From Rhodobacter sp. NTK016B (GTDB lineage Bacteria; Pseudomonadota; Alphaproteobacteria; Rhodobacterales; Rhodobacteraceae): 64,000 bases of DNA. Below the pieces are notes generated by a model. The model did not search any database. It saw only the letters and a list, made by a program, of their open reading frames with translations, and was not told the origin of the DNA. This document shows, piece after piece, positions 1 to 64,000 of the stretch. Every line of letters starts with the position of its first letter. Positions within the stretch are counted from its first letter, which is position 1. The stretch spans positions 186,001-250,000 of the forward strand of contig NZ_JAFKOK010000003.1 in the NCBI RefSeq assembly GCF_017303295.1, written 5' to 3'. The translations under genes were made by a program, and so were the position numbers.

Positions 1-104
1 ACCATCTCGACCGTCTCGAACAGCATCAGCATGCCGAAGAACACGGCGCCGATCATGCCGAAGCTCATCGCTACCCGGCGCACAAGATACCAGCCCAGCG
101 TCAT
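1..104 (-). CDS. lptG: LptG, LPS export permease (N-terminal fragment, runs off the window)
   Basis: The first 34 codons of a minus-strand gene are visible, beginning MTLGWYLVRRVAMSFG and leading into a hydrophobic helix, as at the N-terminus of LptG. LptG pairs with LptF to form the inner-membrane permease of the LptB2FG complex, which extracts lipopolysaccharide and passes it to LptC/LptA. Its ATG overlaps the lptF stop codon by 4 bases (ATGA), so the two are translationally coupled. The identification rests on position after lptF and on the short N-terminus. Confidence 0.85.
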   Translation of the reverse strand, partial: MTLGWYLVRRVAMSFGMIGAVFFGMLMLFETVEM

Positions 105-1249
105 GATCCGGCCCGCTCGCTTCTCGGGGCGCCGATATCGCCACGCGCGCCCCGGACCCGCCGCGTGCGCGATCCCCAGGCGATCAGCGCCAGCGCCGTG
201 GTCAGCGCGACAAAGAGCGGGGCAAGGCCCAGCCAGGCCAGCGAGGCCGAGCGCATCGCCGTACCCGCCACCGCGTTGTTGAGCATCTGCGCCACGGCCA
301 TCAGGGCCACCGCCAGCACCACTTCCTTCCAGAAGCCCAGCCGGCTGAACCCGCCTGCGACCAACGAGCCGAAGCCGATCAGCGCCGCCGCCAGCGCGGC
401 GAAGCCATCGATGAAGCGCGAGGCCAGTTCGAAGGCGAAACGCGCTTCGTTCGCGCCGGTCTCTCGCAGCAGGGCGGGCGTGGGAGCCATCAATTCGCGC
501 GATGAGAGTTCCTCGACCGAGCGCCCGCCGCCCGCAGGCCCGGCGATGCTGCTCAGGTCATAGGTGAAATCGCCAAAGCCCGTGACCGACAGCCGCCCGG
601 TCTGCGCGTCGTAAATCTGTGCCTGCCCGTCGATCATCACCAGCTTGGGGCCCGAGGCCTCGGGGACGATCAGCGCGGTGCGGGCGGTATAATCGATGCG
701 GTTCATCTGGCTGCGCGCATCCGACAGGTAGATCCCGCGCATCGCGCCTTCGGGGGTGATTTCATTGATGAAAAAGGTGATCCCCTCGGTCGGGTGCTGG
801 AACACGCCGTCTTGCAGCAGGCTGGCAGTCATGTTCTGCGCGATTTCCGAGCGCCGCTCGGACAGCATCGTGCGCGCCTCGGGGATCATGAAATGCATCA
901 GCACGGCCAAGAAGGCGCTGACGATCAAGCCAAAGACCGCAATCGGCCGGGCGATGCGAAAAGGCGAGATCCCCGCGGCCGTCATCACCGTGATCTCGCT
1001 GTTCTTCAGAAGCTGCAGCGTGACATAGGTCGCGGCCACGAAAGCCGAGATCGGCAACACGGTGCGGATCAGCATCGGCAGGCTCAGCGCGGTGAATTCC
1101 AGAAACACCGACATCGGCTGCCCGTCGCTGATGAGCTGATCGAACAGCCGCACCGCGCGGTTGACCCAATAGACCGACACCAGCACCAGCGAGAAAAAGC
1201 CGAACACCCACAGAAGCTGTGCCAGGATATAGCGATCCAGCCGCGTCAC
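101..1249 (-). CDS. lptF: LptF, LPS export ABC transporter permease
   Basis: A 382-residue YjgP/YjgQ-family permease. Three transmembrane helices lie in the first ~120 residues, a periplasmic beta-jellyroll region follows (~125-260), and three helices lie near the C-terminus, the normal LptF layout. With LptG and LptB it drives LPS transport from the inner membrane. I chose the GTG at 1249 (VTRLDRYILAQ) because GGAGG stands five bases upstream; an in-frame start 25 codons earlier lacks a ribosome site and adds non-family sequence. The gene diverges from pepA, a conserved arrangement, and overlaps lptG by four bases. Confidence 0.93.
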   Translation of the reverse strand: MTRLDRYILAQLLWVFGFFSLVLVSVYWVNRAVRLFDQLISDGQPMSVFLEFTALSLPMLIRTVLPISAFVAATYVTLQLLKNSEITVMTAAGISPFRIARPIAVFGLIVSAFLAVLMHFMIPEARTMLSERRSEIAQNMTASLLQDGVFQHPTEGITFFINEITPEGAMRGIYLSDARSQMNRIDYTARTALIVPEASGPKLVMIDGQAQIYDAQTGRLSVTGFGDFTYDLSSIAGPAGGGRSVEELSSRELMAPTPALLRETGANEARFAFELASRFIDGFAALAAALIGFGSLVAGGFSRLGFWKEVVLAVALMAVAQMLNNAVAGTAMRSASLAWLGLAPLFVALTTALALIAWGSRTRRVRGARGDIGAPRSERAGS

Positions 1250-1443
1250 GCGTCCTCCGGGGTCTGCATACGATTGCGCGCAACTTAGCCAGATCGCAGA
1301 GCCTGCGAAACCGTCAATCGGCACAGCACCGCCCGATGGCCGTTTCCTGCCTGAAAACGGGGGGAAATCGGATTGCGCACCGGACTTTCCAATCGGGCGG
1401 ACGCGGGCTAGGTTTCGCGCAACACAGATCAGGACGATTTCTC

Positions 1444-2895
1444 ATGGCCCTTCCCGACATTCAGTTCACCGCCCCCGATCCCGCCGCGATTGCTGCCCAT
1501 CCCGGCCTTGTCGCCGTTTTCGGCGATCTGGCGCTTGACCCCGAGGCGCGGCGCGTCGACCGGGTGACCAAGGGCGCGCTGACGCGGGCGCTGACCTCGG
1601 ATGCATGGGACGGCGTGGCCGAGGGCGAGGCGATGGTGCTCGCCTATCCGTCGAACATGGCCGCCAGCGCGATCCTGCTCATCAAGCTGCCGCGCCGCGC
1701 CGATGCCACGGTCCTGCGCAAGGCCGGGGCCAGCATCGGCAAGGCGCTGAAGCCCGCCGGCGCGCTGGTTCTGGCCAAGGCGGTCAAGTCCATCGCCCCG
1801 TTGGTCGAGGGCGCGGCGCTGCGGGCCTACAGCTATGCCCGCCGGGCCGAAGCCCCGAAAACGCCCGGCGCGATCAATTTCTGCGTCAACGATCCCGACC
1901 ACGCGGCGGCGGCGGCCAGCGAAGTGCTTGCCGTGGCCGATGGGGTGCATTTCACCCGCGATCTGGTCAACGATCCGGCCAATATCCTGACCACCGTGGA
2001 ATTCGCCAAGCGTCTCGTGGCGCTGCGCAAGCTGGGGCTCGAGGTCGAGGTGCTCGACGAGCCCGAACTGGAAAAGCTGGGCATGCGCGCGCTTCTGGGC
2101 GTGGGGCAGGGGTCGGAAAGCCCGTCCAAGGTGGTCGTCATGCAATGGAAGGGCGCCGAGGGCGCGCCTTTCGCGCTGGTGGGCAAGGGCGTGGTCTTCG
2201 ACACCGGCGGCATCTCGATCAAGCCTGCCAGCGGCATGGAAGAGATGATCATGGATATGGGCGGCGCGGGCACCGTCGCGGGCACGATGAAGGCGCTCGC
2301 CCTGCGCAAGGCCAAGGCGCATGTCGTCGGGCTTGTGGGGCTGGTCGAGAACATGCCCGACGGCAAGGCGCAGCGTCCCGGCGATGTCGTCACCTCGATG
2401 AAGGGCGACACGATCGAGATCATCAACACCGATGCAGAAGGGCGGCTCGTTCTGGCCGATGTGCTCTGGTACGCGCAGGAACGGTTCAAGCCTTCCGGCA
2501 TCATCGACCTCGCCACGCTGACCGGCGCCTGCATGGTGGCGCTGGGCTACGAGAATTCGGGCGTGTTCTCGAATGACGACGATCTGTGCAACGCGCTGCT
2601 CAAGGCCGCCGACGCGCAGGACGAAGGCGCGTGGCGCCTGCCGCTGGGCCCGGCTTACGACCAGCTCATCAAGAGCCGCATGGCCGACATGAAGAATACC
2701 GGCGGGCGCTGGGCCGGGGCGATCACCGCCGCCCAGTTCCTGCAGCGCTTCATCAAGAAGGACCAGCCCTGGATCCATATCGACATCGCGGGCACCGCCT
2801 ATCCGGCCTCGGACACCACGCTCGCCCCCAAAGGGGCCAGCGGCTGGGGGGTGCGCACGCTGGACGCGCTGATCAAGGCAAGGTTCGAAAGCTGA
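1444..2895 (+). CDS. pepA: Leucyl aminopeptidase (M17)
   Basis: A 483-residue cytosolic M17 metallo-aminopeptidase that releases N-terminal residues from peptides. The C-terminal catalytic domain carries the family signature NTDAEGRL, and VGKGVVFDTGG contains the metal-binding/catalytic lysine region. The N-terminal ~170 residues form the macro-like domain. An AGGA lies about ten bases before the ATG at 1444; in-frame extension further upstream would run into the lptF promoter region. The gene is followed after 3 bp by holC, as in many Proteobacteria, so both probably share a transcript. In some bacteria PepA also binds DNA; nothing here shows that. Confidence 0.96.
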   Translation: MALPDIQFTAPDPAAIAAHPGLVAVFGDLALDPEARRVDRVTKGALTRALTSDAWDGVAEGEAMVLAYPSNMAASAILLIKLPRRADATVLRKAGASIGKALKPAGALVLAKAVKSIAPLVEGAALRAYSYARRAEAPKTPGAINFCVNDPDHAAAAASEVLAVADGVHFTRDLVNDPANILTTVEFAKRLVALRKLGLEVEVLDEPELEKLGMRALLGVGQGSESPSKVVVMQWKGAEGAPFALVGKGVVFDTGGISIKPASGMEEMIMDMGGAGTVAGTMKALALRKAKAHVVGLVGLVENMPDGKAQRPGDVVTSMKGDTIEIINTDAEGRLVLADVLWYAQERFKPSGIIDLATLTGACMVALGYENSGVFSNDDDLCNALLKAADAQDEGAWRLPLGPAYDQLIKSRMADMKNTGGRWAGAITAAQFLQRFIKKDQPWIHIDIAGTAYPASDTTLAPKGASGWGVRTLDALIKARFES

Positions 2896-2898
2896 TCC

Positions 2899-3372
2899 AT
2901 GGCCGTCGCCCGATTCTATCACCTCACCCGCGATCCGGTCGAAGCGCTGCTGCCGCTTCTGATCGGCAAGGCGAACGAGATCGGGCTCAATGTCGCGCTG
3001 CGCGGCACCGACAAGGCGCGGATGGACAGCCTCGACCGGATCTTGTGGCACGGCGACGGCTTCCTGCCGCATGGCATGGCGGGTGGGCCGCATGACGCGG
3101 ATCAACCCTGCCTTCTGGTCTGGGAAGAAACGCCCGCTTCAGGGCTGGCCAACAGGCCGGGCTGTCTGGTGACGCTCGACGGGGCCGAGGTGGTCCCGGA
3201 CGAGGCGCAGGCGGTCGACCGGCTCTGCGTGGTGTTCGACGGCATGGACGAAAGCGCCGTGGCGCGGGCGCGCGATCAATGGCGCGCGCTGACCGGCGCC
3301 GGAGTCGCGGCAGAGTACTGGAGCCGCGAATCCGGGCGCTGGGCATGCAAGGCAAAACACCCGCGCGATTGA
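2899..3372 (+). CDS. holC: DNA polymerase III chi subunit
   Basis: A 157-residue HolC protein. The chi subunit links the clamp loader (through psi, when present) to single-strand binding protein at the replication fork. Family hallmarks are the N-terminal FYHLTRDPVEALLPLL stretch, the DRILWHGDGFLPHG segment and CLVTLDGAEV in the second half. It starts 3 bp after pepA, so it is probably co-transcribed. Its stop codon lies in the loop of a ten-base-pair hairpin that also serves as the terminator of the convergent dksA-like gene. Confidence 0.93.
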   Translation: MAVARFYHLTRDPVEALLPLLIGKANEIGLNVALRGTDKARMDSLDRILWHGDGFLPHGMAGGPHDADQPCLLVWEETPASGLANRPGCLVTLDGAEVVPDEAQAVDRLCVVFDGMDESAVARARDQWRALTGAGVAAEYWSRESGRWACKAKHPRD

Positions 3373-3382
3373 CGCGCGGGTG
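3358..3382 (-). terminator. Hairpin shared by holC and the DksA-like gene
   Basis: A perfect 10-bp stem (CACCCGCGCG / CGCGCGGGTG) with a 5-base loop containing the holC TGA. On the minus strand it is followed by GTTTTG, so it most likely terminates the minus-strand gene at 3436-3768. On the plus strand there is no U-run. Confidence 0.65.
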
Positions 3383-3435
3383 CTCGGTTCAGGTTCTGTG
3401 CGCAGGGCAGGGCGGCTTTGTCTGCGCCCTGCTAA

Positions 3436-3768
3436 TCACGGCGCGCAGTCGGCGCAGAAGGGCGTCGCGGGCAGGACATCGAGCCGCTCGGCGCTGATCT
3501 CGGTGCCGCAGGTGACGCAAAAGCCGTATTCGCCTTCGTCCATGCGCTTGAAAGCCGCCCGGATCGCGCGGATCTCCTGCTGGCCTTCCTCGCCCATCGA
3601 GGTGAGCATCTCGTCCTGCTCGCGCTCGGTGGCGAGTTCCTCCCAATCCTTCGAATCGTGCGTCAGCAATTCGTCCTGGATGTCGTGCAGGCGCGAATCG
3701 AGTTCGCGCAGGCGGGCCAGGAGCTGCGTCTTCCGCTCCGCAACCGAGCGTTCCGGGGTGCCGGGCAT
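3436..3768 (-). CDS. DksA/TraR-family C4 zinc-finger protein
   Basis: A 110-residue protein with an N-terminal coiled coil (~residues 5-65) and a C-terminal C4 zinc finger: CVTCG, then CADC at the very end. Proteins of this family reach into the secondary channel of RNA polymerase and modulate promoter activity together with ppGpp. It is shorter than canonical DksA (~140-150), so it is better called a DksA/TraR-like protein. The start MPGTPERS at 3768 is preceded by AAGGAG seven bases upstream; an ATG six codons earlier overlaps that ribosome site. Confidence 0.88.
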   Translation of the reverse strand: MPGTPERSVAERKTQLLARLRELDSRLHDIQDELLTHDSKDWEELATEREQDEMLTSMGEEGQQEIRAIRAAFKRMDEGEYGFCVTCGTEISAERLDVLPATPFCADCAP

Positions 3769-3841
3769 AGGCTTCTCCTTTATCATTTCCGGGTTATTCT
3801 ACGATCTGGCCCTGAAAGCTGCATGATCCATATCAAATATT

Positions 3842-3863
3842 CACATTCAAAACTTGAAATGTG
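3842..3863. promoter_or_regulatory. Imperfect palindrome upstream of the persulfide operon
   Basis: CACATT and AATGTG are perfect 6-bp arms around an AT-rich centre, in a low-GC stretch just upstream of the ATTC-N8-GAAT box. It may be a second operator for an ArsR-type sulfide sensor or part of the promoter of the sulfur operon. Confidence 0.5.
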
Positions 3864-3883
3864 TCTGAAAGAGTGTATGTTGC

Positions 3884-3899
3884 ATTCAGCAAACGGAAT
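3884..3899. promoter_or_regulatory. SqrR/BigR-type operator, ATTC-N8-GAAT
   Basis: ATTCAGCAAACGGAAT ends 12 bases before the ATG of the persulfide dioxygenase gene. It matches exactly the ATTC-N8-GAAT palindrome that I recall as the site of SqrR, the ArsR-family persulfide sensor of Rhodobacter. A repressor here would block transcription until sulfide or persulfide oxidises its cysteines. No arsR-type gene lies in this window, so the regulator would be encoded elsewhere. Confidence 0.7.
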
Positions 3900-3911
3900 A
3901 TGGAGCCCGCC

Positions 3912-4775
3912 ATGAAACCCGAAGTCTATGGCTTCTTCGACGAAGCGACCTTCACCATCACCTATGTGGTGCGCGACCCTTCGAGCAGCAAATGCGCGAT
4001 TGTCGACAGCGTGCTCGACTTCGACTACGCGTCCGGGCGGACCGATACCCGCTCGGCCGATGCCGTCATCGCCTTCGTGAAAGAGAAGGGGTTCGAGGTC
4101 GAATGGCTGCTGGAATCGCATGTCCATGCCGACCACCTCTCCGCCGCGCCCTATATCCAGGAGCAACTGGGCGGCAAGATCGCCATCGGCGAGAATATCG
4201 CCGTGGTGCAGGACACGTTTGGCAAGGTCTTTAACGAAGGCACCGAGTTCCAGCGCGACGGTTCGCAATTCGACGCGCTCTTCAAGGAAGGCGACAGCTT
4301 TCATATCGGCCAGATGCGCGGCGACGTGTTGCACACGCCCGGCCACACCCCCGCCTGCCTGACCTATGTCATCGGCGACGCGGCCTTCGTGGGCGACACG
4401 CTGTTCATGCCCGATTTCGGCACCGCGCGTTGCGACTTCCCCGGCGGCTCGGCCGAGACGCTCTATGCCTCGATCCAGAAGATCCTGTCGCTGCCGGATG
4501 AAACCCGCATCTTCGTGGGCCACGATTACAAGGCACCGGGTCGCGACGAGTTCGCCTGGGAAACCAGTGTGGCCGAGCAGAAGGCGTTCAACATCCATGT
4601 CGGCGCCGGCAAGCCCGCAGACGAATTCGTCTCGATGCGGACCGAGCGCGACTCGACGCTGGCCATGCCGCGGCTGATCATCCCCTCGCTGCAGGTCAAT
4701 ATGCGCGCGGGCCAGATGCCGCCGGCGGAAGATAACGGCGTCAGCTATCTGAAAGTGCCGGTCAACGGGCTTTGA
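3912..4775 (+). CDS. Persulfide dioxygenase-like metallo-beta-lactamase-fold protein (Blh/ETHE1 type)
   Basis: A 287-residue MBL-fold protein. The metal-binding motifs are SHVHADHLSA (~residue 69), HTPGHT, the acidic residue in GDTLFMPD, and VGHDY. This set and spacing match ETHE1/Blh persulfide dioxygenases, which oxidise glutathione persulfide to sulfite using mononuclear iron. The ATG at 3912 follows GGAG; an in-frame ATG at 3900 precedes that ribosome site. It heads an operon with YeeE, YedE and a DUF442 protein, the gene set of BigR/SqrR regulons, which supports a role in sulfide detoxification rather than as a glyoxalase. Confidence 0.88.
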   Translation: MKPEVYGFFDEATFTITYVVRDPSSSKCAIVDSVLDFDYASGRTDTRSADAVIAFVKEKGFEVEWLLESHVHADHLSAAPYIQEQLGGKIAIGENIAVVQDTFGKVFNEGTEFQRDGSQFDALFKEGDSFHIGQMRGDVLHTPGHTPACLTYVIGDAAFVGDTLFMPDFGTARCDFPGGSAETLYASIQKILSLPDETRIFVGHDYKAPGRDEFAWETSVAEQKAFNIHVGAGKPADEFVSMRTERDSTLAMPRLIIPSLQVNMRAGQMPPAEDNGVSYLKVPVNGL

Positions 4776-4923
4776 TCGACCCCACTCAGGGGCAAGAAAA
4801 GCAAATATAAAACAAAAGCCTGCCGTGATGTCTTGATGTCGCGGCAGAGCTTTGTGTCTCACCATGCGGATCCGGACGTCAAGCAAGCCGGGCCGCCTGC
4901 CACGGAAAACGGGAAAATACGAA

Positions 4924-5352
4924 ATGCCAATCGATTGGATTTGGGGCCTCGTCGGAGGTCTCATGATCGGCAGCGCAGCTGCCTTCTACCTTCTGGTTAA
5001 CGGCCGGGTCATGGGGGCCTCGGGCATCGTCGGCGGTCTGGTCGACCGCTCGGGCTGGGGCACCTGGGCCGAACGTCTGACCTTTGTTGCCGGGCTCGCG
5101 CTGGTGCCTGCGGTTCTCAAGCAGTTCTTCGAGGCGCCGGTCAGCACCAACATTACCGACAACATGCCTGCCGTCGTGCTGGCAGGTCTTCTGGTGGGCG
5201 TGGGCACGCGGATGGCTAATGGCTGTACCTCGGGCCACGGCGTCTGCGGCATCTCGCGCTTCTCGCTGCGCGGTATCGCCGCCACCATATTCTATCTCTT
5301 CGCCGGCGGCCTCGCCGTTATCGTCTTCCGTCACCTGTTTGGATCGATCTGA
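4924..5352 (+). CDS. YeeE/YedE-family sulfur transporter, first half-subunit
   Basis: A 142-residue membrane protein with about four helices and the family signature NGCTSGHGVCGISR, whose cysteines are thought to relay sulfur across the membrane. The start MPIDWIWGLVGG at 4924 fits the first membrane helix. It lies 148 bp after the dioxygenase and its stop shares one base with the start of the next gene (TGATG). Half-size YeeE and YedE subunits normally occur as such a pair and import thiosulfate or related sulfur species. The substrate cannot be read from the sequence. Confidence 0.87.
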   Translation: MPIDWIWGLVGGLMIGSAAAFYLLVNGRVMGASGIVGGLVDRSGWGTWAERLTFVAGLALVPAVLKQFFEAPVSTNITDNMPAVVLAGLLVGVGTRMANGCTSGHGVCGISRFSLRGIAATIFYLFAGGLAVIVFRHLFGSI

Positions 5353-5792
5353 TGCTGCGCAATATCACTGCTTTCATTGCTGGCGGCCTGTTCGGTGCGG
5401 GTCTGCTTGTCTCGGGCATGACCGACACCACCAAAGTGCAGGGCTGGCTCGACATTTTCGGCGACTGGGATCCGACGCTGGCCTTTGTGCTCGGCGGGGC
5501 GATCCTGCCGATGATCGTGGCGTGGAACGTCGCCGCGCGGCGCGCGCGCTCGGTTCTGGGCACGGCTTTGCCTGAAAAGCCCGGCTCTCAGATCGACCGC
5601 AACCTGATGATCGGTTCGCTGATGTTCGGCGCGGGCTGGGGCCTTGTGGGTCTGTGCCCAGGACCGGCCATGGCCTCGGTCAGCTGGGGCGGCGTCGGAG
5701 GCGCGGTCTTCCTGTTGTCGATGTTTGCCGGTATGTATGTCGCGCCGGCCTTCAAGATCCGTTTCAACCGGATGGCCGAAGCAATCAGCTGA
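5352..5792 (+). CDS. YedE-like sulfur transporter, second half-subunit
   Basis: A 146-residue membrane protein of the same family with the second-half signature GLCPGPAMAS near residue 100. It is translationally coupled to the preceding gene by a one-base overlap. Together the two half-proteins would make one YeeE/YedE (PmpA/PmpB-like) channel in the inner membrane. The charged loop around residues 60-78 separates predicted helices 2 and 3. Context with persulfide dioxygenase and DUF442 supports sulfur transfer. Confidence 0.86.
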   Translation: MLRNITAFIAGGLFGAGLLVSGMTDTTKVQGWLDIFGDWDPTLAFVLGGAILPMIVAWNVAARRARSVLGTALPEKPGSQIDRNLMIGSLMFGAGWGLVGLCPGPAMASVSWGGVGGAVFLLSMFAGMYVAPAFKIRFNRMAEAIS

Positions 5793-5815
5793 CCTAAGGC
5801 CAAGGAACGCCCCGC

Positions 5816-6241
5816 ATGGATATCCGCCCGCTTTCCGACACGTACAGCGTCTCGCCTCAGATCGAGCCCGAAGATATCGCGGCGATCAAGGCGGCTGGCT
5901 ACACCACGGTGATCTGCAATCGCCCCGATGCCGAGATTCCGCCCGAACTGCAGGCCGACGCGATGCGCGCTCTGGTCGAAGGGGCGGGGATGGGCTTTGT
6001 GCTGAATCCGGTCATCGGCGGCGCGCTGACGCAGGAGAATGTCGACGCGCAGCGCAATGCCATTGACGAAGCGAGCGGTCCGGTTCTGGCCTATTGCGCC
6101 TCGGGTAACCGCTCGTCGATCGTCTGGGCGCTGGCCAATGCCGGGCGCAAACCCACCGACGACCTGATTGCGGCGGGCGCGCAATATGGCTACCAGCTGG
6201 CCCAGTTCCGCGAGCTGATCGACCGGCTGGCGAAGGGCTGA
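5816..6241 (+). CDS. DUF442 (TIGR01244) phosphatase/rhodanese-like protein
   Basis: A 141-residue cytosolic protein beginning MDIRPLSDTYSVSPQI, typical of the DUF442 family. The loop CASGNRSS at ~residue 93 is the C-X4-R active-site signature of dual-specificity phosphatase and rhodanese folds. In BigR operons this domain is found separate from, or fused to, persulfide dioxygenase and is thought to transfer sulfane sulfur. It lies 23 bp after yedE and is the last gene of the sulfur operon; a strong hairpin follows. Confidence 0.88.
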   Translation: MDIRPLSDTYSVSPQIEPEDIAAIKAAGYTTVICNRPDAEIPPELQADAMRALVEGAGMGFVLNPVIGGALTQENVDAQRNAIDEASGPVLAYCASGNRSSIVWALANAGRKPTDDLIAAGAQYGYQLAQFRELIDRLAKG

Positions 6242-6270
6242 AGGCGCCCTTGGTAATGCCTGACAATTGG

Positions 6271-6302
6271 AAAAGGGGGCGCTTTGTGGCGCCCTCTTTT
6301 AC
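6271..6302 (+). terminator. Terminator of the sulfur operon (bidirectional)
   Basis: AAAAGGGGGCGC and GCGCCCTCTTTT pair over 12 positions (one G-U) around TTTGTG, ending in a T-run. It lies 30 bp after the DUF442 gene and before the convergent secreted-protein gene, so it can serve both. Confidence 0.8.
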
Positions 6303-6335
6303 TTTTGAAACAAAGCAGTATAGGGTGCCGTTCGC

Positions 6336-7355
6336 TCAGTTGAAGACGCAGTCGCGCGACTGGGCCAGCCGGGTCTCGGCCCCATCGGCCAGAAGCACGA
6401 TGTCAAAGCGCGATTCCATGCGCGCCAGCGTCTCGACGTCGTAGACCTCATGCCCCAAAAGCGCGAAGCGCAGGTTCTGCGACGGCGCGACCGTGTCGGG
6501 CAGATCGAAAGCAAGCTGGCCGACATATTCAACGACCAGCCCGTCGCGCTTGTTCATCCGGTGCTGACCGCTGACCGCCGAGACGATATCGATATCGGTA
6601 AAGGCCGCGCCCGCGCCGATGAACGGCTCGAGCAGGGCCATGACCTGCGGAAATCCGGCATCATCCGCCTCGACCCCCAGCCAGGGCTGGCCGAGCGCGA
6701 CGCGGGTCGCGGGCATGAACCATGTCGGATTGCCCGACACAACCGCCAGAAGCGTGTCGTCGATCACTTGCCGATGCGGCTGTTGCGGCGCGAGGACGGC
6801 GCGGCTGATATCGTCGCGATAGAGCACGCCGCGTCCGATCGGCACCACATCCATCCGCCCCTCGGGGCCGCTGTAGCGCCAGCGCGCCAGCGCCGTTTGC
6901 GCCCCGTTCGAGCGTCCGTCCAGCCGCAGATGCGTGGCGGCCCCCGATGTGCTGAGAGAAAAGGCGATAATCTCGGGGGTTACGTGGCGAAGTTCCAGTC
7001 GTTCGCGTGTGCGCGTGGGGCCGGTCTGGGCCTGCCCGATCTCGACCTCGGTGTCGCAGACCAGAGCGTAATCGGCGCGTTCGCTGATGGCGACGGGGCC
7101 GGCAAGTGGTGCCAGCGCGCCGGGGAACGCCCCCAGCGACAGCGTGCCGCTATGGCCCGCGCGCCCGGCGGCGATCAGGGCGCGCATCCGCGCCAGCCGC
7201 TCGCCCGCGCCGGGTTCTGTCGCCTGTTCCAGAAACGACTGTCCGAGCCTTGATAGCTCGCTCTGCTCGGCCACCGACAGATCGGCCTGCGCGGGCGCGG
7301 CGGGCAGGGTCAGCGCCAGCGAGGCGGCGGTCGCAAGGAAAAGGCGAAAGGTCAT
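6336..7355 (-). CDS. Secreted conserved hypothetical protein
   Basis: A 339-residue protein with a clear Sec signal peptide (MTFRLFLATAASLALTLP...AQA, cleavage near residue 23). The mature part has no motif that I recognise; it is rich in beta-prone segments and has two cysteines (one in ALVCDTE, one in the C-terminal RDCVFN) that could form a disulfide. The start at 7355 follows AGGAG; an ATG 22 codons upstream would mask the signal peptide. It stands alone between the sulfur operon terminator and the LOG gene. No function is proposed. Confidence 0.75.
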   Translation of the reverse strand: MTFRLFLATAASLALTLPAAPAQADLSVAEQSELSRLGQSFLEQATEPGAGERLARMRALIAAGRAGHSGTLSLGAFPGALAPLAGPVAISERADYALVCDTEVEIGQAQTGPTRTRERLELRHVTPEIIAFSLSTSGAATHLRLDGRSNGAQTALARWRYSGPEGRMDVVPIGRGVLYRDDISRAVLAPQQPHRQVIDDTLLAVVSGNPTWFMPATRVALGQPWLGVEADDAGFPQVMALLEPFIGAGAAFTDIDIVSAVSGQHRMNKRDGLVVEYVGQLAFDLPDTVAPSQNLRFALLGHEVYDVETLARMESRFDIVLLADGAETRLAQSRDCVFN

Positions 7356-7533
7356 GATCTCTCCTGACAAGGGCAGGCTTTGCGATGACTGGCTGCCGGG
7401 AGGGGCCTTTCGGACATGCACCTTCCCTGTCCGGCGGCTTGCGGCGTCGGTCGATCCTGAGGCGGATGGATAACGGGTTCAGACTGCCGTCATGCCGCAA
7501 AAGCGTAAAGAACGCGTTGCCGCTTGATCTGGG

Positions 7534-8094
7534 TTAACTCGGTAAGTGTGCCGCAAGTGCCACTTCAAGCATCGCGATATTGGGGACGATGGTCACCAAT
7601 TCACGCAAAGTGGCAGGCGCGAAGCCCTGATCTATCACATGGTCGATCAGCGCGATCAGCGGCTGCCAGAAGCCGTTTGTATCGACCAGGATAACCGGTT
7701 TGCCGTGCAGGCCGATCTGCGCCCATGTCACGACCTCGAAGAATTCGTCCAGCGTGCCTGCGCCGCCCGGAAGGACAACGGCGGCGTGCGAATTGGCGAA
7801 CATCACCTTCTTGCGCTCGTGCATCGTCTCGGTGATGACCAGCGCATCGAGGCTGGCGCGCGCCAGTTCGTCATGGATCAGGTGGGTAGGGATCACGCCG
7901 AAGGTGCGTCCGCCCGCCTCTTGCGTGGCTTGCGCGGTGGCCCCCATCAGCCCGATATCGCCCGCGCCATAGACCAGCCGCCAGCCCCGGCGCGCCAGCA
8001 TCGTGCCGGTATCGCGCGCGGCCTGCATCATCGCCGGGTCGGTGCCGGGACGCGAGCCACAGAAAACGCAGACCGAAGACGGGACGGGGGACAT
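7534..8094 (-). CDS. LOG-family nucleotide 5'-monophosphate phosphoribohydrolase
   Basis: A 186-residue protein with a Rossmann-like SLOG fold. The two diagnostic motifs are present: PGGAGTLDEFFE (catalytic PGGxGTxxE) and, before it, HERKKVMF. Family members release the base from cytokinin riboside monophosphates or from purine nucleotides. CVFCGSRPG near the N-terminus fits the nucleotide-binding turn. Many such bacterial genes were once misnamed lysine decarboxylases. The gene diverges from the LysM gene across 129 bp. Confidence 0.9.
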   Translation of the reverse strand: MSPVPSSVCVFCGSRPGTDPAMMQAARDTGTMLARRGWRLVYGAGDIGLMGATAQATQEAGGRTFGVIPTHLIHDELARASLDALVITETMHERKKVMFANSHAAVVLPGGAGTLDEFFEVVTWAQIGLHGKPVILVDTNGFWQPLIALIDHVIDQGFAPATLRELVTIVPNIAMLEVALAAHLPS

Positions 8095-8223
8095 GGCGGA
8101 CCTCTTGCTAGACCTTGGGGAAGATTATTGTTTTGCCCATAGATACAGGCGTTGTTACAAAGGAAGTCACAAGGGAACAAGGGCGCGTGCCCGGTGCTCC
8201 CGGTGGTTTGACCCTGGGGTGAC

Positions 8224-10413
8224 ATGGCGATGATTAAGGGGCTCGTTTGGTGGTTGGGGGGCGGCTCGGTCGTCGCGGCCGGGGTCGCGGCTTATGTCGT
8301 CGTCAACGACCGGCCCGGCACGGTGCCCAACACGGCGCCGCCGGGGGAAATCAGCCCCGTTGAAGGCCCCTCTCAAGACGTTGCATCGGCCCCAAGCCCG
8401 GCACCTGCCGCGCCCGAGCCGCAGGCCGAGAGCGCCGACATCCCGGCCGACCCCGACAGCACGGTCGAGATTGCCGAGGCGCCGGCTCCGCCCGCTTTCG
8501 ATGTCGTCCGCGTCGCGCGCGATGGTGCGGCCCTTGTCGCCGGTTCGGCCATGCCGGGCGCTGCGATCAACCTGCGCGTCGATGGCGCGGTGGTTGCGCA
8601 GGCAATGGCTGACAGTGCCGGGCAATTCGTGGCGATCTTTTCGCTCGGTACCAGCGAGGCGGCGCAGATGATGACGCTGGAGATGGAGGATGCCGAGGGC
8701 AATGTCACGCAGGCGGTCGATACCGTCATCCTGACGCCGCGCTTGCCGCAGCCGCCCGAACAGCTGGCCAGCCTCGCCCCCGAGACGGCGGACAATGCCC
8801 CCGATGCGCCAGAGGTGGCGCCGTTGCCGGAGCGCGCGCCCGAAGCGTCCGCCGAGGCCCCGGTGCAGGCCGCGCCGGGTGTTCAGGCCGAGGACCCGGT
8901 TGCAGAAACGGCGTCTCTTTCGTCACCCGAGATAACGTCGGTTCCGGATGTGGCCTTGCCTGCGTTTTCTGATGAGACCGTAAGCGACGCGCCTGCAAGC
9001 GAAGACGCTCCGCTTGGCCAAGACGCTACGTCCGACGAGGTCGAGGGTGGCGACACGTCCCCGATGGTCTCCGTGCCGGAAGCGCCCGTGCCTGAAGCGC
9101 CGCTTGAGCCAACCTCGATCGCCGACGCGCCGGAAGCCGTCGCAGAGGCCGCGCTAGATACGCAAACAGCGTCCGCGCCGGAACAGCCGCGCCCCGCCGC
9201 GCCAGTTGGCGTAGAAACGCCTGAGGTGACGCCCGAAGCGCCCGTGGTGGCTCAGACCGAAGCCGCAGCACCTGTGACTGAGACGCCCGACGCGCAAGCG
9301 CAGGAGGTCCCGCAGGAAAGCGCCGCCGAACTGCCGACCGCGTTCCTGCTGCGCGGGGACGGGCAGGTCGAGGTGCTCGATCCCGGTCCGAATGTCATGG
9401 ATAACGTGGTCATCGACACGATCAGCTATTCCGAAAGCGGCGACGTGCAGATCTCGGGCCGTGCGGCGGGCGTCAATCCGCAGGCCGATCTGCGCATCTA
9501 TCTCGACAACCGCGCCATCGCGACTGCGCGGGCCGAGGCGGGCGACTGGCGGCTGGACCTGCCCGCTATCGCGCCGGGCGTCTATACCTTGCGCGTCGAT
9601 CAACTGAGCGAGGGCGGCGATGTGGCCTCGCGCTTCGAGACGCCGTTCCAGCGCGAAGACCCGGCCCGCGTGGCCGCCGCGCAGGCACAGATCGACGCGC
9701 AGAACGACGCTCAGGCGCAGGCCGAGGCTCAGGAACCTTCGGTGCCCGGGGGCGAGACGCAAATCGCGCCCCCGGCTCCGGATGCCGCGCAGGGCGAGGG
9801 GGGCGATGCGCCAGCCGTCACGGCCGCGCCCGCGACGACGCCCGACGAGCCCCTGGCGCCCGATGCGGAAGAGCCGGCGCAGATCGCTGTGCTCGATAGA
9901 TCCGACATGACCGGGACCGGAACCGGGGCGCAAAGTAGCGGCCAGACCAGCGACGAGAGCCGCCCGGCGCCGCAAGGCGACAGCCGGGGCGCGGCGCCTG
10001 CTGCGACGGATGCGCAAGCCAGCGCCTCTGCCGCCCCGCCGCCACCCGCGCAATCGACGCAAACGCGGATTGAAACCGCCGCACCGCCGGCCAGTGCGGG
10101 CACCGAGCCCGACGGGGCCGCGCCGGACAACCGCACGCGCCCGGTTCCCGCGACGGCGCCGAGAGTTATGCCGACCGACCCGCAGCCCGCCGCGCGCGTC
10201 GCTACAGACATGCCGTCCTCATCGCCCCCGACCACCCCGGCGCCCAGCGTGTCGCTGATCACCGTGCAGCCCGGCCACACGCTGTGGCATATCTCGCGCG
10301 AGCGCTACGGGCAGGGCGAGCAATACGTGATCATCTACCGGGCCAATCGCAGCCAGATCCGCGACCCCGACCTGATCTATCCGGGACAGATTTTCAGTCT
10401 TCCGGACCGCTGA
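8224..10413 (+). CDS. Large acidic LysM-domain envelope protein
   Basis: A 729-residue protein. Residues ~7-28 form a membrane anchor. Most of the rest is low-complexity Ala/Pro/Glu/Asp sequence, interrupted by two short Ig-like beta modules (~95-175 and ~375-460). A single LysM motif closes the C-terminus (HTLWHISRERYGQGEQY ... LIYPGQIFSLP), which binds peptidoglycan. The architecture suggests an inner-membrane-tethered protein spanning to the cell wall. Proteins of this shape are common in Rhodobacterales but lack an assigned role. An ATG two codons downstream is an equally possible start. Confidence 0.85.
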   Translation: MAMIKGLVWWLGGGSVVAAGVAAYVVVNDRPGTVPNTAPPGEISPVEGPSQDVASAPSPAPAAPEPQAESADIPADPDSTVEIAEAPAPPAFDVVRVARDGAALVAGSAMPGAAINLRVDGAVVAQAMADSAGQFVAIFSLGTSEAAQMMTLEMEDAEGNVTQAVDTVILTPRLPQPPEQLASLAPETADNAPDAPEVAPLPERAPEASAEAPVQAAPGVQAEDPVAETASLSSPEITSVPDVALPAFSDETVSDAPASEDAPLGQDATSDEVEGGDTSPMVSVPEAPVPEAPLEPTSIADAPEAVAEAALDTQTASAPEQPRPAAPVGVETPEVTPEAPVVAQTEAAAPVTETPDAQAQEVPQESAAELPTAFLLRGDGQVEVLDPGPNVMDNVVIDTISYSESGDVQISGRAAGVNPQADLRIYLDNRAIATARAEAGDWRLDLPAIAPGVYTLRVDQLSEGGDVASRFETPFQREDPARVAAAQAQIDAQNDAQAQAEAQEPSVPGGETQIAPPAPDAAQGEGGDAPAVTAAPATTPDEPLAPDAEEPAQIAVLDRSDMTGTGTGAQSSGQTSDESRPAPQGDSRGAAPAATDAQASASAAPPPPAQSTQTRIETAAPPASAGTEPDGAAPDNRTRPVPATAPRVMPTDPQPAARVATDMPSSSPPTTPAPSVSLITVQPGHTLWHISRERYGQGEQYVIIYRANRSQIRDPDLIYPGQIFSLPDR

Positions 10414-10549
10414 GACCCGCCAATTCGCCCGGTCTTCCGCCTTCGGGCTGGCCCCGGCGCGGCCGGGTGGCTATCTGTGTTCCCCGCGAGCCCGCCGCCG
10501 GATGCGCCACAGGGTGCATCCGCCGCCCCGTCGCCAGCCCGGAGCCTGA

Positions 10550-12391
10550 ATGAGATATCGCCCCAGTTCGAACGCGCTGCCTTCCGATCCCAGCGAAACC
10601 CGCGCCTCGGGCTGGGCGACGATTACCAAGGTCGCGCCCTATCTGTGGCCCGAAGGACAGACAACCTTGCGCGCCCGCGTGGTGCTGGCAATGCTGGCGC
10701 TTCTGGCCTCGAAGCTGATCGCGGTGGGCACGCCGTTGCTCTACAAGGGCGCGGTCGATGCGCTCGCCCCGAGTGAGCTGGACGCAGGCTGGCTGGTGGG
10801 GATCGGCGCGGTCGGGCTGACCGTGGCCTATGGCCTTGCCCGGCTGATGAACAACGGCTTCCAGCAATTGCGCGACGCGCTGTTCGCGGCGGTGGCACAG
10901 CGCGCGCTGCGCAGGCTGGCGCTCGAAACTTTCACGCATATGCACCAGCTTAGCCTGCGCTATCACCTGACGCGCAAGACGGGCGGGCTGAGCCGCATCA
11001 TCGAGCGCGGTGTGAAGGGCGTCGAGTTCCTGCTGCGTTTCCTCCTGTTCTCGATCGGCCCGCTGGTGCTGGAGCTTCTGCTGATCGGCGTGATCATGAC
11101 GATCATGTTCGATGTCTGGTATATGGTGGTGATCCTCGGGGTGATCACGCTCTACGTGACCTATACCTTCCTCGTGACCGAATGGCGCGTGAAGATCCGG
11201 CGCGAGATGAACAAGCAGGATACCGACGCCAACCAGAAGGCGATCGACAGCCTGCTGAATTTCGAAACCGTCAAGTATTTCAACGCAGAGGCGCGCGAGA
11301 GCCGCCGCTATGACGGGGCGATGGCGGGCTATGAACAGGCCGCGCTGAAGACGTCCTATTCGCTGGCGATCCTGAATTTCGGCCAGACGGCGCTGATCAC
11401 CTCGGGGCTGGTGGCGGTGATGGTCATGGCGGCCCGGGGCGTGCAGGCGGGGACGCTGACGGTCGGCGATTTCGTCATGGTCAACGCCTATATGATCCAG
11501 ATCACCATGCCTTTGGGCTTTCTGGGCACCGTCTATCGCGAGATCCGGCAGGCGCTTGTCGATATGGGCGAGATGTTCGGCCTGCTCGAACAGCCGCCCG
11601 ATGTGCATGAGAAACCCCGCGCCCCGGCGCTGGCGCTGCGCGGCGGGCATGTGACGCTGAAGGATGTGCGCTTCGCCTATGATCCCGCGCGGCCCATCCT
11701 GAAGGGGATCACGCTCGATGTGCCCGCCGGTCAGACGCTGGCGCTGGTCGGGCATTCGGGCAGCGGCAAATCCACCATCGGGCGGCTGTTGTTCCGCTTC
11801 TACGACGTGACCGGCGGAGCGATCGAGATCGACGGACAGGATATCCGCGACGTGACGCTCGACAGTCTGCATCAGGCGATCGGCGTGGTGCCGCAAGATA
11901 CGGTGCTGTTCAACGACACGATCTTCTACAACATCGCCTATGGCCGGGACGAGGCCAGCGTGGCCGAGGTCGAGGCCGCCGCCAAAGCCGCGCGGATCCA
12001 CGATTTCATCCAGTCCCTGCCTGACGGCTATGATACGCAGGTGGGCGAGCGGGGGCTGAAATTGTCGGGCGGCGAGAAGCAGCGGGTCGGCATCGCGCGC
12101 ACGCTTCTGAAGGATCCGGCGATCTTGTTGCTGGATGAGGCGACCTCGGCGCTCGACACGCAGACGGAACGCTCGATTCAAGAGGCGCTGTCGGCAGCTG
12201 GGCGGGGGCGGACGGTAATCAGCATCGCGCACCGGCTCTCGACCGTGGTTGATGCCGACCGGATCGTGGTTCTGGAAGCGGGCGAGGTGGTCGAGACCGG
12301 CAGCCATGCCGAACTGCTGGCGCTGGGACAGCGCTATGCGCAGATGTGGGCGCATCAGGCAGCCGAGCGGATGGTGGATGCGGCGCAGTAA
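10550..12391 (+). CDS. Atm1/ABCB7-type ABC exporter (half-transporter)
   Basis: A 613-residue fused permease-ATPase. Six transmembrane helices span ~40-330; the nucleotide-binding domain (~365-600) has Walker A GHSGSGKST, signature LSGGEKQR, Walker B ILLLDEATSALD and the H-loop histidine in SIAHRLS. In this subfamily (Atm1, NaAtm1) glutathione-linked sulfur or metal conjugates are exported, supporting metal homeostasis and Fe-S related processes. Helix-region motifs such as NFETVKYFNAE are characteristic of Atm1 proteins. It starts 137 bp after the LysM gene. Confidence 0.92.
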   Translation: MRYRPSSNALPSDPSETRASGWATITKVAPYLWPEGQTTLRARVVLAMLALLASKLIAVGTPLLYKGAVDALAPSELDAGWLVGIGAVGLTVAYGLARLMNNGFQQLRDALFAAVAQRALRRLALETFTHMHQLSLRYHLTRKTGGLSRIIERGVKGVEFLLRFLLFSIGPLVLELLLIGVIMTIMFDVWYMVVILGVITLYVTYTFLVTEWRVKIRREMNKQDTDANQKAIDSLLNFETVKYFNAEARESRRYDGAMAGYEQAALKTSYSLAILNFGQTALITSGLVAVMVMAARGVQAGTLTVGDFVMVNAYMIQITMPLGFLGTVYREIRQALVDMGEMFGLLEQPPDVHEKPRAPALALRGGHVTLKDVRFAYDPARPILKGITLDVPAGQTLALVGHSGSGKSTIGRLLFRFYDVTGGAIEIDGQDIRDVTLDSLHQAIGVVPQDTVLFNDTIFYNIAYGRDEASVAEVEAAAKAARIHDFIQSLPDGYDTQVGERGLKLSGGEKQRVGIARTLLKDPAILLLDEATSALDTQTERSIQEALSAAGRGRTVISIAHRLSTVVDADRIVVLEAGEVVETGSHAELLALGQRYAQMWAHQAAERMVDAAQ

Positions 12392-12420
12392 GGCGCAACC
12401 GTTTCTGTGGTGACCGGGAA

Positions 12421-12463
12421 ACGCCGCGCTCAGGCCCCCGCAAGGGGAGCCTTCGCGCGGCGT
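12421..12463. terminator. Hairpin between the convergent Atm1 and DUF2892 genes
   Basis: ACGCCGCGC pairs with GCGCGGCGT, with an inner CCCC-GCAA-GGGG stem. No clear T-run follows on either strand, so termination is only suggested by position. Confidence 0.4.
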
Positions 12464-12523
12464 GTCAGGGCCGGTTGGCCCCTCCGGCCCGGGCGGAGGG
12501 CGCGCGCCGTCAAGAGCGCGGCG

Positions 12524-12730
12524 TTACGGGCGCTTTGTCGGGCAGGTATTGATGCGCAGCAGTGAATAGAGCGGGCAGGTGCCGACGAGGCCCGTGACCA
12601 GCGGCACGAGACCCAGAAGGAACGCCCAGCGGTAGGGCGCCTCGGGGAAGACGAAGAAACCGGCGATCAGGGCGAGGCCTACGATGACGCGGAGGGCGCG
12701 GTCGAGACCGCCTTCATTGCGCGCGAACAT
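12524..12730 (-). CDS. DUF2892 (YgaP-like) small membrane protein
   Basis: A 68-residue protein starting MFARNEGGLDRALRVIVG, with two transmembrane helices and the family ending around TGLVGTCPLYSLLRINTC. DUF2892 domains occur alone or as the C-terminal anchor of rhodaneses such as YgaP. The start at 12730 has AAAGGAGA seven bases upstream. The Crp/Fnr gene lies directly upstream on the same strand, and a perfect TGTGAC-ATG-GTCACA palindrome sits 70 bp before the start, so local control by that regulator is plausible. Confidence 0.85.
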   Translation of the reverse strand: MFARNEGGLDRALRVIVGLALIAGFFVFPEAPYRWAFLLGLVPLVTGLVGTCPLYSLLRINTCPTKRP

Positions 12731-12799
12731 GGGAATTCTCCTTTGGGGCAGACGGGGATGAGCTCTGCCCCTTGGATACGCCCCCACGATCCCGCCGTC

Positions 12800-12814
12800 T
12801 GTGACATGGTCACA
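12800..12814. promoter_or_regulatory. Crp/Fnr-like palindrome TGTGACATGGTCACA
   Basis: Perfect 6-bp arms TGTGAC/GTCACA with a 3-base centre, located between the Crp/Fnr gene and the DUF2892 gene. It resembles a CRP site (TGTGA-N6-TCACA) with one base less in the spacer. It may be the operator of the adjacent Crp/Fnr protein. Confidence 0.55.
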
Positions 12815-12823
12815 TCCCGGTCG

Positions 12824-13474
12824 TTACCCGACCGAGGCAAGCTGTCGCAGCCCCGTCTGATCGCGCAGAAGGATGCGCCCGCGCTCGGTGCTCACCAGCC
12901 CGCGCCTTGCCAGCGCTTCGAGCCGCCGCGACACGACCTCGCGCGCCGATCCGATCCGGGCGGCAAGGTCGGCATGGGTGGCGGTGATCGTGCCCTCGAC
13001 TGCTATATCCAGCAGCGCCTGCGCCAGCCGGGCCTCGACCCGGGTGAAGGCCACGCGTTCCAGCAGATGGGTCATGTCGCTCATCCGGGCGGCGAAGGCG
13101 CGGAAGACCTGCGCACGGAACGGTTCGGAATGGTCCATCAGCGCCCGGAACAGTGGCGCGGGGATCACGGCGAGACGGGTGTCGCGGACCGTCATCGCCT
13201 CACCGGTATAGGGCTCGCCGCCCATCAGGCCCAGCGTCGACTGGATGCAGCTCTGGCCCGGTTCGATGGAATAAAGCAGGATCTCGCGCCCCGACGGCCC
13301 GGTGAGCGAGACCTCGACCCGGCCCGACAGCACCACTGCGAACCCTTGCGCGGTTTCGCCCGGGCCGAAAAGCCGGGTGCTGGCCGGAAGCCCGTGAAGG
13401 GGCAGGGCGTCGAGCCGGGCGCGATCGGCCTCGGCCAGTCCGGGAAAGGCCGCCTGCGCCCAGCCCTGCGGCAT
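12824..13474 (-). CDS. Crp/Fnr-family transcriptional regulator
   Basis: A 216-residue regulator: cyclic-nucleotide-binding-like beta-roll (~20-125), dimer helix (~128-150) and C-terminal winged helix (~150-205) with the recognition helix around SAREVVSRRLEAL. It lacks the N-terminal cysteine cluster of oxygen-sensing Fnr and a canonical cAMP pocket is not obvious, so the effector is unknown. The ATG shares one base with the mmsB stop (TGATG), meaning translation is coupled to the valine-degradation operon, although nothing shows that it controls it. Confidence 0.9.
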   Translation of the reverse strand: MPQGWAQAAFPGLAEADRARLDALPLHGLPASTRLFGPGETAQGFAVVLSGRVEVSLTGPSGREILLYSIEPGQSCIQSTLGLMGGEPYTGEAMTVRDTRLAVIPAPLFRALMDHSEPFRAQVFRAFAARMSDMTHLLERVAFTRVEARLAQALLDIAVEGTITATHADLAARIGSAREVVSRRLEALARRGLVSTERGRILLRDQTGLRQLASVG

Positions 13475-14343
13475 CAGCCGCGCCCGCGTTTCTCGAAGCG
13501 CGGCAGCATGGCCGAGAAATCCATGCCCTTGCCGTTTTCCTGCTCAACGAAATGTTCATAGAGCGCGGCGGCAAGCTGGCCCATCGGCGTGTCGGCATCG
13601 GCGCTTTCAGCCGCCTGTTGCGACAGACGCAGGTCCTTGAGCATCAGCTCGGCGGCGAAACCGGGCTTGTAGCCGTTATCGGCAGGGCTGGTCGCTCCGA
13701 CGCCGGGGGCCGGAGTATAGGCGTTCATCGTCCAGCTATAGCCCGACGAGGTGCTGACGACATCATACATCTTCTGCCGGTCGAGCCCAAGCTTGTCGGC
13801 CAGCGCGAAGGCCTCGCAGGTGGCGATCATCGTCACGCCGAGGATCATGTTGTTGCAGATCTTGGCCGACTGGCCAGCACCGGCCGCGCCGCAATGGACG
13901 GCTTTCTGGCCCATGATCTCGAACAGCGGCTGGACGGTGGCGAAGGCCGCGTCGCCGCCGCCCACCATGAAGGTCAACGTGCCCGCCGACGCCCCACCCA
14001 CGCCGCCCGAGACCGGCGCATCGAGCGCCCCCAGACCGGCGGCTTCGGCCTGTTCGGCCACGGCCTTGGCGCTGTCGACATCGACCGTCGAGCAATCGCA
14101 CAGCACCGCGCCCGCCTTCATTGCCGGGATCACCAGATTGGCGACCGAGCGCAGGATCGCGCCGTTGGGCAGCATGGTGATGACCACATCGGCGTCCTGG
14201 ACGGCCTCAGGGGCCGAGGTCGCCATGGTGATGCCCTCGGGCGCAGCGGCGGTGTCGAAACCGGTCACGGTATGGCCAGCCTTGATCAGGTTCTGCGCCA
14301 TCGGCGCGCCCATATTGCCAAGACCGATAAAGGCGATGTTCAT
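13474..14343 (-). CDS. mmsB: 3-hydroxyisobutyrate dehydrogenase
   Basis: A 289-residue NAD-dependent dehydrogenase that oxidises 3-hydroxyisobutyrate to methylmalonate semialdehyde in valine catabolism. GLGNMGAPMAQNL at the N-terminus is the dinucleotide-binding turn; the substrate loop DAPVSGGVGGASAGTLT and the catalytic-lysine region AKICNNM are typical of the beta-hydroxyacid dehydrogenase family. It follows the HIBYL-CoA hydrolase gene after 37 bp and so catalyses the next step of the same pathway. Confidence 0.94.
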   Translation of the reverse strand: MNIAFIGLGNMGAPMAQNLIKAGHTVTGFDTAAAPEGITMATSAPEAVQDADVVITMLPNGAILRSVANLVIPAMKAGAVLCDCSTVDVDSAKAVAEQAEAAGLGALDAPVSGGVGGASAGTLTFMVGGGDAAFATVQPLFEIMGQKAVHCGAAGAGQSAKICNNMILGVTMIATCEAFALADKLGLDRQKMYDVVSTSSGYSWTMNAYTPAPGVGATSPADNGYKPGFAAELMLKDLRLSQQAAESADADTPMGQLAAALYEHFVEQENGKGMDFSAMLPRFEKRGRG

Positions 14344-14380
14344 TGCGGCTCCTCCTCTTGATCCGCTGGCGCAGGCTGCG

Positions 14381-15406
14381 TCAGGAAAATGTCAGTTCGT
14401 TCTCGCCGAGGCTCGCGAGCATCGCCGCGACATCGGCCTCGGGCACGGCGTCGGGGGCGTCGTGGCGCCATTGGGGATTGCGATCCTTGTCGATGAGCAA
14501 TGCGCGCACGCCCTCGATGAAATCCGCGTGCTGCATCGAGCGCCATGTCCAGCGGAATTCCTGCTGCAAAGCCTCGGCGAGGCTGGCCGGCGCGGGGCGC
14601 AGCATGGCCAGCGTGCAGGCCATCGACAGGGGCGAATTCCGCCCGATCGCCTTGAGCGTCTGCGCCGCCAGTTCCGAGTTATCGTCTTTGAGCGTCGACA
14701 GGAAATCGCCCATCGTCTCGCCCGCGAAGAGCGCGTCGATATGGTGTTGCTGCGCGGCCATGGTGCTTTCGGGGGTCGCATGGGCGGGCAGTTCGATCAC
14801 GTCGCCGGTTTCGCAGAGCCTTGCTTTCACCGTGTCCCATTCGGCCTCGGGGATGAAGCGGTTGGCGAAGCGCGCGTGGATCGCGTCACCCGGACCCATC
14901 CGCGCCGACGTCAGCGCAAGATAAAGACCCAGATGACCCGGCGCGCGACCCAGAAGCCAGGTGCCGCCGACATCGGGGATCATGCCGATGCCGCATTCGG
15001 GCATCGCCATCTGCGTCGACTCGCCCACCACGCGGAAGGGGATGTGGCAGCCATAGCCCACGCCGCCGCCCATGACGAAGCCGTGCATGAAGCTGATGAC
15101 AGGCTTGGGATAGGTCGAGAGCAGCAGGTTCATGCGGTACTCGTCGCGCCAGAAATCCCGGCCCATCGCGTAGTCGCCCGCCTTGCCCGCCGCGGTCACC
15201 TGCGCCACGTCGCCGCCCGCGCAAAAGGCCCGGTCGCCCGTGCCTTCAAGGATCACCAGCGCGACGGACGGATCGTCGCGCCACGCTTCCAGCGCCTCGG
15301 TCGTTTTCAGGCAAATGTCATGCGTCAGCGCGTTCAGGGCTTTGGGACGGTTCAAGGTCAGCCGCCCGGCGCGTCCATCCTTGCGGATGATGATTTCGGG
15401 TTCCAT
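14381..15406 (-). CDS. 3-hydroxyisobutyryl-CoA hydrolase (enoyl-CoA hydratase family)
   Basis: A 341-residue crotonase-fold enzyme. The oxyanion-hole segments are FCAGGDV and HGFVMGGGVG. Its length and the C-terminal helical region (~250-341) match HIBCH-type hydrolases rather than the ~260-residue hydratases. It releases 3-hydroxyisobutyrate from the CoA thioester in valine breakdown. The start shares one base with the acyl-CoA dehydrogenase stop, and mmsB follows. Confidence 0.9.
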   Translation of the reverse strand: MEPEIIIRKDGRAGRLTLNRPKALNALTHDICLKTTEALEAWRDDPSVALVILEGTGDRAFCAGGDVAQVTAAGKAGDYAMGRDFWRDEYRMNLLLSTYPKPVISFMHGFVMGGGVGYGCHIPFRVVGESTQMAMPECGIGMIPDVGGTWLLGRAPGHLGLYLALTSARMGPGDAIHARFANRFIPEAEWDTVKARLCETGDVIELPAHATPESTMAAQQHHIDALFAGETMGDFLSTLKDDNSELAAQTLKAIGRNSPLSMACTLAMLRPAPASLAEALQQEFRWTWRSMQHADFIEGVRALLIDKDRNPQWRHDAPDAVPEADVAAMLASLGENELTFS

Positions 15407-16551
15407 CAGCCCCTCTCAGCCAGCAGCGCCCGAACGGTGATCAGGCGCATGATTTCATTCGTGCCCTCAAGGATCTGGTGCACGCGAAGATCGCGTACGA
15501 GCTTCTCGATCCCGTAATCGGCAAGGTAACCATAGCCCCCGTGAAGCTGAAGGCACTGGTCGGCGATGCGCGATCCGGCCTCGGTAACGAATTTCTTTGC
15601 CATGGCGCAGAACTTGGTCGCATCGGGCGCCTTCTGGTCGAGCTTCCACGCCGCCTGCCGCAGGAAGGTGCGGGCCGCCTGCAGCTCGATCTCCATATCC
15701 GCCAGCCGGAATTGCAGCGCCTGAAACTGGTCGATGCTTTTGCCGAAGGCCTTGCGCTCGCCCATATAGGCCAGCGTCTGGGTCAGCGCGGCCTGCGCAC
15801 CGCCCAAGGAACAGGCCGAGATGTTCAGCCGGCCGCCATCGAGCCCGATCATCGCGTATTTGAACCCGTCGCCTTCGGCCCCCACAAGGTTTTCCAGCGG
15901 TACGACGCAATCGTCGAACTGCACCTGACGGGTGGGCTGACTGCGCCAGCCCATCTTGTCCTCGAGCCCGCCATAGGACAGACCCTCGGTCCCATGCTCG
16001 ACCACCACTGTGGAAATGCCTTTGGGCCCGTCATCGCCCGTGCGGCACATCACGACATAAACGTCCGAATAGCCGCCGCCCGAGATGAAAGCCTTGGTCC
16101 CGTTCAGTCGGTAGCCGTCATTGCCCTTCGCCGCGCGCGTCTTCAGCGCCGCCGCGTCCGACCCCGCGCCGGGTTCGGTCAGGCAATAGGACAGGACTTT
16201 CTCCATCGTCACGGCGGGGGCAAGGACGCGGGCCTTCACATCGTCCGAACCGAACTTGTCCAGCATCGCGGCGCACATATTGTGGATCGACAGGAAGGAC
16301 GCGACCGAAGGGCAGGCCATGCTGAGAGCCTCGAACACCAGAACCGCGTCGAGCCGCGACAGCCCGGTCCCGCCGTTGTCCTCGCTGACATATAGTCCGC
16401 CAAGGCCCAGCTCGGCCAGTTTGGGCCACAGATCGCGTGGGATACTGCCCTCGGCCTCCCATTGCCGGGCATGAGGCGCGATATGCTCCTGCCCGAAGGC
16501 GTGCGCCATGTCGAAAATCGCGACCTGCTCGTCGCTCAGGGCGAAATCCAT
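15406..16551 (-). CDS. Acyl-CoA dehydrogenase, probably isobutyryl-CoA dehydrogenase
   Basis: A 381-residue flavoprotein of the acyl-CoA dehydrogenase family. It has the N-terminal helical domain, the FAD-contacting stretch YCLTEPGAGSDAA, the middle beta domain, and the C-terminal signature LEGTNEIMR. Its place at the head of an operon for valine catabolism points to isobutyryl-CoA as substrate. Electrons would pass to ETF. The start MDFALSDEQVAIFDMA is standard for the family. Confidence 0.9.
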   Translation of the reverse strand: MDFALSDEQVAIFDMAHAFGQEHIAPHARQWEAEGSIPRDLWPKLAELGLGGLYVSEDNGGTGLSRLDAVLVFEALSMACPSVASFLSIHNMCAAMLDKFGSDDVKARVLAPAVTMEKVLSYCLTEPGAGSDAAALKTRAAKGNDGYRLNGTKAFISGGGYSDVYVVMCRTGDDGPKGISTVVVEHGTEGLSYGGLEDKMGWRSQPTRQVQFDDCVVPLENLVGAEGDGFKYAMIGLDGGRLNISACSLGGAQAALTQTLAYMGERKAFGKSIDQFQALQFRLADMEIELQAARTFLRQAAWKLDQKAPDATKFCAMAKKFVTEAGSRIADQCLQLHGGYGYLADYGIEKLVRDLRVHQILEGTNEIMRLITVRALLAERG

Positions 16552-16691
16552 GCGCGTCCCTCCCTTGGCTCATGGAATTGAACACTCGTTAAATTCCGAT
16601 TGTTTCAGGAGTTTTGCAACCATCCGCAAGCGCGACGTCGCGGCGCGGCTTTCATCGCAAGGCGGGCAGCAGCGCCCACTGTGTTCGCCCG

Positions 16692-17114
16692 TCACTGCGC
16701 GCCCGAAAGCAGCGCTTCCATTCCGCGTTCGGGCAGGCCGAGGATATCGAGAGCGTGCGATTCGCGACGCTGGATAGTGGACACGACCGAGGTCACCCCC
16801 TGCCACGAGCGCATGATCAGCTTGGCCATCTCGAAGCCTTCGTCATGGGGCGCGTAATAGACAAGCAGGGTCTGGCTGCCATTGGCGGGGCGGAAGATCT
16901 CGGCCTTCTGGGCCTGCAATTCCATCAGCCGGACGATATCGGCTTCGAAACCGCTGACATCCGACAGGTCGATCAGCTGTTTTTGCCCCGGCGAGCGGTC
17001 GGGATGTGCCAGATAGTCCCGGATCAGGCGCACGGTATCGTCGATCGAGACGAAATCCCAATAACGCACATAAGCAAGCCCGCGGGCGGGCAAAATCCGG
17101 AAACTCGCAGGCAA
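16692..17114 (-). CDS. Conserved hypothetical protein, possibly STAS/SpoIIAA-like
   Basis: A 140-residue soluble protein. The alternation of strands and helices (for example YVRYWDFVSIDDTVRLIRD, then LIDLSDVSG) recalls SpoIIAA/STAS-like folds, but I see no decisive motif. The only usable start is a TTG at 17114 with GAGGG four bases upstream, because an in-frame TGA lies just before it. Codon use matches the core genome. It sits alone between the valine operon and a cupredoxin gene. Confidence 0.7.
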   Translation of the reverse strand: MPASFRILPARGLAYVRYWDFVSIDDTVRLIRDYLAHPDRSPGQKQLIDLSDVSGFEADIVRLMELQAQKAEIFRPANGSQTLLVYYAPHDEGFEMAKLIMRSWQGVTSVVSTIQRRESHALDILGLPERGMEALLSGAQ

Positions 17115-17209
17115 GGGACCCTCGGCAATCTTTGGTCAGACGGTCAAGGTAGGCGGGAAATCGCTCGGTTTCCACAAGTTCTTGCCTGCGAGCCGTTTTT
17201 GATGCCGCG

Positions 17210-17545
17210 TCAGCCGGTCACGATGACCTGCCCGCGCATCGACGGGTGAATGGCGCAGACATAATCGTAGGTGCCGGGCGTGTCGAAGCTCAGCTCGCCC
17301 GTGTCGCCACGATTGAGCCGCCCGGTATCGAGGCCCGCATCGCGGAAGGTCGCGGTATGGGGCGCGCCATCGGCATTGGTCCAGCGGACACTATCGCCTG
17401 TGGCGATGGTGATCGTGGCGGGCGCGAACGCCATGCCCTGGATCGCGACGTCGGTGGTGGCGGCCCGTGCGCGGGCGGCAAGGCCGAGCGCCAGCGGCGT
17501 GCCGGCGGCGAGGATCAGGGCCTTGCGGCGGGTCAGGTTTGTCAT
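17210..17545 (-). CDS. Periplasmic cupredoxin (amicyanin/plastocyanin-like)
   Basis: A 111-residue type-1 copper protein. The N-terminus TRRKALILAAGTPLALGLAA is a twin-arginine-type signal peptide ending at ARA. Copper ligands are visible: the histidine in APHTATF and the C-terminal C-x4-H-x4-M cluster in YVCAIHPSMRG. Such small blue proteins shuttle electrons in the periplasm. The partner is unknown; no dehydrogenase gene is adjacent. Folding before export fits the twin-arginine signal. Confidence 0.88.
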   Translation of the reverse strand: MTNLTRRKALILAAGTPLALGLAARARAATTDVAIQGMAFAPATITIATGDSVRWTNADGAPHTATFRDAGLDTGRLNRGDTGELSFDTPGTYDYVCAIHPSMRGQVIVTG

Positions 17546-17701
17546 GGTCTTCTCCTGTAAGGGTGTTGGACCTCTGTGATGCCACAGGCCACGCGCCCCG
17601 CGCTGTTCCCTGCGGCACAGGGGCGCCGCAATACGCGAAGGGCAGAGCGATCATGCGGGCGTCGGCACCGTCGCTCAAAGACGAAGACCGTCAGATGCAA
17701 A

Positions 17702-17723
17702 CGGCCGCCCCGAAGGGCGGCCG
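17702..17723 (-). terminator. Terminator of mmsA
   Basis: CGGCCGCCC and GGGCGGCCG pair perfectly around a CGAA loop, 24 bp after the mmsA stop; on the minus strand the stem is followed by GTTTGC. The U-run is short. Confidence 0.7.
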
Positions 17724-17747
17724 CGTGTCGTGCTTTATAGCGGTGCG

Positions 17748-19247
17748 TCAGTCCATCGCCTTGAAGGCGAATTCGCCACCTTCCTTGATGCCCGAGAACC
17801 AGCGCGCGGTGACGGTCTTGGTCTTGGTGTAGAACCGGAACGCGTCGGGGCCGTACTGGTTGAGATCGCCGAAGGCCGATTTCTTCCAGCCACCGAAGGT
17901 GAAATAGCTCAGCGGAACCGGGATCGGGAAGTTGATGCCGACCATGCCGACATTCACCTTGGCCGCATAATCGCGCGCGGTGTCGCCGTCGGCGGTGAAG
18001 ATCGACGTGCCGTTGCCGTACTGGTTGTCCATCACCAGCTTCAGCGCCTCGTCATAGCTGTCACGGCGGACCACCGACAGGACGGGGCCGAAGATCTCTT
18101 CCTTGTAGATGTCCATCTCGGGCTCGACGCGGTCGAACAGCGACGGGCCGATGAAATAGCCGTTCTCATAGCCCTGCAGGCTGAAATCGCGGCCATCGAT
18201 CTTCAGATCCGCGCCCTGTTCCACGCCCGAGCCGATCAGGCCCTTGATGCGTTCCAGCGCCTGACCGGTGATGACGGGGCCGTAATCCACGTCGTCGCCC
18301 GCCGCATAGGGGCCGACCTTCAGCTTCTCGACACGCGGGATCAGCTTTTCCATCAGCGCGTCGGCGGTTTTTTCGCCCACCGGCACCGCGACCGAGATCG
18401 CCATGCAGCGTTCGCCCGCCGCGCCGAAACCGGCCCCGACCAGCGCGTCGGCGGCCTTGTCCAGATCCGCGTCGGGCATGATCAGCATGTGGTTCTTGGC
18501 ACCGCCGAAGCATTGCGCGCGCTTGCCGTTATTCGCGGCGCGGCCATAGATATACTGCGCAATCGGGGTCGAGCCGACGAAGCCCACCGCCTGAATCGTG
18601 TCATTGTCGAGGATCGCGTCTACCACTTCCTTGTCGCCGTTGACGACCTGCAGCACGCCGTCGGGCAGACCGGCTTCTTTCAGCAATTCGGCCAGCGCCA
18701 GCGAGGTAGACGGGCAGCGCTCGGACGGCTTGAGGATCATCGCGTTCCCGGCAGCCAGAGCCGGGCCCATCTTCCACAGCGGGATCATGGCGGGGAAGTT
18801 GAAGGGCGTGATGCCCGCAACGACGCCCAGCGGCTGGCGCATCGAATACAGGTCGATGCCGGGGCCGCCATCGTTCATGTACTCGCCCTTGAGCATATGC
18901 GGCGCGCCCATGCAGACCTCGATCACCTCGAGCCCGCGCTGCACGTCGCCGCGCCCGTCGGGCAGGGTCTTGCCGTGTTCAACCGAAACAAGCTCGGCCA
19001 GCTTGTCCATGTCGCGGTTGATCAGGTCGGCGAATTTCATCATCACCCGCGCGCGGCGCTGCGGGTTGGTGGCGCCCCAGGCGACCTGCGCTTCGGCGGC
19101 GCGCGCAACGGCGTCATTGAGTTCATCGACCGTGGCGAGCGCGACCTTGCCCTGAACCTCGCCGGTGGCGGGGTTCATCACGTCGGCGCTGCGGCCCGAG
19201 GTGCCGGCGACCATCTTGCCGTCGATCCAGTGTCCGATATCCTTCAT
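17748..19247 (-). CDS. mmsA: Methylmalonate-semialdehyde dehydrogenase (CoA-acylating)
   Basis: A 499-residue ALDH-superfamily enzyme that converts methylmalonate semialdehyde to propionyl-CoA, the last step of the valine branch encoded here. The catalytic cysteine is in GERCMAIS; PFNFPAMIPLWK and the C-terminal FGGWKKSAFGD are characteristic of the subfamily. The start MKDIGHWIDGK at 19247 has AGGAGG upstream; a longer in-frame reading would start in the LysR promoter region. It diverges from a LysR gene, the usual genetic partner of mmsA. Confidence 0.95.
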   Translation of the reverse strand: MKDIGHWIDGKMVAGTSGRSADVMNPATGEVQGKVALATVDELNDAVARAAEAQVAWGATNPQRRARVMMKFADLINRDMDKLAELVSVEHGKTLPDGRGDVQRGLEVIEVCMGAPHMLKGEYMNDGGPGIDLYSMRQPLGVVAGITPFNFPAMIPLWKMGPALAAGNAMILKPSERCPSTSLALAELLKEAGLPDGVLQVVNGDKEVVDAILDNDTIQAVGFVGSTPIAQYIYGRAANNGKRAQCFGGAKNHMLIMPDADLDKAADALVGAGFGAAGERCMAISVAVPVGEKTADALMEKLIPRVEKLKVGPYAAGDDVDYGPVITGQALERIKGLIGSGVEQGADLKIDGRDFSLQGYENGYFIGPSLFDRVEPEMDIYKEEIFGPVLSVVRRDSYDEALKLVMDNQYGNGTSIFTADGDTARDYAAKVNVGMVGINFPIPVPLSYFTFGGWKKSAFGDLNQYGPDAFRFYTKTKTVTARWFSGIKEGGEFAFKAMD

Positions 19248-19328
19248 GGAAAGCTCCTCCTGCAACTTTTGCTGAACAATAGCCTTGCAGAAATGCCCTG
19301 AACAGAGGCAGTTTCCCAAAAGTGGTTT

Positions 19329-19340
19329 TGCAAAATTGCA
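19329..19340. promoter_or_regulatory. Palindrome TGCAA-AA-TTGCA in the mmsA/LysR divergent region
   Basis: Two 5-bp arms around AA, placed about 80 bp upstream of the mmsA start and just before the LysR start. Related GCAA/TTGC elements recur nearby (TGCAACTTTTGC upstream of mmsA). This is a plausible LysR operator. Confidence 0.45.
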
Positions 19341-19348
19341 GGGGTTCG

Positions 19349-20260
19349 GTGGCCGACTGGGATGATCTGAAGGTGTTTCTGGCCGTTGCGCGGGGCGAAA
19401 GCCTGTCGCGCGCCGGGCGGGTGCTGAAAATGGATGCGGCGACGGTCGGTCGCCGGGTCGCGCGGCTGGAAACCGCGCTGGGCGCGCGGCTGTTCACCCG
19501 CTCGCCGCAGGGCTACGGGCTGAGCGACGAGGGCGCGCGCCTTGTCCATCATGCCGAAACCGTCGAGGCCGAGATGGAGCGCGTACGCGAGGCGCTGTCG
19601 GGCCCGGGCGAGGGGATCAGCGGCCAGATCCGCATCGGCGCGCCCGATGGCTGCGCGAACTATCTTCTGCCGCAGGTCGTGGCCGGGATTGTGGCCGAGA
19701 ACCCGGCGCTGGAAGTGCAGATCGTGGCGCTGCCGCGCGTCTTCAGCCTGACTCGGCGCGAAGCGGATATGGTGATCGCCGTTTCGCGTCCCGAGCAAGG
19801 CCGCGTGATCGCCACCCGGATCGCCGATTACCGCCTGTCGCTGGCCGCCAGCGCCGCCTATCTGGCCGATGCCCCGCCGCTTGCCACGTTGGACGATCTG
19901 CGTGCGCATCGGGTGATCGGCTACATTCCCGACATGATCTTCGACCGCGAACTCGATTACCTCGCCGATCTGGGGGTCGAGCAGGCGCCAGTCACCTCGA
20001 ACTCGGTATCGGTGCAGCTCAACCTGATCCGGCAGGGGGCTGGGGTAGGGGTGGTGCACGATTTCGCGCTACCCGCGACTCAGGGCATCACCCGCGTGCT
20101 GACCCGGACCTTTCAGCTGACCCGCGCCTTTCACCTCGTGCGCCATGCCGATGACCGCAAGGTCCCCCGAATCGAGCGGTTCTCGCAAGCGCTGATCGCC
20201 GGGATGCGCGCCGAGATCGCCCGACTGGAAACGCAAGCGTGCGGGCAGGCTGCACGCTGA
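19349..20260 (+). CDS. LysR-family regulator (probable regulator of mmsA)
   Basis: About 303 residues from GTG 19349 (VADWDDLKVFLAVARGESLS); a GTG at 19322 would give nine extra residues. The winged helix-turn-helix lies in the first 60 residues, and the effector-binding domain follows (~95-300). AGGGG precedes GTG 19349. It diverges from mmsA across about 100 bp, the classic geometry for a LysR activator and its target. The inducer is probably a valine-pathway intermediate, by inference only. Confidence 0.88.
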   Translation: MADWDDLKVFLAVARGESLSRAGRVLKMDAATVGRRVARLETALGARLFTRSPQGYGLSDEGARLVHHAETVEAEMERVREALSGPGEGISGQIRIGAPDGCANYLLPQVVAGIVAENPALEVQIVALPRVFSLTRREADMVIAVSRPEQGRVIATRIADYRLSLAASAAYLADAPPLATLDDLRAHRVIGYIPDMIFDRELDYLADLGVEQAPVTSNSVSVQLNLIRQGAGVGVVHDFALPATQGITRVLTRTFQLTRAFHLVRHADDRKVPRIERFSQALIAGMRAEIARLETQACGQAAR

Positions 20261-20383
20261 GCGGGCGGCGGGAATACGCTTGGCGGTTGGGCGTTTTCAA
20301 CAGATTGCTGCCAAATGAAACCTTGACAGGATCGCGGGTGCGGTGTCCGATTTCAACGACATACATGGAAGCGGGAGGTGCCC

Positions 20384-20815
20384 ATGCTTGTTAGCCAGAT
20401 CCTGAAAAACAAGGCGACCGGAATCGTCACCATCGGGCCGAAGGCCACGTTGCGCGAAGTGGTCGAGCTGCTCTCGACCCGGCGGATCGGCGCGGTGGTC
20501 GTGTCCACGGACGGCAAGAAGGTCAAGGGCATCGTGTCCGAGCGTGACATCGTGCGCGAACTGGGCCGTGCCGGTCCCGACAGTCTGGATCAGCCGGTCG
20601 AAAAGGTCATGACCCGGGCGATCTATGGCTGCGCGCCGGGTGACAATACCGACTCGGTTCTGGAAACCATGACCACGCGGCGTTTTCGCCACATGCCGGT
20701 GATGGAAGACAACGTGATGGTCGGTTTCATCTCGATCGGCGATGTCGTCGCGGCGCGGCTGAGCGAATTGCAGATGGAAAAAGACGCGCTGACCGGGATG
20801 ATCATGGGCAATTGA
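20384..20815 (+). CDS. CBS-domain protein
   Basis: A 143-residue protein consisting of two CBS motifs (~8-62 and ~75-132), for example KVKGIVSERDIVREL and MVGFISIGDVVAAR. Tandem CBS pairs bind adenosyl nucleotides and act as energy sensors or regulatory subunits. As a stand-alone protein its partner is unknown. ATG 20384 follows GGGAGG five bases upstream. Confidence 0.9.
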   Translation: MLVSQILKNKATGIVTIGPKATLREVVELLSTRRIGAVVVSTDGKKVKGIVSERDIVRELGRAGPDSLDQPVEKVMTRAIYGCAPGDNTDSVLETMTTRRFRHMPVMEDNVMVGFISIGDVVAARLSELQMEKDALTGMIMGN

Positions 20816-20969
20816 GACCCGCGTTTCGCGCCGGTGTCGCGGGGATGGCAGGATTGTCGCGCCCCGCGCGCCGGTGGAAAAAGGACGGCTTCGGGGTAAT
20901 TTCTGCGCTTGCATAATCCGGCGCAATATTGTTGCGTGACGCGGACATGACATCCGTAAGGGGGACGCG

Positions 20970-21476
20970 ATGCGCATCGGCCTTTATCCTGGCACTTTCG
21001 ATCCGCTCACGCTTGGGCATATGGACATCATCACCCGAGCCTGCGCGCTGGTCGACAGGCTGGTGATCGGCGTCGCGATCAACCGCGACAAGGGACCGCT
21101 ATTCTCGCTCGACGAGCGTGTGGCGATGGTCGAGGGCGAAACCGCCGCCCTGACCGAGCGCACGGGCACCGAAATCGTCGTGCATCCGTTCGAAAACCTT
21201 CTGATCGACTGCGCGCGCGATGTGGGCGCTGGCGTCATCATCCGCGGCCTGCGCGCGGTGGCGGATTTCGAATACGAATTCCAGATGGTCGGCATGAACC
21301 GCGCGCTCGACGACAAGATCGAGACCGTGTTCCTGATGGCCGATGCGCGCCGTCAGGCGATTGCCTCGAAGCTGGTCAAGGAAATCGCCCGGCTTGGCGG
21401 CGACGTGACCAAATTCGTCCCGGCGCCGGTGAACACTGCCCTGCGCGGCAAGTTCGGTCCCACGCTGGAACGCTGA
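20970..21476 (+). CDS. coaD: Phosphopantetheine adenylyltransferase
   Basis: A 168-residue nucleotidyltransferase for the penultimate step of coenzyme A synthesis. YPGTFDPLTLGHMDII contains the TxGH nucleotidyl-transfer motif; IRGLRAVADFEYE and the C-terminal residues 120-160 match CoaD. Length is typical. It is convergent with the antiporter gene, whose stop lies 6 bp beyond. Confidence 0.96.
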   Translation: MRIGLYPGTFDPLTLGHMDIITRACALVDRLVIGVAINRDKGPLFSLDERVAMVEGETAALTERTGTEIVVHPFENLLIDCARDVGAGVIIRGLRAVADFEYEFQMVGMNRALDDKIETVFLMADARRQAIASKLVKEIARLGGDVTKFVPAPVNTALRGKFGPTLER

Positions 21477-21482
21477 GCGCGC

Positions 21483-24122
21483 TCAGGCGTCGGCTTTGGC
21501 CTTGGGCTCGCCCGGTTTCGGGCCCTTGGGCTTGACGTCTCTGGATCTGTTATCTTTGGGCGCGGCCGTGATTTCGGCCGCGCCTTTCTTCTGTTTTCCG
21601 GCATCGGCGCCGACATCCAGCCCGGCCACCACCGCGACCTCGTCCAGCGGTACGCCGCGCGTGCGGGCCGAATTGATCACCGCCTCGCGCAGGGTCTTGT
21701 CCGAGTTCAAAAGCTTGACGAAATGCGCCTCATCGAGCGTCAGCAGCGTGGAATGGGCGATGGCCGTGGTCTGGCCCCGGCGCAGGTTGCGCTTGAGCAT
21801 CGCCAGATGGCCGAACATCTCGCCCGGACCCAGCCTGAGCACCTGTCCCGCGCGCACCTGTTCGACCGCGCCCGAAGCGATGAACCACACCCGGCGCGGC
21901 GCCTCATCGCGGCGCAACAACACGGTTCCCGGCGCCGCATAGATCGTGCGCATCTGGCGCATCAGCATCTTGCGACGGTCTGCGGGCATGTCGGCGAAAA
22001 GCGGGAAGGTGGCCACCAGTGCCTTGCGCTGGATCGCCAGATCCAGCGGCGGGCGCTTGGCCAGCTGTTTGCGCCGCTTGGCAATCCCGGCATCCAGCGC
22101 GTGACGCAGCTCGGGGCCGATCAGACCGTCATCGACCAGAGCCGCGTATTCGCGTTCCTCCTGCGACAGCACCATCTGCCGGATCAGGCGGCGTTCGAGC
22201 TCTTCGGCATAGCCGGGGAATTGCAGCCGCAGACCGTCCAGCGCGCGATCGGCTTCATCCATGCGGCGCTCGAGCAGGTCGTGCAGCAGCTCGGCCACGC
22301 GCTTGCCGTGGATGCGACGGATCCGGGTGTCGATGAAATCGTGCAGCTCGCGCAGGATCGGCGCTTCGGCCACCAGATATTCGAACCGGTCGGCGGTCTG
22401 TCGGGCCAGCGGTGCCGAGATCCGCATCCGATTGTGCAGGAAGCTGGCCACCCGATGCTCGCGCCCCGATTTGTGCACGCGCCGCGCGGTGCTGAGATAG
22501 GCCAGACGCCCACCGGTGCGCGTGCGCTCGATCAGGCGGTCGGCATCGGCGACCATCCGCGTGGCCAGCCGCGCGGGCAGCACCCCGTCGCGGAAGGCTT
22601 CAAGGATCAGATCCCGTTCGCGCCCGGCCAGCGCCACCAGCCCCAGCGTGATGCGGTCCCGGTCAGGAATGCCCGCGCCCTCGTCGGCATCGGTCACGGC
22701 AAGGTCCACGCGCTCGGCAAAGCGCTTGGCTTCGTCGCGCACCGTCTCGCGGGCCAGACCGAAATCGCGCGCGGTGTCGGCGACATTCTCGCGCACGCTC
22801 TGCAGCGCCACCGCGACCACCTGCGCCGACAGCGCCACGTCGAGCGGCGACAGCTTGTCCAGCCCCAGCCGGTGGATCACCCAGCGCAGCGTTGTGCCCT
22901 GCACGATCAGCGTGTAGAGCGTAAAGCCGGTGGCGACGATGCCGACGGTGCGCTTGATGTCGGCGGGAATGCGGAAGCTTTCGGTCACCGCCAGCGCCAG
23001 CGCCAGCGTCACCGCGCCGCGCAGCCCGCCCCACAGGATCGCCGTCCGCTGGCGCGTCTCGACCTTGGGGGACAATTGCATCCGTGTAAGCAGCGGCAGC
23101 AGCGCGAACAGCACGAGCGCGCGTGCCGCCAGCGAGGCCAGTACCGTGATCACCACCAGCACGATGTCCCAGGGCTGCGCGTCCGAGACCAGCCGGGGGA
23201 TCAGGATCGCCGCCAGCACGAAGATCAGGCCGCCGGCCCAGTAGCCCAGCAGATCCCACGTATCCTGCAGCTTGGCCTGATTGGCGGGCGACAGCGTGCC
23301 CGGCGCGTTGAAGTTCAGCGACAGCCCCGCCGCCACCACCGCGATCACGCCCGAGGCGCCAAGGAACACCTCGGCCAAGACATAGGTCAGATAGGGCAGG
23401 GCCACGCTGAGCGAGACCTGTCCCATCGGGTGGTTGTCGAACCGCGCCATCGCGGCCAGCGCCAGCCGTCCCGCCAGCCATCCCGTCACGCTGCCCCCCA
23501 GCACCAGCCACGGGAACTGCACGAACACGTCGGACAGTTGCGGATTGGGGATGCCGAAGGCCACGAAGGCGAAGAACAGCGAGAACAGCGCGATGGCGGC
23601 GGCGTCGTTGAGCAGGCTTTCCCCCTCGACAATACGCGCCAGCCTCGCCGGCGCCGGTGTCGCGCGGAAGATACTGACCACGGCCGAGGGGTCAGTGGTC
23701 GACACGATCGCGCCGATCATCAGGCAGGCCATGATCGGCAGGCCAGCCAGCGGATACAGCGCCCAGCCCACGGCCATGGTGCTCAGCACGACCGCGACCA
23801 CCGCCATCATCAGGATCGGCACCCAGTCATCCAGCATCCGTCGCAGGTCGATGGTCAGCGAGACCTGAAAGATCAGCGTGGGCAGGAAGACATACAGGAA
23901 GAAATTCGAGCGGATCGGCAGATTGTGGATCAGCTCGGCCGCGTTGGTCAGCATCTCGGAATCGCGAAACACCAGAAGCGAGGTCGAGGCCGCACCGATC
24001 AGGATGCCCAGAAGGGCCAGAATCACCGTCGCCGGCAACCGTGTGCGCGAGGCCAGCGGCTCTGACAAGCCGATGACGACGAACAGGGCGGCGGTGACCG
24101 CGACGACGGTGACGATATCCAT
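21483..24122 (-). CDS. CPA1-type Na+(K+)/H+ antiporter with C-terminal cNMP-binding domain
   Basis: An 879-residue protein. About twelve transmembrane helices cover residues 1-415, with the ion-site segments STTDPSAVVSIF and EGESLLNDAAAI that mark NhaP/CPA1 antiporters. A long cytosolic helical region follows, then a cyclic-nucleotide-binding-like domain (~695-800) including LGPGEMFGHLAML. The last ~55 residues are low-complexity and charged. Similar NHE-like architecture is known from plant SOS1 and from bacterial homologues. The nucleotide ligand is not known. Confidence 0.9.
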   Translation of the reverse strand: MDIVTVVAVTAALFVVIGLSEPLASRTRLPATVILALLGILIGAASTSLLVFRDSEMLTNAAELIHNLPIRSNFFLYVFLPTLIFQVSLTIDLRRMLDDWVPILMMAVVAVVLSTMAVGWALYPLAGLPIMACLMIGAIVSTTDPSAVVSIFRATPAPARLARIVEGESLLNDAAAIALFSLFFAFVAFGIPNPQLSDVFVQFPWLVLGGSVTGWLAGRLALAAMARFDNHPMGQVSLSVALPYLTYVLAEVFLGASGVIAVVAAGLSLNFNAPGTLSPANQAKLQDTWDLLGYWAGGLIFVLAAILIPRLVSDAQPWDIVLVVITVLASLAARALVLFALLPLLTRMQLSPKVETRQRTAILWGGLRGAVTLALALAVTESFRIPADIKRTVGIVATGFTLYTLIVQGTTLRWVIHRLGLDKLSPLDVALSAQVVAVALQSVRENVADTARDFGLARETVRDEAKRFAERVDLAVTDADEGAGIPDRDRITLGLVALAGRERDLILEAFRDGVLPARLATRMVADADRLIERTRTGGRLAYLSTARRVHKSGREHRVASFLHNRMRISAPLARQTADRFEYLVAEAPILRELHDFIDTRIRRIHGKRVAELLHDLLERRMDEADRALDGLRLQFPGYAEELERRLIRQMVLSQEEREYAALVDDGLIGPELRHALDAGIAKRRKQLAKRPPLDLAIQRKALVATFPLFADMPADRRKMLMRQMRTIYAAPGTVLLRRDEAPRRVWFIASGAVEQVRAGQVLRLGPGEMFGHLAMLKRNLRRGQTTAIAHSTLLTLDEAHFVKLLNSDKTLREAVINSARTRGVPLDEVAVVAGLDVGADAGKQKKGAAEITAAPKDNRSRDVKPKGPKPGEPKAKADA

Positions 24123-24143
24123 GTCTCTAGAATAAAAACAAAA

Positions 24144-24178
24144 ACCCCCGGCGCACAGGGGGGCTGGCGCGCCGGGGA
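24144..24178 (-). terminator. Terminator of the first gap gene
   Basis: CCCCGGCGC and GCGCCGGGG pair around a G-rich loop; on the minus strand the stem is followed by a GTTTTTGTTTTTA run. It lies 36 bp beyond the gap stop codon. Confidence 0.85.
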
Positions 24179-24213
24179 TGCAACTTTACGACATAGTTTG
24201 AAACAATTGGCAC

Positions 24214-25218
24214 TTAGCCCAGCTTGGCGACCTCGGCTGCCGTGTCGAGCATCCGGTTGGAAAATCCCCATTCGTTGTCATACCACGCCAGCACGCGCAC
24301 CATCGTGCCGTCGAGCACCTTGGTCTGGTCGAGCGCCACGATGGACGAGCGGCGGTCGTGGTTGAAATCGATCGACACGTTCTTGTCCCCGGTCACGCCC
24401 AGAATGCCTTTCAGCGGGCCATCGGCGGCGGCGGCCGACAGGGCGGCGTTGACCTCGTCGATGGTGGTGGGGCGCGCGGCTTCGAAGGTCAGGTCGACGG
24501 CCGAGACATTGGGCGTCGGCACCCGGATCGCCACACCGTCGAGCTTGCCGTCGAGTTCAGGCAGAACCAGCCCCACGGCACGCGCGGCGCCGGTCGAGGT
24601 GGGGATCATGCTGAGCGCGGCGGCGCGGGCGCGGTACATGTCCTTATGCATCGTGTCCAGCGTCGGCTGATCGCCGGTATAGGAATGGATCGTCGTCATG
24701 AAACCTTTGACGATGCCCACGCTGTCATTGAGAACCTTGGCCACCGGGGCAAGACAGTTCGTGGTGCAGGACGCGTTCGAGATGACCCGGTGCTCGGGCT
24801 TCAATGCGCCGTGGTTGACACCGTAGACGATGGTCGCGTCCGCCCCCGAAGACGGGGCCGAGACCAGAACGCGGGTCGCGCCGTTTTCGAGGTGGATCTT
24901 CGCTTTCTCGGCGGGCGTGAAGACGCCGGTGCATTCGAGCACCACATCGACATCCTTCCACGGCAGTTCCGCCGGGTTGCGCAGGGCGGTCACGCGGATT
25001 TCGCCGCCGCCCACATTCATCCAGGTCTCGCCCGTCGTGACCTCGCCGTCATAGCGGCCATGCACGCTGTCAAAGCGCATCAGGTGGGCATTGGTCTCGA
25101 CCGGGCCGAGATCGTTGATGGCGACGACTTCGAGGTCGCTGCGTTTCTGGTCCATCAGTGCGCGCAGCACGAGGCGTCCGATGCGACCGAAGCCGTTGAT
25201 GGCAAGCGTGGTGGTCAT
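24214..25218 (-). CDS. gap: Glyceraldehyde-3-phosphate dehydrogenase, copy 1
   Basis: A 334-residue NAD-dependent GAPDH. Rossmann turn [14 protein letters not shown]; active-site cysteine in [13 protein letters not shown]-terminal [12 protein letters not shown]. The start at 25218 has AAGGAG seven bases upstream; an in-frame start 19 codons earlier lacks support. A second gap gene lies 1.8 kb away on the same strand. A 14-bp palindrome (25258-25271) upstream matches elements at the other gap gene and near tkt. Confidence 0.96.
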
Positions 25219-25257
25219 GGAAGCTCCTTGCCCCGGGGTTGCTGAGGCCGAGGCACA

Positions 25258-25271
25258 TGTTTGCGCTAACA
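25258..25271. promoter_or_regulatory. LacI-type operator upstream of gap copy 1 (CceR/PckR-like)
   Basis: TGTTTGCGCTAACA, a 14-bp palindrome with one mismatched pair, lies 40 bp upstream of the start. The central GCGC with flanking TGTTA/TAACA is typical of LacI-family operators. The same 12-bp core occurs inverted upstream of gap copy 2. Confidence 0.65.
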
Positions 25272-25397
25272 GCATATTTTGCGCGGAAAGTCAATCTTTC
25301 GCTCGCCGTGCGGGCAGGTGTCGCTAAAATTTCACAGCCGCTGCCCGCCGATCCGGCAGATCGGCGGGGCGGATGCCACGGCTTTGCGCAAACGGCT

Positions 25398-25919
25398 TCA
25401 ACTGGCCGCGGTTGCGGGGCTGGTCTCGATCCCGGTGGCGACGAGGTCCTCGATCAGCAGGCTCAGCAATTCCCCCCGGTTCCCGACGCCCGCCTTGCGG
25501 TAGATGGCGTTGAGCTGGGATTTCACCGTCCCGGCGGCGGAGTGACGCAGGCCCGCGATTTCACTGATCGACATGCCCTTGACGGTGAAATGCGCCACGT
25601 CCCGCTCGGCCGCCGTCAGGCCCCATTGCGCGAACCGGGCGTCAACGACGTCATGGAACGCGCGCGCGGCAAGGCTTACCTGCTGTTCCAGATGCGCCTT
25701 GCGTTCGAGCAGGCGAAACAGCACCCGGATTTCAAAGGCGATCCCTGCGATCAGCGCCAGCGTGGCAAGCGTCTCGGCCACGAGGAAGGCTTCGAACGAG
25801 CCTTGTCCGCCGACCAGCACATCATGCAGGACATCGACAAGGAAATAGGCCGCACACAGGGATTGAAGCGCGATAAGGGCGGCGACGACGACGGGGCGGT
25901 CTGGGGCGGCTTGGGTCAT
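25398..25919 (-). CDS. Membrane-anchored LuxR-type HTH regulator
   Basis: A 173-residue protein. Two predicted transmembrane helices lie at ~12-33 and ~45-65. A helical linker follows (~70-95) and a C-terminal LuxR/NarL-type helix-turn-helix (~105-155): LTAAERDVAHFTVKGMSISEIA, then AAGTVKSQLNAIYRKAGV. DNA-binding regulators tethered directly to the membrane are unusual. The gene overlaps the cytochrome b561 gene by four bases (ATGA), suggesting that it senses or controls that redox module. Confidence 0.85.
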   Translation of the reverse strand: MTQAAPDRPVVVAALIALQSLCAAYFLVDVLHDVLVGGQGSFEAFLVAETLATLALIAGIAFEIRVLFRLLERKAHLEQQVSLAARAFHDVVDARFAQWGLTAAERDVAHFTVKGMSISEIAGLRHSAAGTVKSQLNAIYRKAGVGNRGELLSLLIEDLVATGIETSPATAAS

Positions 25920-26455
25920 TCCTGAGTGGTTAGCGTATCCGGAACGATCTTGTCACCGCTGATCATCGCGCGGGGCAGGTTGACGCCTGTGCGGTGGCTT
26001 TCCCACAGAACCGCGCCGATATGCACCACGATCGAAACCTCGGCCCAGGTCACCAGAACTTCGTGCAATTCCTCGACCCACTTTACGCCCCAGAAGGTGT
26101 TGGTCGTCATCATGTAGCCGCTGGCACCGATGGCGAGGATCGTCAGCAGCAGGTTGTAGATCATCAGCGCGCCCAGCGGCGTGTGACCCAGATGCGCCTG
26201 CCGCCGCCCGGTTGCGATGTCGGAGACCTGATGCATCGCCCCGCTGAGAGAGGGCGGAAAGCTTGAGAACCGGGCATAGCGCGTGCCGACCAGCCCCCAG
26301 AGCAGCCGGATGCCGATCAGCCCGACCGCGATATAGCCGATCCAGACATGGATCGCGCTTTCGGGATCGGTGAACAGGGCATTGGCGGCAAAGGCGATGA
26401 CAAGGCTCCAGTGAAAGAGCCGGATGAGCGGGTCCCAGACCCTGACGCGGCGCAT
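25916..26455 (-). CDS. Cytochrome b561-type membrane protein
   Basis: A 179-residue di-haem b-type cytochrome of the cytochrome b561/hydrogenase-cytochrome family. Candidate haem ligands are the histidines in IRLFHWSL, SAIHVWIG, LHEVLVTW and IVVHIGAV, spread over four helices. Such proteins pass electrons between the quinone pool and periplasmic partners. ATG 26455 (MRRVRVWDPL) has AAAGGA upstream. It sits between a PepSY protein and a membrane-anchored LuxR gene in one operon. Confidence 0.9.
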   Translation of the reverse strand: MRRVRVWDPLIRLFHWSLVIAFAANALFTDPESAIHVWIGYIAVGLIGIRLLWGLVGTRYARFSSFPPSLSGAMHQVSDIATGRRQAHLGHTPLGALMIYNLLLTILAIGASGYMMTTNTFWGVKWVEELHEVLVTWAEVSIVVHIGAVLWESHRTGVNLPRAMISGDKIVPDTLTTQE

Positions 26456-26536
26456 GGTCGTGGCGTCCTTTCGTTCGGTTGACGGGGCGGGCCGCGCCTT
26501 GCTGGCGCGGCCCGGCTTCAAACGAGGGGCAGGCGA

Positions 26537-26785
26537 TCAGTCGTCGCTGTCTGCGCCGCGCACGATGTTCAGCGCGGTGTCGAGATAGATCTCGTAGCGC
26601 TGGCCGTCTTTCAGCGCATAGGCTTCGTACATCCCGTCTTCGGTCTGGACCGAGCGGACTTCGTAGCCCTGATCGGTCAGCATCGTGCGGATCTGGGCTT
26701 CGGTATCGGCGGGAACGGCGCCGCCCGACGCCAGCGCGGCGGTGGCGGGCAGAAGCAGGGCGGCGGCAAGGGCGAGGTATTTCAT
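26537..26785 (-). CDS. Small periplasmic PepSY-domain protein
   Basis: An 82-residue protein: signal peptide (residues 1-19, ending LASG) and one PepSY module (EAQIRTMLTDQGYEVRSVQ ... GQRYEIYLD). Single PepSY proteins are often encoded with b-type cytochromes, as here, and may bind peptides, metals or the partner cytochrome. It is the first gene of the three-gene operon. Confidence 0.85.
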   Translation of the reverse strand: MKYLALAAALLLPATAALASGGAVPADTEAQIRTMLTDQGYEVRSVQTEDGMYEAYALKDGQRYEIYLDTALNIVRGADSDD

Positions 26786-26963
26786 CGGAACGGTCCTTTG
26801 CTTGGGGTGTCATCAGCGCAGCGGGTCAACGGGGACGAGCAGCGTGCTGTGCCTTGCAGAAAGGACGAAACCGGCGCGGGCACCATGGGTCCGGGGTTCA
26901 GAAAGGGGCGGTCTCGGTCCCGGTTCAGCGGCCTCAACCAGGGTTTACGGACCCGCCGCAACG

Positions 26964-26995
26964 AAAAACGCCCGGCCATGGGCCGGGCGTTTCGA
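26964..26995 (-). terminator. Terminator of the second gap gene
   Basis: ACGCCCGGCC and GGCCGGGCGT pair around ATG, 21 bp after the gap stop; on the minus strand the stem ends in GTTTTTCG. Confidence 0.85.
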
Positions 26996-27015
26996 AGATC
27001 GGAAGTCGGAAGGGC

Positions 27016-28017
27016 TCAGATCAGGCGGCCCATCGCACCGGCCACATCGGCCATCCGGCACGAGAAGCCCCATTCGTTGTCGTACCATGCCAGCACGCGC
27101 ACCGTGCGACCGCCCACGACCTTGGTCTGTTCGGGCGCGAAGATCGACGAATGCGAGGTGTGGTTGAAGTCGATCGAGACTTTCGGCTCATCGTCATAGG
27201 CCAGCACGGCACCCATCGCGCCGGCGGCGGCTTCGCGCACGACTTCGTTCACGTCCTCGACCGTCACGTCCTTCGAGGCGACGAAGGTCAGGTCCACGGC
27301 CGACACGTTCGGCGTCGGCACGCGCATCGAGGTGCCGTCCAGCTTGCCCGACAGTTCCGGCAGCACTTCGCCCAGAGCCTTGGCGGCGCCGGTCGAGGTG
27401 GGGATCATCGCCATCGCGGCGGCGCGGGCGCGGTACAGGTCCTTGTGGCGGCGGTCCAGCGTCGGCTGGTCACCGGTATAGCTGTGGATCGTGGTCATGA
27501 TGCCCGATTCGATCCCGATCGCGTCATTGAGAACCTTCGCCAGCGGGGCCAGACAGTTGGTGGTGCACGACCCGTTCGATACGACCAGATGCTCGTTGGT
27601 CAGCATCCGGTGGTTCACGCCGTAGACGATGGTCTTGTCGGCGTTCTTGGCGGGGGCCGAGACCAGCACGCGCTTGGCGCCGCGCCCCAGATGCACGGCG
27701 GCTTTCGAGCGTTCGTTGAACTTGCCGGTGCATTCCAGAACGACGTCGACGCCTTCCCAGTCCAGATCGTCCGGGTTGTAGGTCGACATCACCCGGATCG
27801 GGCCACGGCCCAGATCCATGGTGTTGCCCTCGACGCGGATCGTGCCGGGGAAACGGCCATGGACCGAATCGTATTTCAGCAGATGGGCATTGGTTTCGAT
27901 CGGACCCGTCGCGTTGATCGCCACGACCTCGACATCGTTGCGCGCGGCTTCCGCGATGGCGGCAAGGGTGCAGCGGCCGATGCGGCCGAATCCGTTGATG
28001 CCGAGGGTGATGGTCAT
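27016..28017 (-). CDS. gap: Glyceraldehyde-3-phosphate dehydrogenase, copy 2
   Basis: A 333-residue GAPDH paralogue: [14 protein letters not shown], catalytic cysteine in [12 protein letters not shown], and [12 protein letters not shown]. It differs clearly from copy 1 in the NAD-domain residues (ATGPIETNAHLLKYD versus [15 protein letters not shown]). One copy could serve glycolysis and the other gluconeogenesis, but which is which cannot be read from the sequence. Two LacI-type boxes, 30 bp apart, lie about 150-190 bp upstream. Confidence 0.95.
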   Translation of the reverse strand: MTITLGINGFGRIGRCTLAAIAEAARNDVEVVAINATGPIETNAHLLKYDSVHGRFPGTIRVEGNTMDLGRGPIRVMSTYNPDDLDWEGVDVVLECTGKFNERSKAAVHLGRGAKRVLVSAPAKNADKTIVYGVNHRMLTNEHLVVSNGSCTTNCLAPLAKVLNDAIGIESGIMTTIHSYTGDQPTLDRRHKDLYRARAAAMAMIPTSTGAAKALGEVLPELSGKLDGTSMRVPTPNVSAVDLTFVASKDVTVEDVNEVVREAAAGAMGAVLAYDDEPKVSIDFNHTSHSSIFAPEQTKVVGGRTVRVLAWYDNEWGFSCRMADVAGAMGRLI

Positions 28018-28162
28018 GTGTCTGTCTCCGTCTGGGGTCGGAACGAGGCGGAAGGCAAAGAGGGCACGGCTTGCCCGGGGGAGGGTGCCTGACGTTCTGT
28101 CTGAGCCGGATATACAGGTTCGACTGTGGCAGAGAAAGGGCGAAAACTGCTATTTCGCAAGG

Positions 28163-28176
28163 CGTTAGCGCAAACC
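28163..28176. promoter_or_regulatory. LacI-type operator upstream of gap copy 2, site A
   Basis: CGTTAGCGCAAACC contains GTTAGCGCAAAC, the exact reverse complement of the 12-bp core of the box upstream of gap copy 1. Confidence 0.6.
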
Positions 28177-28192
28177 CTGAGGGGCGGATTCG

Positions 28193-28206
28193 TGTTTGCG
28201 ATAACG
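28193..28206. promoter_or_regulatory. LacI-type operator upstream of gap copy 2, site B
   Basis: TGTTTGCGATAACG matches the gap copy 1 box (TGTTTGCGCTAACA) at 12 of 14 positions. It lies 30 bp (about three helical turns) from site A, which would allow cooperative binding. Confidence 0.6.
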
Positions 28207-28341
28207 CGGTGCAGCACGCCCGCTTTCCGGGCGCCATTGCATTGCCAGTCGTCGCATCCTAAGAGGGCGCGATCGGCCCGGCCGTCCCCTTTCGCCCTGC
28301 GCCTTGTCGCTCTTCGACGCATCCGACCTCGGCAGCCCAAA

Positions 28342-28626
28342 GTGTTCCAGATCCTCGCCCTTATCTACCTTGTCGTCGTGAACGTGGCCGCGTTTGCGGC
28401 CTTCGCGCGCGACAAGCGGCTGGCAATCGAGGGGCGGCGCCGTGTACCCGAGGACCGGCTTCTGGCGCTGGCCTTTCTCGGCGGCTCGATCGGCGCGAAG
28501 ATCGCGCAGATGAGCCTGCGTCACAAGATCCGCAAGGAACCCTTCCGCCAGCAGCTGAATGGCATCATTTCGGTGCAGATCGTGGCGCTCGCGGCGGCGT
28601 TCGCCATCGCCTATCTGGCGCACTGA
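28342..28626 (+). CDS. DUF1294 small membrane protein
   Basis: About 94 residues from GTG 28342 (VFQILALIYLVVVN). Two hydrophobic segments flank a conserved basic core, FARDKRLAIEGRRRVPE, then LAFLGGSIGAKIAQ, and HKIRKEPF, which are hallmarks of DUF1294. The reading frame stays open upstream but that part is Arg/Pro-rich and not family-like, so I place the start at the GTG, although no strong ribosome site is visible. Function unknown. Confidence 0.8.
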   Translation: MFQILALIYLVVVNVAAFAAFARDKRLAIEGRRRVPEDRLLALAFLGGSIGAKIAQMSLRHKIRKEPFRQQLNGIISVQIVALAAAFAIAYLAH

Positions 28627-28627
28627 G

Positions 28628-29680
28628 TTACAGCGCGCCTTTCAGAATCTCAACGAACTCGGACACATGCGCTTCGGTCGTCGACCACGAGGCCACCAGC
28701 CGGCATTGATGGGGGTGATCGGGGCCGGCGCCTTCGGGCGGCGGGGCAGGCCAGTCGTAGTAAACCGCGCCCGCCTTGCGCAACGCCTCATGCGCCTTGA
28801 GCGGGAACTCGGCGAAAAGGATATTGCCGCCTCGCGGATGCACCAGCCGGGCACCGGCCTCGCGCAGGCCCACTTCCAGCGCCTCGGCGCGGGCATTCGC
28901 GGTGGTCGCCAGATCGCGCCAGAGATCGTCGGTCAGATAGGCCTCCATCTGTGCGCTCAGATAGCGATGCTTCGAGAACAGATGCCCGCCGCGCTTGCGC
29001 CGCAGCTCGAATTCCCATGCCTTGGCCGGATCGAAGAAGACCACCGCCTCGACGCCCATCAGCCCGTTCTTGGTGCCGCCGAAGGACAGCACGTCCACGC
29101 CCGCTTTCCACGTCATCTCGGCCGGGCTGCAGCCCTCGGCCACGATGGCATTGGAGAAACGCGCGCCGTCCAGATGCACGGGCAGGCCATGCGCCTTGGC
29201 AATGGCGCAAAGCCGTGTCACCTCGGCCACCGAATACCGCGCGCCGCGCTCGGTGATGTTGGTCAGGCTCAGCAGCCCTTTCTGCACATGGTGCACGCCT
29301 TCGGGCGCGTTGGCGAGAACCTGCTCGAACTGGTCGGCGTCGATCTTGGCATCCGGCCCGTCCAGCAGCGTCAGCTTCGCGCCGCCCGCGTAGAATTCGG
29401 GTGCGGCGCACTCGTCTTCCTCGATATGGGCGTGGCGGTGGCAATAGATCGTCTGCCACGGCTGGAGATAGCTGGCGATAGCCAGCGAATTGGCGCTGGT
29501 GCCGGTGGCCACCAGATAGATGGCCGCGTCCGGCGCCTCGAACAGGGTGCGGATCTTGTCGCGCACCCGGTCCATCAGTGCATCGGCGCCATAACCCAGG
29601 GCAAAGCCGTCATTGGCCGCGCCGATCGCGGTCAGAACCTGCTCGGGCACGCCCGAAGTGTTGTCAGAGGCCAGATACAT
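28628..29680 (-). CDS. Low-specificity L-threonine aldolase
   Basis: A 350-residue PLP enzyme that cleaves threonine/allo-threonine to glycine and acetaldehyde. The PLP lysine lies in SFGGTKNGLMG; the aspartate in PVHLDGARFSNA contacts the cofactor. MYLASDNTSGVPEQV is the normal N-terminus. Its ATG shares one base with the stop of the YcgN-like gene, so the pair is coupled. Its stop lies 2 bp from that of the convergent DUF1294 gene. Confidence 0.93.
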   Translation of the reverse strand: MYLASDNTSGVPEQVLTAIGAANDGFALGYGADALMDRVRDKIRTLFEAPDAAIYLVATGTSANSLAIASYLQPWQTIYCHRHAHIEEDECAAPEFYAGGAKLTLLDGPDAKIDADQFEQVLANAPEGVHHVQKGLLSLTNITERGARYSVAEVTRLCAIAKAHGLPVHLDGARFSNAIVAEGCSPAEMTWKAGVDVLSFGGTKNGLMGVEAVVFFDPAKAWEFELRRKRGGHLFSKHRYLSAQMEAYLTDDLWRDLATTANARAEALEVGLREAGARLVHPRGGNILFAEFPLKAHEALRKAGAVYYDWPAPPPEGAGPDHPHQCRLVASWSTTEAHVSEFVEILKGAL

Positions 29681-30168
29681 CACAGCTCCTCGTCGATGAT
29701 GTGGTCTTCCCAATCGTCCTCGGGGACGTCGAATTCGGGCACGGTGCGATCCCTGACCGAAATGCCCGCCCGGTGCGCCGATTGCGGATCGCCGGTGATC
29801 AGCGGATGCCAGTCGGCCAGCCCGCGCCCCTCATTCAGCCGGCGATAGGCGCAGCTTCTGGGCATCCAGTAGGTCACTTCGTCCAGCGTATCGGGCGTCA
29901 GCACCACGCATTCGGGCACGATGGTCTTGCGGATCTCGTAATTCGCGCAGCGGCAGGTGGAATCGTCGAACAGGCGGCAGGCGATATTGGTGAAGAATAC
30001 CTCGCCGGTATCGGCGTCCTCAAGCTTGTTGAGGCAGCACTTGCCGCAGCCGTCGCACAGCGATTCCCACTCGGTGGGGGTCATTTTGGAAAGCGGCACG
30101 GTTTCCCAGAAACGGGGGCGTGGCGCGTCGGGCCGGGCAGGGACCGTGGAAGAGGGGGCCTTTGTCAT
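29680..30168 (-). CDS. YcgN/UPF0260 cysteine-cluster protein
   Basis: A 162-residue YkgJ-superfamily protein with the cysteine array CDGCGKCCLNKL, CRLFDDSTCRCANYEIR and CAYRRLNEGRGL, expected to bind metal or an Fe-S cluster. Family members occur widely in Proteobacteria and their role is unknown. It is coupled to the threonine aldolase gene; no functional link is evident. Confidence 0.9.
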   Translation of the reverse strand: MTKAPSSTVPARPDAPRPRFWETVPLSKMTPTEWESLCDGCGKCCLNKLEDADTGEVFFTNIACRLFDDSTCRCANYEIRKTIVPECVVLTPDTLDEVTYWMPRSCAYRRLNEGRGLADWHPLITGDPQSAHRAGISVRDRTVPEFDVPEDDWEDHIIDEEL

Positions 30169-30208
30169 GCCGCGACCCTGTACTTTTCGCCGCCGAAAGA
30201 AAAGGGGG

Positions 30209-30790
30209 TCACAGCACCCGGCGCATCAACGGACGATTGGGTTTCTGCCGCGCCACGGTTTCAAAGCCCGCCGCTTCGAAAACAGCGGTCGAGCCGACGA
30301 ACAGCCCCACCGATTTCGACTGTTTGGCATGGTCCATCGGGCTGGCTTCCACAAGCCGCGCGCCGCTGGCCCGGGCATGGTCGATTCCCGCGTCGATCAT
30401 GACCCGGCTCAGGCCCCGGCCCCGAAAGGGCGCACGCAGGAAGAAACAGCTAATCGCCCAGACGCCGGGATCGTCAGCCGGGCCGTCGGGCAGGGGTGTG
30501 GACGAGCGTCGCGGATTGTTCCATTGCGGCACCCGGGCGCGCGGGCCGATCTGCATCCAGCCTGCTGGCGCATCGTCAAACCAGAGCAGCAGGCCGGGCG
30601 GCGGGCCCTCGGCAATCCGCGCCATCATCAGATCGTGCTTATCCCCGGCACTCATCGCTGCGCGGTCCTTGGGGGGCAGCAGGAAATAGGTGCACCAGCA
30701 TCCGTAGCACGCGCCGCTCGGGCCCATCACGGCCTCGAAATCGGCGCGGTATTCGGGCATGAGCGGACGGGTAACGGCGGCGGTCTGCAT
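30209..30790 (-). CDS. GNAT-family N-acetyltransferase
   Basis: A 193-residue acetyltransferase. The acetyl-CoA loop is FRGRGLSRVMIDAG after the strand WAISCFFLR. The N-terminal CYGCWCTYFLLPP is shared with a group of uncharacterised GNATs. The start MQTAAVTRPL at 30790 has CAGGAG upstream. Substrate unknown. Confidence 0.85.
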   Translation of the reverse strand: MQTAAVTRPLMPEYRADFEAVMGPSGACYGCWCTYFLLPPKDRAAMSAGDKHDLMMARIAEGPPPGLLLWFDDAPAGWMQIGPRARVPQWNNPRRSSTPLPDGPADDPGVWAISCFFLRAPFRGRGLSRVMIDAGIDHARASGARLVEASPMDHAKQSKSVGLFVGSTAVFEAAGFETVARQKPNRPLMRRVL

Positions 30791-30862
30791 CGGGAACTCC
30801 TGCGGATGTTCCGCAAGTGTTCTTGTTTCGATTGCGCCTGTCAAGCGTGTGTGCCCGCAGGA

Positions 30863-31789
30863 TTACTCGCGGGTGAGGATGGTCCGGGCGCGCTGGCTGT
30901 CGTGGTCCATCTGCTCGATCAGGGCGGGCAGCCCGTCGAAGGTCATTTCGGGGCGCAGATACTCGACCAGAGCGACCGAGAGGTGCTGATCATAAAGATC
31001 GCCCGCGAAATCAAAGAGATGGACTTCGAAATTCGGCGTGTTCTGGCCAAACATCGGGCGCACGCCAAGACTGGCCACACCGTCATGGAAGCCCCGATGC
31101 GCGCCGCCCAGCACGGCGACCTTGACGGCATAGACCCCAAGCTTGGGCAGATGCAGCCGGTCCACCATCATATTGGCCGTGGGATACCCCAGCGCGCGAC
31201 CGCGTTTCTCGCCATGCACGACGGCGCCGTCGATGCGGTGGTAATGGCCCAGCATTTCGGCGGCATCGCGCGGACGCCCCTCGGCCAGAGCCGTGCGGAT
31301 CGCGGTCGAGCTGATCGCGCCATCCTCGCCGCCGATCAGCGACTGCACGCTGACCGCGAAACCCATTTCCTGCCCCAGATCGGCCAGCATTTCGGTCGTG
31401 CCCGCCCGCGCCTTGCCGAAACGGAAATCCGAGCCGACGACAACGTGCTTGATACCCAGACCGTTGACCAGAACCTCGCGCGCGAAGGCCTCGGGCGGCA
31501 GCGCGGCAAGGTCGAGCGAGAAGGGCAGCTCATACAGGATATCGACGCCCACCTTTTCAAGCCGGTTACGCCGCGACTCGGCGTTCATCAGCCGGAATGG
31601 CGGGGCGTCGGGCGCGAAGACTTCGCGTGGATGGGGTTCGAAGGTGATGACGCCCAGAGGCATGCCGGGACGACGCGCGCCCTCGATCACCGCCTGATGG
31701 CCCAGATGGACACCGTCGAAATTGCCCATCGCTGCAGACGCACCCTTCTGGGTCTCGTCAAGGCCGGTCCATGAAGTGACTATCTGCAT
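30863..31789 (-). CDS. ribF: Bifunctional riboflavin kinase/FAD synthetase
   Basis: About 308 residues. The N-terminal FMN adenylyltransferase domain carries GNFDGVHLGH and, later, SSTAIR; the C-terminal flavokinase domain has the GRALGYPTANM motif and ends in the Asp/Glu-rich helix region. It makes FMN and FAD from riboflavin. Starts at 31789 (MQIVTSW) or five codons upstream are both possible. Confidence 0.95.
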   Translation of the reverse strand: MQIVTSWTGLDETQKGASAAMGNFDGVHLGHQAVIEGARRPGMPLGVITFEPHPREVFAPDAPPFRLMNAESRRNRLEKVGVDILYELPFSLDLAALPPEAFAREVLVNGLGIKHVVVGSDFRFGKARAGTTEMLADLGQEMGFAVSVQSLIGGEDGAISSTAIRTALAEGRPRDAAEMLGHYHRIDGAVVHGEKRGRALGYPTANMMVDRLHLPKLGVYAVKVAVLGGAHRGFHDGVASLGVRPMFGQNTPNFEVHLFDFAGDLYDQHLSVALVEYLRPEMTFDGLPALIEQMDHDSQRARTILTRE

Positions 31790-31834
31790 TCTGCCCCGCG
31801 GCACCCGCCGCGGCTCCCGCAGGGGATGGCGGCC

Positions 31835-32320
31835 TCAGTCGAACTTGCGGCTGGGCGCCAGAACCAGCGCCTCGCCCTTCAGAACGGTGGTATTGCCCAC
31901 CGTGCAGCGACATTCAAGGGTAACGCGGCGCTTGGCATACTCGATCTCGCGCACGGTGACCTCGGCCAGCACCACGTCGCCGGGACGCACCGGGGCCAGA
32001 AACTTGAGCGACTGGCCCATATAGATCGTGCCGTGACCCGGAAGCTGTTCGCCGATCACCGCGCTGATAAGGCCCGCCGTCAGCATGCCATGCGCGATAC
32101 GTCCTTCGAAAATCGTGTCCTGCGCATAGGAATCGTCCAGATGCACGGGGTTATGGTCGGTCGAGACCTCGGCGAACAATTCGATATCGCGGTCGGTGAT
32201 CTCTTTGCGCAGATAGCGCGAGAGACCGATTTCGAGATCCTCGATGCAGATCGTGCCGCGGGGCAGATTGTCGTTCGGACGGCTGTCAAGCATGGCGCGG
32301 GTTCCGGTTTGATGTCCCAT
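31835..32320 (-). CDS. MaoC-family (R)-hydratase-like protein
   Basis: A 161-residue hot-dog-fold protein. DHNPVHLDDSYAQDT holds the catalytic Asp/His pair of R-specific enoyl-CoA hydratases (MaoC/PhaJ), followed by RIAHGMLTAGLISAVIGEQLPG. It hydrates trans-2-enoyl-CoA or an analogous substrate. The start at 32320 has AAGTGAG upstream; an internal ATG at 32293 is an alternative. Confidence 0.88.
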   Translation of the reverse strand: MGHQTGTRAMLDSRPNDNLPRGTICIEDLEIGLSRYLRKEITDRDIELFAEVSTDHNPVHLDDSYAQDTIFEGRIAHGMLTAGLISAVIGEQLPGHGTIYMGQSLKFLAPVRPGDVVLAEVTVREIEYAKRRVTLECRCTVGNTTVLKGEALVLAPSRKFD

Positions 32321-32554
32321 GGGGCTCACTTGTGTGCTGCAGTGCAACATAACGCCGGCCGGGGACGAAATCAACACGGTTGAGTAATAATAGGTCGCAT
32401 GTTGCCATAAAGTCGAAATTTAATTGCGCGCTCATTCTGGCGCGAAGGCCGGTTTGCGCGGCCATAATGCTGAACAGATGTAGAATCCCCCCGGAAACCG
32501 CGCTACCCATGGCGCCAGGGACGGAGGGGCCGTGAACGGCCCGAGGAGGGGCCA

Positions 32555-33763
32555 ATGAGCGAGCGCGCCAAAACCGCATGGCTGGCGGTGGGGATCATGA
32601 CCTTTGCGGGGGCGATGTGTTCGGCCCATGTGGGGAAATTGCCGCCCGCGCTGCCGCTTATCCGAACGGATCTGGATTTCGGACTGGTGGCTGGCGGCTT
32701 CGTGTTGTCGATGTTCAACGCGGTCGGCATGACGCTGGCCGTGCTGTTCGGCGGCCTTGCGGACCGGACGGGCCGGATGCGGATGGTGGGCTTTGGGTTC
32801 GCCTGTCTGGTTCTGGGCGGGATCATCGGTGCCACCGCGCAGAGCGTCGAGGCGATGCTGCTGAGCCGCTTCATCGAAGGCGTGGGTTTCGTCTCGGTCA
32901 CCGTCTGCCTGCCCTACGCGATGGTCGCGGCCTCGGCCCCGCGCGATCAGGGTATGGTGCTGGGGATCTGGAGCATCTACCACCCGACCGGCATGGCGAT
33001 AACCATGCTGGCCGCGCCTATCATGCTCTGGGCCTTCGGCTGGCGCGGAACGTGGTGGTTTCTGGCGGTCGTCTCGCCGCTGGTGGCATGGGCGGTGCTG
33101 AACCAGATGCGCAAGCTCGATCTGCCCAAGCCCTCGGGCGCGCCCTTCCTGCATCTGGCGCTCGATGCGCTGCGCACGCGGGGCTTCCAGCTGATCGCGC
33201 TGGTCTTCTGCGCCTATGCGTTCCAGTGGGTGACGCTGATGTCGTGGCTGCCGACCTTTCTGACCGAAAGCTTTGCCTCGGACCTGTCCTTTGCGGCGCT
33301 GATGACGGCGCTGGTGGTGCTGATCAACGCGCCGGGCTGTCTGTTCGGCGGATGGGTGATCCGGCGCGGGGGCCGGACCGGGCCGATGATCCTGACCGGG
33401 ACGGCGGTCATGGCCCTGTGCACGCTGGGGATTTTCCTGCCCGGTCCGCCCGTCTGGCTCAGGATCGTGCTGGCGCTGGTCTTTTCTTTTGCGGGCGGGC
33501 TGATCCCGCCGGCGCTGTTCACCTGCGTGCCGCGCTTTGCGCCCTCGCTGCGCCATGTCAGCGCGGGCAACGGGATGCTGATGCAGGGCTCGTCCATGGG
33601 TCAGTTTATCGGTGCGCCGATGGTCGCGGCTGCCGTCTCCTTCGGCGGTGGCAACTGGGTCTGGGCGCTGGGTCCGATGCTGGTCTTCTGCGCGATCACC
33701 GCCGTGGCGGGCCACCTGCTGGGCAGGCAGCCCGCGCCCGATAGCGTGGCATTCAGCAGGTAA
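32555..33763 (+). CDS. MFS transporter (CynX/NarK-like)
   Basis: A 402-residue permease with about twelve transmembrane helices. The loop GGLADRTGRMRMVG between helices 2 and 3 is the MFS signature. Overall it resembles CynX/NarK-type anion or small-molecule exporters. It has its own ribosome site (GAGG, ATG 32555) and diverges from the MaoC gene across an AT-rich control region. Substrate unknown. Confidence 0.85.
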   Translation: MSERAKTAWLAVGIMTFAGAMCSAHVGKLPPALPLIRTDLDFGLVAGGFVLSMFNAVGMTLAVLFGGLADRTGRMRMVGFGFACLVLGGIIGATAQSVEAMLLSRFIEGVGFVSVTVCLPYAMVAASAPRDQGMVLGIWSIYHPTGMAITMLAAPIMLWAFGWRGTWWFLAVVSPLVAWAVLNQMRKLDLPKPSGAPFLHLALDALRTRGFQLIALVFCAYAFQWVTLMSWLPTFLTESFASDLSFAALMTALVVLINAPGCLFGGWVIRRGGRTGPMILTGTAVMALCTLGIFLPGPPVWLRIVLALVFSFAGGLIPPALFTCVPRFAPSLRHVSAGNGMLMQGSSMGQFIGAPMVAAAVSFGGGNWVWALGPMLVFCAITAVAGHLLGRQPAPDSVAFSR

Positions 33764-33778
33764 CCTTAGCGGATGGTT

Positions 33779-34342
33779 TTAGCGAATGGTCTTGAGGGCG
33801 GTGCCCCATTTGACCAGTTCCGACAACATGCCCTCGGCGCCTTCGACCATCTTGTCGTTGGCCTCGAATACGCCTTTTTCGTTGATGCTGTCGGCGAACA
33901 TCGGCAGCGGCACGACCTGCTGGATCGGCATCACGCCGTTATTGACCAACAGCATGCGCAGTTCCTGAGACGAGCGCAGCCCGCCCGAAATGCCGCCATA
34001 GCAGACCACGCCCGCGACCTTGTACTTCCATTCCTGACTCAGGCACTGGATCGCGTTGACCAGCGAGGCAGGGGCGAAGAAATCGTATTCCGGCGTCACG
34101 AAGATCAGCGCGTCGGCGCCTTCGATCGCCGCGCTCCAGCGTTTCGTGTGATCGTGCTCGTATTTCTTCATCGCCGGGTGGTTCGGCTCATCAAGCAGCG
34201 GCAGCCCGATCTCGGCCAGATCGACCAGCTCGACATCGAACGCGTCGTTCTTGCGGGCGAGTTCGTCGATCCAGCGGGCAACGGCAGGGCCTTTACGGGT
34301 GGGGCGCGTGGACCCGATAATGATTTTCAGCGAAAGCGTCAT
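33779..34342 (-). CDS. NADPH-dependent FMN reductase
   Basis: A 187-residue flavodoxin-fold reductase. GSTRPTRKG binds the FMN phosphate; TPEYDFFAPASLVNAI and VVCYGGISGGLR are family hallmarks. It supplies reduced flavin or reduces quinones and azo compounds. The start at 34342 has AAGGAGAG six bases upstream. A terminator hairpin separates it from the HAD gene. Confidence 0.9.
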   Translation of the reverse strand: MTLSLKIIIGSTRPTRKGPAVARWIDELARKNDAFDVELVDLAEIGLPLLDEPNHPAMKKYEHDHTKRWSAAIEGADALIFVTPEYDFFAPASLVNAIQCLSQEWKYKVAGVVCYGGISGGLRSSQELRMLLVNNGVMPIQQVVPLPMFADSINEKGVFEANDKMVEGAEGMLSELVKWGTALKTIR

Positions 34343-34364
34343 GATCTCTCCTTGTCTGTCCGGC

Positions 34365-34396
34365 AAAAGGCCCGGCGCGCAGGGGGCCGGGCTTTT
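34365..34396 (-). terminator. Terminator of the HAD hydrolase gene
   Basis: AAAAGGCCCGGC and GCCGGGCTTTT pair around an 8-9-base loop, with a T-run on the minus strand. It lies 58 bp after the HAD gene stop and before the FMN reductase start. Confidence 0.8.
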
Positions 34397-34453
34397 CGCA
34401 ATGTCGGGTTGTTAAGCGTCAGTTAGCCCGCGGCACCCCGCAAGCAAGACCGC

Positions 34454-35335
34454 TCAGCGCAAGCGGCCGATGGCGTAACGCGGATGCAGATCCTCGGCCT
34501 TGAGCCATGTGTCCAGCAAACCGGCATCGGGGGCCGCGACATCCGCGCCGAAACGCTCGGCTTCCAGCCCGCCGGTGACGAAAAGCGCGTCGATCCCTTC
34601 GGCCTGTGCGCCGCGAATATCCGTGCGCACGCCGTCGCCAATGGCCAGAACCGCGTCGGGCTCGTATGTCAGGCCCTTTTCGGCAAGGATATTGCGCGCC
34701 AGATCGTAGATCGGCGGATACGGCTTGCCGAATTGCAGAACCTCGCCGCCCATTTCGGCGTAAAGCTCGGCCAGCGCACCGGCGCAGGGGATGCGGGTAT
34801 CGCCGAAATCGACCATCAGATCGGGATTGGCGCACAGCATGGTCAACCCGCGCGCCTTGGCGCTCAGGAAGCGGCCGCGATAATCCTCGGGCGTTTCGTT
34901 GAACTCGTCGAAGGGGCCTGTGCAGATGATGCCCTCGGCCTCGTCCAGCTCGACGCGCTCGATGGGCGGCTGGTCCTGCAGCCAGTCGGGGATGATGCCG
35001 AACAGATCCTCGTCCTTGCCCGGCCCAAGATGCCACAGCTTACGCCCGGCGGCGCCTTGCAGCATCGCCACCTGCGTCGCATCGCCCGAAGCGGCGATGG
35101 CGTCATAGGCATCCTCGGGCAGGCCCATCTGGTCGAGCCGCTTCTTCACCGAATGCCGGGTGCGTGGCGCGTTGGTCATCAGCACGACGGTGCCGCCCTT
35201 GGCGCGAAAGGCTTGCAGCGCGGCCACGGCCTCGGGGAAAAGCGCCTTGCCGTTATGCAGACAGCCCCACAGGTCGCAGTAGAGCACGTCATAGGGGTCC
35301 GAGATCTCGGCAAGCGATGCGATCAGCTGGGTCAT
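34454..35335 (-). CDS. HAD class IIA hydrolase (TIGR01459/NagD-like)
   Basis: A 293-residue phosphatase. The nucleophile motif is YCDLWGCLHNG (DxWG variant of DxDG), motif II TNAPRT, and the C-terminal GDGVRTDIRGAQAEG holds the metal-binding aspartates. The subfamily resembles NagD and sugar-phosphate phosphatases; the substrate is unknown. The start at 35335 has AAAGGA upstream. It diverges from the aminopeptidase gene. Confidence 0.88.
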   Translation of the reverse strand: MTQLIASLAEISDPYDVLYCDLWGCLHNGKALFPEAVAALQAFRAKGGTVVLMTNAPRTRHSVKKRLDQMGLPEDAYDAIAASGDATQVAMLQGAAGRKLWHLGPGKDEDLFGIIPDWLQDQPPIERVELDEAEGIICTGPFDEFNETPEDYRGRFLSAKARGLTMLCANPDLMVDFGDTRIPCAGALAELYAEMGGEVLQFGKPYPPIYDLARNILAEKGLTYEPDAVLAIGDGVRTDIRGAQAEGIDALFVTGGLEAERFGADVAAPDAGLLDTWLKAEDLHPRYAIGRLR

Positions 35336-35452
35336 AGGGGTCCTTTCGTGACGCCGTTCCGCCGTGAAGGGGGACACGCATTGACGGGGGGCAGGGCGGG
35401 TTTATCCTTCCCCTGATGCCGGGGCAACGCCCGGACGAAAAAAGGTAACGCA

Positions 35453-36688
35453 ATGCAAGACCCGATCGATCCCGTCAAACTCGACCGCCTGGCAGAAGTC
35501 GCCGTCAAGGTGGGGCTGAACCTGCAGCCCGGCCAGGACCTCGTGCTGACCGCGCCGGTCAGCGCCCTGCCGCTGGTGCGCCGGATTACCGAGCATGCCT
35601 ACAAGGCAGGCGCGGGCGTGGTGACGCCGATCCTGTCGGATGACGAGGTGACGCTGGCGCGCTACCGCCATGCGCGCGACGAGAGCTTCGACAGCGCCGC
35701 GTCGTGGCTCTATGACGGTATGGCCGCCGCCTATGACAACGGCGCGGCGCGGCTGGCCATTGCCGGGGGCGACCCGATGCTGCTTGCCAACGAGGATCCC
35801 GACAAGGTGGGCCGCGCCAACAAGGCGATGTCGATGGCCTATACCCCCGCGCGCGAGCGCATCACCCGCTTCGCCACCAACTGGAGCATCGTCGCCTGGC
35901 CCGATGCCGCCTGGGCGCGGCTGGTCTCGCCCGATCTGTCCGAGCATGACGCGCAGCGCCTGCTGGCGGACGCGATCTTCGCCGCCTCGCGCGTCGATGA
36001 CGGCGATGCGGTCGCGCGGTGGGAGGCGCATAACGCTGAACTGAGCCGCCGCTCGGCATGGCTGGACGGACAGAATTTCTCGGCCCTGCATTTCACCGGG
36101 CCGGGCACCGATCTGCAGGTCGGTCTGGCCGAAGGGCATCGCTGGCTCGCCGGCGCGACGGCCAGCACCAACGGCATCACCTGCAACCCCAACATCCCCA
36201 CCGAAGAGGTCTTCACCACGCCCGATTGCCGCCGGGTTACGGGGCATGTCTCGGCCACCAAGCCGCTGTCGCATCAGGGCACGCTGATCGAGAACATTCA
36301 GGTCCGGTTCGAAGAGGGCCGCATCGTCGAGGCCAAGGCCACCAAGGGCGAGGCGGTGCTGCAGAAGGTGCTCGATACCGACGAAGGCGCGCGGCGGCTG
36401 GGTGAGGTGGCGCTGGTGCCGCATGGCTCGCCGATCTCGCAATCGGGGATGCTGTTCTACAACACGCTGTTCGACGAGAACGCCGCCAGCCATATCGCAC
36501 TCGGCCAGTGCTATGCCACCTGTTTCCAGGGCGGCGAGACGATGGCTGCGGACGAGGTCGCGCGTCGGGGCGGGAATTCCAGCGCGATCCATATCGACTG
36601 GATGATCGGCTCGGACCAGATCGATGTCGACGGCATCACCCAGTCGGGCGAGCGCGTGCCGGTGATGCGCAAGGGCGAATGGGCATGA
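35453..36688 (+). CDS. M29-family aminopeptidase
   Basis: A 411-residue metallopeptidase of the AmpS/aminopeptidase T family. GPGTDLQVGLAEGHRW and NIPTEEVFTTPD hold family-specific residues and the first metal-binding glutamates; later HGSPISQSGMLFYNTLFDENAASHIALG and HIDWMIGS complete the site. It trims peptides in the cytosol. The gene is monocistronic and followed by paired palindromes and a terminator. Confidence 0.93.
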   Translation: MQDPIDPVKLDRLAEVAVKVGLNLQPGQDLVLTAPVSALPLVRRITEHAYKAGAGVVTPILSDDEVTLARYRHARDESFDSAASWLYDGMAAAYDNGAARLAIAGGDPMLLANEDPDKVGRANKAMSMAYTPARERITRFATNWSIVAWPDAAWARLVSPDLSEHDAQRLLADAIFAASRVDDGDAVARWEAHNAELSRRSAWLDGQNFSALHFTGPGTDLQVGLAEGHRWLAGATASTNGITCNPNIPTEEVFTTPDCRRVTGHVSATKPLSHQGTLIENIQVRFEEGRIVEAKATKGEAVLQKVLDTDEGARRLGEVALVPHGSPISQSGMLFYNTLFDENAASHIALGQCYATCFQGGETMAADEVARRGGNSSAIHIDWMIGSDQIDVDGITQSGERVPVMRKGEWA

Positions 36689-36694
36689 GCGGGT

Positions 36695-36719
36695 GGTGCG
36701 TGCCCAGCACGCACCCTAC
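36695..36719 (+). repeat. REP-like palindromic unit, copy 1
   Basis: GGTGCGTGC-CCA-GCACGCACC is a perfect 9-bp stem with a 3-base loop, followed by CTAC. An identical 25-base unit lies in opposite orientation at 36764-36788. Confidence 0.8.
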
Positions 36720-36763
36720 GCCGTTGTCTTATACTGGGAACGGATGCCTGTTGTCCTGACGCT

Positions 36764-36788
36764 GTAGGGTGCGTGCTGGGCACGCACC
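36764..36788 (-). repeat. REP-like palindromic unit, copy 2 (inverted)
   Basis: The exact reverse complement of the unit at 36695-36719, 44 bp away. The pair could fold into one large cruciform. Similar GTAGGGTGCGTGC elements are, as I recall, scattered in many proteobacterial genomes. Confidence 0.8.
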
Positions 36789-36807
36789 GCTCCGGCAGAC
36801 AGGACAG

Positions 36808-36833
36808 AAAGCCGCCCCGGGGGGCGGCTTTTG
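36808..36833 (+). terminator. Terminator between the aminopeptidase and the convergent GNAT gene
   Basis: AAAGCCGCCCC and GGGGCGGCTTTT form an 11-bp stem with a two-base loop and a T-run on the plus strand; the reverse strand has a shorter T-run. Confidence 0.8.
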
Positions 36834-36855
36834 TCATCGGTATCAGGTGCGGCCC

Positions 36856-37320
36856 TCAGTCGAGGCGCATATGGATATTGGCGTGCGGCAGACCCTCATC
36901 GTCACACGCGCGCCGGGAGACCTCGCGAAACCCGTAGCGCCGGTAGAAGCGCAGGGCCCCGGCATTCTCGGCATAGACCTCGAGCTCCAGCGCGTTGCGC
37001 CGGGCCCGGGCGTGGTCCAGAAGCGCGCGGCCTATGCCGCGTCCCTGTGCCTCGGGCGCGACGAACAGCCCGCCAATGAAGTCGCCCAGCAGGCTGATGA
37101 AGCCCAGAGGATGGCCATCTGCGGCCTCGGCCACGAAGGTTTCGGCCATCGGCAGATAACGCGTTTCGATCAGTGTTTGCTGCTCTTCGAGCTGCGCGCG
37201 GCCCAGAAAGCCATGCGCCCCGAGCGAGGCTGCAAGCCATAGCGCAGACAGCGCCTTGGGATCGCTTGCGCGATTGTTTGCCGGGTCATAGGCCCGGATC
37301 GTCTGGATGGGATTGGTCAT
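36856..37320 (-). CDS. GNAT-family N-acetyltransferase
   Basis: A 154-residue acetyltransferase. VAPEAQGRGIGRALLDHAR is the acetyl-CoA-binding motif and ENAGALRFYRRYGFREV the C-terminal strand-helix signature, as in PhnO/YpeA-like enzymes. Substrate unknown. It runs convergent to the aminopeptidase and lies downstream of tkt on the same strand, separated by 178 bp. Confidence 0.88.
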   Translation of the reverse strand: MTNPIQTIRAYDPANNRASDPKALSALWLAASLGAHGFLGRAQLEEQQTLIETRYLPMAETFVAEAADGHPLGFISLLGDFIGGLFVAPEAQGRGIGRALLDHARARRNALELEVYAENAGALRFYRRYGFREVSRRACDDEGLPHANIHMRLD

Positions 37321-37451
37321 GTTTCATCCACAGAAAATATCAATACGGCGGCACACCCATGGGGCGGCCGGGTTCTCAGCCGTCTGACGGCTCAGCGCTG
37401 ATTTCTGTGCATGAAACTCCTTCTTCCGGACCCTCGCTTTCCGAGGGGGCA

Positions 37452-37479
37452 GGGCACCCGGCGTGACAGCCGGGTGCCC
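37452..37479. terminator. Strong hairpin downstream of tkt
   Basis: GGGCACCCGGC and GCCGGGTGCCC pair over 11 bp around a 6-base loop, 19 bp after the tkt stop. There is no T-run, so intrinsic termination is only presumed. Confidence 0.45.
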
Positions 37480-37498
37480 CATAATGATCGCCCGACGC

Positions 37499-39511
37499 TT
37501 ACAGCAGCGCCTTGGCTTTGGCCACCGTCGCCTCGGCGGTGATGCCGAACTTCTCATAGAGCGTTTCGGCGGGCGCCGAGGCACCGAACGAAACCATGCC
37601 CACGAAGTCCGATTTCTTGGCCCGCTCGCCCAACAGCCAGCGGTCCCAGCCGCCGGCGCGAACCGCGGCTTCGATCCCCACGCGGACCGGGCCCGCAGGC
37701 AGGACGCGCTTGCGATACGCCTCGTCTTGCTGCGCGAACAGCTCCATGCAGGGCATCGAGACGACCCGCGTACCGATGCCTTCGGCTTCCAGCATCTCGC
37801 GCGCCTTGAGGGCGATTTCGACCTCGGAGCCGGTGGCGATCAGGATCACGCGGCGCTTCGCCTCGGCCTCGGCCAGCACATAGGCGCCCTGGCTCACGAG
37901 GTTCTTCGAGGTGTTCTGCGTGCGCGCCTGTGCCACGCCCTGACGCGAGAGCGAGATCACCGACGGCGTCGTCTTCTGCTCCAGCGCGCATTCCCAGGCC
38001 TCGGCCGCCTCGACCACATCGGCGGGGCGGAAGACCAGCGTGTTGGGCGTGGCGCGGCTGATCGCCAGATGCTCGACCGGCTGGTGGGTCGGGCCGTCTT
38101 CGCCCAGACCGATGCTGTCATGCGTCATGACATAGACCACCGGGATCCCCATCAGCGCCGACAGGCGCATCGCGGGGCGGGCGTAGTCGGTAAAGGCCAT
38201 GAAGGTGCCCGAATAGGGCCGGATACCGCCATGCAGCGCCAGACCGTTCATCGCCGAGGCCATGCCGTGTTCGCGGATACCCCAATAGACATAGCGGCCC
38301 TTGCGGCTTGCCACGTCGAACGCGCCCAGATCGTCGGTCTTGGTGTTGTTCGAACCGGTCAGGTCGGCCGAGCCGCCCATCGTGTCTGTGACGATCGGGT
38401 TGATCGCTTTCAGCGCCACTTCGGACGCCGCGCGGGTCGCCATCTTCTTGGGCGTCTCGATCGCGTCGCGTTTGACCTTGCGGATCGCGGCGGTCAGGCG
38501 CTTGGGCAGCTCGCGTGCGAAGATGCGCTCGAACTCGGCCTGTTTGGCCGGGGCGAGGGCGACCATGCGGGCTTCCCAGTCCTTGCGCTCCTGGGCGCCT
38601 TTCGCACCGATGGCTTCCCATTCGGCCTTGATGTCGGACGGGATCTCAAAGGCGCCGTGTTCCCAGCCATAGACCTTGCGGGTATCGGCGATGAGCTGGG
38701 CGTCGGTCAGCGCGCCGTGGCCTTTCGAGGTATCCTGCGCCGACGAGCCCACGGCGATATGCGTGGCACAGGCCACCATCGCGGGACGCGGCGAGGCCTT
38801 GGCCTCGGTGATGGCGCGGTCGATATCGGCGGGGTCATGGCCGTCGCATTCGAACACGTCCCAGCCCGAGGCCGCGAAGCGCGCCTTCTGGTCGGTCACG
38901 TCCGACAGCGAGACCTTGCCGTCGATGGTGATGCCGTTGTTGTCCCAAAGCACGATCAGCTTCGACAGCTGGTGACGCCCGGCAAGGCCGATCGCCTCCT
39001 GGCTCACGCCCTCCATCAGGCAGCCGTCACCGGCGATGACATAGGTGTAGTGGTCCTGCACCTTGGCGCCCCAGCGCGCGCGCAGATGCTCTTCGGCCAT
39101 GGCGAAACCGACCGAGTTTGCGATGCCCTGACCCAGCGGGCCGGTGGTGGTTTCGACCCCCTTGGCGTGGCCGTATTCCGGGTGACCCGCGGTGATCGCG
39201 CCCCATTGGCGGAAGTTCTTGAGCTGCTCAAGCGTCATGTCCGCATAGCCGGTCAGATGCAGCAGCGAATAGATCAGCATCGAGCCATGGCCCGCTGACA
39301 GGATGAAGCGGTCGCGGTCGGCCCAGTCGGGCGCAGAGGCGTCGAACTTCAGATGATTGCGGAACAGCACGGTGGCGACATCGGCCATGCCCATCGGCAT
39401 GCCCGAATGCCCGGAATTGGCCGCGGCGACCGCGTCCATGGCCAGAACACGGATGGCGGTGGCAAGGCGCCAGTGATCGGGGTGCGTGTCTCGAAGCGTG
39501 GCGATTTCCAA
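37499..39511 (-). CDS. tkt: Transketolase
   Basis: A 670-residue thiamine-diphosphate enzyme of the pentose-phosphate and Calvin cycles. [15 protein letters not shown] and the ThDP motif [15 protein letters not shown] ... WDNNGI are in the N-terminal domain; the central domain has [15 protein letters not shown]; the C-terminal domain is complete. Length is normal. A TGTTAGCGCA element 26 bp before the start matches the boxes at the gap genes, suggesting common control. Confidence 0.97.
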
Positions 39512-39536
39512 GGCAGCGTTCCTTCACGGTGGGGAA

Positions 39537-39550
39537 TGTTAGCGCAGGCT
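39537..39550. promoter_or_regulatory. LacI-type box upstream of tkt
   Basis: TGTTAGCGCAGGCT keeps the first ten bases of the palindrome seen upstream of the gap genes (TGTTAGCGCAAACA in this orientation); the second arm is degenerate. Confidence 0.45.
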
Positions 39551-39722
39551 CTTAACAGGGATCGGACCAAGATCAAGCGTAGCAGGCAGGAACTGGCGCG
39601 CGAAGGGCGCTGATCGGTTGGAAAGGCGCGATTTTCAACCTATTCTCGGACAAAACTATTCCGGACCCGCGGGCGGCATGATTCGTGTGCCGCGAGAACC
39701 GGGCTGTCTCGAGGAGAAGCAC

Positions 39723-40250
39723 ATGAGCGATCTGGCTCCCGTTGAACGCAGGCTATCGGCGGCGCTCGACCGGATTGCGTTCCAGTTGGAAAAGGGGGCC
39801 GCGAAAGCGGCGAAAGGGTCGGTCTTCGGGCTGGGCCGTCCGGCCGAGGCCGCGCCCGATCCCGAACAGGCGGCCACCATCGCCAGCCTGCGCGACGCGC
39901 TGGAAAAGGAACGTGCGGCCAATTCCCAGCTTTCCGAGCGGGTGCATCAGGTCAAGCAGCGGCAAGAAACCACGATCGGGCAGCTTGAACGCCGTCTTGC
40001 GCGGCTGACAGAACAGCTCGATCTGCAGAGCCTCGAAATGCTGCGGCTGAAAAAGGCCAATGCCAAGCTGATGGAATCGAATACGGCCCTGCGCGAAGCG
40101 CAGATCGAAGGCTTCCCCGACGCCACGCTGATCAACAAGTCGATTTCGGCCGAATTGGAAGCGCTGCAGGCTGAACGCCGCGCCGAGATGGCCGAGATGG
40201 AAGAAATCCTGTCGGAATTGAAGCCGCTTCTTGCGGCGGATGCGCGCTGA
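39723..40250 (+). CDS. Coiled-coil protein upstream of zapA
   Basis: A 175-residue protein that is helical almost throughout: MSDLAPVERRLSAALDRIAFQLEKG, then a long heptad-rich segment (~50-170). No catalytic motif is seen. It has a good ribosome site (GAGGAG) and ends 13 bp before zapA, so the two are co-transcribed. Given this neighbour, a structural role near the division machinery is possible but unproven. Confidence 0.8.
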   Translation: MSDLAPVERRLSAALDRIAFQLEKGAAKAAKGSVFGLGRPAEAAPDPEQAATIASLRDALEKERAANSQLSERVHQVKQRQETTIGQLERRLARLTEQLDLQSLEMLRLKKANAKLMESNTALREAQIEGFPDATLINKSISAELEALQAERRAEMAEMEEILSELKPLLAADAR

Positions 40251-40263
40251 GCCGGAGGCCCCC

Positions 40264-40635
40264 ATGCCCAACGAAACCGTTACCATCGGCGGCAAGAATT
40301 TCGATGTCGCCTGCCAGCCGGGCGAAGAGCATTACCTGCGCGCCGCCGCCGCCCTGCTCGATGCCGAGGCGACGACGCTGATCGGCCAGATAGGCCGGTT
40401 GCCGGAATCCAAAATGCTGCTGATGGCGGGCCTGATGCTGGCCGACAAGACCGCCGGTGCCGAAGACCGCGTCAAGCAGCTCGAAGCCGAGATGGCCGAG
40501 CTGCGCGCCGAGACCGAACGTCTGCGCGCCACGCCCCCGACCAGCGCGCCGACCCTGCCCGAGGGCACGCTCGAACGCATGGCCGATCTGGCCGAGCGGG
40601 CCGAGGCCATGGCCGAGGATCTCGAAAACCGCTGA
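40264..40635 (+). CDS. zapA: Cell division protein ZapA
   Basis: A 123-residue ZapA. The N-terminal domain (VTIGGKNFDVACQPGEEHYLRAAA) and the helix with LLMAGLMLADK are typical, with a C-terminal coiled coil. ZapA cross-links FtsZ filaments at the division ring. GGAGG precedes ATG 40264. In many Proteobacteria a 6S RNA gene follows zapA; here the convergent neighbour ends 6 bp later and leaves no space for one. Confidence 0.92.
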   Translation: MPNETVTIGGKNFDVACQPGEEHYLRAAAALLDAEATTLIGQIGRLPESKMLLMAGLMLADKTAGAEDRVKQLEAEMAELRAETERLRATPPTSAPTLPEGTLERMADLAERAEAMAEDLENR

Positions 40636-40641
40636 GCCGCG

Positions 40642-41331
40642 TCAGCGCCGGATCTCGGCTTTCAGCCGCCGCGCGGTCTCGATCAGCGTATCCAGCGCCT
40701 CGGGCTCGGTCACTTCGCGCGCCAGACGCAGCTGCAGGCCGTTTTCGGTGATCATCACCAGCGGCTGCTCGCCCTTGCCGAAGACCGACAGCGCGCGCTC
40801 GGCGGCAGCGGCATCGAACCATGGCGCGGGATCGACGCTGGCGAGGATCGTCAGGTCCAGACCCGGCGGCACCGGCTGTTCGTCGATCTCGCCCAGATAC
40901 TCGCCGACATCGTCGCCCAAAATCCGTCCGATCAGCATTTTGCCGATTGAATTGTCGAAGATCCCCGCGAAGGTGCTTGCGGCCTGCGCCATGCCCTCGC
41001 GCATTTCCTGCGCATAGATCGCGATACCGCCGGGCATACGGGGATCGTCGAACTGAACCACCGCGCTGCCGCCCGAGCGGCTGCGGCCATTGCCCGATTG
41101 CTTCTTGTAGCGCCGCTTGACGATCAGCGTCATGCCTTGATGCGGGTCCTCGAACAGCGCCTCGGCGCCCTTTCCCCGGATCGTGCGGTAATCATGGGTC
41201 AGTCCATGCGCCTCGGCATAGGCCCGGTAGCCGGCCTTGATCTGCTTGTTGCGCTGGATCGACCGCCAGATCATGACGCCCATGAAGGCAAACATCGCCG
41301 CAAGGCCGATAAAGGTGATCGTCGCTTCCAT
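40642..41331 (-). CDS. Membrane-anchored conserved hypothetical protein
   Basis: A 229-residue protein with one N-terminal transmembrane helix (~5-22) and a soluble domain facing the cytosol. The start MEATITFIGLAAMF at 41331 is preceded by GGAAAG; upstream in-frame residues lack support. The soluble part has several beta strands (TLIVKRRYKK, GSAVVQFDD, GIAIYAQE) but no motif that I recognise. Core-like codon use. Confidence 0.75.
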   Translation of the reverse strand: MEATITFIGLAAMFAFMGVMIWRSIQRNKQIKAGYRAYAEAHGLTHDYRTIRGKGAEALFEDPHQGMTLIVKRRYKKQSGNGRSRSGGSAVVQFDDPRMPGGIAIYAQEMREGMAQAASTFAGIFDNSIGKMLIGRILGDDVGEYLGEIDEQPVPPGLDLTILASVDPAPWFDAAAAERALSVFGKGEQPLVMITENGLQLRLAREVTEPEALDTLIETARRLKAEIRR

Positions 41332-41455
41332 TCCGTGTCTTTCCGTCTCAATCGTCGTCTTACAGGGCCGCGCGCCTTCGCGGCCACTGCAACCGCCCAT
41401 AAGTAGCCGGGGCAGGGCGCGCGGTTCAATCGTCACGGACCGGGACACGAAAAAA

Positions 41456-41476
41456 GGCCGGTGCGCTGCACCGGCC
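41456..41476 (-). terminator. Terminator of grxD
   Basis: GGCCGGTGC and GCACCGGCC pair around GCT; on the minus strand a TTTTTT run follows directly. It lies 29 bp after the glutaredoxin stop. Confidence 0.9.
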
Positions 41477-41505
41477 TCTTGTTTCTGAACCCGAAGGCGG
41501 TCGCC

Positions 41506-41865
41506 TCAGGTATTCGCTTCGCGGATCTTGTTCGCGGCGTCCTTGTCATAGGTCACGCCCTTGGCGTCGAACAGCTGGTCCAGCTCGCCCGACAGCGTCA
41601 TCTCGGTGATGATATCGCAACCGCCGACGAATTCGCCCTTCACATAGAGCTGCGGGATCGTCGGCCAGTCCGAGAAATCCTTGATGCCCTGACGCACATC
41701 GGGATCGGCCAGCACGTCGATATCGGTGTACTCGACCCCCATGAAGTTCAGGACACCGGCGACGCGGCTGGAGAACCCGCATTGCGGCATGGTTTTCGAG
41801 CCCTTCATGAACAACACGACATCGGTGCTGTCGACTTTCTCGCGGATCTGATCCTGAACGCTCAT
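41506..41865 (-). CDS. grxD: Monothiol glutaredoxin (CGFS type)
   Basis: A 119-residue Grx4/GrxD. The active site is MPQCGFSSR; WPTIPQLYVKGEFVGGCDI binds glutathione and the shared [2Fe-2S] cluster. CGFS glutaredoxins carry Fe-S clusters and form heterodimers with BolA. A bolA gene lies two genes upstream on the same strand. Confidence 0.95.
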   Translation of the reverse strand: MSVQDQIREKVDSTDVVLFMKGSKTMPQCGFSSRVAGVLNFMGVEYTDIDVLADPDVRQGIKDFSDWPTIPQLYVKGEFVGGCDIITEMTLSGELDQLFDAKGVTYDKDAANKIREANT

Positions 41866-41943
41866 CTTGGGTCCTTTCCTCGGTGCGCTGTCGGGCGCGT
41901 GTTTCTGTGCGGGCCGGAAACGATGTCCGGCGCGATTGTGGTC

Positions 41944-42240
41944 TCAGATAATCCCGAAATCGCGGGCGAGAAGCCCCGACCCGGCAAAGATTGCAAGCCC
42001 CAGCACGATCGCCGTGACCCGGCGCAGGCGCTCGCGTCCGGCGGTGAGGGGTGTCAGACGCCAGAGCCAGAACACGGCCAGCCCGGTCAGCGCCAGATGA
42101 AAGACCCGCGCCATGGCGATATCCGGCGGCGCCATCTCGACCTCGGGCCCGGTGATTGCGGCGTGGGCAGCCAGCCCGATCAGCGCCGCCGCGTTGAGCA
42201 TGGCCAGCCGCCAGCCCGACGGATCGCGGCTCTCACGCAT
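41944..42240 (-). CDS. Small membrane protein between bolA and grxD
   Basis: A 98-residue protein with three predicted transmembrane helices (~12-32, ~48-66, ~76-94). I do not recognise the family. It sits 23 bp after bolA and 78 bp before grxD on the same strand, so it is probably in their operon. Confidence 0.65.
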   Translation of the reverse strand: MRESRDPSGWRLAMLNAAALIGLAAHAAITGPEVEMAPPDIAMARVFHLALTGLAVFWLWRLTPLTAGRERLRRVTAIVLGLAIFAGSGLLARDFGII

Positions 42241-42263
42241 CGCTCTTCCTGCGCGGCTCGGGC

Positions 42264-42506
42264 TCAATCCGGGGCCTTGGTGGTCAGCGCCAGCGCGTGC
42301 AGGTCGCCGTTATGGCCGTCCATCTTGCCTTTGAGCGCGGCATAGACGGCGCGCTGCTGCTGGACCCGGTTCTGGCCCTTGAAGCTGGGATCGATCACCT
42401 CGGCGGCGTAGTGATTTCCGTCGCCGGCAAGGTCAGTGATGGTGATCTGCGCCGAGGGAAAGCTCTCGCGCAGCAGGGTTTCGATTTCGGTCGCCGAGAT
42501 GGGCAT
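42264..42506 (-). CDS. BolA-family protein
   Basis: An 80-residue BolA protein. HYAAEVIDPSFKGQNRVQQQ contains the class II helix-turn-helix-like region, with the conserved histidine in GDLHALALT. BolA partners CGFS glutaredoxins in iron sensing and Fe-S trafficking. ATG 42506 follows AAGGAGA. Confidence 0.93.
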   Translation of the reverse strand: MPISATEIETLLRESFPSAQITITDLAGDGNHYAAEVIDPSFKGQNRVQQQRAVYAALKGKMDGHNGDLHALALTTKAPD

Positions 42507-42582
42507 GCGCGTCTCCTTGAGTTGAGACAGATGTAAAACCCGGTGGGTTTGGGTGCAAGTCCCGGCTCCGGCGCCCAGCGCG

Positions 42583-43089
42583 TTAAACATGCGCCCTGAG
42601 GGATGCCAAAAAGGCCCGCAGCCGCTTATCAAGCCCTGATGCGGCATGCGCGCGCAAGGTCTCCGGCGTCCAGCCGGCCTCAGGCGCATAAGCAGCGCGC
42701 AACGCCGAGCGCTCGCTCGCAAGCGCATCGGGCAGGGTCAGACGCTCTGCCGCCACCAGAAGTTCCAGCGCGGCATGGACGCGGTGCAGCAGGGTCAGCG
42801 CCTCGGCCATCGGGGCGCGCAGGCTGGTATCGTTCTGCCAGTCGGCGCCCGCGAAGATTTCGCCCACCACCCGTTGCCCCGCGCCTAGGCAATCGTAAAG
42901 CCCACAGCCGCGAAACCCCTCGGTTTCCAGCCGGTCATGGATCGTGCAGGCATGGCCCGACAGGTTGGGGCAGGGATGCAAAGCGGGCTTGTCGAAGGCG
43001 AAAGCCTCGCCCTTGTCGAAGGGCAGCGCCATGCAGCACAGCGCCGCGCAGGCCGAGCAATCGGGGGTGAGATCGGGAAGATCGTGCAT
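42583..43089 (-). CDS. YkgJ-family cysteine-cluster protein
   Basis: A 168-residue protein with the cysteine array CSACAALCC, CPNLSGHACTIHD and CGLYDC, likely metal- or Fe-S-binding. The C-terminal ~90 residues are helical. Start MHDLPDLTP at 43089 with GGGAGG upstream. Function unknown; YkgJ proteins occur broadly in Proteobacteria. Confidence 0.85.
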   Translation of the reverse strand: MHDLPDLTPDCSACAALCCMALPFDKGEAFAFDKPALHPCPNLSGHACTIHDRLETEGFRGCGLYDCLGAGQRVVGEIFAGADWQNDTSLRAPMAEALTLLHRVHAALELLVAAERLTLPDALASERSALRAAYAPEAGWTPETLRAHAASGLDKRLRAFLASLRAHV

Positions 43090-43139
43090 GACCTCCCCCT
43101 GCCGCGCCCCGCAGGACGAAACAACCCCCATTTTCACTT

Positions 43140-43220
43140 TGCCGGAAATACTCACGGGGATTTCTAAGGGGGGCGTGCCCCCCTTGGAGCGGGGGGCGCG
43201 GGGGGCTTGCAGCCCCCCGC
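43140..43220. repeat. G/C-rich palindromic repeat (Rhodobacterales REP-like)
   Basis: Two adjacent palindromes: AAGGGGGGC-GT-GCCCCCCTT (43166-43185) and a 10-bp stem with GGGGGGCT-TGC-AGCCCCCC (43198-43220), preceded by a GCCGGAAATACTC stretch. This composite pattern recurs, as I recall, between genes of Rhodobacterales. It may also stop purL transcription. Confidence 0.7.
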
Positions 43221-43252
43221 CGTGCCTCAGTTCCGTCCCGCGTGACGGTCGG

Positions 43253-45415
43253 TCAGGAAATCGCCGCCTCGAACGCCCCGCGATAGAGCGCCGACAACTC
43301 GGCCAGCGGGGCCGAGGATCCGCCGACGCTGAACGTATCGCCGCCGAACTTGCCGACCGAGGTCAGCGTGACGCCGGCCGCGCTGGCCGCGACCATCAGC
43401 GCTTCGGCCCGGTCGAACGAGCAGGCGACGAGATAGCGCGCCTGATCTTCGCCGAACAGGAACTCGGTCGTCGCGGCGTCGAGGCTCACGCCGATCCCGG
43501 CGCCTTCGGCCATCTCGAAGGCCGCCAGCGCGATACCGCCATCGCCCAGATCCGTCGCGGCGCTGAACAGCGCGCGGTTGGCGCGCAGGAACTCGCCATT
43601 GCGCTTCTCAGCGTCCAGATCGACATGCGGCGCGTCGCCGTCTTCGCGGTTGAACACTTCGGCCAGAATCGCCGACTGGCCCAGATGGCCCTTGGTCTGG
43701 CCGATCACCAGCGCGAAATCGCCCAGAACGGGCTGGCCCGCGATCAGCTCGTCAAGGCTGTCGAGCAGCCCGACCGCGCCGATTGTCGGCGTGGGCAGAA
43801 TCCCGGTGCCGTCGGTTTCATTGTAGAGCGAGACGTTCCCGGACACGATCGGCATGTCCAGCGCCGCGCAGGCTTCGCCGATGCCTTTGATGGCGCCGAC
43901 GAACTGGCCCATGATCTCGGGCTTTTCGGGATTGCCGAAATTCAGGTTGTCGGTGGCGGCGAGCGGCCGCGCACCGACGGCGGTCAGGTTGCGATAGGCT
44001 TCGGCCACTGCCTGCTTGCCGCCCTCGACCGGGTTCGCCTTGACGTAGCGCGGGGTGACGTCGCTGGTGAAGGCAACGGCTTTCTGCGTGCCATGCACCC
44101 GCACCACGCCCGCGCCAAGACCCGGCACGCGCACCGTGTCGCCCATGACCATGTGGTCGTATTGCTCCCAGACCCAGGCCTTGTGGGCGTAGTTGGGGCT
44201 TGCGATCAGCGCCTTCAGCCCGTCCACCGGGTCGATCTGCGCGACCGGTTCCAGATCGGCAGCGTCGGGCGTCTCGACCCAGGGGCGGTCGTATTCCGGC
44301 GCTTCCGAGGACAGTTTCGACAGCGGCAGATCGGCCTTGATCTCGTTGCCATGCAGGATCAGAAAGCGGTCTTCGGCGATGGTTTCGCCGACGATGGCGA
44401 AATCGAGATCCCATTTCTCGAACACCGCGCGCGCTTCGGCTTCCTTTTCGGGATGCAGCACCATGAGCATCCGCTCTTGGCTTTCCGACAGCATCATCTC
44501 ATAGGCGGTCATCGCTGCTTCGCGCTGCGGCACGGCATCGAGCTGCAGCTTGACGCCCAGCTTGCCCTTGTCGCCCATCTCGACCGCCGAACAGGTCAGG
44601 CCCGCGGCCCCCATATCCTGAATCGAGATCACCGCGCCGGTCTGCATCAGCTCCAGAGTGGCTTCCATCAGGCGCTTTTCGGTGAACGGGTCGCCCACCT
44701 GAACCGTGGGGCGCTTTTCCTCGATCGTGTCGTCGAATTCGGCCGAGGCCATCGTTGCGCCGCCGACGCCGTCGCGCCCGGTCTTGGCGCCCAAATAGAC
44801 GACCGGCATGCCGACGCCCGAAGCGGCCGAGTAGAAGATCTTGTCCGCATCCGCCAGACCCGCCGCAAAGGCGTTCACAAGGCAGTTGCCGTTATAGCTG
44901 GCATGGAAGCGCACTTCACCGCCCACATTCGGCACGCCGAAGCAATTGCCGTAGCTGCCGATGCCCTCGACCACGCCCTTGACGATATGCGCGGTCTTGG
45001 GGTGGGACGGCAGGCCGAAGCTCAGCGCGTTCATCGCAGCGATGGGGCGGGCGCCCATCGTGAACACGTCGCGCAGGATGCCCCCCACGCCGGTCGCCGC
45101 GCCCTGATGGGGCTCGATATAGGACGGGTGGTTGTGGCTCTCCATCTTGAAGATCAGCGCCTGACCGTCGCCAATATCCACCACGCCCGCATTCTCGCCG
45201 GGACCACAGATCACCTGCGGGCCCGTGGTGGGCAGCGTGCGAAGCCATTTCTTCGAGGATTTGTACGAGCAATGCTCGTTCCACATGGCCGAGAAGATGC
45301 CCAGCTCGGTGAAGCTGGGTTCACGGCCGATGATCTCGAGGATGCGATCGTATTCGTCGGGCTTCAGGCCGTGGGCTGCGATCAGGTCGGGGGTGATGGC
45401 GGGCTCGGTGGTCAC
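43253..45415 (-). CDS. purL: Phosphoribosylformylglycinamidine synthase subunit II
   Basis: A 720-residue PurL of the small (PurLQS) type. It amidates FGAR to FGAM with ATP and ammonia supplied by Pur[13 protein letters not shown] near the N-terminus, [18 protein letters not shown] and [10 protein letters not shown] are family motifs. I prefer the GTG at 45415 (first residues [12 protein letters not shown]), which has GGAG upstream, over a TTG five codons earlier that overlaps that site. Confidence 0.95.
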
Positions 45416-45664
45416 GGGCGAGGTCTCCAATGCTTGGGGGCGTCATAGGCCAAGCGATGCCCAAGGAAAAGCGCCGCCTGTTCCCGATCCCGCCTGCCAC
45501 GGCATTTTTTCGGCTTTTTCGCCTTCCGCGCGCATCTCTGGCCCGGTGCGCCGGTCATGTCGCGTGCCGCGTCGGCTGTCGGGACGCTGTGCCTTGTAGC
45601 GACCTCGGTGTTTTCAAACTGCCCGCTTCTTGGGCGTATCCCCGAGTCGCCCTGCAGGAATGCC

Positions 45665-45692
45665 AAAAAAAAAGGCCGAGCAAAGCTCGGCC
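45665..45692 (-). terminator. Rho-independent terminator, LysR 3' region or small RNA
   Basis: GGCCGAGC-AAA-GCTCGGCC followed on the minus strand by nine uninterrupted U residues. It lies about 165 bp beyond the LysR stop codon. Confidence 0.9.
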
Positions 45693-45755
45693 CAAGTCCA
45701 ACAGGGAGGTAAAGATACATGACAGAGCCATGCATCTTGAAAACTCAAATAATCG
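45665..45755 (-). ncRNA. Candidate small RNA ending at the U9 terminator
   Basis: On the minus strand TTGAAC and TATTTG-like hexamers about 17 bp apart precede a ~90-base stretch ending at the strong hairpin. The transcript would contain an ACCUCCCU segment complementary to ribosome-binding sites, reminiscent of the CUCCUCCC small RNAs of Rhodobacter. Alternatively it is only the 3' UTR of the LysR mRNA. Confidence 0.35.
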
Positions 45756-45857
45756 AGTCGTTGCATTCGTTCAATGATTTCGTTGCTGCGCTTGCATCAT
45801 AGCCGTGATGCGTTGCATGCATGCCTCACTCAAGGCGCGCAATCTGGGGGAGAGCCA

Positions 45858-46763
45858 TCAGAGATCTGCTGCCGTCACACGTTGCTTGCGATAGGCGATC
45901 ACGCCCTCCAGAACGAAGTCGCGGAAGGCCGCGATGCGCTTGGAATGGCGCAGCTCTTCGGGATAGGCGAGGAACACCGGGACATCGGCGCTTTCCACAT
46001 CCGGCAGCACGCGCACGAGCTGCGGAAAATCCTCGGTCAGGTAATCGGGCAGAACGCCGATGCCTAGATGATTGATCACCGCCTGCAGCACGCCGAAATA
46101 GTTGTTCACCGTGAAGGTGGTGCGGATCGCATGCGTCATCAGCTCGCGCACCAGGGCCGCACCGGCCGACACCTGATGGGCATTGGCATTCTGGCAGACC
46201 AGCCGGTGACGCGCCATTTCCGGCAGCGTCTGCGGCGTGCCGTTTTCCTTCAGGTATTCGGGCGAGGCATAGAGCCGCATTTTCACGCCCATCAGCCGCT
46301 TGCGGATCAGGTCCGCCTGGCTGGGTTCTTTCATGCGGATGGCGACATCGGCTTCGCGCATGGGCAGGTCCAGAACCCGCTCTTCCAGCATCAGGTCGAT
46401 CTTCAGTTCAGGATACTTGGCGTAGAGCGAGGGCAGGCGCGGCGCCAGCCACAGCGTGCCGAAAGCGGTGGTCGAGGTGACGCGCAGTTCGCCATACACC
46501 TCTTCCTCGCTGTCGCGGATGCGCGCGGCGGCGGTGTCGAGCCGCTTGCTCATCGCCCGCGTCGCGTCGAACAGAAGCTCGCCCTGTTCGGTCAGGATCA
46601 GGCCGCGCGCGTGGCGATGGAACAGCGTCGTGCCCAGCGATTCTTCCAGACCGCGGATCTGACGGCTGACCGCAGACTGACTCAGTCCCAGCGTATCGCC
46701 GGCATGCGTGAGACTGCCCGCGTCCGCGACCGCGTGAAAAATTCGAAGTTTATCCCAATCCAT
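45858..46763 (-). CDS. LysR-family regulator (GcvA-like)
   Basis: A 301-residue regulator: N-terminal winged helix (~1-60, with SLTHAGDTLGLSQSAVSRQIR) and effector domain (~90-295). It diverges across 169 bp from the indolepyruvate oxidoreductase gene, which makes that gene a likely target. Effector unknown. Confidence 0.9.
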   Translation of the reverse strand: MDWDKLRIFHAVADAGSLTHAGDTLGLSQSAVSRQIRGLEESLGTTLFHRHARGLILTEQGELLFDATRAMSKRLDTAAARIRDSEEEVYGELRVTSTTAFGTLWLAPRLPSLYAKYPELKIDLMLEERVLDLPMREADVAIRMKEPSQADLIRKRLMGVKMRLYASPEYLKENGTPQTLPEMARHRLVCQNANAHQVSAGAALVRELMTHAIRTTFTVNNYFGVLQAVINHLGIGVLPDYLTEDFPQLVRVLPDVESADVPVFLAYPEELRHSKRIAAFRDFVLEGVIAYRKQRVTAADL

Positions 46764-46864
46764 CGCGGAAAATTCTGTTTGAGGGGCCAGCCGTGCCGTG
46801 CATGAAGGTGTCTATCGGAACGTTCTCGCCGACGAAAGCTAAGAATTCCATAGCAGGGGCTGGA

Positions 46865-46888
46865 AGGTCAGTAATTTTGACCTATAAT
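46865..46888 (+). promoter_or_regulatory. Promoter and operator of the indolepyruvate oxidoreductase gene
   Basis: AGGTCA-GTAATTT-TGACCT is a perfect 6-bp inverted repeat that abuts TATAAT (46883-46888), a consensus -10 box 44 bp before the start codon. A protein bound there would cover the core promoter. Confidence 0.55.
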
Positions 46889-46932
46889 CACGCATAGGCC
46901 AGCAAATCGGCAAGCGCTTGGGAGGGTGCACG

Positions 46933-49900
46933 ATGGGTAAGCAAACGGTGTCTCTTAACGACCGGTTCGACCTCGAGAAGTCTCCGGTATTGCTTAACGG
47001 AACGCAGGCCCTTGTCCGGCTGATGATCGCGCAGGCCGCGCGCGACCGGGCGGCGGGGCTGAACACGGCAGGCTTCGTGACCGGCTATCGCGGTTCGCCG
47101 CTGGGCGCCGTCGATCTGCAGATGCAGCGTGCGAAACCCTTTCTCGACGACGCCCATGTGAAATTTCAGGAAGGTCTGAACGAAGACCTCGCTGCGACTG
47201 CCATCTGGGGCACCCAGCAGGCCGAGCTTCGGGGCGAGGGCGCCTATGACGGGGTCTTCGCGCTGTGGTACGGCAAAGGGCCGGGCGTCGACCGCTCGGG
47301 CGACCCGATGAAACATGCCAACATGGCGGGCACCTCGCCCCAAGGCGGTGTCATCATGGCGATGGGCGACGACCATACCGGCGAATCCTCGACCGTGCTG
47401 CACCAATCCGATTGGGCGATGGTCGATGCCTATATGCCGATCGTGTCGCCCGCGGGCGTGCAGGAGATCCTCGATTACGGCCATTACGCCTATGAACTCA
47501 GCCGGTTTTCCGGGCTGTGGGTGGGCCTGAAGACGATGAAGGACACGATCGAGGCCACCGCCGTGGTCGATGCTGACCCGCACCGCATGCAATTCGTGCG
47601 TCCCGATTTCACGACGCCCGAGGGCGGGTTGAACATCCGGCTGCAGGACACGCCCGTCGCGCAGGAAGCGCGGATGATCGACTACAAGCGCTTCGCCGCC
47701 GAGGCTTTCAGCCGAGCCAACCGCATGGACAAGCGGATCTGGGGCAAGCCGGGCGCGAAGATCGGGCTGGTCGCGGCGGGCAAGAACTGGCTCGACCTCG
47801 TCCACGCGCTGGGGCTTCTGGGGCTGGATGAAGAGACCTGCGAGCGGCTTGGCATCACCACCTATAAGGTCGGTCAGACCTGGCCGTTGGACATGGAAAG
47901 CTTCCATGAATGGGCCGAGGATCTGGATCTGATCATCTGCGTCGAGGAAAAGCGCAAGCTGATCGAGGTGCAGATCAAGGAAGCGATTTTCGACGACCGC
48001 CGGGGCCGCCGCGTTTACGGCTGGTACAAGGGCGGCGCCGGGGGGCGGCATTCGGAGGAGCTATTCCCGACCCGCTACGCACTTGATCCGGTGATGATCG
48101 CCGAGAAGTTGGGTGGCATTTTCCTTGAGGAAGGCTGCGACAGCGAGACGATTCGCACAGGGCTTGAACGGATGGCCGAAACCCGCCGCGCCGACAACGC
48201 CCCCGATATCGCGCAGCGCACGCCGTGGTTCTGCTCGGGCTGCCCGCATAACAGCTCGACCAAGGTGCCCGAGGGCAGCCGCGCCTATGCCGGCATCGGG
48301 TGCCATTACATGGTGCAATGGATGGACCGCTCAACGCAGGGCTTTACCCATATGGGCGGCGAGGGCGCAAACTGGATCGGCGAAAGCCTGTTCTCGCATC
48401 GCGGCCATGTTTTCCAGAATCTCGGCGACGGCACCTATAACCATTCGGGCGTGCAGGCGATCCGCGCGGCCTTGGCCGCCGGAACGACGATCACCTACAA
48501 GATCCTCTTCAACGACGCGGTCGCCATGACGGGCGGTCAGCGTAACGAAGGCGGGCTTACCGCCTATCAGATCGCGCGCGAGATCGTGGCAATGGGCGTC
48601 AAACCCGTCGTGGTCGTCTATGACGAGAAGGAAGAGATCGACCTGTCGCAATTCCCGTCCGATGTCGAGAAGGTCGAGCGCGCGGATCTGATGTCGGTGC
48701 AGGACCGTCTGGCGGACACCAAGGGCGTCTCGGCGCTGATCTATGTCCAGACCTGCGCCGCCGAAAAGCGCCGCCGTCGCAAGCGTGGGCAATTTCCCGA
48801 TCCCGACCGCCGGGTCTTTATCAACACCGATGTTTGCGAAGGGTGCGGCGATTGCGGTGTGCAGTCGAACTGCGTGTCGATCGTGCCGGTGGAAACCGAA
48901 CTGGGCCGCAAGCGCGCCATCGACCAGTCGTCGTGCAACAAGGATTTCAGCTGCCTCAAGGGCTTCTGCCCGTCTTTTGTCACGCTCGAAGGGGCCACGG
49001 TGAAGAAGTCCGCGACCCAGGCGCTGGATCTGCCGGATCTGCCAGACCCCGAACTGCCCGCGATCACCGGGACCCATAACGTCGTGATCACCGGCGTCGG
49101 CGGCACCGGCGTGGTGACGGTGGGCGCCGTCATGGCGCAGGCCGCGCAGATCGACGGCAAGGGCGCGGGCATGATGGAGATGGCGGGCCTCGCCCAGAAG
49201 GGCGGCGCCGTGCATATCCATCTGCGTCTGGCGAACAGGCCCGAGGATATCAGCGCCGTGCGCGTCGCGGTGGGCGAAGCCGATGCCGTGATCGGCGGCG
49301 ATCTGGTGGTGACGGCGGGTGCGAAGACCGTGGGCCTGATGACCACCGGGCGCACCGGCGCTGTCGTCAACAGCCACGAGATCATCACCGGCGCTTTCAC
49401 GCGGGACACGGAATTCCGGCTTCCGGTCCGCGATTTGCAGGTCTCTCTTGAAGCGCGGTTGCGTGAAGGTCTGACAATGTTCGACGCGTCGGAACTGTCG
49501 CGTCTGTTGCTGGGCGACTCGATCTATTCCAACATGATGGTCTTGGGCGGTGCGTGGCAGATGGGGCTGATCCCGCTGTCGGGCGAGTCGATCCGCGAAG
49601 CGATCCGCCTCAACAAGGCCGCCGTCGAGGGCAATTTGCGCGCCTTCGATATCGGTCGCTGGGCAGCGCTGCACCCTGAGGATGCCGCGCGCGTGATCGA
49701 ACCCGCCGATACGGCCAGCGTGCCGGTCGATCCGGTCGCCTATCGCGAGGCGCGGCTGGTCGCGTATCAGGGCAAGCGTCTGGCCAAGCGGTTCCGCAAG
49801 CTGGTCGACCGGGTCGAAGACAAGCCGCTGCGCGAGGCCGTCGCCAAGGGCTATTTCAAGCTTCTGGCCTACAAGGACGAATACGAAGTCGCGCGGCTGC

Positions 49901-50346
49901 ATCTGGCGACCGAGGCCAAGGCGCGCGAAACGTTTGACGGCGATTTCGTGATGAAATTCCATCTCGCGCCGCCGATCATGACCGGCAAGGATTCGCAGGG
50001 ACGCCCCAAGAAGCGTGAATTCGGGCCGTGGATGATGTCGGGCTTCCGTATGCTGGCGAAGATGAAGGGCCTGCGCGGCACGCCCTTCGACCCGTTCGGT
50101 TATTCGTCCGAGCGCAAGATGGAACGCAGCCTTATCAAGCAGTTCGAAGGCGACATGCAGGCGGTTCTGCCCAAGCTCGCGCCTGAGACGCGGGATCTGA
50201 TCCTTGAACTGGCGATGCTGCCGCTGTCCATTCGCGGCTACGGTCCCGTCAAGGAAGCCAATGAACGCGCAGCGGCGAAACGGCGCGAGGAACTGCTTGC
50301 CGCGATCGCCTCGGGCGGCACGCCCACGCGCATGGCCGCCGAGTAA
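46933..50346 (+). CDS. Indolepyruvate ferredoxin oxidoreductase (fused alpha/beta/gamma)
   Basis: A 1137-residue thiamine-diphosphate enzyme that decarboxylates aryl 2-oxoacids to acyl-CoA, passing electrons to ferredoxin. The N-terminal part (~1-400) is the ThDP-binding pyrimidine-type domain, ~400-620 the diphosphate domain, then cysteines CEGCGDCGVQSNC (~636) and CNKDFSCLKGFC (~665) for a [4Fe-4S] cluster. The gamma domain starts at TGVGGTGVVTVGA. This single-polypeptide form is usual in Proteobacteria. ATG 46933 follows GGGAGGG. Confidence 0.93.
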   Translation: MGKQTVSLNDRFDLEKSPVLLNGTQALVRLMIAQAARDRAAGLNTAGFVTGYRGSPLGAVDLQMQRAKPFLDDAHVKFQEGLNEDLAATAIWGTQQAELRGEGAYDGVFALWYGKGPGVDRSGDPMKHANMAGTSPQGGVIMAMGDDHTGESSTVLHQSDWAMVDAYMPIVSPAGVQEILDYGHYAYELSRFSGLWVGLKTMKDTIEATAVVDADPHRMQFVRPDFTTPEGGLNIRLQDTPVAQEARMIDYKRFAAEAFSRANRMDKRIWGKPGAKIGLVAAGKNWLDLVHALGLLGLDEETCERLGITTYKVGQTWPLDMESFHEWAEDLDLIICVEEKRKLIEVQIKEAIFDDRRGRRVYGWYKGGAGGRHSEELFPTRYALDPVMIAEKLGGIFLEEGCDSETIRTGLERMAETRRADNAPDIAQRTPWFCSGCPHNSSTKVPEGSRAYAGIGCHYMVQWMDRSTQGFTHMGGEGANWIGESLFSHRGHVFQNLGDGTYNHSGVQAIRAALAAGTTITYKILFNDAVAMTGGQRNEGGLTAYQIAREIVAMGVKPVVVVYDEKEEIDLSQFPSDVEKVERADLMSVQDRLADTKGVSALIYVQTCAAEKRRRRKRGQFPDPDRRVFINTDVCEGCGDCGVQSNCVSIVPVETELGRKRAIDQSSCNKDFSCLKGFCPSFVTLEGATVKKSATQALDLPDLPDPELPAITGTHNVVITGVGGTGVVTVGAVMAQAAQIDGKGAGMMEMAGLAQKGGAVHIHLRLANRPEDISAVRVAVGEADAVIGGDLVVTAGAKTVGLMTTGRTGAVVNSHEIITGAFTRDTEFRLPVRDLQVSLEARLREGLTMFDASELSRLLLGDSIYSNMMVLGGAWQMGLIPLSGESIREAIRLNKAAVEGNLRAFDIGRWAALHPEDAARVIEPADTASVPVDPVAYREARLVAYQGKRLAKRFRKLVDRVEDKPLREAVAKGYFKLLAYKDEYEVARLHLATEAKARETFDGDFVMKFHLAPPIMTGKDSQGRPKKREFGPWMMSGFRMLAKMKGLRGTPFDPFGYSSERKMERSLIKQFEGDMQAVLPKLAPETRDLILELAMLPLSIRGYGPVKEANERAAAKRREELLAAIASGGTPTRMAAE

Positions 50347-50369
50347 CGCCAGCCCGTGACGAAGAGAGA

Positions 50370-50401
50370 AACGGCGACGCCCTCGCGGCGTCGCCGTTTT
50401 G
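50370..50401 (+). terminator. Terminator of the indolepyruvate oxidoreductase gene
   Basis: AACGGCGACGCC and GGCGTCGCCGTT pair around CTCGC and are followed by TTTTG. Confidence 0.88.
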
Positions 50402-50445
50402 TCATTCGGCGCTGATAGGACAGGCCAACCGCACGAGGTCTGCCC

Positions 50446-51381
50446 ATGTCCTTCGCCATCATCGATCCGCCCCTGCCGCCATTCCCCAAGCGCCGCCGTA
50501 TGCGGCCCGCGGCCGGTGCCGCGCGCGAGATCACCTATGCCCATTCCGCCGCCACGCCGCTTGGCCGGGCGATGATCCGCAGTGTCGAGAACGCGACGGG
50601 CCGCGCGTCACTCTTGCGCCGGGCCGAGGGCTATGGAGACGAGGTCGCCGCGGGTCGTGACTTCTGGCGCGTGATGATGGAGCGCTTCGGCCTGCGGCTC
50701 GACATATTGCGCGGCTCGCTCGACACGATGCCCGCGATCGGGCCGCTGGTCGTGGTCTCGAACCACCCGTTCGGCATCCTCGACGGGCTGGTGATGGGGC
50801 ATATCCTGTCGGCGGTCAGGGGCGGGGATTTCCGCATTGTTGCGCATCAGGTCTTCGACAAGGCTCCGGATGTGAACCGCGCGATCCTGCCCATCGATTT
50901 CTCCGGCAGCCGTGACGCACAGGCACGCAACATCGCCACGCGCGCCGAGGCGATCCGCTATCTGAAGGCCGGCGGCGCCGTCGGCATCTTTCCCGGCGGG
51001 ACGGTCGCCACCGGCGCCACGCCGCTTGCCCCCGCCCGCGATCCGCTGTGGCGTAACTTTACCGCCAAGATGGTCACGCAATCAGGCGCCACCATCGTCC
51101 CGCTGTGGTTCGAGGGCCAGAACAGCCGCCTGTTCCAGCTATCGAGCCATCTGCACTATTCCCTGCGCATGGCGCTTCTGGTGCGCGAATTCGCCGCGCG
51201 GACGGATCGGCCGGTGCGGCTGGCTGTGGGCGGCCCGATCCCGCATCAGGAAGTCGCGAGCGCGGCGCAAACCCCCAAAGAGGTGATGGATTTCCTGCGC
51301 CGCAAGACGTATGACTTATCGTCAAATCCCTCGGACTGGGCCCGGCTGGGCCACGAATTCGAGGATACGTATCGGCGATAG
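50446..51381 (+). CDS. PlsC-like lysophospholipid acyltransferase family protein
   Basis: A 311-residue membrane-associated acyltransferase. The catalytic motif is [10 protein letters not shown], a longer-spaced HX5D version of the usual HX4D, and FPGGTVATG is the glycerophosphate-binding block. Such proteins are related to OlsA/hemolysin-type acyltransferases, so ornithine lipid or phospholipid synthesis is likely; the exact acceptor is not clear. It ends 8 bp before murI. Confidence 0.85.
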
Positions 51382-51389
51382 AGGCTCAG

Positions 51390-52202
51390 ATGGCAGTAGG
51401 CGTGTTCGATTCAGGGCTGGGCGGGCTCACGGTTCTGGATGCGCTGAACAAGCGTCTGCCCGATGTGCCCTTCGTCTATTACGGCGATAACGCCAATACC
51501 CCGTACGGCACCCGCGACGCCGAGGATATCTATCAGCTCACCACCAAGGGCGTGCAGCGGCTGTTCGAAGAAGGCTGCGATCTGGTCATTCTGGCCTGCA
51601 ACACTGCCTCGGCGGCGGCTTTGCGGCGGATGCAGGAAAGCTGGATCCCCGAGAACAAGCGCGTGCTGGGCGTCTTCGTGCCCCTGATCGAATCGCTGAC
51701 CGAACGGCAATGGGGAGACAACTCGCCCCCGCGCGAGGTGGCGGTGAAGCATGTGGCGCTGTTCGCCACGCCCGCCACCGTGGCCAGCCGCGCCTTCCAG
51801 CGCGAACTCGCTTTCCGCGCCATTGGTGTCGATGTCGAAGCGCAGCCCTGCGGCGGCGTGGTCGACGCGATCGAACAGGGCGACATGATCCTGGCCGAGG
51901 CGCTGGTTCACAGCCATGTCGAGGCGCTGCACCGCCGGATGCCCAATCCCGAAGCGGCGGTTCTGGGCTGCACGCATTACCCGCTGATGGAAGACGCGTT
52001 CCGCGCGGCGCTTGGTCCCGATGTCTCGGTGTATTCGCAGCCCGAGCTGGTCGCGGCGAGCCTTGACGATTACCTCAAGCGCCATCCCGAGATGGTGGGC
52101 GAGGGGCGCGAAAGCGCCTTCCTGACCACCGGCGACCCGGCTGCGGTGGGCCGCAAGGCCACCCAGTTCCTGCGTCGTCGGATCCCGTTCAGCGCGGCCT
52201 GA
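51390..52202 (+). CDS. murI: Glutamate racemase
   Basis: A 270-residue racemase supplying D-glutamate for peptidoglycan. [11 protein letters not shown] at the N-terminus, first catalytic cysteine in [12 protein letters not shown], and second in LGCTHYPLM. Length is typical. It follows the acyltransferase by 8 bp and is probably co-transcribed with it. Confidence 0.95.
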
Positions 52203-52288
52203 TGCGGCATTCGGCCCGATTGCGCCACGGGTCGCGAATGCTTAGCTGATGCCGATATGACCAACGAGCGAGCGATCGGAGCAAGCCC

Positions 52289-52795
52289 ATGGCCGGTATG
52301 AAGAGCCTCAAGAAGACCCGCCGCGTGCAGATCATCGTCGTGGCCGCCGTGGCGCTGGCGCTCAGCACCGGTCTGATCGGGTTCGCTATGCGCGACGGTA
52401 TCAATTTCTTCCGCTCACCCAGTCAGGTGATGGCCGAGCCGCCCGCCGCGAACGAGGTGTTTCGTCTCGGCGGCATGGTCGAGGTGGGATCGATCGTGCG
52501 CGGGCAGGGCGAAACCGTCTCGTTCCGCGTCACCGATTTCTGCGAATCCGTGCCCGTGACCTTTCGCGGTATCCTTCCCGACCTGTTCGGCGAGAACGAA
52601 GGCACCGTCGCCACCGGCAGTCTGGTCAATGGCGTGTTCGAAGCGTCCGAGATCCTCGCCAAGCATGACGAGACTTACATGCCCCGCGAGGTCGCCGATG
52701 CGGTGGGCGTCGAAGGCAGCCCCAACGCCGCCGCCAATGCCCCGGAATGCGAATATCACGGCGAGACTTACGCAACGTCCGCCCGCGATACCTGA
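52289..52795 (+). CDS. ccmE: Cytochrome c maturation haem chaperone CcmE
   Basis: A 168-residue protein: N-terminal transmembrane anchor (~13-33), then a periplasmic OB-fold domain. The haem-binding motif is KHDETYM with H126 and Y130 (HxxxY). CcmE receives haem from CcmC and delivers it to apocytochrome c through CcmF. No other ccm gene lies in the window, which is common in alphaproteobacteria. Confidence 0.93.
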   Translation: MAGMKSLKKTRRVQIIVVAAVALALSTGLIGFAMRDGINFFRSPSQVMAEPPAANEVFRLGGMVEVGSIVRGQGETVSFRVTDFCESVPVTFRGILPDLFGENEGTVATGSLVNGVFEASEILAKHDETYMPREVADAVGVEGSPNAAANAPECEYHGETYATSARDT

Positions 52796-52848
52796 TCTCA
52801 GCCTTTCCGCCGCCACTCTCGCACCGTCTGCAGTGACGGGAGAACGCC

Positions 52849-53460
52849 ATGCGCGATGTGCGAGAGCTGGCCGAAGAGATCGTCGCCCGCGAGGGCGGCT
52901 TCGTGAACGATCCCAACGATCCGGGCGGGGCCACGAATTTCGGCGTCACCATCCATACGATGCGGCGGCTGGGGCTGGATCTGAATGACGACGGCGCGGT
53001 CGACGAGGCCGATGTACGCGCGCTCAGCCGCGAACAGGCCGTGGCGATCTTCTTGCAGCATTACTATCACGGGCCCGGTCTGGCCGGTCTGCCCGATGCG
53101 CTGCAGCCGGGCGTGTTCGACATGTATGTCAATGCGGGCAGCAACGCCGTGCGCATCCTGCAGCGGCTGTTGAATGCGATGGGCTTCGATCTGGTCGTCG
53201 ACGGGGCCATCGGCCCGCTGACGCTTGCCGCCGCGCGCGAAGCCGCCGACCTGGCCCCCGACCACATCGCCGATGCCTACGGGATTGCCCGGCGCGATTA
53301 TTACTACGCACTGGCCGACCGCCGCCCGGCTTCGCGCCGCTATGCGCGCCGGCGCGACGGTGGCAAGGGGGGCTGGATCATCCGGGCCGAGGAATTCATC
53401 GCGCCGCGCTTTCATCTGAGCGAGGCCGAGCATCGTGAAAGGGTGGCGGCATGGGGCTGA
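52849..53460 (+). CDS. GTA-type endolysin, GH108 lysozyme-like
   Basis: A 203-residue muramidase-like protein. REGGFVNDPNDPGG at the N-terminus has the catalytic glutamate of GH108; the C-terminal half (~95-185) carries the peptidoglycan-binding part with VDGAIGPLT. An EF-hand-like loop, D44-L-N-D-D-G-A-V-D-E-A-D55, is inserted in the domain. In Rhodobacter capsulatus such an endolysin, unlinked to the main GTA cluster, lyses cells to release gene transfer agent particles. It overlaps the holin gene by 10 bp. GGGAG precedes the ATG. Confidence 0.87.
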   Translation: MRDVRELAEEIVAREGGFVNDPNDPGGATNFGVTIHTMRRLGLDLNDDGAVDEADVRALSREQAVAIFLQHYYHGPGLAGLPDALQPGVFDMYVNAGSNAVRILQRLLNAMGFDLVVDGAIGPLTLAAAREAADLAPDHIADAYGIARRDYYYALADRRPASRRYARRRDGGKGGWIIRAEEFIAPRFHLSEAEHRERVAAWG

Positions 53461-53975
53461 TCTCGGGAATTGCGCGGGCGCTCTTCGCGCGCGGCGGGGT
53501 GGCCGAGATCGGTCGCGTCGGCGCTCAGGTGGCCGAGGTCTTCCGCCCCAACGCCACGCGGCGGATGGAGCTGGGCCACGACGCTTTCACCGCCACGCAG
53601 GCGGCCTATGCGGCCGAGTTCCGCGCGGGCAGGGCAGGGTGGTTCGACGGGCTGGTTAACGGGCTCAATCGCCTGCCCCGCCCGATGCTGGCGCTGGGGA
53701 CGCTGGGGCTGTTTGCCTATGCGATGGCCGACCCTGCGGGCTTCGCCGTCCGGATGCGCGGCCTTGCCGAGGTGCCCGAGCCGCTCTGGTGGCTGCTGGG
53801 CGCGGTGGTGGCGTTCTATTTCGGCGCGCGAGAGACGCATTACTTGCGCGGCGGGCGTCCGGTCACCCTGGCGCCGGGACGCGCGGTATCACCGCGCCCG
53901 GTGCCCGCCCCGGACGAGGGGACACCGCCTTCGAACCCGGCGCTCGCCGAATGGGAGGCGCTTCAGGGACGATGA
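53451..53975 (+). CDS. GTA-type holin (3TM holin family)
   Basis: A 174-residue membrane protein with two clear transmembrane helices (~75-98 and ~108-126) and one weaker helix, as in the GTA_holin_3TM family. The N-terminal ~70 residues are helical and the C-terminus is Pro-rich. With the endolysin it forms the release cassette for GTA particles; the holin permeabilises the inner membrane so that the lysin reaches the wall. Translation is coupled to the endolysin gene. Confidence 0.85.
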   Translation: MGLISGIARALFARGGVAEIGRVGAQVAEVFRPNATRRMELGHDAFTATQAAYAAEFRAGRAGWFDGLVNGLNRLPRPMLALGTLGLFAYAMADPAGFAVRMRGLAEVPEPLWWLLGAVVAFYFGARETHYLRGGRPVTLAPGRAVSPRPVPAPDEGTPPSNPALAEWEALQGR

Positions 53976-54074
53976 AAGGCAGTAAATGCAGGGAATAGGG
54001 GAACTCGCGCGTGGCTTGGCACGTTTGCCTCACGATAGCGGCAACAGGCCCGCGACTATTTTGAGGTTTACCCT

Positions 54075-54236
54075 ATGCTTGAATGGATCCTGATACTGCT
54101 CGTCATTGCCGCCGTCGCGGCCCTTCTCGGTTTCGGTCGCCTGTCGGGGCTCGCGCTCAGCGGTGCCAAGATTCTGATCGTTGTCGTGCTGGTGTTGTTC
54201 CTGCTGATGTTGCTCGGCGTCTTCGCCATAGCCTGA
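54075..54236 (+). CDS. DUF1328 (YtjA-type) small membrane protein
   Basis: A 53-residue protein: MLEWILILLVIAAVAALLGF, then GRLSGLALSGAKILIVV and a second hydrophobic helix. This is the conserved two-helix pattern of UPF0391/YtjA. These proteins are often stress-induced, function unknown. A GAGG lies about ten bases upstream. Confidence 0.85.
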   Translation: MLEWILILLVIAAVAALLGFGRLSGLALSGAKILIVVVLVLFLLMLLGVFAIA

Positions 54237-54250
54237 CGAACAAAGACGAC

Positions 54251-54274
54251 CGGCCTGCGCGTCAGCGCAGGCCG
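54251..54274. terminator. Hairpin between the convergent DUF1328 and DUF1489 genes
   Basis: CGGCCTGCGC and GCGCAGGCCG pair perfectly over ten bases with loop GTCA. The loop contains the DUF1489 stop codon on the minus strand. Confidence 0.6.
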
Positions 54275-54687
54275 AATTCTGCCAAGGCCTCGGCCAGTTC
54301 GGGAGGCAATTCGTCGTCGCCCTCCCGATATTCCGGCATGTCGCGCGGCGCATCTTCGGGTTTGAGATATCGCCAGCCCTGAAACGGGCGCCTCGGTGCA
54401 GGCTCAGTCCGGATCAGCTTGGGTTCGAACACCATCGCGCAACGCTGAATACCATCCGCGCCCTCGACCGGATCGAGCCGCAGGATCCGCTGGCGCGCCA
54501 GCACCAATCCCTTGATCACCCAGTAAATAGACCCGCCGTCGAGCACCTCGTCGGCGCGTTTCGGCCACATGCGCGTGACGTGACGCGGCAGGCCATCGGG
54601 GGCCTGCTCGGCGCGCAGTTTCTGCCAGCCTTCGAGATCGTCCACCGACTCGGTTCCGACGCTCAGCTTGAGGATATGCGTGGTCAT
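54262..54687 (-). CDS. DUF1489 protein
   Basis: A 141-residue protein starting MTTHILKLSVGTESVDDL; the central VLDGGSIYWVIKGLVLARQRIL and the tail with PPELAEALAEFGLR are typical of DUF1489, a family confined to alphaproteobacteria. In-frame residues upstream of 54687 are unlike the family. Function unknown. Confidence 0.87.
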   Translation of the reverse strand: MTTHILKLSVGTESVDDLEGWQKLRAEQAPDGLPRHVTRMWPKRADEVLDGGSIYWVIKGLVLARQRILRLDPVEGADGIQRCAMVFEPKLIRTEPAPRRPFQGWRYLKPEDAPRDMPEYREGDDELPPELAEALAEFGLR

Positions 54688-54866
54688 GGCCGCAATATGT
54701 AGCGCCGTGCGGCCGAGAACAAGGGGAGGGACGACAGGTCCGCAGCGGCTCGGCAAAGGCCCGCGAAAGGGCGGCGAAAGCGCCGCCAGCGCCGTTGACC
54801 GCGCGCGACGCTGGTCCTATATCCTGCGCCTTCCCCTCTAAGACCCTCTTGCCTCAGGATCCCGCC

Positions 54867-57134
54867 ATGAGCCGTTTCGCCGCCCCCATCGCCGCGCAGA
54901 TCTGGGACATGAAATACCGGATGAAAGCCGCCGACGGCACGCCGGTGGATGACACGCTTGAAGACAGCTGGCGCCGTGTCGCCCGCGATCTGGCCCGCGT
55001 CGAGGCCAAGCCCGAGGCGTGGGAGGACAAGTTCTATGCCGCGCTCGAAGATTTCCGCTTCCTTCCGGCGGGCCGCATTCTGGCCGGGGCGGGGACCGGG
55101 CGCTCGGTCACGCTGTTCAACTGCTTTGTCATGGGCACGATCCCCGACAGCATGGGCGGCATTTTCGAGATGCTCAAGGAAGCCGCGCTGACCATGCAGC
55201 AGGGCGGCGGTATCGGTTACGATTTCTCGACCATCCGGCCCAAGGGTTCGCCGGTGGCGGGGGTTGCCGCCGACGCATCGGGGCCGCTCAGCTTCATGGA
55301 TGTCTGGGACGCAATGTGCCGCACCATCATGTCGGCCGGCTCGCGCCGGGGCGCGATGATGGCGACGATGCGCTGCGATCACCCCGATATCGAGCAATTC
55401 ATCGAAGCCAAGCAGGATTCGGCCCGCCTGCGCATGTTCAACCTGTCGGTGCTGGTGACCGATCCGTTCATGGAAGCGGTGAAGAACGATGCGTCGTGGG
55501 ACCTGACCTTTGACGGCCGCACCTATCGCAGCCTGCCCGCGCGCGATCTGTGGAACAAGATTATGCGCGCGACCTATGATTACGCCGAGCCGGGCGTGAT
55601 CTTCATCGACCGCATCAACAAGGCCAACAACCTCAGCTACGCCGAGACCATCGCGGCCACCAATCCCTGCGGCGAACAGCCCTTGCCGCCCTATGGTGCC
55701 TGCCTGCTGGGCTCGATCAACCTCGCGCGGCTGGTCTCGGCCCCGTTCGAAACCGAGGCCGGGATCGACACCGCCGAACTGGACGAACTGGTGCGCACCG
55801 CGATCCGCATGATGGACAACGTGGTCGATGCGTCGAAATTCCCGCTGCCCCAGCAGGCGCAGGAAGCGCAGGCCAAGCGCCGTATCGGTCTTGGCGTCAC
55901 CGGCCTTGCCGATGCGCTGCTGATGATGGGCCTGCGCTACGGCTCGGACGAGGCTGTCGCCCAGACCGAAGCCTGGATGAAGGCCATCGCCCGCGCGTCT
56001 TACCTCGCTTCGGTCGATCTGGCGAAAGAGAAGGGCGCGTTCCCGCTTTTCGAAGCCGAGCCTTACCTCGCCTCGGGCAACATGCAGCAAATGGATGACG
56101 ATGTGCGCGAGGCGATCCGCACCCACGGCATCCGCAACGCGCTGCTCACCTCGGTCGCGCCCACCGGGACGATCAGCCTCTATGCGGGCAATGTCTCGTC
56201 GGGGATCGAGCCGGTCTTCGCCTATGCCTATACCCGCAAGGTGCTGCAAAAGGACGGCTCACGGACCGAGGAAGAGGTCGTCGATTACGCCGTCAGCCTG
56301 TGGCGCGAGAAATTCGGCGATGCCGAGCTGCCCGACTACTTCGTCTCGGCGCAGACGCTGGCCCCGATGGACCATGTGCGGATGCAGGCCGCAGCGCAGA
56401 AATGGGTCGATTCCAGCATCTCGAAGACCATCAACTGCCCTGAAGATATCGATTTCGAAAGCTTCAAGGACGTGTATCTCTCGGCCTGGGACATGGGCTG
56501 CAAGGGCTGCACCACTTACCGCCCCAATGCGGTGACGGGCTCGGTTCTGGCCGTGTCCGAGAAGGCCGATACCGTGCCGCAGGCCGAGACGGGCGCCGAG
56601 GTGATCTATCTCTCCGAACCCCTCGACCGCCCCGAGGCGCTGGAGGGCCAGACCTACAAGCTGAAATGGCCGGTGAGCGAGCACGCGATCTACATCACCG
56701 TCAATGACATCGTCGTGGCCGGGCGTCGTCAGCCGTTCGAGGTCTTCATCAACTCGAAGAACATGGAGCATTACGCCTGGACCGTGGCGCTGACGCGGAT
56801 GATCTCGGCGGTGTTCCGGCGTGGCGGCGATATCAGCTTCGTGGTGGAAGAGCTGAAAGCGGTCTTCGACCCGCGTGGCGGGGCGTGGATGCAGGGGAAA
56901 TACATCCCCTCGATCCTCGCCGCGATCGGCGGCGTGATCGAGGAACACCTGATCGCCATCGGCTTCATCGAAGGCGCAGGGCTGGGTCTGAAATCCGACC
57001 CCAAGGCCGGCGCGGCTTTCTCGGTCAAGGGCAATGCCAAGCCAAAATCCTGCCCCTCGTGCGGCGCCTATGAATTGGTGATGATCGAAGGCTGCATGAC
57101 CTGCCGCGCCTGCGGTCACTCTAAATGCGGGTGA
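54867..57134 (+). CDS. nrdJ: Adenosylcobalamin-dependent (class II) ribonucleotide reductase
   Basis: A 755-residue class II RNR that reduces ribonucleotides with a cobalamin-generated thiyl radical. LFNCFVMGTIPD holds an active-site cysteine; MQQGGGIGYDFSTIRP and ATNPCGEQPLPPYGAC carry substrate-binding and catalytic residues. The C-terminus has a zinc-binding CPSCGAYELVMIEGCMTCRACG. ATG 54867 opens the family N-terminus MSRFAAPIAAQIWDMKY. I see no cobalamin riboswitch in the 180 bp upstream. Confidence 0.95.
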   Translation: MSRFAAPIAAQIWDMKYRMKAADGTPVDDTLEDSWRRVARDLARVEAKPEAWEDKFYAALEDFRFLPAGRILAGAGTGRSVTLFNCFVMGTIPDSMGGIFEMLKEAALTMQQGGGIGYDFSTIRPKGSPVAGVAADASGPLSFMDVWDAMCRTIMSAGSRRGAMMATMRCDHPDIEQFIEAKQDSARLRMFNLSVLVTDPFMEAVKNDASWDLTFDGRTYRSLPARDLWNKIMRATYDYAEPGVIFIDRINKANNLSYAETIAATNPCGEQPLPPYGACLLGSINLARLVSAPFETEAGIDTAELDELVRTAIRMMDNVVDASKFPLPQQAQEAQAKRRIGLGVTGLADALLMMGLRYGSDEAVAQTEAWMKAIARASYLASVDLAKEKGAFPLFEAEPYLASGNMQQMDDDVREAIRTHGIRNALLTSVAPTGTISLYAGNVSSGIEPVFAYAYTRKVLQKDGSRTEEEVVDYAVSLWREKFGDAELPDYFVSAQTLAPMDHVRMQAAAQKWVDSSISKTINCPEDIDFESFKDVYLSAWDMGCKGCTTYRPNAVTGSVLAVSEKADTVPQAETGAEVIYLSEPLDRPEALEGQTYKLKWPVSEHAIYITVNDIVVAGRRQPFEVFINSKNMEHYAWTVALTRMISAVFRRGGDISFVVEELKAVFDPRGGAWMQGKYIPSILAAIGGVIEEHLIAIGFIEGAGLGLKSDPKAGAAFSVKGNAKPKSCPSCGAYELVMIEGCMTCRACGHSKCG

Positions 57135-57787
57135 TGGGAAGGCTTTCGCGAGGGCTTGTGGCGTGCCACGCGACATGACCTAACCGTCTCACAAGGTCAT
57201 TTTGGCTGAGATGATCAAGAAACGGCCTCGGAGAGTACCCGAGGCCGTTTGCATGTCTGGCTGTGGCGACGCTTGGAGGAGTGTTTCGGAAGCATCGCGA
57301 CAAGACACTCCGCCGGCCTTCACTGCGTCTCGTAAGCTCGTGTGAGCAAAGAGAGGTGCAGAAAGGGTATGTGTTCCGTGTAGTCTGCTCCCAGCTAGGC
57401 GGAGATTCCCCCATGGCGTTGGTAGTCCTCAATGCAAAAGCGGCAGCGTTCAAGATGGCCCGTTTGTCTTCTTCCGGGAATTTCAAACAACTCTGGCATC
57501 AGGCTGTATGATCTGCGCTTGGTTACAGCTTAAGTTCCTAATCGGCGCGCATGGACGCTGTGCCCAACTCAACGTCCAGTTCTTGCCACGCAAAACTCTC
57601 ATAGCCCCCACACTTCCTACTGAAGTCTCGACTAATCCGATGGGGGGCTTGATCTATGATGCGCAAGGCGCCGGCGCCGGATGGCGCCAGCTATCCGGTT
57701 CAGTCCACGCGAGCTTGCTCCGCCGTGCAATGTAGGATGGGAGTGTACAGGGTATGAACGCGATGCTGCCTAGGAATGCAAATGCAA
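57135..57787. other. Gene-free entry to the accessory region
   Basis: 653 bp after nrdJ without a gene that I can support. It contains the nrdJ terminator. Beyond it, short open frames on both strands overlap each other, lack ribosome sites and resemble nothing that I know. A GGCGCCGGCGCC-type self-complementary run sits at about 57665-57690. Composition shifts to lower GC across this stretch, so it may mark an integration or deletion junction. Confidence 0.55.
57220..57250 (+). terminator. Terminator of nrdJ
   Basis: AAACGGCCTCGG and CCGAGGCCGTTT form a perfect 12-bp stem with a 7-base loop, 85 bp after the nrdJ stop. Confidence 0.8.
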
Positions 57788-58468
57788 CTAACTGCACCGC
57801 CTCGCGGAGAACAGGTCAGGCTCAGGGTCTTCCATGACATCCGCATAAAGGCTCTCCATCGTTGCCAAGAACTCGCTTTGCCCGCCATAACTGGGGTGGC
57901 GAACCTTTGAGACATTCCCACACGAGACCGCTGAGGAAACAACCTTATAGGCATCGCTTCCAACGGCGATTATACGCTTTGGCCTCAAATACTCTACGAT
58001 GTGAACAAGGATATCGGTCCCAGCCCTTCGCTCCTTTGCGTTGTGGGCGCGATTAGTGAATGGCTTATTCTCTTCGAAAGGATGGAGCGGGAATACGTTC
58101 CACAAAAAAATTGGCACCTGAACCTGAAGCAAGATATTCCAAATCACCGATGCGGTCCGCTCTGCCACAGGCTCTCCATACGTTGGCCGTTCAGGCTCCA
58201 GACCCCAGCGACTCAAATGGCTTGAAAAATGGACATCATCTGTGAGAGCCAGCCCGGTTCTTCTGCCGCCACGATAACCGAGATCGCGTCCGACCCAGAT
58301 AGCATCAAGATCAGCTGCGGCTGCGCGCTCCAACATTGCGTGCAGATAAAACCGCCTTATTTCAGGGGCTTCCTGTGCATCATAGACCGGGCATCGCTCG
58401 AAATATGGGTTGAAAGTGTTATCAAACTCTAGGCGTCCCAAGGCCTTGAGTATATCGCCCGCGCTCAC
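57788..58468 (-). CDS. Uracil-DNA-glycosylase-superfamily protein (defence-operon member)
   Basis: A 226-residue protein that follows the UDG fold. GRDLGYRGGRRTG (60-72) stands where family 4/5-like enzymes have GEAPGxRGxRxTG, and HPSYGG (191-196) is the second catalytic motif. Between them, WNVFPLHPFEENKPFTNRA is the conserved core strand. Glu/Ala/Pro of motif 1 are replaced by Arg/Asp/Leu, so the target base may not be uracil. GTG start with AAAGGGG upstream, two bases after the MazG-like gene; last of four genes. Glycosylases acting on modified phage bases (such as Brig1) are a known precedent. Low GC. Confidence 0.75.
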   Translation of the reverse strand: MSAGDILKALGRLEFDNTFNPYFERCPVYDAQEAPEIRRFYLHAMLERAAAADLDAIWVGRDLGYRGGRRTGLALTDDVHFSSHLSRWGLEPERPTYGEPVAERTASVIWNILLQVQVPIFLWNVFPLHPFEENKPFTNRAHNAKERRAGTDILVHIVEYLRPKRIIAVGSDAYKVVSSAVSCGNVSKVRHPSYGGQSEFLATMESLYADVMEDPEPDLFSARRCS

Positions 58469-58470
58469 TG

Positions 58471-59619
58471 CTACGCCCCTTTCAGTGGCCTGTATTCGAT
58501 CGTCCTCTTATCTCGATTCCCGACCACGATACCACCGTTATTCTTACGCATCTGACGGAAGACCTCATACCCTTGTAGGATAGCAGTTTCCCAAAGATTA
58601 AGCGGACATCGCTCCACCTCGTAGCCGCGAACGAAATTGCTCACAGCCTTTAGTAAATCGAAAGAAACCGAATTTTGACTCTCAAAGAAGTTCAATGCCT
58701 TAGCCTCCGAAAATATGTAGGCAGACACCCCTTCATCGACAACGATCGCACGGCCACTGTCCTGCGCTTCATCAACCCTAGGATCACTCTTTCGCTTATG
58801 TTTGATCAGTGCCCTGAACGTCGGGGACCAGTGCAGGATGGCAGCGTTTGCAAAGTGGAAAACATCATGAAAGCGATAACCATCGGGGTCCGCGATATTG
58901 TCCGTAAGCGGGTCCCCGATAAAAACCCCATTCCATCTCAAGTAGCTTCTTCCATTCGATCTTTGCGTGATCTCTATCTCAAACTGACGCGGAAGTTGCT
59001 CCTCTGCCAGAAAGCCAGCATCGAAGTCGGGAAGGCAATCTGGAGATGGCTTCAGGAAGCGCCCCGTTGATTTGCGAATGTTTGATTCTAAAACTTCAGA
59101 GAAGGACACTCCTGAAGACTGCACGGCCTGAATGTAGGCGCGCACAAATTCAATCATTATCGGCTTGGCAGTTTTTTCATCAGCTTTGACACCAAGAAGA
59201 CGGGCGGAATCCTGTCCCAGCTTTAATAATACGTTATCTAACGGCCCAAGCCCTTTTGCCGTCATCACACGCGCTATAGGTGCGCTTGGATCGGAATTTG
59301 CAGTGATATTTGCGACAAACTGATCGCCCGAGGTCGCCTCCACAAAAAGCTCGGACAAGGTGAGTTTGAGCCTTCGGCAAAGTGCAGCAGCATACCATAG
59401 CGTATCACCCAGCTCTTCCTCAACGTCGCGTCGATACCCAGATTCAAAGGCGCCCTTTTCCCGATGAAGCTTCTTGGACGAGCTCATAACACTGCCGACC
59501 TCACCAAAGAGACCGAGTAATATCGGCGTAATCTCATCGTCTGCAAATCGATCGGTAGGCGTAACGGCTTTCTCATAATCATAAATTGAAATCTGGGGCA
59601 TGCTTGTTGAGTTAATCAT
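58471..59619 (-). CDS. MazG-like nucleotide pyrophosphohydrolase fused to a C-terminal domain of unknown type
   Basis: A 382-residue protein. Residues ~28-90 follow the all-alpha NTP pyrophosphohydrolase pattern: LLGLFGEVGSV, then DVEEELGDTLWYAAAL with the EE-x3-D metal ligands. Residues ~215-355 form a second domain with RFHDVFHFANAA (HDxxH) and DEGVSAYIFSEA, suggesting a second metal centre; I do not recognise its family. MazG proteins hydrolyse (d)NTPs or ppGpp-like nucleotides. Its ATG overlaps the Nmad2-like stop by four bases, with GGAG three bases upstream. Confidence 0.7.
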   Translation of the reverse strand: MINSTSMPQISIYDYEKAVTPTDRFADDEITPILLGLFGEVGSVMSSSKKLHREKGAFESGYRRDVEEELGDTLWYAAALCRRLKLTLSELFVEATSGDQFVANITANSDPSAPIARVMTAKGLGPLDNVLLKLGQDSARLLGVKADEKTAKPIMIEFVRAYIQAVQSSGVSFSEVLESNIRKSTGRFLKPSPDCLPDFDAGFLAEEQLPRQFEIEITQRSNGRSYLRWNGVFIGDPLTDNIADPDGYRFHDVFHFANAAILHWSPTFRALIKHKRKSDPRVDEAQDSGRAIVVDEGVSAYIFSEAKALNFFESQNSVSFDLLKAVSNFVRGYEVERCPLNLWETAILQGYEVFRQMRKNNGGIVVGNRDKRTIEYRPLKGA

Positions 59620-60242
59620 TTTCTCCGTCGCGCCTCTTCTATCATATCATATGGCCGCCCTTGATAGCCCTGAACACCAAGGTCGGCTAACCAAATTTCA
59701 AAACCTTCTATCGTATTTTGATCGGAAACTTTCTTCCGCCCGACACCAGAGTGGACGAGACCCGCATCGCGAAATTCCACAGGAATAAGCGGCCCCTCGG
59801 CCCCGAAGTAGATGAATTCGGAGGAAACTAAAACACGGTTCACTGAGGTGTCGCGGTTAATATGCTTCTGTAAGGGCTTTCCCTCTGCGGTGCTGTGGTA
59901 AGAGTTGAGTTGACTCCAGCTGCCGTTGCCTGGGTCAGGATTGTATATATTATCGCCGCATGCCTTTCGGTAACTGCTGCGCAAATTGGGCTTTTTTCCA
60001 GAAAAGCGTGGGTCATTCCAGTATTCGGAAAATGTTAGTGCTTCCTGCACCCGCATCGCATGAACGAGATGCCCGCCACGTCGCACCCCCTTGCGATTAC
60101 TGCCGGTGCCAACGACCCAGTCTCCAATAGCGGCATGCTGCCTAATGCTAGGCTTGCAGGTTGCCAAAGTGCAAAACCCAAAAAATGGATTGGGTGCAAA
60201 CCCACTATCGAAGCGCACAACGTAGCTGTGGAGGGTCTTCAT
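59616..60242 (-). CDS. Nmad2-like protein (nucleotide modification associated domain 2)
   Basis: A 208-residue protein that opens SYVVRFDSGFAPNPFFGFCT, then LATCKPSIRQHAAIGDWVVGTG, which matches my memory of the Nmad2 family. Iyer and colleagues named the Nmad domains from their genome linkage to DNA-base modification systems; the biochemical activity is unknown. GAGGG precedes the ATG and overlaps the TIR stop codon, nine bases upstream. Second gene of the four-gene operon. Confidence 0.7.
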   Translation of the reverse strand: MKTLHSYVVRFDSGFAPNPFFGFCTLATCKPSIRQHAAIGDWVVGTGSNRKGVRRGGHLVHAMRVQEALTFSEYWNDPRFSGKKPNLRSSYRKACGDNIYNPDPGNGSWSQLNSYHSTAEGKPLQKHINRDTSVNRVLVSSEFIYFGAEGPLIPVEFRDAGLVHSGVGRKKVSDQNTIEGFEIWLADLGVQGYQGRPYDMIEEARRRK

Positions 60243-60251
60243 TCTATACCC

Positions 60252-60728
60252 TCATGCGCACGGATGGCGGCGAATAGCCCGTGGCGGGAGAGGCTGACCT
60301 TTCGGGTCCTCAAAGCGCTCATATTCACCATTAATCGCATCGATGATCCTATCAGCATTCCAGCCTACGATCGCGTCGCCGTACTCATCAAGCGCTTCCG
60401 GAACTTCACAACCGTTCGATCCTTGCTCCCAAACACCGACGATGGTCTTGCCTTTTTCACGAGCCCGCTCGATTTCCCAGTTCACCCACTCACTGTTTCT
60501 TGTTTCCGGAGTGATATAAACGATAAGTGTACTAGCCCAGTCAATTCTGGGCGCAAGGATCTGAGACTTAATATAGTCTGGAGATTTTGCGTTGTTGGGT
60601 TTTTCTGAATTTATGGAACCGTCCCTGACATCCATCCCCTTACTTTTTAGAAGATTCTTCAGATCGGCTAATCCTGCATCGTCTTCGTGGATGTGGCTAA
60701 TAAAAACATTTTTGCTGCCCTTGCTCAT
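60252..60728 (-). CDS. TIR-like domain protein (ThsB/DUF1863 type)
   Basis: A 158-residue protein that is almost entirely a TIR-like domain: NVFISHIHEDDAGLADLK (strand A/BB loop), then RIDWASTLIVYITPETRNSEWVNWEIERARE, where the glutamate in WEIE sits at the catalytic position of TIR NADases. The Thoeris ThsB proteins have the same compact build. I start it at MSKGSKN, 60728, with AGAGGAT upstream. First gene of the minus-strand operon; it diverges from a second TIR gene. Confidence 0.8.
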   Translation of the reverse strand: MSKGSKNVFISHIHEDDAGLADLKNLLKSKGMDVRDGSINSEKPNNAKSPDYIKSQILAPRIDWASTLIVYITPETRNSEWVNWEIERAREKGKTIVGVWEQGSNGCEVPEALDEYGDAIVGWNADRIIDAINGEYERFEDPKGQPLPPRAIRRHPCA

Positions 60729-60834
60729 TGATGCTATCCTCTGCTTCACACTATTGCTGGCGTCAGCGCAGTCACTCCCACGACATCATGTGTCCGGCGC
60801 TCACTCAGATCAAGTCCGATAGTCAAGGAAATCG
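60729..60834. promoter_or_regulatory. Shared divergent control region of the two TIR operons
   Basis: 106 bp separate the starts of two oppositely transcribed TIR genes. I find no convincing -10/-35 pair or palindrome, but both operons must start here, so joint control is likely. Confidence 0.5.
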
Positions 60835-62088
60835 ATGCTACCGCCAATCCTCGAAATTTTCATCGTTTGGCATCCGCAGGATACGTCGGGTCTCCAGACG
60901 GCTGATGCGATATTCAAACACTTCATGCATGGCCCGACATTCTCAGGTGTCATTGGGGGAGGGATTCAGGTCTCCTTTCGCAGCACGCCGTGGGGTGGCG
61001 CCGGAACCGCACCAAGGCCGATCTACAACAGCGCTCATCCTGCTCCGAACGGCATCCGACCGGCCAGGTTCACTGTGATCGTTCCTCTACTTGGCACAGA
61101 ACTCGCCGCTAGCGTCGAGGACGGAACGTCGAGTTGGTCCCGATACATCGCCGCGCTTCAAGAGGATCAGGCGCGAGCACCAGATGAAATCGGAATCTAC
61201 CCCTTTTTGCTGTCAGAGGGTGCCACGAATGGTACGAAGTTAGGCGGTATTTTTGGGCGCTATCAGTTCATCGCTGCCGGGAAGCCTGAGCAGCTTGGTG
61301 AAAGCGAAGTGAGCATGCTGTGCCGCGATCTAACGCAAGGGATAGCTCAGCTGATCTCGCCGGATGAGATGGATCGATTGACAACCTTCATTAGCCACAC
61401 CAAGCGTCATAGCAGCTCTGAAGGTGAAGATGTTGACGCATTGGTCGATTTGGTGCGTGATGTCATTGGGAATACGCGGCTGCGCGAGTATTTCGATGCC
61501 AGTGACCTTCAACCAGGCTCTGACTGGGATGCCGAGCTCAGAGGGAATGCTAGTCAGAGCGCGATGCTGGCCATTCGTACCGATCTCTACGCTAGCCGCT
61601 CTTGGTGTCAGCGCGAAATTGCCTTGGCGAAAACCAATGGCATGCCGGTGATAATGATGGACGCGATCGGCTTTGGTGAGGAACGCGGCTCCTTCCTGAT
61701 GGATCATGTCCCACGAGTGGCGGTTCGAAAAGTCGATGGCCGCTGGCAGAAGAAGGATGTCTATCGTGCCCTCAACCTGCTCGTAGATGAGTGCCTTAAG
61801 AGGGCGCTCTGGCTACACCAAAAAGATCTATCCGGCGAGCGCCCGGAGCTGGATATAGCCTGGTGGGCACCTCATGCGCCCGAGCCGCTAACCTTACTCC
61901 ATTGGATCGGCTCTCAGCTCACGTCTGGAAACCCAAGGGAGGCAGAGGGCGCCTTGCGCATACTGCATCCTGATCCGCCCCTCGGAGAAGCTGAGCGGGA
62001 GGTACTGCAAGATTATGCAAAGAGCACACAGCTGGGCCGTGATATCGACATAATGACCCCACGCCAGCTTGCGACCAGAGGAGGCTAA
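60835..62088 (+). CDS. TIR-domain protein, probable defence effector or sensor
   Basis: A 417-residue protein. The TIR domain spans ~183-300: LTTFISHTKRHSSSEG, DLQPGSDWDAELRGNASQS, and RTDLYASRSWCQREIALAK with the catalytic glutamate after WCQR. The N-terminal ~150 residues (EIFIVWHPQDTSG, FTVIVPLLGTELAAS, WSRYIAAL) also look TIR-like but lack a clear catalytic Glu. The C-terminal ~90 residues are helical. AAGGA precedes ATG 60835. The SLOG gene follows one base after its stop. Confidence 0.8.
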   Translation: MLPPILEIFIVWHPQDTSGLQTADAIFKHFMHGPTFSGVIGGGIQVSFRSTPWGGAGTAPRPIYNSAHPAPNGIRPARFTVIVPLLGTELAASVEDGTSSWSRYIAALQEDQARAPDEIGIYPFLLSEGATNGTKLGGIFGRYQFIAAGKPEQLGESEVSMLCRDLTQGIAQLISPDEMDRLTTFISHTKRHSSSEGEDVDALVDLVRDVIGNTRLREYFDASDLQPGSDWDAELRGNASQSAMLAIRTDLYASRSWCQREIALAKTNGMPVIMMDAIGFGEERGSFLMDHVPRVAVRKVDGRWQKKDVYRALNLLVDECLKRALWLHQKDLSGERPELDIAWWAPHAPEPLTLLHWIGSQLTSGNPREAEGALRILHPDPPLGEAEREVLQDYAKSTQLGRDIDIMTPRQLATRGG

Positions 62089-62089
62089 A

Positions 62090-62941
62090 GTGGCCGACGA
62101 CAAGCAAAGGGCTGAACTGCTGCCTGCCGATGCCTTGAAAGGCAAGCGCTTAGGAATTTCTGTCTCGAACAGTCCGGACCTCGATCGGCTGGGCCTCACT
62201 GAGACCCACTTCCGCATGACCTTGGGGGAACTCGTGCGTTCCGTAGTCATCGCGGGCGGCGACCTCTATTACGGTGGCCACTTGCAGCCCGAAGGTATCA
62301 CGACTTTTCTCATCGAAGAACTTCATCGCTATGGTCGCCGTGACAGGCCTCTGAAAGTTTGCTTGGCTTGGAGCATTCATCGATCTATGAGCAAGGAACA
62401 GATCGCCGAACAGAAAGACTTCCTTGGCCTCTTTGGTGAGATCCACTTCTTGGACAACGATGGGGCTCGCCTGGAGGGCCCTCTGAATGAGCAGCCAGTA
62501 AGCGAGTTCCCTGCCGAGGAAAGGGCCAAGGCACTCAGCGGCTTGCGCAATTACATGGCAAAAAACACCGACGCCCGCATTGTGATTGGTGGAAAACGCG
62601 ATGGTTTTGAAGGCGCTATGCCTGGCATCGTAGAAGAAGTCTTGCTCTCACTTGAAAGTAAACAGCCTGTTTTCTTGGCGGGTGGGTTCGGCGGCGCTAC
62701 GGTGGACATTATCCGCGTTCTCCGTCCTGGAAGTGCAGAATGGTTTCCTTTGAGCCCAGAGCCAAAAAATGATTCCCGCTTACTGGATAGTCTTGAACGG
62801 GTTGCAGAAGCTGCCACGCGGATGGAATGGGATGTTTTGGAGAATGGCCTGAGTGAAGAAGAGAATAACCTCCTCGCAGCCTCATATCGGCCAAGCGAAA
62901 TCGCAGCTCTCGTAGGGCGCGGACTCGGGAAAGTTCTATAA
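62090..62941 (+). CDS. SLOG-superfamily protein paired with TIR
   Basis: A 283-residue protein with a Rossmann-like SLOG fold: AGGDLYYGGHLQPEGIT, ARIVIGGKRDGFEGAMPGIVEE, and FLAGGFGGATVDI. SLOG domains bind or process nucleotides; in Thoeris (ThsA) a SLOG domain senses the cyclic ADP-ribose-type signal made by a TIR enzyme. This protein has no fused effector, so it could be a sensor or a nucleotide-processing partner. I chose GTG 62090 with GAGGAGG upstream; seven extra in-frame codons overlap the tir gene. Confidence 0.75.
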   Translation: MADDKQRAELLPADALKGKRLGISVSNSPDLDRLGLTETHFRMTLGELVRSVVIAGGDLYYGGHLQPEGITTFLIEELHRYGRRDRPLKVCLAWSIHRSMSKEQIAEQKDFLGLFGEIHFLDNDGARLEGPLNEQPVSEFPAEERAKALSGLRNYMAKNTDARIVIGGKRDGFEGAMPGIVEEVLLSLESKQPVFLAGGFGGATVDIIRVLRPGSAEWFPLSPEPKNDSRLLDSLERVAEAATRMEWDVLENGLSEEENNLLAASYRPSEIAALVGRGLGKVL

Positions 62942-63014
62942 GACTGACGTTTCCTTAAGATATATGCTTCGCTTCGAATGATGGGCGTCAAACATGTCAA
63001 GGAACACTTGACTC

Positions 63015-63896
63015 GGCTCAGGACCCATTTTTTTGGTTGGACGCTCGTGATTCATCGCTCGAAAACGAGTGGTGACCAGGTCAGATCTTTTCTGGTTGAG
63101 CGATGCGCAGATGGCGCGTCTCGAGCCTTACTTTCCGAAGTCGCACGGCAAGCCCCGGATCGATGACCGGCGGGTTCTGAGTGGCATTATCTTCATAAAT
63201 CGCAACGGCTTGCGTTGCCACAACGCCCCAAGGGAGTATGGCCCCCACAAGACACTCTACAACCGCTGGAAACGATGGAGCGATAAAGGCGTCTTCGCCC
63301 GGATCATGGCGGGGCTGGCCGCTGAGCACGTCGAGGAGACGACTGTGATGATCCCCTCTCGGGACATCATTTCGTGATGCACTGCCGGGCAGTGGACGCC
63401 ACCCATCTGAAGGCCCATCGCACGGCGTCCAGCCTGGGCGTTAATAAGGGGGGCGTGGACGCCTGATTGGCCGACCCAAGGGCGGCATGAATACTAAGCT
63501 GCACGCCATCTGCGACAGCCGCGTTCGGCCCATCGACCTGTTCCTGACAGCCGGTCCCGTCAGCGACTATATCGGGGCGCGTGCGCTCGTCAGCCGGCTG
63601 CCCAACGTGAAGTGGCTTCTCGGAGATCGCGGCTACAATGCCGACTGGTTCAGAGAAGCCTTGCAGGACAAGAAGATACGTCCTTACATCCCGGGCCGGA
63701 AGAAACGGAAGACGCCCATCCGGCATGACCAGCGGCGGTACAAGCGCCGTAGTCGCATCGAGATCATGTTCGCCAGGCTCAAGGACTAGTGGCGTGTTGT
63801 GACACGCTACGACCGATGCCCGAAGACCTTCTTCTTGGCGATCGCACTCGCCGCAACCGTTATTTTCTGGTTGTGAGTGGGAACAAGTCCTGAGCC
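63015..63896 (+). mobile_element. Decayed IS5-family insertion sequence
   Basis: An ~880-bp element bounded by GGCTCAGGAC at 63015-63024 and its reverse complement at 63887-63896. It contains a broken IS5-family (IS427-like) transposase. I could not identify a target duplication. Boundaries rest on these short inverted repeats and the transposase extent. Confidence 0.65.
63069..63876 (+). pseudogene. IS5-family transposase, inactivated
   Basis: Reading frames together resemble an IS5-family DDE transposase: FWLSDAQMARLEPYFPKSHG ... EYGPHKTLYNRWKRWS, then DATHLKAHRTASS, GGMNTKLHAICD, LLGDRGYNADWFREAL and RRYKRRSRIEIMFARLKD. It is broken at least three times: a 41-base insertion before DATHLK (about 63351-63391), a one-base slip in the G-run at ~63445, and a TAG (63787-63789) before the final WRVVTRYDRCPK segment. 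Confidence 0.85.
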
Positions 63897-64000
63897 TTGT
63901 TTCGACAACTTCACCGTGCAAGCCATTGCGCAAGAGCGCTTGCCGTGTTTTTGCGTCGATCCCATACCATCCATTCTTCTTTCTCTTTTCCTCGGAATTT
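63897..64000. other. Sequence after the IS5 remnant
   Basis: 104 bp with lower GC and no gene or signal that I can support. Confidence 0.5.

Follow-up and report, generated by a model that had tools for sequence, protein, structure and literature searches.

Six adjacent genes of the window (the whole stretch of 64,000 nucleotides that was analysed) are read here, with a probability of about 0.5, as a Thoeris-type anti-phage alarm that carries a base-surveillance cassette. The unit is larger than a four-gene operon on the minus strand: a divergent pair on the plus strand (60835-62941), coding for a TIR protein and a SLOG protein, probably belongs with it. This reading is built on the genes, their families, conserved residues of catalytic type and the recurrent presence of SLOG genes beside the operon. 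One part of it, SLOG-coupled immune signalling by TIR proteins, is rather likely; another, a uracil-type base or nucleotide as the trigger, is proposed tentatively, at somewhat less than even odds. The way in which TIR proteins recognise infection is largely open, and the sensing of capsids is one answer (PMC11312562, in the part of the article used here). Chemical modification is usually viewed as protecting phage DNA from restriction. Should one operon indeed couple a ThsB-type TIR with a reader of bases, a nucleotide pyrophosphohydrolase and a glycosylase, such modification would itself become the trigger of an alarm. The features are as follows.

57788..58468, minus strand: UDG-superfamily protein, 226 aa, GTG start, gene 4 (PF03167; two motifs)
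58471..59619, minus strand: MazG/MazG_C protein, 382 aa, gene 3 (PF18722; MazG sub-threshold)
59616..60242, minus strand: Nmad2, 208 aa, gene 2, probable PUA-like base reader (PF18753)
60252..60728, minus strand: TIR1, ThsB-type TIR, 158 aa, gene 1 (PADLOC ThsB PDLC00418; W81 and E85 conserved)
60729..60834, no strand: divergent intergenic region between TIR1 and TIR2, 106 bp, with partly conserved blocks
60835..62088, plus strand: TIR2, 417 aa, probable NADase effector (TIR_2 PF13676; W257, E261)
62069..62941, plus strand: SLOG LD_cluster2 protein, 290 aa, probable messenger receptor (PF18163)

Gene layout and protein families

In the ORF analysis of the window, the four minus-strand frames are separated, in coordinate order, by a 2-bp gap, a 4-bp overlap and a 9-bp gap. 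A sequence-only reading of this DNA had given the same coordinates, which are correct, and had proposed one transcription unit, which the packing supports. An upstream GTG is an alternative start for TIR1 and would place the gene edge at 60749 instead of 60728. Scanned for promoters and terminators, the region gave no more matches than shuffled sequences did, and no match to the sigma-70 consensus occurs within the 106-bp intergenic region, whose blocks are partly conserved in 9 relatives and weaker in the window itself. The island setting and the low GC content were confirmed (0.50-0.54 per 2-kb step at 57-61 kb, against 0.61-0.71 up to 57 kb). Tn7-like genes and several TIR genes are also carried by this island.

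TIR1 matches ThsB_TIR (PF08937; E 4.3e-23, Pfam HMM) and the PADLOC ThsB model PDLC00418 (E 1.5e-67), the latter over residues 5-157, nearly the whole protein. Its W81 and E85 are at least 90% identical in 64 homologs, and among the sequences of solved structures it matches distant TIRs only. It is small and has no fused effector. In Thoeris, ThsB is the maker of the messenger; TIR1, being of the ThsB type, is more likely a signal maker than an NAD-depleting killer, and is probably a messenger synthase. The role of NAD depleter that the sequence-only reading gave to this TIR is thus disfavoured, and the killer and its receptor are probably the divergent TIR2 and SLOG proteins, which that reading omitted. 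TIR2 matches TIR_2 (PF13676; E 2.1e-6, Pfam HMM), its W257 and E261 are at least 90% identical in 48 homologs, and it has no match to the PADLOC ThsB models. The SLOG protein matches LD_cluster2 (PF18163; E 5.4e-57, Pfam HMM), is the sole match to this family found in its own genome, and is found at the corresponding divergent position in 11 close relatives (L028-L033, L035-L039). TIR2 is probably an NADase effector, a role as messenger maker being the alternative, and the SLOG protein is probably a messenger receptor.

Nmad2 is covered by its family (PF18753; E 1.4e-74, Pfam HMM) over residues 1-203 of 208, and its structure model has a pLDDT of 92.7. Among the 50 Foldseek matches listed, 35 are titled ASCH/TRIP4, YTH/Mmi1 or THYN1, and six more are presumably EVE-type. 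These matches are individually weak (best E 0.039, probability 0.63), with none at E 0.001 or better among those listed; the search against the sequences of solved structures gave just two chance-level matches. The model thus suggests a probable PUA-like fold, and Nmad2 is proposed to be a base reader. The EVE/DCD proteins, PUA-like readers of modified bases (PMC7641849), share this probable fold and proposed role; Nmad2 differs in being a distinct Pfam family whose fold link to them is weak per match, and the word "Nmad" does not occur in the text of PMC7641849.

The product of gene 3 matches MazG_C (PF18722) with an E-value of 1.8e-83 (Pfam HMM), while its match to MazG (PF03819) is sub-threshold (18.8 bits vs a cut-off of 22). 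Ten residues (E40, E69, D72, H251, D252, H255, D283, D287, R290 and E296) do not vary among 26 sequences. A Ser occupies position 43: if the MazG metal site is taken to be EExxE...ExxD, the first motif here lacks its second Glu. The structure model matches dimeric dUTPase and iMazG at a probability of 0.91-0.95 and an E-value of about 1. These matches are weaker than those of Nmad2: unrelated helical bundles received the best E-values, and no match reached E ≤ 0.001.

The product of gene 4 is only marginally placed by its profile (PF03167; E 1.2e-5, 25.8 bits vs a cut-off of 24.3, Pfam HMM). It also has two motifs, GRDLGYRGGRRTG with D62 and H191-P-S, which are at least 90% identical in the 64 four-gene homologs and which we take to be motif-I-like and motif-II-like, respectively. 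By domain and motifs, it is marginally assigned to the UDG superfamily, and glycosylase activity is predicted. Neither this protein nor the MazG_C protein has a match among the PDB sequences at E ≤ 1. In the phage collection, five records match just the N-terminal MazG part of the MazG_C protein, and no relatives of Nmad2 or of the UDG-like protein were found, so that phages offer no counterpart from which the substrate might be guessed. The four families previously named (TIR, Nmad2, MazG-like, UDG-like) were accordingly recovered by HMM as ThsB_TIR, Nmad2, MazG_C and UDG, with UDG marginal and MazG sub-threshold.

Recurrence of the operon and its SLOG neighbours

The same gene order was found elsewhere: TIR1-Nmad2-MazG_C-UDG occurs in 64 of the 94 Nmad2 loci counted, most of which were chosen by similarity to the Nmad2 of the window. 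The genome survey took the best 80 of 543 places. The plasmid records comprised 34 for MazG_C, minus H25, H26, H28, H29, H32, H42, H43, H47 and H51, and 17 for Nmad2, minus H16 and H17; G367 has two partial Nmad2 places, one of which was used. An even sample of the class to which the window belongs, 385 genomes in all, was also used. In this sample, Nmad2 was found in 13 genomes, MazG_C in 13 and both in 9. With the own genome excluded, 8 genomes are shared among 12 and 12, as compared with 0.375 expected (hypergeometric P 2e-11, phylogeny uncorrected); the two genes are adjacent in 7 of these 8 genomes, and G561 has them on different contigs. The four-gene order is not due to chance. The idea that unrelated genes have merely collected in a defence island, to which the Tn7-like genes and the several TIRs of this low-GC island lend some colour, is contradicted by the conserved order and the co-occurrence and is hardly credible.

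SLOG genes were found near 52 of the 64 four-gene loci, and near 44 of the 50 that are flanked by 5 kb or more on either side; in 51 of the 52 positive loci, the nearest SLOG gene is less than 1 kb from the operon edge. The 52 loci carry LD_cluster3 alone (23), LD_cluster2 alone (15), LD_cluster3 with patatin-SLOG (7), SIR2-STALD alone (6), or LD_cluster3 with patatin-SLOG and SIR2-STALD (1). These identities come from Pfam and PADLOC searches on representatives only, followed by per-cluster HMMs, and the SLOG models were built from positive loci; a first iterated model drifted into patatin and SIR2 proteins and was replaced. Three patatin proteins that lack the SLOG half (L014, L039, L062) are uncounted; with them, the counts become 53/64 and 45/50. 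On an operon tree of 65 rows, the partner arrangement needs 19 changes, which take in transitions to a SLOG-less state as well as two artefact labels (L062, labelled patatin-SLOG, and L071, a split LD_cluster3 gene). The pairing of operon and SLOG has therefore been remade repeatedly, with about 13 different partner types and orientations when the artefact labels are set aside.

The even sample bears on this coupling in both directions. LD_cluster3 was found in 1 and LD_cluster2 in 6 of the 385 genomes, and 4 of these 7 genomes carry Nmad2 with the SLOG gene adjoining the operon; with the own genome excluded, the count is 3 of 6 (expected 0.19, P 4e-4). However, SLOG was found at just 3 of the 6 TIR1-Nmad2-MazG_C loci of this sample, which counts against the coupling. 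Many TIR genes share this island, so some of the proximity of operon and SLOG could also reflect clustering in a defence island.

A four-gene system complete in itself, in which TIR1 depletes NAD+ after Nmad2, UDG and MazG_C have sensed modified phage DNA and TIR2-SLOG is a separate neighbour (in essence the model of the sequence-only reading), would fit the recurrence of the four genes as one unit and the presence of several TIRs per island. It would also fit the 12 four-gene loci in which no SLOG was found within the stretch covered; for six of these 12 (L049, L062, L064, L069, L081, L100), the flanks are covered in full. In the genomes of 11 loci, which include these six except L062 and L064, the only STALD match was that of L049. 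A small, apparently membrane-spanning protein adjoins TIR1 in L048, L081, L100 and L096, with an 8xMP match in L048 only, and a large protein does so in L062, L064 and L069 (TIR in L062, patatin-like in L069, sub-threshold); no firm effector was identified among the TIR1 neighbours scanned at the SLOG-less loci, a scan that covers all of these but L064. We nevertheless regard the self-sufficient system as unlikely, since TIR1 is a small ThsB-type protein without an effector, SLOG lies so close to the operon in so many types and orientations, and SLOG was found at none of 21 control loci that have MazG_C without TIR1-Nmad2 (0/14 plasmid, 0/7 genomic).

The partners of MazG_C also show a regular pattern. 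UDG occurs in 72 and a 5-hmdU kinase in 12 of the 94 loci, and never both together; in the class sample, each of the 14 MazG_C loci outside the own genome has one of the two (9 UDG, 5 kinase), and again never both. In L016, a thymidylate synthase, an O-methyltransferase and a 5-hmdU kinase lie behind TIR1-Nmad2, and in L015, the pair occurs with a kinase and a radical SAM protein. These two loci would fit a host system for DNA hypermodification, or one resembling restriction-modification with TIR1-Nmad2 as its discriminating arm. For the window, such a system is very unlikely: none of its six genes is base-making by family, UDG-type enzymes remove bases and do not make them, and no 5-hmdU kinase was matched in the own genome, in a search in which the controls gave no match either.

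Nmad2 directly follows TIR1 in 91 of the 94 loci, which were mostly picked by similarity. In the even sample, TIR1 was found at 6 of the 12 non-own Nmad2 loci, which counts against the preferred alarm, and five Nmad2 loci (L133-L137) have no recognised partner. Since the TIR1-Nmad2 pair is also kept with the 5-hmdU kinase, thymidylate synthase and radical SAM partners, these Nmad2 proteins seem to be linked to TIR1. The same facts speak against ordinary Thoeris-type loci in which MazG_C, UDG and Nmad2 only protect the host (by cleaning modified dNTPs, or as antidote or regulator) and in which the TIRs respond to capsids or other phage proteins. The staphylococcal ThsB1/ThsB2 do sense the major capsid protein (PMC11312562, as far as the part used here goes), extra TIRs lie close by, and SIR2-STALD occurs near the operon in seven loci, the tested one matching ThsA; all the same, this explanation appears improbable.

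The proposed alarm

The alarm with base surveillance may proceed in four steps. MazG_C and the UDG-like protein would act on uracil-family nucleotides or bases of the invading phage (dU, 5-hmdU, derivatives), with a 5-hmdU DNA kinase in place of UDG in related loci. Nmad2 would then read the base or a product of its processing and license TIR1, whose gene lies directly upstream. TIR1, by analogy with the ThsB family, would convert NAD+ into an ADP-ribose-type messenger. Finally, the SLOG protein might bind this messenger and activate TIR2, as the ThsA family and the replacement of genes suggest, and TIR2 would destroy NAD+, so that the infection is aborted. In relatives, SIR2-STALD (a ThsA match) would take the seat of TIR2-SLOG, and patatin-SLOG is present in others. 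Base sensing by Nmad2, UDG and MazG_C gains indirect support because Nmad2 is probably PUA-like and because UDG and the 5-hmdU kinase never occur together beside MazG_C.

A wider conception is that MazG_C with either UDG or the 5-hmdU kinase is a plug-in innate sensor of bacteria for thymine-replacing bases that can be wired to different alarm outputs; these might be TIR1-Nmad2 together with SLOG effectors in the window and, on other plasmids, cassettes of the HTH-ImmA-peptidase type. The odds are clearly against this conception, which we mention as speculation. In the boldest form, an extremely long shot, UDG would release a base, a base-exchange reaction of TIR1 would attach it to ADP-ribose, and SLOG would read the product; if so, a piece of the phage genome would itself be the alarm molecule.

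Relation to known systems

The defence role that had been considered likely is supported. As for the claim that the system is undescribed, no named system with this four-gene set was found among the PADLOC models and in the literature searched, but its domains are not new to defence. In the parts of the DefensePredictor article (2026; PMC13092281) used here, MazG, MazG-C and an NMAD are predicted as defence domains (Fig. 6F), UDG is listed in the legend of that figure, and an older bioinformatic prediction (Burroughs 2015) is cited. Among the validated anti-phage systems of its Fig. 3C, one domain type is a 5-hmdU kinase and another a thymidylate synthase; the legend also lists NMAD, which does not imply membership in a system. 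The same domain families as in the operon are thus predicted or shown in defence there. The words "TIR" and "Thoeris" each occur 0 times in its main text, and the parts used here give neither a link to SLOG nor a mechanism for these domains.

Brig1-type defence reportedly uses a DNA glycosylase against phages with modified DNA, the glycosylase itself being the defence. A glycosylase-type protein is common to both cases; the one in the window belongs to the UDG superfamily and is encoded within a TIR operon.

In TM-macro Thoeris, ThsB is capable of base exchange, and the ThsB output and the effector type vary among Thoeris systems (PMC11204291, in the part used here); the window differs in that no macro domain was found in the six unit proteins or in ten further island proteins.

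The likeness to Thoeris, at the level of the genes, consists of the ThsB-type TIR1 and of a SLOG protein with an adjoining TIR partner. The differences are the Nmad2, MazG_C and UDG genes within the TIR operon and the presumed effector, which is a separate TIR2 and LD_cluster2 pair and not a SIR2-SLOG fusion. None of the six unit proteins matches a PADLOC ThsA model, and STALD gave no match in the own genome, in a search in which the controls gave none either. SIR2-STALD was found near the operon in L010, L043, L046, L058, L063, L065 (2.2 kb away) and L080, and that of L043, the one tested, matches the PADLOC ThsA model at 5e-155. One recurring sensor cassette is thus accompanied by quite different SLOG partners (SIR2, patatin, TIR2), which offer natural parts for tests of messenger-receptor matching.

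The operon, its divergent neighbours and the island

Four minus-strand ORFs are spaced by 2 bp, −4 bp and 9 bp, and the GC content at them is 0.50–0.54, down from 0.61–0.71. The sequence-only reading had described this packing, spacing and low GC correctly, as an ORF and GC check confirmed, and HMM scans recovered each of the families it had named (TIR, Nmad2, MazG-like and UDG-like), the UDG match being marginal and the MazG-like protein scoring as MazG_C with a sub-threshold MazG domain. Its four-gene unit stands, but it had overlooked the adjoining divergent TIR2–SLOG pair; operon and pair are referred to as the six-gene unit hereafter.

Genes of the unit and the adjoining island (window coordinates)
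57788–58468, minus: UDG, operon gene 4 (Pfam UDG, E 1.2e-5, barely above the cut-off)
58471–59619, minus: MazG_C, gene 3 (MazG_C, E 1.8e-83; MazG match below threshold)
59616–60242, minus: Nmad2, gene 2 (Nmad2, E 1.4e-74)
60252–60728, minus: TIR1, gene 1 (ThsB_TIR, E 4.3e-23)
60835–62088, divergent from TIR1: TIR2 (TIR_2, E 2.1e-6; separated from the TIR1 start codon by 106 bp)
62069–62941, overlapping the TIR2 end: SLOG protein (LD_cluster2, E 5.4e-57)
63911–64462, minus, across the window end: further TIR gene (TIR_2, 5.7e-12 on the part scanned)
64503–65132, minus, past the window end: further TIR gene (ThsB_TIR, 1.9e-15)
66731–72445: Tn7-like genes (sub-threshold TnsA-like, Mu-type transposase, TniB, TniQ)

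The PADLOC ThsB model PDLC00418 matches TIR1 over residues 5–157 (1.5e-67), and an NCBIfam scan of the six proteins gave no match above cut-off for any. Conserved residues are W81 and E85 in TIR1, W257 and E261 in TIR2, D62 and H191-P-S in UDG, and, in the MazG_C protein, E40/E69/D72 of the MazG part and H251-D252...H255, D283, D287, R290 and E296 of the MazG_C part. Where a typical MazG motif has its second Glu, this protein has a Ser.

The confident Nmad2 model (pLDDT 92.7, pTM 0.89; 39-row alignment) had no PDB match as good as E 0.001. Among its 50 matches listed, 35 were titled ASCH/TRIP4, YTH/Mmi1 or THYN1, six others were EVE-type, one was a McrB N-domain and five were ATP sulfurylases. 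These matches favour a base- or nucleic-acid-binding role. The MazG_C model (pLDDT 90.5) resembled dimeric dUTPase and iMazG with probability 0.91–0.95 at E around 1, unrelated helical proteins ranking ahead by E-value.

The low-GC island extends from window position 57200 to about 76200, with GC back to about 0.67 near 77000, and beyond the window end it also encodes a HEPN_LA2681 protein and a GGACT protein. The operon therefore sits within about 19 kb of low-GC DNA in which Tn7-like genes are also present; this stretch is possibly Tn7-like defence cargo. Two short plus-strand ORFs directly after the SLOG gene (63069–63789) resemble, by eye, halves of an IS5-type transposase. The TIR1/TIR2 intergenic region (60729–60834) holds short conserved blocks in nine relatives among loci L028–L038, which are fainter in the window.

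Recurrence of the gene order and its SLOG partners

Nmad2 was found by tblastn in 17 plasmid records and in none of the phage records, and scanning genomes with an Nmad2 alignment of 10 rows located relatives at 543 places, the best 80 of which are loci L028–L107. From L001–L107, nine were left out (the own-genome or short loci L001–L008, and L019, a duplicate of L055), and the HMMs used to map families were derived from these same loci. Nmad2 reaches at least 60 bits in 94 of the remaining 98 loci; these 94 are the denominator below and are mostly similarity-picked, with near-copies among them. TIR1 lies upstream of Nmad2 within 300 bp in 91/94 and MazG_C downstream on the same strand within 300 bp in 76/94; 72 loci have UDG and 12 have the 5-hmdU kinase (HMUDK), none having both. 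The complete four-gene order recurs at 64 of these mostly similarity-picked loci, as a check for the order in other genomes had called for.

For the SLOG proteins, cluster representatives were named by Pfam and PADLOC and the remaining members by similarity to them: LD_cluster3 (PF18180, 1.9e-63; two more members likewise identified), LD_cluster2 (PF18163, 1.5e-72), a patatin–SLOG fusion (LD_cluster2 match, 2.4e-10), and SIR2 + STALD (PADLOC ThsA match, 5e-155). After removal of three patatins without the SLOG half, a SLOG protein was present at 52 of the 64 four-gene loci (44/50 where at least 5 kb was available on either side), and the nearest SLOG lay at most 1 kb from the operon edge in 51 of the 52.

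When partner arrangements are mapped onto a quick-method tree of the joined four proteins (65 rows, 62 of them distinct), 19 changes are required, against a minimum of 15 for 16 labels and a shuffled mean of 37.7; the 19 include changes to "none" and the artefact labels L062 (patatin without SLOG) and L071 (split gene). The window's group of 12 rows (support 99) shares an identical divergent TIR2–LD_cluster2 arrangement that one change explains; the rows closest to the window come from Roseobacteraceae, Parvularculaceae, Stappiaceae and Maricaulaceae. The six-gene block has thus stayed together in the window's group, while elsewhere SLOG partners joined the operon repeatedly.

At four loci without SLOG, a small protein, membrane-spanning by eye, directly precedes TIR1 (L048:6994-7437, L081:6781-7467, L100:6796-7470, L096:7035-7478). 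The L048 protein matches 8xMP (PF24838, 2.5e-12), and the other three gave no match above cut-off in the family scan; these are possibly alternative membrane effectors.

Class-wide occurrence and MazG_C controls

An even sampling of the class gave 385 genomes, some of them also in the similarity set; Nmad2 was found in 13 of the 385, MazG_C in 13 and both in 9. Without the own genome, the counts are 12, 12 and 8 shared against 0.375 expected (P 2e-11, phylogeny uncorrected); the two genes adjoin in 7 of the 8 and lie on separate contigs in genome G561. LD_cluster3 occurs in 1/385 and LD_cluster2, of which the window's SLOG protein is the sole match found in the own genome, in 6/385. Nmad2 is present in four of these seven genomes, with the SLOG gene adjoining the operon in all four; excluding the own genome, the overlap is 3/6 against 0.19 expected (P 4e-4, phylogeny uncorrected). 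However, the class sample also gave results against the reading proposed below: TIR1 is present at only 6 of the 12 non-own Nmad2 loci, and SLOG at only 3 of the 6 TIR1–Nmad2–MazG_C loci. One locus (L132) carries MazG_C and a kinase without TIR1, and five (L133–L137, two of them partial matches) carry none of the other mapped families.

As a negative control, MazG_C loci without TIR1–Nmad2 were used: 14 from plasmids (L017, L022, L026, L027, L160–L169) and seven genomic ones (L153–L159, 7.5 to 19.9 kb long). SLOG, TIR1 and TIR2 were detected by HMM in 0/21, a count that distant SLOG proteins could escape because the SLOG HMMs derive from the positive loci; no TIR protein is named in the plasmid annotations, themselves incomplete. 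The plasmid comparison took in 25 of 34 MazG_C records. SLOG occurred in 6 of the 11 having Nmad2 (L009, L010, L011, L013, L020, L019/L055; none in L012, L014, L018, L021 and L023), and in 4/4 with the four genes contiguous.

Relation to Thoeris and base-handling partners

Passages of PMC11204291 and PMC11312562 describe Thoeris as a system in which ThsB TIRs detect infection and produce nucleotide signals that ThsA effectors bind, through SLOG in SIR2-SLOG ThsA. The present unit is alike in its ThsB-type TIR1 and in the adjoining SLOG-bearing or SLOG-paired candidate effectors, sometimes a ThsA match, but unlike in that TIR1 is joined to a base-handling cassette (Nmad2, MazG_C, UDG); with no ThsA found at the window's locus, it is not classed as Thoeris proper. 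On the most economical reading, TIR1 would send a messenger signal to SLOG, and TIR2, or elsewhere SIR2 or patatin, would act as the executioner downstream of SLOG.

The DefensePredictor paper (PMC13092281) reports validated E. coli systems with 5-hmdU kinase and thymidylate synthase domains (Fig. 3C, whose legend includes NMAD), predicts MazG, MazG-C, NMAD and others as defence domains (Fig. 6F, whose legend includes UDG), and credits Burroughs 2015 with the earlier prediction of several. These domains were thus already suspected of defence; "TIR" and "Thoeris" are absent from the main text. Our literature searches returned no paper with MazG and Nmad2, and none with Thoeris and MazG, glycosylase and TIR. 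As far as they show, connecting this operon with SLOG receptors and with the logic of Thoeris is what the present analysis adds.

UDG and HMUDK alternate in the other samples as well: in the class sample, each of the 14 MazG_C loci outside the own genome has one (UDG 9, HMUDK 5), as does each of the 14 plasmid controls (8 and 6), and none has both. The recurrent plasmid cassette of MazG_C with UDG or HMUDK (L160–L169, L017, L026, L027), possibly a separate undescribed defence system, has variable companions: HTH, ImmA/IrrE-type protease, C1 peptidase, acyl carrier or holo-ACP synthase, thymidylate synthase and dCTP deaminase. The TIR1–Nmad2 pair also travels with base-modification-type genes, being followed by a kinase and a radical SAM protein (L015:5499-10141) or by thymidylate synthase, O-methyltransferase and HMUDK (L016:5507-10910). 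The thread common to the partner genes is chemistry on deoxyuridine-type bases, which is why such chemistry, and so a uracil-type base, is put forward as the hypothetical trigger that may activate TIR1. Metallophosphoesterase proteins were also seen beside MazG_C–UDG (L012:6609-8798, L017:2685-4868), their C-termini giving weak thymidylate-synthase-like matches, both below cut-off (E 0.063 and 0.0012, respectively).
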